Shown: positions 1 through 38,394 of the stretch, one piece after another | Layout of the letters: every line of letters starts with the position of its first letter | Position numbering within the stretch: position 1 is the first letter of the stretch | Assembly (NCBI GenBank): GCA_003553795.1 | Contig: PWFH01000195.1 | Coordinates: 1 to 38,394 of the forward strand | Source: Egibacter sp. | GTDB lineage: Bacteria; Actinomycetota; Nitriliruptoria; Euzebyales; Egibacteraceae | Direction of reading: 5' to 3' | Length of the DNA stretch: 38,394 bases | The notes under the pieces: model-generated | What the model saw: only the letters and a program-made list of their open reading frames with translations | Told to the model about the DNA's origin: nothing | Databases searched by the model: none | Made by a program: the position numbers and the translations under genes

Positions 1-323
1 CCTGCGAGGTCCTGAGCAAGGTCAGCGACGCCGACGGCACCCCCCAGGGCGACGGCGAGACCGTCGTCGACCGCATCGAGGCCGGCGGGGTCGACCTCAT
101 CCTCAACACCCCCGAGGGCGCTGGTCCGCGCAGCGACGGCTACCGCATCCGCACCGCCGCGGTCACCCACGGGGTGCCGTCGATCACGACGATGTCGGGG
201 ATCATCGCCGCGATCCAGGGCATCGAGGCGCTGCAGGCCGCGACGATCGGCGTGCGTAGCCTGCAGGACTACCATGGCGAGCCGCTGGCCCCCCTGTCGG
301 GCGAGCCGGAGGAGGCGACGTGA
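1..323 (+). CDS. carB: Carbamoyl-phosphate synthase large subunit, C-terminal end (partial)
   Basis: Only the last ~106 residues are in the window; the 5' part lies to the left. Reading from base 3 gives the methylglyoxal-synthase-like allosteric domain of CarB, with a strand ending LILNTPEG, then RTAAVTHGVPSITTMSG and the tail IQGIEALQ. This domain normally senses UMP, IMP or ornithine, while the missing part makes carbamoyl phosphate from bicarbonate, glutamine ammonia and ATP. The stop TGA overlaps the GTG start of pyrK (GTGA), so it is the upstream member of the pyrimidine operon. It probably also supplies carbamoyl phosphate for the argF product encoded 35 kb away. The identification is secure for the visible part. 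Confidence 0.95.
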   Translation, partial: CEVLSKVSDADGTPQGDGETVVDRIEAGGVDLILNTPEGAGPRSDGYRIRTAAVTHGVPSITTMSGIIAAIQGIEALQAATIGVRSLQDYHGEPLAPLSGEPEEAT

Positions 324-1222
324 GCACGGTGCCAGGCCGCGGGCAGCCCACCCCCTACACCCGGGGGCGCGAGGACGGCCCGGTGCGCTCGATCTGCGAG
401 GTCCTCGCCTACCGCAAGATCGGCGCCTACCACCAGCTCACGATCGTCGCGCCCGACATCGCCGCCAGGGCCACGCCGGGGCAGTTCGTCTCCCTCGCCG
501 TCGAGGGCGGCGGCACGATCCTGCGCCGGCCGTTCTCGATCACCGGCGTGAGCCAGCACGGCCCGTGGGCGGGCACGATCGACGTCGTCCTCGACGTCGT
601 CGGCCCGGGCACCGCCTGGCTCGCCGGGCGCAGCAAGCACGACGTCGTCGACGTCGTCGGCCCGCTCGGCCGCGGCTTCCCGCTGCCGCGCCAGCCCGCG
701 ACGTGCCTGCTCGTCGGCGGCGGCTACGGCGCGGCGCCGCTGCTCTACCTCGCCGCGCAGCTCCAGCACCGCGGCCACCGCGTCGACCTCCTCTTCGGCG
801 CGAAGACCGGCGAGCGGATCTTCAACGCCATCGAGGGCAAGCGGCAGGCCTCCTCGACGCGCTTCACCACCGAGGACGGCTCCTTCGGCACCCAGGGGCG
901 GGTCACCGACGTCCTGCCCGACATCGCGACGAGCACCGGGGCCGAGGCGATCTACGCCTGCGGGCCGATGGGCATGCTCGCCGCGGTCGCCGCGCAGGCC
1001 CGGGAGCGCCGGCTGCCCTGCCAGGTCTCGGTCGAGGAGCTCATGGGCTGCGGAGTCGGGGTCTGCAACACCTGCGTCGTGCCCTACCGCCGCCGCGACG
1101 GGCTCGCCAACGTCCGCGCCTGCTACGAGGGGCCGGTGCTCGACGCCAAGCGCGTCGTCTGGGAGGCGATCGGCACGACGGCGATGGCCGGCGAGCCCGT
1201 CGAGCAGGGCGACGCCTCGTGA
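320..1222 (+). CDS. pyrK: Dihydroorotate dehydrogenase electron-transfer subunit (PyrK)
   Basis: This 300-residue iron-sulfur flavoprotein passes electrons from PyrD to NAD+. An N-terminal ferredoxin-reductase-like FAD domain carries RRPFSI, the FAD-binding R-P-x-S motif. A central NAD-binding part contains [12 protein letters not shown] and later YACGPMGML. The C-terminal [2Fe-2S] ligands are Cys244, Cys249, Cys252 and Cys268 ([11 protein letters not shown] and ACYEGP). GTG starts at 320 and overlaps the carB stop by 4 bp; the end overlaps pyrD in the same way. Its presence shows that the neighbouring PyrD is the class 1B, NAD-dependent type. About 25 residues precede the usual first strand, so the N-terminus is slightly long for the family. 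Confidence 0.95.
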
Positions 1223-2163
1223 GCGCCGAGCGCCGCCCCGACCTGCGGGTCTCGCTGTCCGCCGACCCCGCCCGCCCCCTCGAGCTGCCCAACCCCATCG
1301 TCACCGCGAGCGGCTGCTTCGCCTCGGGCCGGGAGATCGACCGCTTCTTCGACATCGGCGGGCTCGGCGCGGTCGTCGTGAAGTCGCTCACCCTCGAGCC
1401 GCGCCTCGGCCTGCCGACCCCGCGGATGGTCGAGACCGACTCGGGGATGCTCAACGCCATCGGCCTGCAGAACCCCGGCGTCGACGCCTGGCTCGCCAAC
1501 GACCTGCCCTGGCTCGCCGAGCGCGGGGTGCGCACGATCGTCTCCCTGGCCGGCAAGACCGTCGCGGAGTACCGCACCCTCGCCGAGCGGGTGCGCGGCC
1601 AGCCGGGCATCGCCGCGATCGAGGCGAACATCTCCTGCCCCAACGTCGAGGACCGCGGGATGGTCTTCGCAGCCCGGGAGGAGGCCACCCGCGACGCGAT
1701 CAGCCAGGTCACCCGGGTCTCGGCGGTCCCGGTCTTCGCCAAGCTCACCCCCGACGTCACCGACATCGCCGCGATCGCCGCCGCCGCGGTCGAGGCCGGG
1801 GCGACCGGGGTGAGCCTCATCAACACGCTCTCGGGCATGGCCATCGACGTCGAGACCGGCCGCCCGCGCCTCGGCGGGGTCACCGGGGGGCTGTCGGGGC
1901 CGGCGATCAGGCCCGTCGCGGTGCGGGCGATCCACGAGGTCCACCGCGCGCTGCCCGACCTGCCGATCATCGGCATGGGCGGGGTGCGCTCGGTGCCCGA
2001 CGTCGTCGAGCTCATCATGGCCGGCGCGAGCGCCGTCGCGGTCGGCACCGCGACGTTCGCCGACCCCTTCGCCACCCTCGAGCTCGTCGAGGGGCTGCCG
2101 GACTGGCTCGCCGAGCGCGGCTACCGCTCGGTGCGTCAGCTGCGGGGAGCGGTGCAGGCGTGA
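1219..2163 (+). CDS. pyrD: Dihydroorotate dehydrogenase catalytic subunit, class 1B
   Basis: This 314-residue FMN enzyme oxidises dihydroorotate to orotate in de novo pyrimidine synthesis and is predicted to form a heterotetramer with PyrK. The TIM-barrel signatures are [15 protein letters not shown] near the N-terminus, EANISCPN at residues 135-142 with the class 1B catalytic Cys140, [10 protein letters not shown], and the phosphate-binding region IIGMGGVRS followed by [11 protein letters not shown]. The GTG at 1219 overlaps the pyrK stop (GTGAGC). The reading frame stays open far upstream, but that stretch is a shadow of pyrK and is excluded. The downstream overlap with pyrF is again GTGAGC. 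Confidence 0.95.
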
Positions 2164-2849
2164 GCGCGGGGCTCATCTGCGCCCTCGACACCGCCGACCT
2201 CGGCGAGCTCACCGCGCTCGCCGCGGCGGTCGGCGGTGAGGTCGACCTCCTCAAGGTCGGCCTCGAGGCCTTCGCCGCCCACGGCCCCGCGGCGGTGGCC
2301 GCCGCCGCCGAGCACGCCCCGGTCTTCCTCGACCTCAAGCTCCACGACATCCCCACGACCGTCGCCGGCGCCGCGCGCGCTGCCGCCGCCCACGGCGCGG
2401 CGATGCTCACCGTCCACGCCAGCGGCGGGCCGGCGATGATCGCCGCCGCGGCCGAGGCCGCCCCCGAGACCACGGTCCTCGCGGTCAGCGTCCTCACGAG
2501 CCTCGACGACACGGCGCTGGCCGCGGTCGGCCAGCCCTCCGCCGCCGAGCAGGTCCCGCGCCTGGCCGCCCTCGCCGTCGGGGCCGGCGCCGGCGGCCTC
2601 GTCTGCGCCGCCGCGGAGATCGCCGCGGTCCGCGCGCGGGTCGGGCAGGCCCCCGCCGTCGTCGTGCCCGGCATCCGCCCCGCCGGGACGGCCACCGACG
2701 ACCAGGCCCGCCCCGCGACGCCGGAGGCCGCCGCGGCCGCGGGCGCGAGCCACCTCGTCCTCGGCCGCGCGCTGACCCGCGCCGCCGACCCCGCCGCCGC
2801 GGCGCGCGAGATCCGCGCCAGCCTGCCACCGAGGAGCCCCACGCGATGA
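2160..2849 (+). CDS. pyrF: Orotidine 5'-phosphate decarboxylase, subfamily 1
   Basis: Converts OMP to UMP, the last step of de novo UMP synthesis. At 229 residues it has the short subfamily-1 form, with the catalytic Asp58/Lys60/Asp63 in DLKLHDIP and the phosphate-binding VVPGIRP followed by HLVLGRALT. Streptomyces and Mycobacterium, as I recall, carry the longer subfamily-2 PyrF (~275 residues), so this one is unusual for the phylum and goes with the class 1B PyrD beside it. The start GTG overlaps pyrD, and its stop overlaps pyrE as ATGA. Confidence 0.93.
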
Positions 2850-3379
2850 CCGCTCCCGCCTCCCTGCCCGCCCGCGTCCACGCCGCGGCGCACCTCACCG
2901 GTGAGTTCGTCCTGCGCAGCGGGCAGGTCAGCCACGAGTACTTCGACAAGTACCGCTTCGAGGCCGACCCCGCCCTGCTCGCCGAGATCGCCGAGGGCCT
3001 CGCGGGCCTGCTCGCCGACGACGCCGAGCTCGTCGCCGGCCTCGAGCTCGGCGGCATCCCGCTCGCGACGATGCTCAGCCAGCGCACCGGGCGCCCCGCC
3101 CGCTTCGTGCGCAAGGAGGCGAAGGCCTACGGCACCGCCGAGCTCGCCGAGGGCGGCCCGGTCGCCGGGCGGCGCCTCGCCGTCGTCGAGGACGTCGTGA
3201 CCTCCGGCGGGCAGGTCGTCGCCTCCTGCGAGGACCTCCGCGCCCGCGGTGCCGAGGTCGTGCAGGTGCTCTGCGTCATCGACCGCGAGGCCGGCGGGCC
3301 CGAGGCGCTCGCCGCGGCCGGCCTCACGCTCACGCCGCTGTTCCGCGCGAGCGAGCTGCGGGCGGCCGCCTCGGCCTGA
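2846..3379 (+). CDS. pyrE: Orotate phosphoribosyltransferase
   Basis: A 177-residue type I phosphoribosyltransferase that joins orotate to PRPP, giving OMP for PyrF. The PRPP-binding loop is [10 protein letters not shown] at residues 113-122. The N-terminal [18 protein letters not shown] is the family's substrate-binding start, and [10 protein letters not shown] is the flexible catalytic loop region. ATG at 2846 overlaps the pyrF stop. It is the last gene of the pyrimidine run: an 86-bp gap follows that holds a promoter for the next gene. Confidence 0.95.
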
Positions 3380-3399
3380 GCGCACCGCGCGCCGCCACG

Positions 3400-3427
3400 T
3401 TGACCCCCGCGACGCGGCGTCTAAGAT
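3400..3427 (+). promoter_or_regulatory. Promoter of the mIHF gene
   Basis: A -35 TTGACC (3400-3405), a 16-bp spacer and a -10 TAAGAT (3422-3427) form a near-consensus housekeeping promoter, standing out in GC-rich surroundings. The predicted start lies about 3434, leaving a short leader with a GAGGAG ribosome site at 3455-3460 before the ATG at 3466. It separates the pyrimidine genes from mIHF-gmk. Confidence 0.7.
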
Positions 3428-3465
3428 GCCCCCTCGTCCCATCGTCGGTCCCCTGAGGAGTTCCC

Positions 3466-3789
3466 ATGCCGTTGCCCGAGCTCGACGACGCCGCGCGCCG
3501 CGAGGCGCTCGAGAAGGCCGCGCACGCGCGCAAGGTGCGCGCCGAGCTCAAGGAGGAGCTCAAGACCGGCGCGATCGGCCTCGAGGAGGTGCTCGCGCGC
3601 GCCGACCACGACGAGATCGTCGGCAAGACGAAGGTCTCGGCGGTCCTCGAGGCGATCCCCAAGGTCGGCAAGGTGCGGGCGCGCAAGCTCATGGAGCGAC
3701 TCGACATCTCCCCCTCACGGCGCCTGCGCGGGCTCGGCGCCAACCAGCGCGAGCGCCTGCTCGCCGAGTTCGACGGCGACCACCGCTGA
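3466..3789 (+). CDS. mihF: Integration host factor, actinobacterial type (mIHF)
   Basis: A 107-residue nucleoid-associated DNA-binding protein, unrelated to the alpha/beta IHF of proteobacteria. The helical core with KAAHARKVRAELKEELK and the helix-two-turn-helix-like block KVSAVLEAIPKVGKVRARKL followed by SRRLRGLG match the family, which is usually encoded just before gmk in actinobacteria, as here. ATG follows a good GAGGAG site by 5 bases. The stop TGA overlaps a CTG that appears to start gmk. Confidence 0.9.
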   Translation: MPLPELDDAARREALEKAAHARKVRAELKEELKTGAIGLEEVLARADHDEIVGKTKVSAVLEAIPKVGKVRARKLMERLDISPSRRLRGLGANQRERLLAEFDGDHR

Positions 3790-4352
3790 GCACCGGACCG
3801 GGACGCCTCGTCGTCCTCACCGGGCCCGGCGGCGTCGGCAAGGGCACCGTCGTCAAGGCGCTGCGCCGCCAGCGGCCCGACCTCGAGGTGTCGGTCTCGG
3901 CGACGACGCGCCCCCCGCGGCCGGGCGAGCGCGACGGCATCGACTACCACTTCCTCGACGACGAGGCCTTCGACCGCCTCATCGCCACCGACGCCCTCCT
4001 CGAGTGGGCCGCCTTCGGCGGGCACCGCTACGGCACCCCGCGCGCGAGCGTCGAGGCGCGCCTCGCCGAGGGGCGCACGGTCCTGCTCGAGATCGAGGTG
4101 CAGGGCGCGCGGCAGGTCCGCGAGCGCTTCCCCGACGCCGTCCTCGTCTTCCTCGCCCCGCCGAGCGAAGGGGTGCTGCGCGAGCGCCTCGAGGCCCGGG
4201 GCGCCGACGACCCCGCGCGGATCGCCGAGCGGCTCGAGCTCGGCCGCGCCGAGCTCGCCCAGGCCGACGACTTCGACCACGTCGTCGTCAACGACGACAT
4301 CGAGGCGGCAGCGTCGGCGATCGGCTCTATACTCGACACCCCGGTCAGCTGA
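3786..4352 (+). CDS. gmk: Guanylate kinase, apparently with a CTG start
   Basis: Phosphorylates GMP to GDP. The 188-residue product has the P-loop GPGGVGKGT at residues 13-21, the GMP-binding stretch [21 protein letters not shown] and [12 protein letters not shown]. Homology begins at 3786, where the codon is CTG in a CTGA overlap with the mIHF stop. No ATG, GTG or TTG lies in frame between there and the P-loop, and the upstream open frame is a shadow of mIHF. CTG is therefore the most economical start, mimicking the GTGA/ATGA overlaps of other junctions here. Function is secure; the start codon is inferred. Confidence 0.9.
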
Positions 4353-4356
4353 CCGG
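4328..4356 (+). promoter_or_regulatory. Possible rpoZ promoter -10 with perfect 16-bp palindrome
   Basis: Inside the 3' end of gmk, TATACT (4328-4333) is a near-perfect -10 in an otherwise GC-rich gene; no convincing -35 is visible 16-18 bases upstream. Eight bases further, CCGGTCAGCTGACCGG (4341-4356) is a perfect 16-bp palindrome spanning the gmk stop codon. It could be an operator at the transcription start or fold as a 6-bp stem with an AGCT loop at the 5' end of an rpoZ transcript. The sequence facts are certain; the role is inference. Confidence 0.4.
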
Positions 4357-4401
4357 CACGTCTGCCTGCCGTCGCCCCGACGGCCGCCCTCACGCGGGAA
4401 G

Positions 4402-4929
4402 GTGATCGTCATCGCGACCATCGACGAGCTGCTCGACAAGGTCGACAGCAAGTACACCCTCGTCCATCTCGCGGCTCGACGCGCCCGGGAGATCAACTCC
4501 TACTACCACTCGCTCGGGGAGGGCCTCGGCGCGTACACGCCGCCGCTCGTCGAGTCGAGCTCGAACAAGCCGCTGTCGATCGCCCTCGAGGAGATCGCCG
4601 AGGAGAAGATCGTCGTCCAGCAGGCCGACGAGGCCCGCCGCGTGGCCGAGGAGCTCCTGGGCGCCGTCGAGGCCGACGAGGGCGCCGAGATCGTCGAGCT
4701 CGACGCCGCCGAGGCCGACGCCGCGGAGGCGCCGGTCGCCGACGAGGCCGCCGACGTCGCCGACGAGCCCGCCGCCGGGGTCCCGATGGAGGACGAGCCC
4801 GCTGAGGCCGACGTTGCCGACGAGCCCGCCGCCGAGGCGCCGGTCGCCGACGAGCCCGCTGACGTCGCCGACGAGCCCGCTGACGTCGCCGGCGAGCCCG
4901 CCGCCGAGGCCGACGGCGACGAGACCTAG
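4402..4929 (+). CDS. rpoZ: RNA polymerase omega subunit with long acidic C-terminal tail
   Basis: Residues 1-85 are a complete omega subunit ([48 protein letters not shown]), which helps assemble the beta' subunit in the polymerase core. Omega is normally 80-110 residues; this one is 175. Residues ~90-175 are almost only D, E, A, V and P, arranged as loose repeats of VADEPA. They are encoded by repeated GACGTCGCCGACGAGCCC-like units from about 4735 to 4920. The start is GTG at 4402; the purine run GGGAAG sits directly against it, which is poor spacing, and no other standard start is available. coaBC follows 10 bp after the stop. Confidence 0.92.
4735..4920 (+). repeat. Degenerate tandem repeats encoding the acidic RpoZ tail
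   Basis: Units of roughly 18-24 bases built on GACGTCGCCGACGAGCCC recur, most regularly at 4859-4912, with in-frame variation. Each unit keeps the frame and encodes [13 protein letters not shown]. Such arrays can change length by slipped pairing, so copy number may vary between strains; this is inference. Confidence 0.7.
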
Positions 4930-4939
4930 CGCCAGCCGC

Positions 4940-6183
<1,244 letters not shown>

Positions 6184-6187
<4 letters not shown>

Positions 6188-7383
6188 GCGCCACGCTGTT
6201 CACCTCGGAGTCGGTCACCGAGGGCCACCCCGACAAGGTCGCCGACCAGATCTCCGACGCCGTGCTCGACGCCGTGCTCGCCGGCGATCCCACCCCTGAG
6301 CAGGCGCGGGTGGCCTGCGAGACCCTCGTGACGACCGGCCTCGTGCTCGTCGCCGGGGAGATCTCCACCGAGACCTACGTCGACATCAACAAGATCGTCC
6401 GCGACACCGTCACCGGCATCGGCTACGACAGCGCCGAGGCGGGCTTCGACGGCACGACCTGCGGGGTGCTCGTCGCCATCGACGAGCAGTCGCCCGACAT
6501 CGCCGGCGGGGTCGACAAGTCCCTCGAGCTGCGCAAGGGCGAGGGGGAGGCCGACCTCGACGCGCTCGGCGCCGGCGACCAGGGGATGATGTTCGGCTAC
6601 GCCACCGACGAGACCGACGCGGCGATGCCGCTGCCGATCCACCTCGCGCACCGCTTCGCCGAGCGCCTCGCCGCGGTGCGCCGGTCGGGGGTCATCCCCT
6701 ACCTGCGCCCCGACGGCAAGACCCAGGTCACCGTCGCCTACGCCGGAGGGCGCCCGGTGGGCATCGAGCGCGTCCTCGTCTCCACCCAGCACCGCCCCGA
6801 CATCGACATCGACACCCTGCTGCTGCCCGACCTCGTCGAGCACGTCATCGCCCCGCTCGTGCCCGAGGGCCTCGCCTTCGACGAGACCGACGTCCTCGTC
6901 AACCCCACCGGGCGCTTCGAGCTCGGCGGCCCGCAGGCCGACGCCGGGGTCACCGGCCGCAAGGTCATCGTCGATACCTACGGCGGGATGGCCCGCCACG
7001 GCGGCGGCGCCTTCAGCGGCAAGGACGCGACGAAGGTCGACCGCTCGGCGGCCTACGCCGCGCGCTGGGTCGCCAAGCACATCGTCGCCGCGGGGCTCGC
7101 CCGAAAGGCCGAGCTGCAGGTCGCCTACGCCATCGGCGTGTCGCACCCCGTGAGCCTGTCGATCGACACCTTCGGCACCGAGACCGTCGACCCCCAGGCC
7201 ATCCTCGACGCGGTCCGCGAGGTCTTCGACCTGCGCCCCGCGGCGATCATCCGCGACCTCGGGCTGCTGCGGCCGGTCTTCCGCGAGACGGCGGTCTACG
7301 GTCACTTCGGCCGGCAGGGCGAGGCCTTCACCTGGGAGCGCACCGACCGCGCCGACGAGCTCGCCCGCCTCGCGGACCGCTGA
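6184..7383 (+). CDS. metK: S-adenosylmethionine synthetase
   Basis: Makes S-adenosylmethionine from methionine and ATP. The 399-residue protein has the ATP-binding GHPDK at 14-18, the signature [12 protein letters not shown], and the P-loop-like [20 protein letters not shown], with [12 protein letters not shown] between. Length and motifs are normal. ATG at 6184 overlaps the coaBC stop; the open frame upstream of it is a shadow of coaBC. No SAM riboswitch can sit upstream because the gene directly overlaps its neighbour. Confidence 0.97.
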
Positions 7384-7390
7384 GCGGCGC

Positions 7391-9301
7391 GTGGCGCGCT
7401 ACGCCCGCGTCTGCGTCGACGTCCGGCCCGCCCACCTCGACCGGCCCTTCGACTACGCCCTCGAGGAGGGCGTCGAGCCGGTGGCGGGCCAGCGCGTCGT
7501 CGTGCCCTTCGCCGGCCGGCGGCGCACCGGCTGGGTGCTCGGCGTCGGCGAGGACACCGACGCCGACCCCGAGCGCGTCAAGCCGCTGCACCGCCTCGCC
7601 GGCGACGTCGCCTGGTTCGACGAGGACGACCTCGCCCTCTACCGCTGGGTCGCCCGACGCTGGGCTGGCACCCTCGCCGACGTCCTGCGCCACGCGGTGC
7701 CCCCGCGGGTGGCCGCCGTCGAGGCCGAGGCGGCGCGGTGGGGCGAGCCCGACGCGCCGAGCCGCGCCGAGCGGCCGCCGTGCCCGGCGCGCACCTGGCG
7801 GCCCTACGACGCCTCCGCGCTGCTCAAGGCCACCGCCGGGCGGGGCGAGGCCGACCCGCCGCCGGCGTTCTGGCTGCGCCCGCTGCCCGGCGACGACCCC
7901 GCCCTGCTCGCCGCCGACCTCGTCGCCCGCACCCTGGCCTCGGGGCGCCGCGCGCTCGTGCTCTCGCCCGACCCCGCCTCGCCGGTGGCCGACGCCGCGC
8001 TCGCCGTCGGCGGGGCCGACGCCGCGGACCTGCGCGCCGGCCAGCCCGAGCGGCAGCGCTACCGCGCGGCGCTGCGCTGCCGGCTCGGCCACGCCCACGT
8101 CGCCGTCGGCGAGCGCGGCGCGGCCCTCACCGGTCTGCCCGACCTCGGCCTCGTGCTCGTCGACGACGAGGCCAACCCCGCCTACAAGGAGCGCCGCAGC
8201 CCCCACCATCACGCGCGCGACGTCGCCCTCGCCCGCGCCCGCATGGTCGGGGCGACCGCGGTGCTGCTCGGCGAGCTGCCGAGCGCGGCGCTGTGGCGGC
8301 TGCTCGAGGCCGGCCACGTCACCCCCGCCCGCGCGCACCGTCCCACCGAGCGTGAGCGCGCGCCGCGCGTCGACGTCGCCGACCTCGACGACCCCCGCCC
8401 CGGGGCCCGCGCCCGGCTGACCTCCCGCGCCGCCCGGGCGCTGTCGGAGGCCGTCGCCGAGGGCCGCGCGGCGATCGTCCTCGCCGCCCGGGGAGGCCAG
8501 GGCGCGGCGCTGGCCTGCACCGGCTGCGGGACCCGTCTCGTCTGCGCCGACTGCGGCGGCTCGCTGCGCCCCGACCGCGAGGACGAGGCGGTCAGGCAGT
8601 GCCCGGCCTGCGGCTGGCGCGGCCCGGCGAGGGCGTGCGAGGCCTGTGGCGACACCCGCACCGCGCCGCTGGCCGCCGGCGCGGGACGGCTGGCCACCGA
8701 GCTCGCCCGCGCCCACCCCACCGCGGAGATCGCCCGCATGGAGGGCTTCGACGCCGACGGGCCGAAGGCGCGCCCGGCGATCGGGGTGATGACCCGCGGC
8801 AGCGTCGTGACCCGTCCGCGCTGGCTCGCCGGCGAGCGTGCCGCGGTGCTCGTCGTGCCCGACGCCGACGCGCTGCGTGCCCGCCCGGCGCTCGAGGCCG
8901 GCGAGGATGCCCTGCGGCTGTGGATGGACGCCGCGCGCGAGGCCGACCGCGTCGTCGTGCAGACCCGCGAGCCCGGCGACGCCGCGGTGCAGGCCCTCGT
9001 GCGCTGGGACCCCGACGGCTTCTGGCGGCGCGAGGCGGCGTGGCGGGCCGAGCTCGGCTTCCCGCCGGCGCGCTGGCTCGTCGCGGTGCGCCCGGCCGCC
9101 GAGCCCGCCGAGGTCGCCGCGGCGCTGCGGCAGGCGCTGCCCGCCGACGACGAGGTCCTCGGCCCCGACCTCGACGGCGCCTCGCTCGTGAAGTCGGTCG
9201 CGCTGCCGGCCACCCTCGAGGCGCTCGTCGGGCTGCGCGAGGCCTGGAGCCGCGAGGGCCGCCGCGTCGTCGTCGACGTCGACCCGACCAGCGCCGGCTG
9301 A
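7391..9301 (+). CDS. priA: Primosomal protein N' (PriA-like), helicase-dead
   Basis: This 636-residue PriA relative would recognise stalled forks and help reload the replicative helicase. The N-terminal 3'-end-binding domain begins ARVCVDVRPAHLDRPFDYAL. Where E. coli PriA has its Walker A GVTGSGKT, this protein has LRPLPGDDPALLAADL, so the ATP-binding loop is lost; the DEEH box is also replaced by DDEANPAYKE. The eight zinc-binding cysteines are intact (CTGCG, CADCGG, CPACGW, CEACGD). Actinobacterial PriA proteins typically show this loss, so it is probably a non-helicase loader rather than a pseudogene. GTG start 7 bp after metK; no strong ribosome site. Confidence 0.88.
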   Translation: MARYARVCVDVRPAHLDRPFDYALEEGVEPVAGQRVVVPFAGRRRTGWVLGVGEDTDADPERVKPLHRLAGDVAWFDEDDLALYRWVARRWAGTLADVLRHAVPPRVAAVEAEAARWGEPDAPSRAERPPCPARTWRPYDASALLKATAGRGEADPPPAFWLRPLPGDDPALLAADLVARTLASGRRALVLSPDPASPVADAALAVGGADAADLRAGQPERQRYRAALRCRLGHAHVAVGERGAALTGLPDLGLVLVDDEANPAYKERRSPHHHARDVALARARMVGATAVLLGELPSAALWRLLEAGHVTPARAHRPTERERAPRVDVADLDDPRPGARARLTSRAARALSEAVAEGRAAIVLAARGGQGAALACTGCGTRLVCADCGGSLRPDREDEAVRQCPACGWRGPARACEACGDTRTAPLAAGAGRLATELARAHPTAEIARMEGFDADGPKARPAIGVMTRGSVVTRPRWLAGERAAVLVVPDADALRARPALEAGEDALRLWMDAAREADRVVVQTREPGDAAVQALVRWDPDGFWRREAAWRAELGFPPARWLVAVRPAAEPAEVAAALRQALPADDEVLGPDLDGASLVKSVALPATLEALVGLREAWSREGRRVVVDVDPTSAG

Positions 9302-9313
9302 GCGCGGCGGCGT

Positions 9314-9874
9314 CTACGTGCAGGCGACGAAGGCCACGGCGATGACGAGGACGACCGCGCCGACGGCGAGCCAGAGCCGCCGTCCGCCGCCGCCGGGCCC
9401 GTCGGGGGCGCCGGCGGTCGACTGCGCCGGCGGCGCGAGCGGCTGGGGCCGCTCCTCGGGCGCGGAGAGGGCGATCTCGATGCGGTCGCGACCGTCGTCG
9501 GTGAGCCACTCCCAGCACACCCACGTCGTGAGGTCGGGCTGGGCGGCGAGGCGCCGGCGCACCGCGTCGGCCTCGCGGTCGCTGACCCTGCCGACGCGGC
9601 GGGTGCCCTCGGCGTCGTAGACGGCGATGACGCCGTCCTCCTCGACGAGGCGCACCTCCCGGTCGAGGCTGAAGGCGCGCAGCCGCAGCGCCTCGCGCTC
9701 GTCGGGCCGCTCGGGGGAGACCCCGACCGTGCGCAGCTCGTCGGTGCCGGCGGCGTCGGCGTCGCTCGAGGGACGCAGCGCGGCGTGGCTGAAGCCGAGG
9801 TCGTAGCCCCGCCCGATCGAGGGCTTGCCGTCGGGGCTCATCGCCTCGGTCGTCGTGATCTTGCGCTCTGCCAT
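9314..9874 (-). CDS. Unrecognised tail-anchored protein with HIRAN-like region
   Basis: I do not recognise a named family for this 186-residue protein. Residues ~60-135 read LRLRAFSLDREVRLVEEDGVIAVYD-type sequence followed by RRVGRVSDREADAVRRRL, resembling the HIRAN fold (VRLV...IAVYD...VGRV...A). A proline-rich linker with GAPDGPGGGG follows, and residues ~165-184 form one hydrophobic helix at the extreme C-terminus (LWLAVGAVVLVIAVAFVA). This suggests a cytoplasmic domain anchored to the membrane by its tail. A strong GGAGGTG ribosome site precedes the ATG. It is convergent with priA (12-bp gap) and divergent from def. The coding call is good; the HIRAN assignment is weak. Confidence 0.75.
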   Translation of the reverse strand: MAERKITTTEAMSPDGKPSIGRGYDLGFSHAALRPSSDADAAGTDELRTVGVSPERPDEREALRLRAFSLDREVRLVEEDGVIAVYDAEGTRRVGRVSDREADAVRRRLAAQPDLTTWVCWEWLTDDGRDRIEIALSAPEERPQPLAPPAQSTAGAPDGPGGGGRRLWLAVGAVVLVIAVAFVACT

Positions 9875-9937
9875 GACCCACCTCCGAGGGGCTCGGCCTC
9901 ATCATGCGCGAGAGTGGCCGTCGGCGCATCCACGACG

Positions 9938-9966
9938 TTGCCGTCGGCCGGCCAGCCCCGCAGGAT
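9938..9966 (+). promoter_or_regulatory. Probable def promoter
   Basis: TTGCCG (9938-9943), a 17-bp spacer and CAGGAT (9961-9966) lie in the 125-bp gap between the divergent minus-strand gene and def. A start near 9973 leaves about 27 bases of leader with GAGGGAG before the ATG at 10000. Confidence 0.5.
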
Positions 9967-9999
9967 GGGGGAGGTCCGCCTCGAGGGAGACCCGCGACC

Positions 10000-10545
10000 A
10001 TGGCCCTGCTGCCGATCCGCATCTTCGGCGACCCGGTGCTGCGCACCCGCGCCGCCGAGGTCGAGACCTTCGACGAGGCCCTCGCGCGCCTCGCCGAGGA
10101 CATGCTCGAGACGATGCGCTGGGCCGAGGGCGCCGGCCTCGCCGCCAACCAGGTCGGGGTCCTCAAGCGGATGTTCACCTGGGCGCACGACGAGGAGTCC
10201 GGGGCGCTCGTCAACCCCGAGGTCGTCGAGACCTCCGAGGAGACGGTCGACGACGACGAGGGATGCCTGTCCTTCCCCGGGCTCTTCTACCCGACCGAGC
10301 GGCCGCTGCGCGCCCGGGTGCGGGGCCGCGACGTCCACGGCGAGGAGCTCGACACCGTCGCCGAGGGCCTGCGCGCGCGGATCTTCCTCCACGAGCTCGA
10401 CCACCTCAACGGCATCCTCTTCATCGACCACCTCGCGCGGCACGACCGCAAGGCCGCGATGAAGCGCATCCGCGCCGGCGAGCTCGAGGAGGCCGCGCGG
10501 CGACGCGACGCGATGCCGCCGCTCGACGAGGCCGCCGAGGCCTGA
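10000..10545 (+). CDS. def: Peptide deformylase
   Basis: Removes the formyl group from new N-termini; it is a metal enzyme. All three motifs are present in the 181-residue product: GAGLAANQVG, EGCLS at 87-91 with ligand Cys89, and HELDH at 131-135 with two His ligands and the catalytic Glu132. ATG at 10000 follows GAGGGAGA and matches the family start MALLPIRIFGDPVLR. An in-frame ATG at 9904 would add 32 arginine-rich residues without homology and lie inside the promoter, so I reject it. It works with the fmt product encoded next. Confidence 0.95.
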   Translation: MALLPIRIFGDPVLRTRAAEVETFDEALARLAEDMLETMRWAEGAGLAANQVGVLKRMFTWAHDEESGALVNPEVVETSEETVDDDEGCLSFPGLFYPTERPLRARVRGRDVHGEELDTVAEGLRARIFLHELDHLNGILFIDHLARHDRKAAMKRIRAGELEEAARRRDAMPPLDEAAEA

Positions 10546-10550
10546 GCCGG

Positions 10551-10592
10551 CCGCCCGACCGCGCGACCCGACCGCCCGACCGCGCGACCCGA
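10551..10592 (+). repeat. Perfect 21-bp tandem duplication
   Basis: Two identical 21-base units (10551-10571 and 10572-10592), each beginning CCGCCCGACCGCGCG, follow directly after the def stop codon. The rest of the def-fmt gap (10593-10677) is extremely GC-rich and shows no gene. Confidence 0.9.
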
Positions 10593-10677
10593 CCCCGCCG
10601 GGGCCCGACCCCGCCCGGCCCGAGCCGGCCGGCGGCGCCACGAGCGCGCCGAGGGGCGGCGGCGCGCCGGGCGCTGG

Positions 10678-10700
10678 GCCCCGCCACCGCGCGGCGGGGC
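10678..10700 (+). terminator. Hairpin, possible terminator between def and fmt
   Basis: GCCCCGCC (10678-10685) and GGCGGGGC (10693-10700) form a perfect 8-bp stem with a 7-base loop. There is no T-run after it, so intrinsic termination is uncertain, but the position just before the fmt promoter fits. Confidence 0.4.
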
Positions 10701-10722
10701 ACCCGGCCTGCGCGCGACGCTC

Positions 10723-10728
10723 TAGGCT
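10723..10728 (+). promoter_or_regulatory. -10 element of a predicted leaderless fmt transcript
   Basis: TAGGCT matches the actinobacterial TANNNT -10. Exactly seven bases (TGCGGGC) separate it from the ATG of fmt, so transcription should begin at or next to the A of the start codon. No ribosome-binding site is visible, consistent with a leaderless mRNA. A good -35 is not evident. Confidence 0.6.
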
Positions 10729-10735
10729 TGCGGGC

Positions 10736-11677
10736 ATGAGGATCTGCTTCTTCGGCACGCCCGCCCCCGCCGTCCCGTCGCTGCGCGCGCTCGTCGACGA
10801 CGAGCGCATCGAGGTCGTGCGCGTCGTCACCAACCCCGACCGGCCCGCCGGGCGCGGCTACGGGCTCACCCCGCCTCCGGTCAAGGCCGCCGCGCTCGAG
10901 GCCGGCCTCGAGGTCTGGCAGCCCGAGAAGCCCAAGACCATCGGGTCCGAGCTCGCGGCGCTCGACGTCGACGCCTGCGCGATCGTGGCCTACGGCGCGC
11001 TGCTGCCCGCCGACGTCCTCGCCGCCGGCGGACGCGGCTTCGTCAACCTCCACTTCAGCCTCCTGCCGGCATGGCGCGGTGCCGCGCCGGTGCCCCACGC
11101 GCTGCGCGCCGGCGACAGCGAGGCCGGCGTGTCGTGCTTCCTGCTCGACGAGGGCATGGACACCGGCCCGGTGCTCACCGAGCGGCGCACGCCGATCGCC
11201 CCGGGGGAGACCGCCGGGGAGCTCACCGCCCGCCTCGCCGACCTCGGGGCCCCCGCGCTCGTCGAGGCCCTGGTCGGCCTCGTCGAGGGGACGATCGAGG
11301 CGGTGCCCCAGCCCGAGGAGGGGGTGTCCTACGCCCCGAAGCTCTCCGCCGCCGACGCCGCGCTGGACTGGTCCGAGCCCGCCGAGGCGCTCGAGCGCGC
11401 GGTGCGGGCGTTCAACCCCATGCCGGGCGCGCACACGACCTTCGAGGGCGAGCGGCTCAAGGTCCACCGCGCCACGGTCGTCGACGGCGGGGGCACCCCC
11501 GGGGAGGTCGTCCGCGTCGACGTCGACGACGACGGCGCCGGTGGCCCGGTCGTGGCCTGCGGGCAGGGGGCCCTGCGCCTCGACGAGGTCCAGCCCGCCG
11601 GCAAGGCCCGCATGGCCGGCGCGGCCTTCGCCAACGGCTACCGCCCGCTCGGGCGCGTCCTCGGCGCCGACGCCTGA
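10736..11677 (+). CDS. fmt: Methionyl-tRNA formyltransferase
   Basis: Formylates initiator Met-tRNA with 10-formyl-tetrahydrofolate. The 313-residue protein starts with MRICFFGTP, has the catalytic Asn104 and His106 in VNLHFSLLP, the family signature SLLPAWRGAAPV, and Asp142 in the MDTGPVL motif. The C-terminal OB-fold tRNA-binding domain includes NPMPGAHTTFEGERLKVH. The ATG is placed for leaderless translation (see 10723). It is paired with def upstream and followed by rsmB with a 2-bp gap. Confidence 0.96.
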   Translation: MRICFFGTPAPAVPSLRALVDDERIEVVRVVTNPDRPAGRGYGLTPPPVKAAALEAGLEVWQPEKPKTIGSELAALDVDACAIVAYGALLPADVLAAGGRGFVNLHFSLLPAWRGAAPVPHALRAGDSEAGVSCFLLDEGMDTGPVLTERRTPIAPGETAGELTARLADLGAPALVEALVGLVEGTIEAVPQPEEGVSYAPKLSAADAALDWSEPAEALERAVRAFNPMPGAHTTFEGERLKVHRATVVDGGGTPGEVVRVDVDDDGAGGPVVACGQGALRLDEVQPAGKARMAGAAFANGYRPLGRVLGADA

Positions 11678-11679
11678 GC

Positions 11680-12978
11680 GTGGGCTCGGAGGGGCTTGCG
11701 AGCCGACGGGCGGCCTACCGCGTCCTGCGTCGGGTCCACACCGACGGGGCGTGGTCGACCCCCGCCGTCGACGCGGCGATCGGCCGGCTCGGCCCGCGCG
11801 ACCGCGCCTTCGCCGCCAACCTCGCCTATGAGACGCTGCGCTGGGAGGGCACCCTCGACTGGGCGCTCGGCCACGTCCTGTCGCGCCCGAGCATCGACGA
11901 GGACGTCCGCGACGTCCTGCGCCTCGGGGCCTGGCAGCTCGCCTACGGCGCCACCCCCGCCCACGCCGCGGTCGCGACCTCGGTCGACCTCGCACGAGCC
12001 GAGGTCGGCGCGAAGGTCACCGGCTTCGTCAACGGGGTGCTGCGCGCCCTCGCCCGGCGCTGGGACGCGCTGCCCTGGCCCGACGAGGCCACGAGCGAGG
12101 GCCTCGGCCTGGCGACCGGCTACGCGCCGTGGATCGTCGCCGAGGCCCGGGCGCGCTTCGGCGGGCAGGCCAGGGATGTCCTCGAGGCCGGCAACGTCGC
12201 CCCGGGGGTGACGCTGCGCGCCCGCGGCGACGCCGAGGCGCTCGCCGCCGAGCTCACCGCCGTCGGGCTCACCCCGACCCGGGGCGCGCTCTCGCCCTCG
12301 GCGCTGCGCGTGCCCGGGGCCGATCCCGGCGCGCTCGCGGCGGTGGCCGAGGGCCGGGCGACCGTCGCCGACGAGGCCTCGATCGTCGTCGCCGAGGCCG
12401 CCGCGGCCGCGGCGGGCCCGGGCGGGCGGCTGCTCGACGCCTGTGCCGGACCGGGCGGCAAGGCCTGCCACGCCGCCGACCTCGGCGCGCGCGTCGTCGC
12501 CGCCGACCTCCACGAGCACCGCGCCCGCCGGGTCGCCGAGCTCGCCGCCACGCTCGGCCTCGACGTGCCCGTGGCCGTGGCCGACGGCACCGCCCCGCCG
12601 TGGCCGCCCGGTGGCGTCGACGCCGTCCTGCTCGACGCGCCGTGCACCGGCCTCGGGGTCGTGCGCCGCCGCCCCGAGCTGCGCTGGCGACGCACCGCCG
12701 GCGACCCCGCCGCGCTCGCGGCCACCCAGCGCGCCCTGCTCGCCGCCGCCGCGGACCTGCCGCGCGCGGGCGGGGCCCTCGTCTATGCCGCCTGCACCTG
12801 GACGGTCGCCGAGACGACCGCCGTCGTCGGCTCCTTCCTCGCCCGGCGCCCCGACTACGCCGCCGAGGAGGCCGCGGTCGCCGCCGGCACGGCGCTGCCC
12901 GACGGGCCCGGGCGGCTGCTGCGACCCGACCGCGACGGCACCGACGGGATGTACCTCGTCGTCCTGCGCCGCAGCTGA
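11680..12978 (+). CDS. rsmB: 16S rRNA (cytosine-967-C5) methyltransferase
   Basis: Uses SAM to methylate C967 of 16S rRNA. The N-terminal ~140 residues form a NusB-like RNA-binding domain (RRAAYRVLRRV, ANLAYETLRWEGTLDW, FVNGVLRALAR). The methyltransferase domain has the SAM loop LLDACAGPGGK, motif IV DAPCTGLG with Cys322 and motif VI YAACTW with Cys372, the usual pair of catalytic cysteines. The product is 432 residues. GTG at 11680 comes 2 bp after the fmt stop, indicating coupled expression; the longer open frame upstream is a shadow of fmt. Confidence 0.93.
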   Translation: MGSEGLASRRAAYRVLRRVHTDGAWSTPAVDAAIGRLGPRDRAFAANLAYETLRWEGTLDWALGHVLSRPSIDEDVRDVLRLGAWQLAYGATPAHAAVATSVDLARAEVGAKVTGFVNGVLRALARRWDALPWPDEATSEGLGLATGYAPWIVAEARARFGGQARDVLEAGNVAPGVTLRARGDAEALAAELTAVGLTPTRGALSPSALRVPGADPGALAAVAEGRATVADEASIVVAEAAAAAAGPGGRLLDACAGPGGKACHAADLGARVVAADLHEHRARRVAELAATLGLDVPVAVADGTAPPWPPGGVDAVLLDAPCTGLGVVRRRPELRWRRTAGDPAALAATQRALLAAAADLPRAGGALVYAACTWTVAETTAVVGSFLARRPDYAAEEAAVAAGTALPDGPGRLLRPDRDGTDGMYLVVLRRS

Positions 12979-13150
12979 GCGGGTCCCCGCCGCGGCGGTC
13001 CCCGACACCGCCGGCGGCGGCCGGGCCCGCGCGCCGGGGCGTCCCCGGGCCCGTGGGCCGGACGGCCCTGCGCCGCCCGGGCGAGGGTCCCACACCGCCG
13101 TCGGTGGAGCGGGTGCTGCGGTAGCCTTCGGGGCGCACGCGATGCGCGCG
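12979..13150. other. GC-rich gap before the riboflavin operon
   Basis: No gene is visible. It holds several GC-only inverted repeats, the cleanest being GGGCCG-GA-CGGCCC (13055-13068), which might end the rsmB transcript although no T-run follows. TAGCCT (13122-13127) lies about 24 bases before the riboswitch and is a candidate -10, without a convincing -35. Confidence 0.5.
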
Positions 13151-13293
13151 CCTTCGGGGCAGGGTGCAAGTCCCGACCGGCGGTGGCCCGCCTACGAGCG
13201 GGGAGCCCGCGACCCGTCCCAGGACGGTGGATCCGGTGGTGTCCCGACAGGGACCAGGCCGGAGCCGACGGTGAGAGTCCGGAGGAGAGAAGG
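13151..13293 (+). ncRNA. FMN riboswitch (RFN element)
   Basis: The conserved core is almost unchanged: CTTCGGGGCAGGGTGCAAG at the 5' side, CCCGACCGGCGGT, AGCCCGCGA, then GTGGATCCGGTG, GGAGCCGACGGTGAGAGTCC and the closing GGAGAGAAGG. It binds flavin mononucleotide and lowers expression of the downstream ribD-ribE-ribBA-ribH genes. The spacer to ribD (13294-13385) carries the expression platform described separately. Confidence 0.97.
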
Positions 13294-13312
13294 CGTGGTC
13301 GCCAGCGTGGCC

Positions 13313-13381
13313 GGCACGGGTCGCCCGTGCCCGTCGCCGCTGCGATCGCACCTCCCCCGAGCAGGCCGCGGAGAGGAGGTG
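13313..13381 (+). promoter_or_regulatory. Riboswitch expression platform: SD-sequestering stem
   Basis: CACCTCC (13349-13355) is exactly complementary to GGAGGTG (13375-13381), which contains the ribosome-binding site of ribD. Pairing would hide the site, giving translational control. Upstream, GGCACGGG (13313-13320) and CCCGTGCC (13324-13331) form an 8-bp stem with a 3-base loop that could be the competing or terminating element. No T-run follows either stem, which favours translational over transcriptional control. Confidence 0.65.
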
Positions 13382-13385
13382 AGCG

Positions 13386-14567
13386 ATGAGCGACGACGAG
13401 CGCTGGATGGCCCGCGCCCTCGCGCTCGCCGAGGGCGTCGCGGCCCGCACTTGGCCCAACCCCGCCGTCGGCTGCGTGCTCGTGCGCGACGGCCTGGTCG
13501 TGGGGGAGGGGGCGACCGCCCCGCCACCCGGCCCGCACGCCGAGGCCGCGGCCCTCGCCGCGGCCGGTGACGCCGCCCGCGGCGCGACCGCCTACGTCAC
13601 CCTCGAGCCCTGCGCGCACACCGGGCGCACCCCGCCCTGCGCCGACGCCCTCGCCGCCGCCGGGGTGGCGCGCGTCGTCGTCGCCGTCGCCGACCCCAAC
13701 CCCCTCGCCGACGGTGGGGTCGAGCGCCTCGCCGCCGCCGGCGTCGCCGTCGAGGTCGGCGTCGGCGCCGAGAGCGCCCTCGAGGGCCTCGCCGGCTTCC
13801 TCGAGCGCGTCGCCGCCGGGCGCCCCGCGGTCGTCGTCAAGCTCGCGCTGAGCCTCGACGGCCGCCTCGCCGCCTCCGACGGGACCTCGCAGTGGCTCAC
13901 CGGGCCCGCGGCGCGCGCTGCGGCGCACCGTCTGCGCGCCGCGGTCGATGGCGTCGTCGTCGGCTCGGGCACCGTCCTCGCCGACGACCCCGCGCTGACG
14001 GTCCGCCTCGGTCCCGACGGCGAGCCGGCCACGGCGCCGAGCGCCGGCGCCCGCCAACCGCTGCGCATCGTCCTCGACCGCCGCGCGCGCACCCGTCCCG
14101 GGGCCAAGGTCTACGACGACGCCGCGGCGAGCCTCGTCGTCGTCGACGCCGCCGCCGAGGCCGGCCACCTCGACGAGGCCGGGCTCGACGTCGCCCGCGT
14201 CGACGGGCGCGCCGCCGACGGCGGCCTCGCCGAGGCGCTCGCCGCCGCGGGGGCGCGGGGCTGTCGGAGCCTGCTCGTCGAGGGCGGCGCGGCGGTGGCC
14301 GGCGCCGTCGTGGCCGCGGGGCTCGCCGACCGGCTCGTCGTCCACGTCGCGCCGGTGCTGCTCGGCGAGGCCGGCCGCCCGGCGGTCACCGGTCTCGGCG
14401 TGCCGACCCTCGCCGCGGCCCCGCGCTGGGACCTCGTCGACGTCGAGCGCGTCGACGGCGACGCGGTGCTCACCTGCGCGCCGCGCGCCGGGGCGCCGGA
14501 GGGCCCGCACGACCACGACCACGACCACGACCACGCCCTCGCGCCGCACGGCGCCGGGCCGACCTAG
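13386..14567 (+). CDS. ribD: Bifunctional riboflavin deaminase/reductase RibD with histidine-rich tail
   Basis: Carries out the deamination and reduction steps of riboflavin synthesis. The deaminase domain binds zinc through His51, Cys76 and Cys85, with catalytic Glu53 (HAE, PCAHTGRTPPC). The reductase domain starts near residue 146 (VVVKLALSLDGRLAASDG, GVVVGSGTVLADDP, SLLVEGGAAVAG). Of 393 residues, the last ~19 are unusual: alternating His-Asp from His375 to His383 plus His388, encoded by a CACGAC hexamer run at about 14509-14535. ATG follows a strong GGAGGTG. It is the first gene after the FMN riboswitch. Confidence 0.96.
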   Translation: MSDDERWMARALALAEGVAARTWPNPAVGCVLVRDGLVVGEGATAPPPGPHAEAAALAAAGDAARGATAYVTLEPCAHTGRTPPCADALAAAGVARVVVAVADPNPLADGGVERLAAAGVAVEVGVGAESALEGLAGFLERVAAGRPAVVVKLALSLDGRLAASDGTSQWLTGPAARAAAHRLRAAVDGVVVGSGTVLADDPALTVRLGPDGEPATAPSAGARQPLRIVLDRRARTRPGAKVYDDAAASLVVVDAAAEAGHLDEAGLDVARVDGRAADGGLAEALAAAGARGCRSLLVEGGAAVAGAVVAAGLADRLVVHVAPVLLGEAGRPAVTGLGVPTLAAAPRWDLVDVERVDGDAVLTCAPRAGAPEGPHDHDHDHDHALAPHGAGPT

Positions 14568-14577
14568 GAGGACCGCA

Positions 14578-15225
14578 GTGTTCAGCGGCATCGTCACCGA
14601 GCTCGGCCGCGTCGCGGCCGTCGAGATGGGCGAGGGCCACGGCCGGCTCGCCGTCACCTGCCACGACGTCGTCGCCGACGCCGTCGTCGGCGACTCCGTC
14701 AGCGTCAACGGCGTCTGCCTCACGATCACCGAGCTGCGCCCCGACGGCGGCTTCGTCGCCGACGTCATGGGCGAGACGCTCTCGCGCACCGGCCTCGGCG
14801 CCCTCGAGCCCGGCGACCCCGTCGACCTCGAGCCGGCGCTGCCCGCCGACGGCCGCCTCGGCGGGCACCTCGTGCAGGGCCACGTCGACGGCGTCGCGGA
14901 GGTCACCGACGTCACCGAGCACGAGGAATGGACGACGATGACGTTCACCCTGCCCCCCGACCTCGAGCCCTACGTCGTCGAGAAGGGCTCGATCGCCGTC
15001 GACGGCGTCTCGCTGACCGTCGCCGGGGTCGGCGAGGGCTCCTTCTCCGTCGGCCTCATCCCGCACACCCTCGAGGTCACCGTGCTCGGCTCGCGCGAGC
15101 CCGGCGACCCCGTCAACCTCGAGGTCGACATCATCGCGAAGTACGTCGAGCGCATGCTGCGCGGCGGCGTGCCGACCCCCTACGCCCCCGCGCCCCAGGC
15201 CGCGGCGGGCAGCGAGGAGCGCTAG
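14578..15225 (+). CDS. ribE: Riboflavin synthase, alpha chain
   Basis: Dismutates two lumazine molecules into riboflavin and a pyrimidine. The 215-residue protein shows the two-fold internal repeat of the family: MFSGIVTELG, SVNGVCLTI and HLVQGHVDG in the first barrel, then IAVDGVSLTVA, LIPHTLE and VNLEVDIIAKYVER in the second. GTG at 14578 follows an AGGAGGA site, 10 bp after ribD. Some authors call this gene ribC. Confidence 0.96.
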   Translation: MFSGIVTELGRVAAVEMGEGHGRLAVTCHDVVADAVVGDSVSVNGVCLTITELRPDGGFVADVMGETLSRTGLGALEPGDPVDLEPALPADGRLGGHLVQGHVDGVAEVTDVTEHEEWTTMTFTLPPDLEPYVVEKGSIAVDGVSLTVAGVGEGSFSVGLIPHTLEVTVLGSREPGDPVNLEVDIIAKYVERMLRGGVPTPYAPAPQAAAGSEER

Positions 15226-15228
15226 CGC

Positions 15229-16488
15229 ATGTTCGCCCCGATCGCTGACGCCGTCGCCGAGATCGCCCGCGGCGGCATGGCCGTCGTCGTCGACGACGCC
15301 GACCGGGAGAACGAGGGCGACCTCGTCATGGCCGCCGACGCGGTGACGCCCGAGGCGATGGCGTTCTTCGTGCGCCACACCTCCGGGCTCGTCTGTGCGC
15401 CCCTCGAGCCCAGCCGCGCCGACGCCCTCGACCTGCCGCTCATGGTCGAGGCGCCGTCCGACCCGCAGGGCGCGGCCTTCACCGTCTCCGTCGACGCGCG
15501 CGCCGGTGTGGCGACGGGCATCAGCGCCGCCGACCGCGCCACGACGCTGCGCCGGCTCGTCGACCCCGACGCGAGGGCGTCGGACTTCATCCGGCCCGGG
15601 CACATCTTCCCGCTGCGCTACCAGCCCGGCGGGGTGCTCAACCGGGCGGGGCACACCGAGGCCGCCGTCGACCTCGCCCGGCTCGCGGGACGCACCCCGG
15701 CGGGGGCGATCTGCGAGCTCGTCAACGACGACGGCTCGGTGCAGCGCCTGCCCGAGCTCGAGGCCTTCGCCGCCCGTCACGGGCTGCCGATCGTCTCGAT
15801 CGCCGACCTCATCGCCTACCGCCGCCGCCACGAGCGCCTCGTGCGGCGCATCGCCGAGGCGACGATCCCCACGGCCTTCGGCACGTTCACCGCCTACGCC
15901 TACGAGTCGGAGTTCGACGACGCCCAGCACCTCGCGCTCGTGCGCGGCAACCCCGAGGGCAAGGAGGACGTCCTCGTGCGGATGCACTCCGAGTGCCTCA
16001 CCGGCGACGTCTTCGGCTCGCTGCGCTGCGACTGCGGCACCCAGCTGCACGACGCGCTGCGCCAGATCGCCGAGGCCGGCGAGGGCGTCGTCGTCTACGT
16101 CCGGGGCCACGAGGGCCGCGGCATCGGCATCGCCCACAAGCTCCAGGCCTACAAGCTGCAGGAGAACGGCCGCGACACCGTCGAGGCGAACATCGAGCTC
16201 GGCTTCCCCGCCGACATCCGCGACTACGGCACCGGCGCGCAGATCCTCGTCGACCTCGGCCTGTCGACGCTGCGGTTGCTGAGCAACAACCCCGAGAAGC
16301 GCGCGGGGCTCGAGGGCTACGGGCTGCGCATCGTCGAGCGCGTGCCGATCGAGACGACCCCGACGGTGGAGAACCTGCGCTACCTCACGACGAAGCGGGA
16401 CAAGATGGGACACGAGCTGCTGCGCCTCGCCGACGTCGTCGCCGAGGTCGCCGAGGACATCGACGAGATCGAGGAGGAGACGACGTGA
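15229..16488 (+). CDS. ribBA: Bifunctional DHBP synthase / GTP cyclohydrolase II
   Basis: Provides both precursors of lumazine. Residues 1-~200 are the RibB domain, which makes the four-carbon unit from ribulose 5-phosphate ([37 protein letters not shown]). Residues ~205-419 are the RibA domain that opens GTP, with zinc ligands Cys256, Cys267 and Cys269 ([18 protein letters not shown]), RGHEGRGIG and LLSNNPEK. Length 419. ATG 3 bp after ribE; the stop overlaps ribH as GTGA. It is also under the FMN riboswitch. Confidence 0.97.
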
Positions 16489-16952
16489 GGACCTACGAGG
16501 CCACGCTCGACGCGACGGGGCTGCGCTTCGGCCTCGTCGCGGCACGCTTCAACGACACCGTTGTGCGCCGGCTCGTCGACGGCGCGGTCGACTGCCTCGT
16601 GCGCCACGGTGGCGACGCCGACGCCATCGAGCTCGCCTGGGTGCCGGGCTCCTGGGAGCTGCCCGTCGTCGCCCAGGCGATGGCGCGCAGCGGGCGCTTC
16701 GACGCCCTCGTCGCGCTCGGCACCGTCGTGCGGGGCGAGACCGCGCACTTCGACTACGTCGCCGACCAGGCCGCGCAGGTCGGGCGGATCGCCCTCGAGA
16801 CCGGCGTGCCGATCGCCAACGCCGTGCTCACGACCGAGACCTACGAGCAGGCGGTCGACCGCGCCGGCGGCAAGGCCGGCAACAAGGGCTTCGAGGCCGC
16901 GCAGTCGGCGATCGAGACCGCCCGGCTGCTCACCCTCGTCGACGGTCGCTGA
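16485..16952 (+). CDS. ribH: 6,7-dimethyl-8-ribityllumazine synthase
   Basis: Condenses the RibBA and RibD products into lumazine, the substrate of RibE; the family forms icosahedral or pentameric shells. The 155-residue protein has [30 protein letters not shown] with catalytic His88 and the C-terminal [20 protein letters not shown] at 16485 overlaps the ribBA stop. It ends the riboflavin operon and converges on arsM with a 21-bp gap. Confidence 0.96.
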
Positions 16953-16973
16953 GCCCGGCGGCCGTCGGCGCGC

Positions 16974-17735
16974 TCACGCCGGCAGCCGCGCCGCGATGAT
17001 CGTGCTCGCGAGGCCGTCGGCGACCTCGTGGGTGGCGGTGAGCCGGACGTCGACGAAGCCCTCGGCGGCGAGGCCCTCGCGCAGCTCCCGCTGCGACAGC
17101 GCCCCGGCGAGGCAGCCGGCGTGACTGCCGCGCTCGGCGCGCTCGGCGGCGCTGAGCCGGTCCTCGGCGACGACGTCGGTGAGGCCGACCCGCCCGCCCG
17201 GCCGCAGGACGCGCCGCATCTCGGCGAGCGCTGCGGCCTTGTCGACCGAGAGGTTGACCACGCAGTTGGAGATGACGACGTCGACGCTGTCGTCGGGCAG
17301 GGGCAGCGCCTCGATGCGCCCGGCGAGGAAGGAGGCGTTCGACACCCCGGCCTCGGCGGCGTTGCCCCGCGCGAGGTCGAGCATCTCCTCGGTCATGTCG
17401 ACGCCGTAGGCCCAACCGCTCGGGCCCACCCGCTGCGCGGAGAGCAGCACGTCGATCCCGCCGCCGGAGCCGAGGTCGAGCACGACCTCGCCGGGGCGCA
17501 GGTCGGCCACCGCGGTGGGCGTGCCACAGCCCAGGCTCGCGCCCGTCGCGGCCCGCGGCAGCGCCGCGAGCTCGTCGGGGTCGTAGAGCCCCGGGCCGAA
17601 GCCGGCGGCCTGGGTGTCGTCGCAGGCGGTTGGTCCGCAGCAGGAGGCGGTGCCGTGCACGGCGTCGCGGGCCGCGCTGGCGTAGCGGTCGCGGACCTCC
17701 TCGACGAGTCCCTCGGGGGTGGTTGGCTCAGCCAT
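16974..17735 (-). CDS. arsM: Arsenite S-adenosylmethionine methyltransferase
   Basis: Predicted to methylate arsenite to volatile or less harmful forms using SAM. The 253-residue protein has the SAM loop [14 protein letters not shown] and the ArsM hallmarks [32 protein letters not shown] and AGCLAGAL. The arsenite-binding cysteines Cys70, Cys158 and Cys208 are present, with an additional N-terminal Cys32-Cys33 pair. ATG follows GGAGGA. It stands alone: no arsR, arsB or arsC is visible nearby, and it is divergent from the prepilin peptidase. Confidence 0.88.
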
Positions 17736-17803
17736 GGCGCGGTCCTCCGACCCCAGCGGCGCAGGCGAGGGCCTCGCGGCGCCGCGACGGCGTGGTGTCG
17801 CTC

Positions 17804-17832
17804 ACCGTAGGCCTCCGGGACGTCGCCGGCAA
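17804..17832 (-). promoter_or_regulatory. Probable arsM promoter
   Basis: On the minus strand TTGCCG (17832-17827), a 17-bp spacer and TACGGT (17809-17804) give a good match to the -35/-10 pattern seen at def. A start near 17798 leaves a ~60-base leader. No obvious ArsR-type inverted repeat was seen in the 181-bp gap. Confidence 0.55.
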
Positions 17833-17916
17833 CGGGACCGACGGCGTGAGGCGGGCCGCGCGTGGCCTGGGGACCGGCGTGCGCGCGGCCGCCCCGGCTG
17901 GGGCACACTGCCGGTC

Positions 17917-18702
17917 GTGGAGGTCGCCCTGCCCTTGCTCGCCGGCGTCCTCGGGCTGCTCCTCGGGTCGTTCGGCAACGTCGTCGTCCACCGGGTGCCC
18001 GAGGGCGCCTCGGTCGTGCGCCCGCGCAGCGCCTGCCCCGGCTGCGGGGCGGAGATCGCCGCGCGCGACAACGTCCCCGTCGTCTCCTGGCTCCTGCTGC
18101 GCGGGCGCTGCCGTGCCTGCGGCGAGCCGATCAGCGTGCGCTACCCGCTGTTCGAGCTCACCTGCGGCCTCCTCTTCGCCGCGGTCGCCTGGCGGGTCGG
18201 GGCGAGCTGGCTGCTGCCGGGCCTGCTCCTGCTCGCCTGGCTGCTCCTCGTCCTCGCGGTCATCGACGCCCGCACCCGGCGCATCCCCAATGCGCTGACC
18301 TACCCGCTCGCGCCGGTGCTCGCCGCCCTGCTCGTCGTCGGCGCGCTGCTCGACGGCGACCCGGCCGCGGCGCTGCGCATCCCGCTCGCCGGCCTCGCCG
18401 GCTTCGCGGTCCTGCTCGCGATCGCGCTGGCGAGCCCCAGGGGCATGGGCATGGGCGACGTCAAGCTCGCCGGGGTCATCGGCCTCGGCCTCGGTGCGCT
18501 GGGCTGGGGCGAGGTCGTCGTCGGGCTCTTCGGCGGCTTCCTCCTCGGCGGGACCGCGGCGATCGCCCTGCTCGCTACCGGGGCGCGCTCGCGCCGTGAC
18601 GCGATCCCCTTCGGGCCCTACCTCGCCCTCGGCGCGATCGCGGCGCTGCTCGCGGGCCGGCCGATCGTCGAGGCCTACCTCGCCACGAGCGGACTCGGGT
18701 GA
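17917..18702 (+). CDS. Prepilin peptidase / N-methyltransferase (type IV leader peptidase)
   Basis: A 261-residue membrane aspartic protease that cleaves, and may methylate, type IV prepilins. The N-terminal helix is followed by LLGSFGNVVVHRVPEG, a cytoplasmic zinc loop with two CxxC pairs (CPGCG, CRACG) and several helices. The two catalytic aspartates lie in VIDARTRRIPN and GMGMGDVKL. GTG at 17917 is chosen because homology starts at once; the open frame back to 17719 would overlap arsM and is arginine-rich shadow. CACACT lies 7 bases before the GTG, a weak hint of a leaderless transcript. No pilin genes are near. Equivalent to PilD/ComC. Confidence 0.9.
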   Translation: MEVALPLLAGVLGLLLGSFGNVVVHRVPEGASVVRPRSACPGCGAEIAARDNVPVVSWLLLRGRCRACGEPISVRYPLFELTCGLLFAAVAWRVGASWLLPGLLLLAWLLLVLAVIDARTRRIPNALTYPLAPVLAALLVVGALLDGDPAAALRIPLAGLAGFAVLLAIALASPRGMGMGDVKLAGVIGLGLGALGWGEVVVGLFGGFLLGGTAAIALLATGARSRRDAIPFGPYLALGAIAALLAGRPIVEAYLATSGLG

Positions 18703-18736
18703 GCGGGCGCGCCGCGAGCGCGGTCCGGCGATCCGA

Positions 18737-19531
18737 TCACGGCAGGGTCGGCACGAGCCCGCCGTCGACGAGCAGGCTCTGGCCGGTGAGGTAGCCGGCG
18801 GCCTCCGAGGCGAGGAAGGCCACCGCGGCGCCGAGCTCGGCGGGCTCGCCGTAGCGGCCCATCGGGATCGACGCCTCGGCCTCGGCGCGGACCTCCTCGA
18901 CGGACCGTCCGGTGCGCTCGGCGCGCCCGGCGTCGAGGCTGCGGACCCGGTCGGTGTCGATGCGTCCAGGCGAGACGAGGTTCGCGGTGATGCCGTCGGG
19001 GCCGAGCTCGACGGCGAGGGACTTCACGACCCCGGCGAGCGCGGGGCGGTAGGCGTTGGAGAGCACGAGGCCCGGCAGGGGCTGGCGCACGCTCGAGGAG
19101 CCGATGACGACGAGCCGGCCGAAGCCGCTTGCGCGCATCCGCGGGACCGCGAGGCGCAGGGAGCGCACCGCGCTCATGAGCGTGAGCTCGAAGCCGCGCT
19201 GCCAGGCGGCGTCGTCGAGGTCGGCGAAGGTCCCCGGCGGTGGGCCGCCCGCGTTGGACACGAGGACGTCGAGGCGGCCGAAGCGCTCGTCGACGAGGCC
19301 GAAGAGGCCCTCGAGGGCGGTGGCGTCGGCGACGTCGACGGGGGTGGCAGCGACCTCGACGCCGTGGGCGCGCAGCCGTCCGGCGGCGGCCTCGAGGCGC
19401 TCGGGGTCGCGGGCGCAGACGACGAGGTCGTGGCCCGCGGCGGCGAGCGCGTCGGCGCTCGCGAAGCCGAGGCCCTGGCTCGCGGCGGTGACGAGCGCGA
19501 CGCGTCGGGGCTGGGGCTCGCTGGCGGTCAT
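18737..19531 (-). CDS. SDR-family oxidoreductase with non-canonical active site
   Basis: A 264-residue Rossmann-fold protein of the short-chain dehydrogenase/reductase superfamily. The cofactor loop is TAASQGLG (the usual first Gly is Ala), then NAGGPPPG and the C-terminal YLTGQSLLVDGG. The catalytic YxxxK is replaced: the aligned stretch is SNAYR, so Ser stands for Tyr and Arg for Lys. This matches a subgroup annotated as atypical 3-oxoacyl-ACP reductases, whose substrate is unknown. ATG at 19531 follows GAGGAG; the longer open frame runs antisense through the TAXI gene and is rejected. It is divergent from the TAXI-TRAP genes, so a shared role is possible. Confidence 0.85.
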   Translation of the reverse strand: MTASEPQPRRVALVTAASQGLGFASADALAAAGHDLVVCARDPERLEAAAGRLRAHGVEVAATPVDVADATALEGLFGLVDERFGRLDVLVSNAGGPPPGTFADLDDAAWQRGFELTLMSAVRSLRLAVPRMRASGFGRLVVIGSSSVRQPLPGLVLSNAYRPALAGVVKSLAVELGPDGITANLVSPGRIDTDRVRSLDAGRAERTGRSVEEVRAEAEASIPMGRYGEPAELGAAVAFLASEAAGYLTGQSLLVDGGLVPTLP

Positions 19532-19609
19532 CCTGGGGGCTCCTCGTCGCGGTCGGACGTCGTGGGGCCGGGTGTGGCGCACCCCGGGGAGGGTGCCGAC
19601 GATCATCCG

Positions 19610-19656
19610 AAAAAACAACGTTTCTCTTGACGGCACGATAGCGCGCTTCTTACCCT
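19610..19656 (+). promoter_or_regulatory. TAXI-TRAP promoter with upstream A-tract
   Basis: TTGACG (19627-19632), an 18-bp spacer and TACCCT (19651-19656) make a promoter reading towards the TAXI gene. A six-A run (19610-19615) and AACAACGTTT just upstream form the most AT-rich island of the window, placed like an UP element. AAAC-AAC-GTTT is a short inverted repeat that could be an operator shared with the divergent SDR gene. Confidence 0.6.
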
Positions 19657-19741
19657 CCTCACCACAGTCCCGCCGAGGTGGCCACGCTCCGGGAAGTGCA
19701 GGCCGGTCCCGTCGCCACCCGCGAGCCAAAGGTGATCGTCG

Positions 19742-20878
19742 ATGCGCCAGCGTCTCCTCGTCCTGTTGTCCCTGCTGAGTGCCCTCGCCCTGCTCCTCGC
19801 CGCGTGCGACGCCGACATCGCCGACGAGGAGGTCGACGTCGACGACGTCGAGGACGAGCCCGATGAGCCCGATGACGACGACGAGCCCGAGCCCGACATC
19901 GACGAGGGCGACGCCGAGGCCGACCCCGACGCGGAGTCGATCGCGTGGGCGACCTCCGACGTCGGCTCGGCGGGCCACGCCGCGCTCGTCAACCTCTCGG
20001 CGCTGCTGAACCGCGAGTGGGAGGGCTTCCAGACCGACGTCCTGCCGACCGGCGGGGCGGTGCAGAGCGTCGTCGGCTACGCCGAGGGCGACTTCGACGC
20101 CTACTACGGCGCGAACGTCGCTTTCGCCGAGATCGCCGAGGACCGCGATCGCTACGAGGGCTTCGCCGAGGACGCCGAGCGCATGCCGGTGCAGTCCTTC
20201 TGGGCGTACCCGATGGAGACGGGCCTGGCGATCCACGCCGACAACGCCGACGAGTTCACGAGCTGGCGCGACCTCGGCGGTGAGCCCGTCTTCACCGCGC
20301 CGGCGCCGTGGGACGTGCGCGCCAACCTCGAGGCGGCGATGGACGCCATCGACGTCGGCCACGAGTACGTCGAGGTCGACACCGGGGTGGCCGGCAGCTC
20401 TCTCGACACCGGCGACATCTCCGCGATGGTCGCCTACACCTCCTCGGAGATCGCCCCCGCGCCGTGGGTCGTCGAGGCCGAGCTGCAGACCGACCTGCGC
20501 ATCCTCAACCCCACCGACGAGGAGGTCGCCGACATGGAGGCCGCCGGCTTCGAGGTCGTGTCGGTCTCGACCGAAGGCTTCGAGGGCGACGTCGGCACCG
20601 ATGAGATGCTCCTCGTGCCGTTCTTCTACGGCTTCCACGTCGGCATGGAGGTCAGCGAGGAGGACGTCTACGCGATGCTCGACGTCATCGACGAGCACGC
20701 CGAAGAGCTCGCGGCGGCCGACGATGCCTTCAGCGTCCTCGCCGAGGGTCCCGCCGAGCTCCAGCGGCGCGGCGTGGCCTCCGCGGCCGACTACGTCGAG
20801 ATCCACCCCGGCCTCGCGAGCTGGATGCAGGACCAGGGGGTCTGGGACGACGCGTGGGACGACCGCATCGCCCAGTGA
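19742..20878 (+). CDS. TAXI-family TRAP transporter solute-binding lipoprotein
   Basis: A 378-residue extracellular binding protein that hands a solute to the fused TRAP permease encoded next. It has a lipoprotein signal peptide with lipobox LAAC and lipid-bearing Cys22. Residues 23-66 are an extremely acidic linker (mostly D, E and P) before the TAXI domain, which shows VLPTGGAVQSVVGYAEGDFDAYYG and later VPFFYGFHVGMEVSEEDVYAML. The ligand cannot be told; known TAXI proteins bind small organic acids such as glutamate. ATG at 19742 follows AAAGGTG. Confidence 0.88.
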   Translation: MRQRLLVLLSLLSALALLLAACDADIADEEVDVDDVEDEPDEPDDDDEPEPDIDEGDAEADPDAESIAWATSDVGSAGHAALVNLSALLNREWEGFQTDVLPTGGAVQSVVGYAEGDFDAYYGANVAFAEIAEDRDRYEGFAEDAERMPVQSFWAYPMETGLAIHADNADEFTSWRDLGGEPVFTAPAPWDVRANLEAAMDAIDVGHEYVEVDTGVAGSSLDTGDISAMVAYTSSEIAPAPWVVEAELQTDLRILNPTDEEVADMEAAGFEVVSVSTEGFEGDVGTDEMLLVPFFYGFHVGMEVSEEDVYAMLDVIDEHAEELAAADDAFSVLAEGPAELQRRGVASAADYVEIHPGLASWMQDQGVWDDAWDDRIAQ

Positions 20879-20888
20879 GCCGGTGACT

Positions 20889-20928
20889 GGGAGGGAGGGG
20901 GTGGTGTCGCGCCGGCCCCCTCCCTCTC
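20889..20928 (+). other. Strong stem-loop between the TAXI gene and its permease
   Basis: GAGGGAGGGGG (20891-20901) pairs perfectly with CCCCCTCCCTC (20916-20926), an 11-bp stem extendable by G-U and G-C pairs to 13 bp, with a 14-base loop. It is the strongest hairpin I found. There is no T-run. Its position suggests mRNA protection or partial termination that leaves more binding protein than permease. The G-rich arm could also form a quadruplex. Confidence 0.75.
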
Positions 20929-20949
20929 CGCCGCGGCGCGAGGTGAGCC

Positions 20950-23019
20950 ATGGCCACACAGAGCCCTGAGGCAAGGGCCGTCGGCGACGACGGCGGCGAC
21001 GCGCCGCGACCGACGCCGCCGTGGCTCGAGCGCGCTGCGACCGTGGGCTTCTACGTCGTCGGCGTCTTCTTCACCATCGTGCTCCTGCGCTACTACGCCA
21101 CCGGCGCCGGTGGGCCGACGATGCTCGCGGTGGCGATGGTCCCCGTGGCCTACATCGTCGCCACCCTCGACGACATCCGCCTCGGCAAGCTCTACCCGCG
21201 CCTGCCCCCGATGGTCTCCGCCGGCATCGGCGTGGCGCTCATCGCCGTGGCCGTCGTGGCCGGGCTCTACCTCTTCACGAACTTCGAGGCGATCCGCATG
21301 CTGCGGATGGGCCGCTGGACGACCGCCGACCTCGCCGGAGGGGCGGCGCTGACCCTCCTGCTGCTCGAGTACGCCCGGCGCAAGTACCTGCCGCTGTTCA
21401 TCCTCAACGTCGTCCTCGCCCTCTACGTCGTCTACGGCTACGCGGTACCCGGCATGTTCGGGCACTCGGGGATGTCGTGGTCGCGCGTCGTGACGTCGAT
21501 GAGCCTCGAGACGAGCACGGGGATCTTCGAGCAGCTGCCCCAGCTCGCGCTCACGCTCATCGGCTCGTTCATCCTCGTGCTCGCGACGCTGCGCGGCTTC
21601 GGCGCGATCGACTCGATCATCCGCGGGGCGCAGCGCCTCGCGGTGCGCTCGCCTCACCTGCTGCCGCAGGCCGCGGTCATCGGCTCCTTCGGCGTCGCCG
21701 CGGTCAGCGGCAGCGGCGCGGCCAACGCCGCGACGACCGGCTCGGTGACGATCCCCGCGCTCATCAAGTCCGGCATCCCGAAGATCCGCGCCGCGGCGAT
21801 CGAGACCGCGACCTCGCTCGGCGGGCAGCTCATGCCCCCGCTCATGGGCATCGCGGCGTTCCTCATGGCCGACTACATGGGCGTGAGCTACTTCGACGTC
21901 GTCGCGCGCGGCTTCGCCCCGGCGATCATCTACTTCCTCGGCGTGAGCTTCGCGGTCTACCTCCTCGCCGCGCGCTTCAACGCCAAGGGCGCGGTGCCCG
22001 ACGTCTCGCCGCTGACCTTCTTCGACAAGGCCAACCTCCTCGCCTACGCGGTGGCGATCCTCGGGCTCATCTACCTCATGGGCTGGGTGCGGGCCCCCGC
22101 GATGCAGGCCGCCCAGCAGGTCTTCTTCGTCCTCATGGTCGCGCTGACCGCGCTCTTCCTCGCGCGGTCGTTGCCCAGCGCGGAGTACCGCAAGCCGCGC
22201 TACCTCATCGAGCCCTACCAGGGCTTCGTCGAGACCTTCTCGCGCATGACCTCCGAGCTCACGCTGCTGCTGTCGATCCTCGGCCTCGTCACCGCGTCGT
22301 TCACGATCACCGGGGTGCCGACCGCCGTCGGCCAGCTCATGGTCCAGGTCGCGAGCATCAACGTCGTGCTCGTCATCCTCGTGGCGTTCCTCTTCGGCTA
22401 CGTCGTCGGCATGGGCCTGCCGCCCGCGCCGACGTACATCATCGTCGCCGTCGTCATCGCCCCGTTCATGATCCAGATGGGCCTCGACCCCTGGCAGGTC
22501 CACTTCTACGCCTTCCTCATCGCCGCCTTCGGCGAGCTGTCGCCGCCGACGTCGCTCACCGCGGCGGTGACCTCGCGCATCGCCGACGCCTCGTTCATGC
22601 GCACGATGGTCCGCGCGCTCGAGATGGCGCTGCCGCTCCTGCTGCTCATGGTCGCGCTCTTCACCTGGCCGGGGATCGTCATCGAGCCGGGGCTGCCCCA
22701 GGTCGTGCCCTTCGCCTTCGTCCTCGTGGCGATCATCGGCATCATCGCGAGCCTGCAGTCGGTCTTCTCCACCAGTCCCTTGACCCGGCGCGCGCTCAAG
22801 GGCGTGCTCGCGGCCAGTGCCGTGGGCCTGCTGCTGCGGCCGATCCTGCCGGTCGCGCTCGCGCTCGCCGTCGTCGTCGTCGCCCTCGTCGCGCTGGGCT
22901 TCCTGCGCACGCGGGACCAGGCCGCGCGCGAGCTCGCCACGCACCTCGCCGACCAGGAGGGCGGGGACGAGGGGGCCGAGGAGCAGGCCGACGAGGAGGC
23001 CGACGAGCGCCCGACGTGA
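20950..23019 (+). CDS. TRAP transporter fused permease (4TM/12TM)
   Basis: A 689-residue integral membrane protein joining the small and large TRAP subunits, as usual for TAXI systems; it drives solute uptake with an ion gradient. The N-terminal ~150 residues contain about four to five helices. The large subunit carries SGSGAANAATTGSVTIPALIKSG, LGGQLMPPLMGIAAFLMADYMG, VGMGLPPAPTYIIVA and FGELSPPTSLTAAV. After several extra C-terminal helices the protein ends in a ~30-residue acidic tail. ATG follows GCGAGGTGAG, 71 bp after the TAXI stop. Confidence 0.93.
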   Translation: MATQSPEARAVGDDGGDAPRPTPPWLERAATVGFYVVGVFFTIVLLRYYATGAGGPTMLAVAMVPVAYIVATLDDIRLGKLYPRLPPMVSAGIGVALIAVAVVAGLYLFTNFEAIRMLRMGRWTTADLAGGAALTLLLLEYARRKYLPLFILNVVLALYVVYGYAVPGMFGHSGMSWSRVVTSMSLETSTGIFEQLPQLALTLIGSFILVLATLRGFGAIDSIIRGAQRLAVRSPHLLPQAAVIGSFGVAAVSGSGAANAATTGSVTIPALIKSGIPKIRAAAIETATSLGGQLMPPLMGIAAFLMADYMGVSYFDVVARGFAPAIIYFLGVSFAVYLLAARFNAKGAVPDVSPLTFFDKANLLAYAVAILGLIYLMGWVRAPAMQAAQQVFFVLMVALTALFLARSLPSAEYRKPRYLIEPYQGFVETFSRMTSELTLLLSILGLVTASFTITGVPTAVGQLMVQVASINVVLVILVAFLFGYVVGMGLPPAPTYIIVAVVIAPFMIQMGLDPWQVHFYAFLIAAFGELSPPTSLTAAVTSRIADASFMRTMVRALEMALPLLLLMVALFTWPGIVIEPGLPQVVPFAFVLVAIIGIIASLQSVFSTSPLTRRALKGVLAASAVGLLLRPILPVALALAVVVVALVALGFLRTRDQAARELATHLADQEGGDEGAEEQADEEADERPT

Positions 23020-23026
23020 CCTGGCG

Positions 23027-23054
23027 GTGACGCCGCGCGCCGCCTGGCTACGAT
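23027..23054 (+). promoter_or_regulatory. Possible promoter of the DUF1844 gene
   Basis: GTGACG (23027-23032), a 16-bp spacer and TACGAT (23049-23054) precede the ATG at 23087. The -10 is good, the -35 moderate. It would separate this gene from the TRAP transcript. Confidence 0.4.
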
Positions 23055-23086
23055 GGTCGCCGACCCCGAGCGAAGCGAGCGCACCC

Positions 23087-23503
23087 ATGAGTGATCCGAG
23101 CCAGCAGGGCCAGCCGAGCCAGGAGGAGATGCAGGCCTACATCGAGCAGTTGCGCGCCGCCGACCCCAGCGAGATCATCGCCCAGGCCTTCACGATGCTC
23201 GGCACCGGCGCGGAGCTCAAGCTCGGGCGGCCTGACGCCCGCGTGCTCATCGACGCCGTCGCCGCGCTCGTCGACACCGTCGGCGACCGGGTCAGCGACG
23301 AGCTGCGCAGTGGCATGGAGAGCGGCCTCGCCCAGCTCCAGCAGGCCCAGGTCCAGGCCGAGCAGCAGGCCGGTGAGGCCGCCAGCGACGCCGCGCCCTC
23401 CGAGCCCGCTGCCGAGGCTCCGCCGGCCTCGCCGCCGCCCTCGCAGAGCCCCGGCCAGGGTGGCAAGTCCAGCGACCGCCTCTGGGTGCCCGGCCGCGAC
23501 TGA
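23087..23503 (+). CDS. DUF1844-like protein
   Basis: A 138-residue protein whose N-terminal ~85 residues (EIIAQAFTMLGTGAELKLG, DARVLIDAVAALVDTVGDRV) look like the DUF1844 family, a small helical protein of unknown function often encoded directly before infC-rpmI-rplT in actinobacteria. The C-terminal ~50 residues are a low-complexity tail of A, P, S, Q and E. ATG at 23087 is chosen because homologous sequence begins there; the ribosome site is weak. Here infC is absent and the next gene is rpmI after a 305-bp gap. Confidence 0.8.
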   Translation: MSDPSQQGQPSQEEMQAYIEQLRAADPSEIIAQAFTMLGTGAELKLGRPDARVLIDAVAALVDTVGDRVSDELRSGMESGLAQLQQAQVQAEQQAGEAASDAAPSEPAAEAPPASPPPSQSPGQGGKSSDRLWVPGRD

Positions 23504-23601
23504 GCGCCGCCACGGCAGGCCGCGACGCCTCCGGGCCCGGGCGCGGGCCCCCGGCGACCGTGCCGACGATGGCCCGCCGCGCGGGCCTCGCAGCGAGGCG
23601 G

Positions 23602-23607
23602 TACACT
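23602..23607 (+). promoter_or_regulatory. Candidate -10 for the rpmI-rplT transcript
   Basis: TACACT (23602-23607) matches TANNNT well. No good -35 is seen. A start at about 23614 would fall directly before the first hairpin of the leader. Confidence 0.4.
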
Positions 23608-23613
23608 GCGCCG

Positions 23614-23808
23614 CTGCGGGCCCCGGGCCCGCCCACAACCGCATGAGCAAGCGAGGGGGTCAGCCCCTCCACCCTGCGGGGTCGGTGACGACGCCCAGCA
23701 CGGGTCACGGGACGCCGCGCGCCGCGCGCGTCGTCGCGTCGTGACCCGGCCGCTGCCACGCGCAGCGGCCGTCGTCGTCGCGCCCGCGACGAGCGAAGGA
23801 CCAGCGAC
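23614..23808 (+). ncRNA. Structured 5' leader of rpmI-rplT (putative)
   Basis: The 305-bp gap from 23504 to 23808 has no infC. Five consecutive perfect stems occur: 23616-23622/23626-23632, 23653-23658/23664-23669, 23671-23674/23679-23682, the 9-bp pair CGGGTCACG/CGTGACCCG at 23701-23709/23740-23748 enclosing a GC-rich inner stem, and GGCCGCTG/CAGCGGCC at 23748-23755/23763-23770. An ATG at 23643 opens a 33-codon frame ending at 23744, a possible but unsupported leader peptide. Ribosomal-protein operons often use leader structures for autoregulation, so that is the likely role; I recognise no named family. Confidence 0.4.
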
Positions 23809-24006
23809 ATGCCGAAGCAGAAGACCCACTCGGGCGCGAAGAAGCGCTTCAAGGTCACGAGGAACGGCAAGGTCGTCCACCGCCGCCAGAACAAGAAGCA
23901 CCTCCTCGAGCACAAGCCGTCGAAGCGCAAGCGCCGGCTGTCGAAGCCCGGCGTGCTCGAGGGCGGCGACCGCCGCCAGGTCAACGACCTCCTTGGCCGC
24001 CGCTAG
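23809..24006 (+). CDS. rpmI: 50S ribosomal protein L35
   Basis: A 65-residue, very basic protein of the large ribosomal subunit. MPKQKTHSGAKKRFKVTRNGKV and the lysine/arginine-rich KKHLLEHKPSKRKRRL are typical and the length is exact for the family. GCGAAGGACC precedes the ATG as ribosome site. rplT follows after 33 bp with an almost identical upstream segment. Confidence 0.97.
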   Translation: MPKQKTHSGAKKRFKVTRNGKVVHRRQNKKHLLEHKPSKRKRRLSKPGVLEGGDRRQVNDLLGRR

Positions 24007-24039
24007 CGGCCCCGCTGGCGACGAGCGAAAGGACCTCTC

Positions 24040-24399
24040 ATGGCACGCGTCAAGCGCGGCGTCCACGCCCGCAAGCACCGGCGGGCGATCCTCGCCCGCG
24101 CGAAGGGCTTCCGCGGTGCGCGCAGTCGCCGCTACCGCATCGCCAACGAGGCGGTGCTCCACGCGGAGCGCTACGCCTACCGTGACCGCCGCGCCCGCAA
24201 GCGCGACTTCCGGCGCCTGTGGATCACCCGCATCAACGCCGCTGCCCGCCAGGACGGGCTGTCCTACAGCCGCTTCATCCACGGCCTCAAGCGCGCGGAG
24301 ATCGACGTCGACCGCAAGATCCTCGCCGACCTCGCGGTGCGCGACCCCGAGGCGTTCCGCGAGCTCGTGGGCGCGGCCAAGCGCGCCCTCGACGCCTAG
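24040..24399 (+). CDS. rplT: 50S ribosomal protein L20
   Basis: A 119-residue 23S rRNA-binding assembly protein, which in other bacteria also represses its own operon. [30 protein letters not shown]-type N-terminus (basic extension) and the globular part with [16 protein letters not shown] and [13 protein letters not shown] are standard. GCGAAAGGACC lies before the ATG. Confidence 0.97.
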
Positions 24400-24431
24400 G
24401 CGCGCCCGGCGCGTGTGGGGGCCGTGAGGCG

Positions 24432-25292
24432 ATGCCCGCCAGCACCGCGCCGCGCCGCGCCACGGCGCTGGCGCGGCGGCCCGCGATGATCGTCGAGAGC
24501 CCCGCCAACGAGCGGGTGCGTGCGGCGCGCAAGCTCGCGCGCCGCCGCGAGCGCGCCCGCCGCGGGGTCTTCCTCGTCGAGGGTCCCGAGGTCCTCACCG
24601 AGGCCCTCGACCACCTCGTCGAGGTCTTCGTCGCCGTCGACGCCCCGCCGGCGGCCCGCGCCGTCGCCGAGGCCGCCGAGGCCCGGGGCGCACGCCGCAC
24701 CGAGGTCGCTGCGGCGGTCCTCGACGCCCTCGCGACGACGGTGACCCCGCAGGGGGTCGTCGGCGTCGCCGCGCTCGACGAGCCGCCGGGCGACGAGGCC
24801 CTCGCCACCGCCTCGCTGGCCGTGCTCTGCTGCGGGGTCGCCGACCCCGGCAACGCCGGGGCGCTCATCCGCAGCGCCGACGCCGCCGGGGCCGACGTCG
24901 TCCTGCTGTCGGCCGGCAGCGTCGACGCGCGCAACCCCAAGGCCGTGCGCGCCTCGGCCGGCTCGCTGTTCCACCTGCCCGTCGTCGAGGGCGTCGACCC
25001 ACGGGAGACGCTCGCGGCGGCCCGTGCGCGGGGCCTGGCGACCCTCGGCCTCGACGCCGGCGGCACCCTCGCCCACAGCGAGGCCGACCTCGCCGCGCCG
25101 AGCCTGCTCGTCCTCGGCGCGGAGGCCCACGGGCTGCCGTCGGAGGTCGCCGCCGGCTGCGACGCGCTCGTGCGTGTGCCGATGCCCGGCGCCGCCCGCC
25201 CGGGCTGGCGGGGCCGCGCGGAGTCGCTCAACCTCGCCGCGACCGCGGCGGTGGTCCTGCTCGAGGCCGCCCGCCAGCGGGGGGCACGATGA
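24432..25292 (+). CDS. TrmH/SpoU-family 23S rRNA 2'-O-methyltransferase
   Basis: A 286-residue RNA methyltransferase of the knotted SPOUT class. The N-terminal substrate-binding domain includes RRRERARRGVFLVEGPEVLTEAL. The SAM knot has DPGNAGALIRSADAAGAD, LGAEAHGLP and SLNLAATAAVVLLEAA. A PGAARPGWRGRA stretch before SLN is longer than usual. The target nucleotide cannot be read from sequence. ATG at 24432 (GTGAGG before it) is preferred over the ATG at 24486, which has no ribosome site. The gene is regularly found after rplT in actinobacteria; its stop overlaps the next gene. Confidence 0.88.
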   Translation: MPASTAPRRATALARRPAMIVESPANERVRAARKLARRRERARRGVFLVEGPEVLTEALDHLVEVFVAVDAPPAARAVAEAAEARGARRTEVAAAVLDALATTVTPQGVVGVAALDEPPGDEALATASLAVLCCGVADPGNAGALIRSADAAGADVVLLSAGSVDARNPKAVRASAGSLFHLPVVEGVDPRETLAAARARGLATLGLDAGGTLAHSEADLAAPSLLVLGAEAHGLPSEVAAGCDALVRVPMPGAARPGWRGRAESLNLAATAAVVLLEAARQRGAR

Positions 25293-26440
25293 GGCGCCAC
25301 GCCCGGGGGCAGGTCGCCGGCGCCGGGCTCGGCGCCGGCGCGGACGAGCCGACGGCCGAGGCCTTCGAGCTCCTGCCCGACCCCGTCGTCGTCGTCGACG
25401 GCGACGGTCGCGTCGCCCACGCCACGGCGCTGGCCCAGCGCCTCCTCGGTGCCGATCCCGTCGGCCGCCCCGCCGCCGAGGCCGTGGCGCTGACGACCGA
25501 GAACGGCGCGGACTGGTGGTCGGCGCTGCCCTCGGAGGCCGTCGCGCCCACCGTCGCCGCGCGCGTGCCCGAGGCGGCCCTCACGCTGGCCACCACCGCC
25601 GGGCCCCGGGCGGTGATGGTCACCGCGGCGCGCCACGAGCTCGCCGGCGGGGTCTGGCTCGTCGTCGTCCTGCGCCGCGCCGAGCGCCGCCAGCGCCTCG
25701 ACGCCGCGCGCTCGGAGCTCGTCGCGACGGTGAGCCACGAGCTCCGCAGCCCGCTGACCTCGGTGAAGGGCTTCAGCAAGACCTTGCTCACGAAGTGGGA
25801 GCGCTTCAGCGACGAGCAGAAGCGCCACATGATCACCGTGATCAACGCCGACGCCGACCGCGTCACGAGGCTGCTCGGCGAGCTCCTCGACGTGAGCCGG
25901 ATCGACGCCGGGCGGCTGCAGCTGCGGCGCGCGCCGATCGACCTCGAGGCGGTCGTCGAGCGCGTCGCCGGCCGGGCCGCGCCCGGGCTCGAGGACCGCG
26001 GGCTCGTCGTCGACCTCGACTGCGACCTGCCGCGGGTCGACGCCGACGAGGACAAGGTCGAGCAGGTCCTCACCAACCTCGTCGACAACGCCGTGCGCTA
26101 CGGCGCAGGGCAGGTCAACGTGCGCGGGCGCGCCGGTGGCGGGGTCGTGCGGCTCTCCGTCGTCGACGAGGGCGGGCGGCTCAGTCCCGCCTCGCTGGGC
26201 CAGCTCTTCGAGAAGTTCTATCGTCAGCGGGGTGAGCGACGGGCCGGCACCGGTCTTGGCCTCTACATCTCCCGCGGGATCGTCGAGGCCCACGGTGGCC
26301 GCATCTGGGCCGAGAGCGACCCGGGCCGGCGGACCCGCTTCCACGTGGAGCTGCCGGTGCGCGCCCCCGACGGCCCCGCGCCGAGCCCCGGTGCGGGACC
26401 CGACCGAGCGACGAGCGAGAGGCGAGACGGAACACGATGA
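25289..26440 (+). CDS. PAS-domain sensor histidine kinase (orphan)
   Basis: A 383-residue soluble kinase without a transmembrane segment. A PAS-like region (residues ~25-130, LPDPVVVVDGDGRVAHAT) is followed by a dimerisation/phosphoacceptor helix with His150 in SHELRSPLTS and an ATPase domain: N-box NLVDNAVRYG, F-box LFEKFYRQ and G2 GTGLGLYIS. The G1 box reads DEGGRLSP, so its second glycine is shifted. No response regulator is adjacent. Streptomyces has, as I recall, a kinase at the same place between the rRNA methyltransferase and pheS, so the position is conserved. It overlaps both neighbours by ATGA. Confidence 0.9.
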   Translation: MRRHARGQVAGAGLGAGADEPTAEAFELLPDPVVVVDGDGRVAHATALAQRLLGADPVGRPAAEAVALTTENGADWWSALPSEAVAPTVAARVPEAALTLATTAGPRAVMVTAARHELAGGVWLVVVLRRAERRQRLDAARSELVATVSHELRSPLTSVKGFSKTLLTKWERFSDEQKRHMITVINADADRVTRLLGELLDVSRIDAGRLQLRRAPIDLEAVVERVAGRAAPGLEDRGLVVDLDCDLPRVDADEDKVEQVLTNLVDNAVRYGAGQVNVRGRAGGGVVRLSVVDEGGRLSPASLGQLFEKFYRQRGERRAGTGLGLYISRGIVEAHGGRIWAESDPGRRTRFHVELPVRAPDGPAPSPGAGPDRATSERRDGTR

Positions 26441-27462
26441 GCGCAGAGGAGATCGACCGCATCCGGGACGAGGCGCTCGCGGCGCTGCGCGCCGCCGCCA
26501 CGCTCGAGGAGCTCGACGAGGCCCGCACCCGCCGGCTCGGCAAGCGCTCGGCGCTCGCCGAGCTCCAGCGCACCCTCGGCGGCCTCGAGCCCGACGCGCG
26601 CCGGGAGCTCGGCGCGGCGATCAACGCCGTGCGCGGCGAGCTCGCCGAGGCCGAGGCCGCGCGGCGCCGCGAGCTCGAGGAGGAGCGCGACCGCGTCGTC
26701 CTCGCCGCCGAGGCCGTCGACGTCACCCTGCCACCGCGCCGGCCTGCCACCGGTCACCTCCACCCGGTCGCCGAGACGATGGAGGCGATGCTCGACGTCC
26801 TCACCGGCCTCGGCTACGCCGTCGTCGAGGGGCCCGAGGTCGAGACCGACTGGCACAACTTCGACGCGCTCAACACCCCGCCGGACCATCCGGCGCGCAG
26901 CCTCAACGACACGATCTACGTGCACCGCCTCGACGGCGTCGAGGCCGTCGCCGACGACGGCTCGACCGGCGTGCTCCTGCGCACCCAGACCTCGCCGATG
27001 CAGATCCGCGCGATGCTCGCGAGCGAGCCGCCGCTCTACGTCGCGGTGCCCGGGCGCGTGTACCGCAGTGACACCCCGGACGCGACGCACCTGCCGATGT
27101 TCCACCAGATCGAGGGGCTCGCGGTCGACACCGACCTGTCCTTCGCCGACCTCAAGGGCTCCCTCGAGGTCGCCGCGCGGGCGCTGCTCGGCGACGACGT
27201 CGCCCTGCGCTTCCGCCCGCACTTCTTCCCCTTCACCGAGCCCTCCTGCGAGCTCGACGCGTGGTACGGGGGGCGCTGGATCGAGCTGCTCGGCGCGGGC
27301 ATGGTCCACCCCAACGTCCTCGCCGCCGGGGGCTACGACCCCGAGGAGGTCCAGGGCTTCGCCTGGGGCATGGGCGTCGACCGCATGGCGATGCTGCGCC
27401 ACGACATCGCCGACCTGCGCCTCTTCGTCGAGAACGACCTCCGCTTCCTCTCGAGCCTCTAG
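26437..27462 (+). CDS. pheS: Phenylalanyl-tRNA synthetase alpha subunit
   Basis: Catalytic subunit that charges tRNA-Phe, working as an alpha2-beta2 tetramer. The 341-residue protein has an N-terminal coiled coil for tRNA binding (residues ~1-90) and class II motifs: GHLHP, LLRTQTSPMQ, GRVYRSDTPDATHLPMFHQ (motif 2), FRPHFFPFTEPSCE and the motif 3 region GFAWGMGVDRMAMLRH. ATG overlaps the kinase stop. pheT follows after 10 bp. Confidence 0.97.
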   Translation: MSAEEIDRIRDEALAALRAAATLEELDEARTRRLGKRSALAELQRTLGGLEPDARRELGAAINAVRGELAEAEAARRRELEEERDRVVLAAEAVDVTLPPRRPATGHLHPVAETMEAMLDVLTGLGYAVVEGPEVETDWHNFDALNTPPDHPARSLNDTIYVHRLDGVEAVADDGSTGVLLRTQTSPMQIRAMLASEPPLYVAVPGRVYRSDTPDATHLPMFHQIEGLAVDTDLSFADLKGSLEVAARALLGDDVALRFRPHFFPFTEPSCELDAWYGGRWIELLGAGMVHPNVLAAGGYDPEEVQGFAWGMGVDRMAMLRHDIADLRLFVENDLRFLSSL

Positions 27463-27472
27463 GAGTCCCGCC

Positions 27473-29890
27473 GTGCGCGTCCCGCTGTCCTGGCTCCGCG
27501 ACTTCGTCGACGTCGACCTGCCCGCCGAGGAGCTCGCCGAGCTCCTCACGATGGGCGGCATCGAGGTCGAGGCGATCGAGCGCCCCACCGGCGGGGCGCG
27601 CGGCGTGCGCGTCGCCGAGGTCCTGTCCATGGCACCCGTCGAGGGCAGCCGCAAGCTGCACCGCGCCGAGGTCAGCGACGGCGAGGAGACCCTCGAGGTC
27701 GTCGCCGGCGCGGCGAACTTCGGTCCCGGCGACCGCGTGGCCTGGGCCAAGCCCGGCAGCGTGCTGCCCGGCGGCTTCGAGATCGGCCGGCGCACGATGA
27801 TGGGCGTGACCTCCAACGGCATGCTCGCCAGCGCCCGCGAGCTCGGCGTCGGCGAGGACCATACCGGCATCTGGCGCCTCGAGCCCGACGCCCCGGTCGG
27901 CGCCGACGTCGTCGACTGGCTCGACCTCGACGACGCCGTGCTCGTCCTCGAGGTCACCCCCGACCGGGGCTACGGGCTGAGCCTGCACGGCCTCGCCCGC
28001 GACGTCGCGGCGCTGACCGGCGCGGCGCTGCGCCTGCCCGAGCCGGTCGCCCCGAGCGGCGACCCGGGCGTGCCGGTGACGATCGCCGACCCCGAGCGCT
28101 GCCCGCGCTTCGACGCCCGCCGCATCGAGGGCGTGACCGTCGGGCCGTCGCCGGCGTGGCTGCAGCGCCGCCTCGCCGCGGCGGGGATGCGCCCGGTCTC
28201 CAACGTCGTCGACGCGACGAACGCCGCCCTGCTCGAGACCGGCAACCCCATCCACGCCTACGACCTCGCCCTGCTCTCAGGCCCCGAGATCGTCGTGCGG
28301 CTCGCCGAGGACGGCGAGACCCTCACGACCCTCGACGGCATCGAGCGCCGCCTCGACGCCGACGACCTGCTCATCTGCGACGGCGACGGCCCCGTCGCCC
28401 TCGCCGGGGTCATGGGCGGGGAGGCCACCGAGATCAACGACGCCACGACCGAGGTGCTCCTCGAGGTCGCGAACTTCTCCGCGCGCACCGTCCTGCGCAG
28501 CGCCCGCCGCCACGGCCTGCACACCGAGGGCTCGAAGCGCTGGGAGCGACAGGTGCCGCCCGAGACCGCCCGGCTCGCGGCCACGCGCTGTGCCGAGCTC
28601 ATCACCGCCACCGCCGGCGGGCAGGTCACCGGTGGGGCCGATCACTACCCCCGGCCGCCGGAGCGTCCCCGCATCCGGCTGCGCACCGCCCGGGCGCGCA
28701 GCCGGCTCGGCCTCGACCTCGACGCCGCCGCCCAGCAGGGCCTGCTCGAGCGGCTCGGCTGCGCGGTGCGCCCCGACGGCGAGGACCTCGAGGTGACCCC
28801 GCCGGACTACCGCCCCGACCTCGTCGGCGAGGTCGACCTGCAGGAGGAGCTCGTGCGGCTCCACGGCTACGAGCGGGTGCCGAGCCGGGTGCCCTCGACC
28901 GGGCAGGTCGGGGCGCGCACGCCCGAGCACGAGGCCCGCCGCGCGGTGCGCCGGGCCCTGGCCGGTGGTGGCTGGACGGAGATCATGCCGTTCCCCTTCA
29001 CCGCGCTCGAGGACCTCGACGCGCTCGGGCTCGCCGCCGACGACCGTCGCCGCGAGGCCGTGGCGCTCGTCAACCCCCTCTCGAAGGAGGAGACGGTCCT
29101 GCGCACGAGCATGGTGCCGAGCCTGTTGCGCGTGCTGCGCCACAACGTCAACCGTCAGCACCACGACCTCGCGCTCTTCGAGGTCGGACGGGTCTACCTG
29201 CCGCCGACCGGTGACGAGCCCGCCGCCGACGGGGGCCCCGACGGCGTCGCGCTGCCGGCCGAGCCGCCGGTGCTCGGCCTCGCGGCCTGCGGCGCCTTCG
29301 TGCCCGCCCGCCACGACCGGCCGGCCCGCGCCGGCGACGTCTTCGACCTCCTCGGTGCCATCGACGTCGTGCGCGACGCCGTCGGGCGCCCCCCGCTCGA
29401 GGCCACGCCGACGAGCGAGGCGCCCTTCCACCCGGGGCGGGCCGCGCGGCTCGCCCTCGACGGCGTCGACCTCGGCGCGGTCGGTGAGCTCCACCCGCGG
29501 GTCGCCGAGGCCTTCGAGGTGCCCCCGCGGACCCTCGTCGGCGAGCTGCGGCTCGCGGACCTGCTCGCCGGTGGGGTGCGACCCCGCCGCGCGGTGGTGC
29601 CCTCACCGCGGCCGCCGATCCGCTTCGACGTCGCCGTCGTCGTCGACGAGGCCACCCCCGCCGGGGAGGTCGCCGAGGCGGTGCTCGCCGGCGCCGGCCC
29701 CACCGCGGTGGCCTGCGACCTCTTCGACGTCTACCGCGGCGCCTCGGTGGGGCAGGGGCGCAAGAGCCTCGCCTACCGCCTGCGGCTCGAGGACGCCGAG
29801 GCGGTCCTCGGCGAGGACGACGAGGCCGCGGCGATCGACCGCGTCGCCGAGGCCGTCGCCGAGCGCGTCGGGGGGGTGCTGCGCCGTTAG
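27473..29890 (+). CDS. pheT: Phenylalanyl-tRNA synthetase beta subunit
   Basis: The 805-residue partner of PheS with structural, tRNA-binding and editing domains. It starts VRVPLSWLRDFVDV, has the EMAP-like tRNA-binding domain at residues ~40-155 (GVTSNGMLAS, LGVGEDHTGIW), the B3/B4 editing domain (RPVSNVVDATNAAL, GNPIHAYDL), the B5 domain (YERVPSRVPSTG after it), a catalytic-like core (NPLSKEETVLRTSMVPSLL) and the C-terminal anticodon-binding domain (PPIRFDVAVVV, LFDVYRG). GTG at 27473 with AGGAG upstream. The length is normal. Confidence 0.97.
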   Translation: MRVPLSWLRDFVDVDLPAEELAELLTMGGIEVEAIERPTGGARGVRVAEVLSMAPVEGSRKLHRAEVSDGEETLEVVAGAANFGPGDRVAWAKPGSVLPGGFEIGRRTMMGVTSNGMLASARELGVGEDHTGIWRLEPDAPVGADVVDWLDLDDAVLVLEVTPDRGYGLSLHGLARDVAALTGAALRLPEPVAPSGDPGVPVTIADPERCPRFDARRIEGVTVGPSPAWLQRRLAAAGMRPVSNVVDATNAALLETGNPIHAYDLALLSGPEIVVRLAEDGETLTTLDGIERRLDADDLLICDGDGPVALAGVMGGEATEINDATTEVLLEVANFSARTVLRSARRHGLHTEGSKRWERQVPPETARLAATRCAELITATAGGQVTGGADHYPRPPERPRIRLRTARARSRLGLDLDAAAQQGLLERLGCAVRPDGEDLEVTPPDYRPDLVGEVDLQEELVRLHGYERVPSRVPSTGQVGARTPEHEARRAVRRALAGGGWTEIMPFPFTALEDLDALGLAADDRRREAVALVNPLSKEETVLRTSMVPSLLRVLRHNVNRQHHDLALFEVGRVYLPPTGDEPAADGGPDGVALPAEPPVLGLAACGAFVPARHDRPARAGDVFDLLGAIDVVRDAVGRPPLEATPTSEAPFHPGRAARLALDGVDLGAVGELHPRVAEAFEVPPRTLVGELRLADLLAGGVRPRRAVVPSPRPPIRFDVAVVVDEATPAGEVAEAVLAGAGPTAVACDLFDVYRGASVGQGRKSLAYRLRLEDAEAVLGEDDEAAAIDRVAEAVAERVGGVLRR

Positions 29891-29951
29891 CCGCGAGGGG
29901 GTCCTCGCCGCGACGCTCGTCGTCGCCTGCCCGCTGACGGCGGCGACGGCG

Positions 29952-30425
29952 GTGTGGCTCGACACCGGCGCGCTGCTCGTCGTGCTCGCCGTCGGCTTCT
30001 CCCTCGCCGCCCGCGAGATCCTCCAGGCGCGCTGGGGTGCGGCGGGGCTGCGCAAGCTCGCCGCGCTCGCCGCGGCCTGCGGCATCGCCGGCGCCGCGGC
30101 CGGTGCGACGATCGACGCCACGCTCGCCGTGGCCGGTGGGCTCGGCGCACTCGGCGGGCAGGTCGTGGCCGCCGCCGGCTGGCAGCTCCTCGGCGACCGG
30201 CCGCCGGGCCAGCGCACCGCGTTCTCCGCCGTCCTCGGCGGCATGCTCTGGTGGGGGCTGCTGGGGACGATCGCCGGGCCCGAGGCGCTCTGGCAGCAGG
30301 TCCTCATCATCCTGCTGCCCGCGGCGGGGTCGGGGCTGTTCGCCTCGGGCTTCCTCGGCATCCCCGCCCTGCGCGACGTCGGCCAGCCCGGCCGCCGCGA
30401 CGGCGGCGACGCCCCGCTCGGGTAG
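29952..30425 (+). CDS. Small hydrophobic membrane protein, start uncertain
   Basis: I do not recognise the family. The open frame after pheT encodes at least four hydrophobic segments: LLVVLAVGFSLAA, LAALAAACGIAGAAAG, LGGMLWWGLLGTIAG and VLIILLPAAGSGLFASGFLGI. The coding frame and hydrophobic pattern continue upstream to the pheT stop (SREGVLAATLVVACPLTA), but the only standard start before the second segment is GTG at 29952 with no ribosome site; the codon at the overlap is GTT. Either the protein is 157 residues from GTG, or an unusual start near 29886 is used. The downstream 119-bp gap holds the argC promoter. Confidence 0.6.
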   Translation: MWLDTGALLVVLAVGFSLAAREILQARWGAAGLRKLAALAAACGIAGAAAGATIDATLAVAGGLGALGGQVVAAAGWQLLGDRPPGQRTAFSAVLGGMLWWGLLGTIAGPEALWQQVLIILLPAAGSGLFASGFLGIPALRDVGQPGRRDGGDAPLG

Positions 30426-30474
30426 GCCCTGCGGCCTGCGGTGGCCGCCGTGGCGCGCCGGTCGGCGCGGCGGC

Positions 30475-30504
30475 TTGCGGAGCCCCCATCCTGGCGCGTA
30501 TAGT
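30475..30504 (+). promoter_or_regulatory. Promoter of the arginine operon
   Basis: TTGCGG (30475-30480), an 18-bp spacer and TATAGT (30499-30504) precede argC. The predicted start near 30511 leaves ~34 bases with GAGGGAAGG as ribosome site. The gap is notably richer in A/T around 30500-30525. Confidence 0.7.
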
Positions 30505-30522
30505 TATGCGCTCCAGTGAATA
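30505..30522 (+). promoter_or_regulatory. Candidate ArgR operator (ARG box)
   Basis: TATGCGCTCCAGTGAATA is an imperfect 18-bp dyad (TATGC / GAATA, 4 of 5 arms matching). It lies directly after the -10 and over the predicted start of argC transcription, where an ArgR repressor site is expected, and argR is in the operon. The match to published ARG boxes is only partial. Confidence 0.35.
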
Positions 30523-30544
30523 GATCGCGAGGGAAGGCAGCGAC

Positions 30545-31606
30545 GTGCGGGTCGGCATCGTCGGCGGGTCGGGCTACGGCGGCGCGGAGCTGCTGCGGCT
30601 GCTCGCCGAGCACCCCCTCCTCGACGTCGAGGTCGTCGCCGCCGCGGCGAGCGCGGGCAAGCGCGTCGACGAGGTCTTCCCCCACCTGCGCGGCCTGCCC
30701 GGCGCCGAGGCCGTCCTCGTCGCCAGTGAGGTCGACGCCCTCGCCGACTGCGAGCTCGTCTTCCTCGCGACGCCGCACGCGACGAGCCTCGATCTCGCCC
30801 CGCCCCTGCTCGCCGCCGGCGCGCGCGTCGTCGACCTCTCGGGGGCCTTCCGGCTGGCCCCGGAGGTCTTCAGCGCCTGGTACGGCCTCGAGCACACCGC
30901 CGCCGCCCTCGCCCCCGCGCCCTACGGCCTGCCCGAGCTCTTCCGCGACGACCTCGCCGGGGCCGCGCTCGTCGCCGGCCCGGGCTGCTACCCGACCGCG
31001 GCGCTGCTCGGCCTCGTGCCGCTGTCGGGACTCGTCGAGGCCGACGGCGTCGCCGTCGTCGGGATGTCGGGCACTTCCGGGGCGGGCAAGTCCCTGCGCG
31101 AGGACCTCCACGCGAGCCACATGTTCGGCAACGTCACCCCCTACGGCGCGCCGCGCCACCGCCACACCCCCGAGATCGAGGCGCACTGGGCCGAGGCCGC
31201 CCGCCGCGAGGGGCTCGCCGAGATCGCCGGCCTCGAGGGCCCCCAGCCGGTGACGTTCGTGCCCCACCTCGTGCCGATGGCCCGCGGCATGCTCGCGACG
31301 GTGACCGCGCCGCTGCGCGCGGGCGTCGACGCCGGCGAGGTCCGCGCGGCCTTCGACCGCCGCTACGGCCCCGAGCCGTTCGTCGCGGTGCTGCCCGAGG
31401 GCACCTGGCCGGCGACGACCCACGTCGCGGGCGGCAACGCCGCCCACCTCGGCGTCGCCGTCGACGACCGCAGCGGCACCGTGACGGTCTCCTGCGCGAT
31501 CGACAACCTCCTCAAGGGCGCGTCGGGGCAGGCGGTCCAGGCCGCCAACGCCGCCCTCGGCTACGACGAGGCCCTCGGGCTGCGCAGCGCGGGGCTCTAC
31601 CCGTGA
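30545..31606 (+). CDS. argC: N-acetyl-gamma-glutamyl-phosphate reductase
   Basis: NADPH-dependent third step of arginine synthesis. The 353-residue protein has the Rossmann loop VGIVGGSGYGGAELLRLL, catalytic Cys148 in AGPGCYPTAALLGL, HRHTPEIE and the C-terminal AIDNLLKGASGQAVQ. GTG at 30545 follows GAGGGAAGG. First gene of the arg operon; its stop overlaps argJ as GTGA. Confidence 0.97.
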   Translation: MRVGIVGGSGYGGAELLRLLAEHPLLDVEVVAAAASAGKRVDEVFPHLRGLPGAEAVLVASEVDALADCELVFLATPHATSLDLAPPLLAAGARVVDLSGAFRLAPEVFSAWYGLEHTAAALAPAPYGLPELFRDDLAGAALVAGPGCYPTAALLGLVPLSGLVEADGVAVVGMSGTSGAGKSLREDLHASHMFGNVTPYGAPRHRHTPEIEAHWAEAARREGLAEIAGLEGPQPVTFVPHLVPMARGMLATVTAPLRAGVDAGEVRAAFDRRYGPEPFVAVLPEGTWPATTHVAGGNAAHLGVAVDDRSGTVTVSCAIDNLLKGASGQAVQAANAALGYDEALGLRSAGLYP

Positions 31607-32859
31607 GCGCGGGCACCCGCGCGCCGATCGGCGCGACGACGCCATGGCACGGCGGCCTCACCGGCACCGCCGGCCTCTGGCCCCTGCCCGGCGGGGTCTG
31701 CGCCGTCGAGGGCGTGCGCGCCGCGGGGGTGCCCGCCGGGCTCAAGCCCAGCGGCGCGCCCGACCTCGCCCTCGTCGACGCCGGCGCGGTGGCCACCGCC
31801 GCGGGCGTGCAGACGCGCAACGCCGTGCGCGCCGCGCCGGTGCGCCTCACCGAGCGCCACCTCGCCGACGGCCGCGCCCGGGCGATCCTGCTCAACGCCG
31901 GCAGCGCGAACGTCTGCACCGGGCCGGAGGGCCTCGCGCTCGCCGCGCAGTCCGCCGCCGAGGTCGCCGGGCACCTCGGCTGCGCGGCGGGCGACGTGCT
32001 CGTCGCCTCGACCGGGGTCATCGGCGAGCCGATCCCCGCCGTGCCGCTGCTGGCGGGCATCCCGAGGGTGGTCACCGCGCTGTCGCCGGCCGGCGGATCC
32101 GACGCCGCCGACGCGATCCGCACGACCGACACGACGGTCAAGGAGGCCGCCGCCAGGGTCGGCGACGGGCAGGGGTCCTGCGTCGTCGGTGGCCTCGCGA
32201 AGGGCTCGGGGATGATCGCGCCGGGCATGGCGACGATGCTCGCGGTGCTCACGACCGACGCCGTGCTCGAGCCCGCCGACGCCGGCGACCTCCTCGCCGA
32301 GGCCGTCGAGGCGACCTTCAACCGCATCAGCGTCGACGGCTGCATGTCGACGAACGACGCCGTGCTCCTCCTGGCCACCGGCACCGCCGCCGCGCCACCG
32401 TCGCGGGCCGCGCTCGCCGACGGGCTCACCGCGGTCTGCGGTGCGCTCGCCGAGGACATCGTCCGCGACGGCGAGGGCGCCCACCGCCTCGTCCGCCTCG
32501 CCGTCCGCGGCGCGCTGAGCGACGGCGAGGCCCTCGCGGTGGCCCGGGCGGTCGCCGACAGCGCGCTCGTGCGCACCGCCGTGGCCGGCGGCGACCCCAA
32601 CTGGGGCCGGGTCATCGGCGCGGTCGGCGCCGCCCCGGCGGTCGTCGACCCCGAGCAGGTCACGATCGCCTTCGGCGACGTCGTCGTCTGCGCCGACGGG
32701 GTGGCCGCGGCCTTCGACCGCGCCGAGGCCGCCGCGGCGCTCGCCGGCCCCGATGTCTCCCTCGCCGTCGACCTCGGCCTCGGCGAGGGCGCGGCGACGC
32801 TGCTCACCTGCGACCTCACCCACGACTACGTGACGATCAACGCGGAGTACACGACGTGA
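31603..32859 (+). CDS. argJ: Bifunctional ornithine acetyltransferase / N-acetylglutamate synthase
   Basis: Recycles the acetyl group from N-acetylornithine to glutamate, making the pathway cyclic. The 418-residue precursor cleaves itself before the nucleophile Thr211 in KGSGMIAPGMATMLAVLTTDA-type sequence, giving alpha and beta chains. Other signatures are LLNAGSANVCTG, STGVIGEP, CMSTNDAVLLLA and GDPNWGRVIGA, with the C-terminal TINAEYTT. No argA is visible nearby; whether ArgJ is mono- or bifunctional is not decided by sequence alone. GTGA overlaps at both ends. Confidence 0.95.
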   Translation: MSAGTRAPIGATTPWHGGLTGTAGLWPLPGGVCAVEGVRAAGVPAGLKPSGAPDLALVDAGAVATAAGVQTRNAVRAAPVRLTERHLADGRARAILLNAGSANVCTGPEGLALAAQSAAEVAGHLGCAAGDVLVASTGVIGEPIPAVPLLAGIPRVVTALSPAGGSDAADAIRTTDTTVKEAAARVGDGQGSCVVGGLAKGSGMIAPGMATMLAVLTTDAVLEPADAGDLLAEAVEATFNRISVDGCMSTNDAVLLLATGTAAAPPSRAALADGLTAVCGALAEDIVRDGEGAHRLVRLAVRGALSDGEALAVARAVADSALVRTAVAGGDPNWGRVIGAVGAAPAVVDPEQVTIAFGDVVVCADGVAAAFDRAEAAAALAGPDVSLAVDLGLGEGAATLLTCDLTHDYVTINAEYTT

Positions 32860-33814
32860 GCGCCTCACCCGACGCCCTCGCCCCACCCGACCTCACCGAC
32901 CGCACGAAGGTCGCGCAGGACAAGGCCCGCGTCCTGCGCGAGGCGCTGCCGTGGATCACCCGCTGGAGCGGACGCACCGTCGTCGTGAAGTACGGCGGCA
33001 ACGTCGCCGGCGAGGGGGAGGGGCCCGACGAGGCCACCGCGGCCTTCGCCGCCGACATCGCCCTCATGCGCTCGGTGGGCGTCAACGTCGTCGTCGTCCA
33101 CGGCGGCGGGCCGCAGATCTCGACGTTGAGCCGCCGCCTCGGCATCGAGGCGAGCTTCGTCGACGGCCAGCGCGTCACCGACGCCGCGACCCTCGAGGTC
33201 GTGCGCCTCGCGCTGCTCGGCCACGTCAACCCCTGGCTCGTCGGCCTCATCGCCGGCGCCGGCGCCGCGGCCTCCGGGGTCTCGGGCACCGACTCCAGCC
33301 TCGTGGCCGCCCGCCAGGCCGACCCCGCGCTCGGCTACGTCGGCGAGGTCACCGCGATCACCCCGACGCTGCTGTGCGGGCTGCTCGCCGACGGCGTCGT
33401 GCCGGTCGTGGCGACGCTCGGCCGCGGCGGGGACGGCACGGTCTACAACATCAACGCCGACCGCGTCGCCGGCGCGATCGCCACCGCCCTCGACGCCGAC
33501 AAGCTCATCTACCTCACGAACGTGCCCGGCCTCTACGAGCACTTCGGCACCCACGCCTCGACGCTGCTGTCGACCGTCGGCGTGGCCCGGCTGCAGGCGA
33601 TGCTCGACGACGGCGAGCTGCGCACCGGCATGGTCCCCAAGATCACGAGCGTCGTCGAGGCGCTCGCCGGCGGCGTCGCGCAGGCCCACCTCCTCGACGG
33701 GCGCATCGAGCACGCGCTGCTGCTCGAGGTCTTCACCGACGAGGGGATCGGCACGATGGTCGTCCCCGAGGACGTCCCCGATGGGACCGACGACCCGGGC
33801 GCGGGGGGTTGCCG

Positions 33815-33818
<4 letters not shown>
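32856..33818 (+). CDS. argB: Acetylglutamate kinase
   Basis: Phosphorylates N-acetylglutamate. The 320-residue protein has VVVKYGGNVAGEGEG, VVVVHGGGPQIS, GVSGTDSSLVAARQ, the NINADRVAGAIA segment and MVPKITSVVEAL. The N-terminal helix DRTKVAQDKARVLREALPW, present in arginine-inhibited kinases, suggests feedback control by arginine. GTG at 32856 overlaps argJ; the long upstream open frame is a shadow. A ~20-residue polar tail follows the usual end. Confidence 0.96.
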
Positions 33819-35031
<1,213 letters not shown>

Positions 35032-35035
<4 letters not shown>

Positions 35036-35955
35036 CCCGCCACTTCCTCACCGTCGACGACCTCGACGCCGCCGAGCTCCTCGCCCTGCTCGACCACGCC
35101 GACGCGCTCAAGGCCGAGCGCGCGCAGGGACGCCGCCAGCGCGACGACCTCGCCGGCCGCACCGTCGGCCTGCTCTTCGAGAAGCCCTCGACGCGCACGC
35201 GCGTGTCCTTCGAGGTCGCCGTCGCCGAGCTCGGCGCCCACCCGCTCGTGCTCTCCTCAGCCGAGCTCCAGCTCGGACGCGGCGAGACCGTCGGCGACAC
35301 CGCGAGGGTGCTCTCGCGCTACCTCGACGCCCTCGGGGTGCGCACCTTCGCCCAGTCACGCCTCGAGACCCTCGCTGCCGAGGGCACGATCCCGATCGTC
35401 AACATGCTCAGCGACCTCGCCCACCCCTGTCAGGCCCTCGCCGACCTCCAGACGATCCGTGAGGCCACCGGCGGGCTCGCCGGGCGTCGGCTCACCTACC
35501 TCGGCGACGGCAACAACGTCGCCCACTCGCTGCTCGTCGCCGGCGCGCTCGTCGGCCTCGACGTCACCGTCGCCCACCCGGAGGGCCACGGCCCCGACCG
35601 CGACGTCCTCGCCCGCGCCCGCGCCCACGCCGCGACCAGCGGCGCCGAGCTCAGCGTGACGACCGACCACCTCGGCGCGGTTGCCGGCGCGGATGTCCTC
35701 TACACCGACGTCTGGGCCTCGATGGGCCAGGAGGACGAGGCCGACGCGCGTGCGGCGGCCTTCGCGCCCTACCGCCTCGACGGCGACGCGCTCGCCGCGG
35801 CCGCCGAGGACGCGATCGTCCTGCACTGCCTTCCGGCCCACCGCGGCGAGGAGATCAGCGCCGCGGCCATCGACGGGCCGCAGTCGCGGGTGTGGGACCA
35901 GGCGGAGAACCGCCTGCACGCCCAGAAGGCCCTGCTGCTCGCGCTGCTGGGGTGA
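35032..35955 (+). CDS. argF: Ornithine carbamoyltransferase
   Basis: Joins carbamoyl phosphate and ornithine to citrulline. The 307-residue protein has the carbamoyl phosphate loop STRTR at 53-57, HPCQALADLQT, the ornithine-binding DVWASMGQE and HCLPAHRGEEI. All active-site motifs are intact. GTG overlaps the argD stop (GTGACC) and its own stop overlaps argR. Confidence 0.97.
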
Positions 35956-36458
35956 GCACGGTGGCCGACGCGAGCCCGCGCGAGCGCCGCCAGCGGCTGC
36001 TCACCGACCTCGTCGCGCGCTACGAGGTCGCGAGCCAGGCCGAGCTCGTCGCGCTGCTCGCCGGCGCCGGTGTCGAGGCCACCCAGGCCACGGTCAGCCG
36101 CGACCTCGAGGAGCTCGGCATCGGCAAGCAGCGCGGCGCCGACGGCCGGCTGGCCTACGCCCTGCCCGAGCCGGGCGGGCTCGCGCAGGTCCTGCGCCAG
36201 TTCGCCATCGACATCGCCGCCTCGGGCAACCTCGCCGTCGTGCGCACCCCGCCGGGCGCGGCCGCGGCGGTGGCCAGCGCGATCGACCTCGCCGACCTCG
36301 ACGGCGTCCTCGCGACGGTGCAGGGCGACGACACCCTCCTCGTCGTCGCCGACGAGGGCACGAGTGGCCACGCGGTCGCCACGGCCCTGCGCGAGCGCAA
36401 GCACGCCAACCCCGCCAGGGCCGCCGAGCCCGCCCCCGGCGGGGACCCGACGACCTGA
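35952..36458 (+). CDS. argR: Arginine repressor
   Basis: Arginine-dependent transcription regulator, 168 residues. The N-terminal winged helix (residues ~10-75) has the recognition helix ATQATVSRDLEELGIGK. The C-terminal hexamerisation and arginine-binding domain includes NLAVVRTPPGAAAAVASAIDLADL and TVQGDDTLLVV, ending with a proline-rich tail. It is encoded within the operon it should repress, with a candidate operator at argC. GTG at 35952 overlaps argF; an alternative GTG lies three codons later. Confidence 0.94.
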   Translation: MSTVADASPRERRQRLLTDLVARYEVASQAELVALLAGAGVEATQATVSRDLEELGIGKQRGADGRLAYALPEPGGLAQVLRQFAIDIAASGNLAVVRTPPGAAAAVASAIDLADLDGVLATVQGDDTLLVVADEGTSGHAVATALRERKHANPARAAEPAPGGDPTT

Positions 36459-36491
36459 CCGACCGACCCGAACGTCCCTAGGAGCCGCGCC

Positions 36492-37699
<1,208 letters not shown>

Positions 37700-37703
<4 letters not shown>

Positions 37704-38394
37704 GCGGCGACGTCGAGGGCAGGCTCTGGGGCGGGCGCTTCGCCGAGGCGCCCGACGCCGCGGCCTGGGCGCTGGGGCGCTCGGTCGAGGTCGACCACCG
37801 CCTGTGGCGCGTCGACCTCGCCGGCTCCCGCGCCCACGCCGACGAGCTCGCCCGCCTCGGGCTGCTCGACGACGGCGACCACCGCGCGATCCTCGCGGCG
37901 ATCGAGGCGATCGCCGGGGAGTTCGCCGCGGGGCGCTTCGCCTACCGCGACGACGACGAGGACCTCCACGGCGCGATCGAGCGCCGCCTCGTCGAGCTCG
38001 CCGGCGAGGCGGGCGGGCGTCTGCGTGCCGGGCGCAGCCGCAACGACCAGATCGCCAACGACCTGCGGCGCTACCTCGCCGACGAGGCGCTGCCCGAGCT
38101 CGTCGCCGGCGTGCGGTCGGTGCAGGCGGCGCTGGCCGACCGGGCCGAGGCCGTCCTCGACTGGATCGCGCCGGGCTACACCCACCTCCAGCGGGCCCAG
38201 CCGGTGACCCTCGGCCACCAGCTCCTGGCCCACGCCTGGGCGCTCGAGCGCGACGTCGGCCGCCTCACCGACGCCGCCGCGCGCATCGAGGCGCACTCGC
38301 CGCTGGGCTCGGGCGCGCTCGCGGGGCTGACCCTCGAGCTCGATCCCGCGCGCTACGCCGCGGCGCTCGGCTACCGCGGGGTCGCGCCGAACTC
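37700..38394 (+). CDS. argH: Argininosuccinate lyase (partial, cut by window end)
   Basis: Splits argininosuccinate into arginine and fumarate. The first ~231 residues are present: RLWGGRFAEAP at the N-terminus, DEDLHGAIERRLVELAG, LRAGRSRNDQIANDLRRYL and GYTHLQRAQPVTLGHQLLAHA, all typical of the fumarase/aspartase superfamily. The signature loop with the catalytic serine lies beyond the window. GTG at 37700 overlaps the argG stop. Reading stays open to the last base. Confidence 0.95.

Follow-up and report, generated by a model that had tools for sequence, protein, structure and literature searches.

A probable L20 leader before rpmI-rplT in an Egibacter contig and its counterparts in Actinomycetota

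The window analysed here is a stretch of 38,394 nucleotides, one contig (G000:C205) of a draft genome in 231 contigs, and it contains a leader in which several hairpins follow one another between a probable promoter and the genes that we take to be rpmI and rplT. An earlier note on this DNA had singled out five tandem perfect hairpins and suggested a regulatory RNA, perhaps a site for L20 replacing control through infC. The locus thus raises the question of whether the leader is more than GC-rich DNA that folds easily and, if it is, which ligand it would sense and which gene it would serve. The features on which the argument draws are the following.

23087..23503, + strand: gene 5' of the leader, presumably of the DUF1844 type; the same neighbour stands in many relatives
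23602..23607, + strand: probable -10 element, TACACT, read from the sequence
23616..23632, + strand: P0, an optional 7-bp GC hairpin of the MFE structure where the transcript presumably begins (arms 23616-22 and 23626-32, read from the sequence)
23646..23707, + strand: conserved leader element, probable L20-binding domain (top match of model R1), composed of AAG, hairpin P1 and the CACC...GGU helix P2
23649..23651, + strand: invariant AAG, which contains the AA dimer (39 of 39 rows of alignment A5)
23653..23669, + strand: P1 hairpin, 23653-58 with 23664-69 (6 bp), helix 1 of the covariation analysis
23671..23705, + strand: P2 helix, ACCC-TGC / GCA-c-GGGT, with one bulge, directly 3' of P1
23678..23696, + strand: P3, the apical part of P2, GGGgTCG gtga CGAcgCCC (MFE structure)
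23701..23748, + strand: H4, a 9-bp hairpin (arms 23701-09 and 23740-48) that excludes the outer P2 pairs (structure modelling)
23748..23770, + strand: terminator-like hairpin GGCCGCTGC/GCAGCGGCC (arms 23748-56 and 23762-70, 9 bp) with a T-poor tail; pairing probability 0.8-1.0
23775..23792, + strand: H6, a sixth stem, TCGTCGC/GCGACGA (arms 23775-81 and 23786-92), just 5' of the Shine-Dalgarno sequence (MFE structure)
23795..23800, + strand: GAAGGA, Shine-Dalgarno sequence of rpmI, read from the sequence
23809..24006, + strand: open reading frame that, from its translation, we take to be rpmI (bL35); similar frames lie 5' of rplT in relatives
24040..24399, + strand: open reading frame that we take to be rplT (bL20), gene of the presumed ligand

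All five hairpins of the earlier note are present in the sequence, namely P0, P1, a 4-bp stem (23671-74/23679-82, read from the sequence), H4 and the terminator-like hairpin, although the last stem has 9 bp where 8 had been given. As a unit the five fare less well. The parts that recur in relatives are P1, P2 and, in 15 of 19 leaders of the order, the last hairpin; both the 4-bp stem and the 9-bp hairpin, H4, are in competition with P2, and H4 is not significantly conserved in 38 leaders (320/5000 permutations as good). By eye, several relatives have another hairpin at the P0 position and others have none, and TANNNT boxes lie near the place of the -10 element in several of them. Folding energy is weak evidence and does not discriminate, being just slightly below what the composition leads one to expect: the leader has a z of -2.6, with 3/200 shuffles as low, and in a scan of 510 windows on both strands (25 shuffles each) 76 had a lower z than the leader, which scored -1.9 there. 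The summed short-loop perfect stems come to 36 bp, a total reached by 0/510 windows and 0/1000 shuffles, with a statistic that was picked post hoc, once the hairpins had been seen.

A shared element was first apparent in the intergenic sequences as AAG, a hairpin, CACC, later GGGTC and then often GGCCGCTGC...GCAGCGGCC. We built a covariance model, R1, from 13 relatives of the order with the window excluded; the seed motif was chosen and its P2 end trimmed by eye, and the E-values are rough owing to a short calibration. The top R1 match in the window is 23646-23707 (35.8 bits, E 1.4e-5), followed by a next best of 13 bits, and this element is the only match at E<=1 across the whole genome (E 0.0011). 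When 66 genomes of the class were searched, all 18 matches at E<=0.004, of which 13 are the R1 seeds and 5 are non-seeds, fell at the rpmI/rplT locus, as did 1 of the 12 weaker matches with checked surroundings. The usual gene arrangement in the order is DUF1844 gene, leader, rpmI, rplT. Among 30 order genomes, 27 have an rplT gene, that of the window being one of them, and 37 other genomes have a product 69-83% identical to that of the window. At 19 of the 27 order rplT loci there is an element match (13 seeds and 6 non-seeds, the window among the 6). The model gave no match at the other eight (L003, L007, L009, L025, L028, L116, L117, L118); L117 is masked where the element would be, and inspection by eye reveals a degenerate motif in L007, L025 and L116 despite the lack of a match.

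These results bear on two readings that would make the leader something other than a binding RNA. That it is GC-rich DNA folding by chance would fit a z of only -2.6 and the 76 of 510 scanned windows with lower values, but chance folding is ruled out for practical purposes because the element is conserved, a model trained without the window having matched it there; the positional specificity of the matches and the covariation described below also speak against it, and we give this reading hardly any credence. The other reading, a leader peptide whose translation is sensed, takes up the 33-codon frame that the earlier note had seen across the first hairpins. The frame exists, opening with ATG 23643 and running across P1-P2, but among 19 order leaders only the window starts at that offset: none of the other 18 has ATG, GTG or TTG there. 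We rejected the leader peptide, as very improbable, on this lack of conservation. L005 and L023 do have an ATG in the frame of the window's 33-codon ORF, at other positions.

The check that the earlier note had proposed, a search of homologous leaders for compensatory changes, found them. Alignment A5 holds 39 actinobacterial sequences, only matches judged true, from 39 sources picked accordingly, and, having been fitted to the structure, it yields counts that are biased in favour of that structure: 96.3% of its cells are paired (83.0 +/- 1.1 shuffled; 33.9-54.8% in slid controls) and 52 cells have both sides changed (15.2 +/- 2.9 shuffled). An earlier alignment, A4, still includes the wrong row from L032. 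P1 is paired in 100% of scored A5 cells, double changes occur in 5 of its 6 pairs, and the window has its own variant of it, GAGGGG/CCCCTC. The ACC/GGT of P2 is invariant in 39/39 rows, an invariance that says nothing about pairing. The next two P2 pairs covary, yet are broken in 15 cells. A swap test of the inner P2 pairs in 45 sequences gave 92/135 against 76.4 +/- 4.1 (5/10000); it included four Firmicute leaders, its automatic choice of the P2 strand was wrong in L026 and L027, and it left out L017 and five false R1 matches. Those five, false by strand or shape among 51 R1 matches in the search of the named loci and the order, are one in L032 and two in L023 on the wrong strand and palindromic partials in L020 and L021; they were also excluded when the leaders were compared by eye. 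The length and sequence of P3 differ among relatives.

The plan of the element is that of Rfam RF00558, L20_leader, the B. subtilis infC leader. Common to both are the order AAG-hairpin-C-[g/A]CC...GG[c/U], with a terminator next in RF00558 and a terminator-like hairpin next in 15 of 19 order leaders, a position before an operon that ends in rpmI-rplT (infC-rpmI-rplT for RF00558) and, in relatives of the window, complementarity between the P1 loop and the terminator 5' arm. In three Firmicute leaders aligned to RF00558 the AAG is followed by a 6-bp hairpin, C, a CC...GG helix and a terminator; the window has the AAG, the 6-bp hairpin, the C and the CC...GG helix, and its AAG coincides in position with that of the RF00558 consensus. 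The actinobacterial element differs in its GC-rich consensus, in scoring below the cut-off of the Rfam model and in standing, within the order, mostly directly before rpmI without infC. RF00558 itself has no match in the window at the Rfam gathering score (58.7 bits) or at E<=10, and a search of the window region with all of Rfam at E<=10 returned five unrelated matches, all below cut-off and none of them L20_leader; the same search of 12 relatives at E<=1 gave one weak, unrelated match. Over cut-off, RF00558 matched 0/20 actinobacterial infC loci and 0/66 class genomes. Its sole match at E<=10 in those 66 is the G006 element (E 0.79, a weak score), where the place counts rather than the score; at that threshold the model also fires in 9/14 control genomes, 2 of them over cut-off. 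R1 in turn matches two of the three RF00558 leaders (L065 and L095) at the RF00558 position and misses the third (L075), and it also matches L069 and L070, both without a match at Rfam's cut-off. By its plan, then, the element is very likely a variant of the L20 leader that would work like one, and it is not an Rfam member by score. The compensatory changes, the plan in common with RF00558 and the position before infC-rpmI-rplT or rpmI-rplT bear out the earlier suggestion of a regulatory RNA, and the same support makes an L20 site probable. Direct mimicry of 23S rRNA was dropped as an argument: the genome's 23S CTAAGTGGGAAAGG, which we assume to belong to the L20 site, resembles AAGTGGGA, but AAG[TC]GG occurs at eight places in the 5.1-kb locus.

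Which gene the leader serves can be approached through infC. In other families of the class the arrangement is infC-rpmI-rplT in 7/7 loci examined, and elsewhere in Actinomycetota the element lies 5' of infC-rpmI-rplT. Within the order infC stands between leader and rpmI in 3 of 27 genomes (L008, L011, L013), and there the same element precedes infC, contrary to the idea that it replaces control through infC. The infC of the window's genome is on another contig, behind rpmG and without an element before it. IF3 matches occur in 22 of 30 order genomes, 3 in the operon and 20 outside, with G002 having both; rpmG is 5' of the outside infC in 17 of 21 loci, one partial copy included. In an IF3 tree, which was midpoint-rooted and warns of long branches, the 20 outside copies form one clade (100/100) apart from the order's operon copies, and the latter group with class copies (99/94). 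From these clades and loci we infer that a divergent infC took the place of the native one and that the element stayed with rpmI-rplT. The outside set comprises L001/L112 (G000:C93) and L169-L188, and G002 retains both types.

A second model, R2, whose seeds include the window's order, was run on the 22 stretches with an outside infC, which represent 21 copies, as L001 and L112 overlap, in 20 genomes. A credible element before the outside infC was found in 0/20 order genomes at E<=1. Three matches were taken as chance: one in L186 (29.5 bits) that falls within a long open frame ~400 bases 5', one in L171 (14.7 bits) straddling the end of the gene before rpmG and one in L112 (13.2 bits) on the opposite strand within infC. 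An element kept before rpmI-rplT and absent before the displaced infC speaks for L20 (or L35) and against IF3 as the ligand; the absence of an operon infC in the order separates the leader's target from IF3. The window leader looks like an inherited infC-operon leader that was retained. As a separate observation, L183 and L185 (family f3) have GGGTC[GA]AGCCTTTACCTTGTGCG[GC]AGGTGGGTACACCAT ~80-120 bases 5' of the displaced infC, unlike the L20 element; the two are very close relatives, and a common stretch may mean little.

Beyond the order, 31 of 80 named loci are labelled Actinomycetota or a group within it (by count), and 23 of these 31 have the element 5' of infC, on the infC strand, at E<=1. 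R1 found 17, none of them an R1 seed, as the seeds are all from the window's order, and R2 found 6 more; both models missed it in L033, L034, L038, L059, L061, L062, L072 and L107. Against 296 genomes of the phylum R2 gave a match at E<=0.01 in 27, and 26 of the 27 lie at an infC/rpmI-rplT locus; the window's own genome is not among them. The matches outside the class, 12/13 of them at an infC or rpmI locus, weigh most because the R2 seeds include the window's order. The low share of 27/296 may reflect the short model, the strict filters and cut-off, or real absence. R2 had 0 matches at E<=1 in 33 proteobacterial and deltaproteobacterial loci. In L051, labelled Acidobacteria, the element precedes infC and the IF3 falls among actinobacterial ones in the tree, which makes L051 either a mislabelled bin or a case of transfer.

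One plan thus spans many actinobacterial families and matches that of Firmicutes, and the standard model misses it at its cut-off. The excerpted literature portrays r-protein leaders as in general of limited spread and L20 structures as differing from group to group (PMC7247131, PMC6097659, PMC3766115), and the L20 motif as apparently confined to Firmicutes, though also found in Thermotogales (PMC3766115). We consider it evenly balanced whether one ancestral L20 leader was common to Bacillota and Actinomycetota and, in this order, outlived the replacement of the native infC, with the element serving rpmI-rplT. If so, the first part would contradict the published confinement, and the second would amount to a natural experiment in which rpmI-rplT, and not infC, proves to be what the element serves. 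A deltaproteobacterial L20 leader candidate is likewise said to have two G-C pairs and an AA dimer of the rRNA site and is set apart by its description, in the excerpted text, as another scaffold (PMC7247131). In E. coli L20 also represses rpmI-rplT, but, according to the excerpt, translationally and through a long-range pseudoknot in the operon mRNA (PMC10931766). M. tuberculosis, also an actinobacterium, has a long 5' UTR before infC that its authors likened to the systems of E. coli and B. subtilis, and the excerpted text describes no L20 motif there (PMC3207917); the element offers a ready hypothesis for such long infC leaders in Actinomycetota. PMC4137082, as excerpted, mentions L20 merely as an example. 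Our literature search recognised no actinobacterial L20 leader in the excerpts returned, part of which were swamped by unrelated papers.

How the leader would act is best judged from the last hairpin. Of the 15 order leaders with this GGCCGC-type hairpin, 10 have at least 5 T in the next 12 bases; the corresponding count in the window is 3. Among relatives, the terminator 5' arm can pair with the complementary P1 loop (e.g., L115, GGGAGCG with CGCTCCC), and in a swap test of 46 leaders their own pairings summed to -555.8 kcal/mol against -492.4 +/- 16.4 kcal/mol for swapped ones (0/5000), a test that ignores phylogeny, includes four Firmicute leaders, leaves out five false R1 matches and uses automatically picked terminators that are doubtful in several rows. 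In the window P1 has changed, and its complementarity to the terminator is weak (-11.8 kcal/mol); H4 competes with the outer P2 pairs, the P1+P2 conformation lies 1.4 kcal/mol above the MFE, and the terminator hairpin is kept in both modelled conformations.

We consider it probable that the leader is an autogenous L20 leader working by L20-dependent attenuation, which appears to be the likeliest mechanism; L20 as the ligand, termination as the output and the direction of the switch are all suggested by the comparison. Transcription would begin near 23614, and the nascent RNA would fold P1 and P2, with the invariant AAG and ACC/GGU placed at the junction of the two. Free bL20 in excess of its rRNA sites would bind this junction and favour an arrangement in which the GGCCGCTGC hairpin stops transcription before rpmI-rplT, and when L20 is scarce an alternative pairing would let the polymerase proceed. 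For the window, H4 may take the role of alternative partner instead of the P1 loop; as a conserved antiterminator H4 was rejected on its non-significant conservation, which leaves it a possibility for the window alone.

Two other readings keep the element and change its output or its ligand. It may bind L20 and act on translation or RNA stability, by pairing near the Shine-Dalgarno sequence (H6 and its neighbours) or by competition with the ribosome, in the manner of E. coli; the last hairpin would then be no working terminator here. The T-poor tail, the weak P1 antiterminator of the window and a terminator hairpin that forms in both conformations would suit this, as would H6 abutting the Shine-Dalgarno sequence; a clear terminator hairpin is also absent in L020, L021, L023 and L024, all of one family, though the element is present, which speaks against attenuation as a rule. 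Set against these are the GGCCGC-type hairpins of 15 of 19 order leaders, 10 of the 15 with at least 5 T in 12, and the B. subtilis leader, which in the excerpted account works by termination (PMC6097659), and we hold the translational or stability reading to be unlikely, if worth keeping in mind. The ligand, in turn, could be IF3, L35 or another factor: binding by L20 is presumed, and L35 is encoded first in the operon. IF3 fits poorly with infC genes that lie outside the operon without a credible element before them, and the match to the RF00558 plan counts against any ligand other than L20, so that we rate this reading as more doubtful still. Attenuation by L20 is the account that we prefer.

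Some minor observations remain. In L016/L017 CGCGAGTC, 5' of P1, is by eye the complement of GACTCGCG, which lies in the loop of P2, so that this genus may have one more pairing over a long distance. Elsewhere in the window, an FMN riboswitch (Rfam RF00050, 76.3 bits) lies at 13146-13298 on the + strand, and two ORFs at 19742-23019, also on the + strand, resemble what we take to be a TRAP-type transporter (receptor and fused permease).
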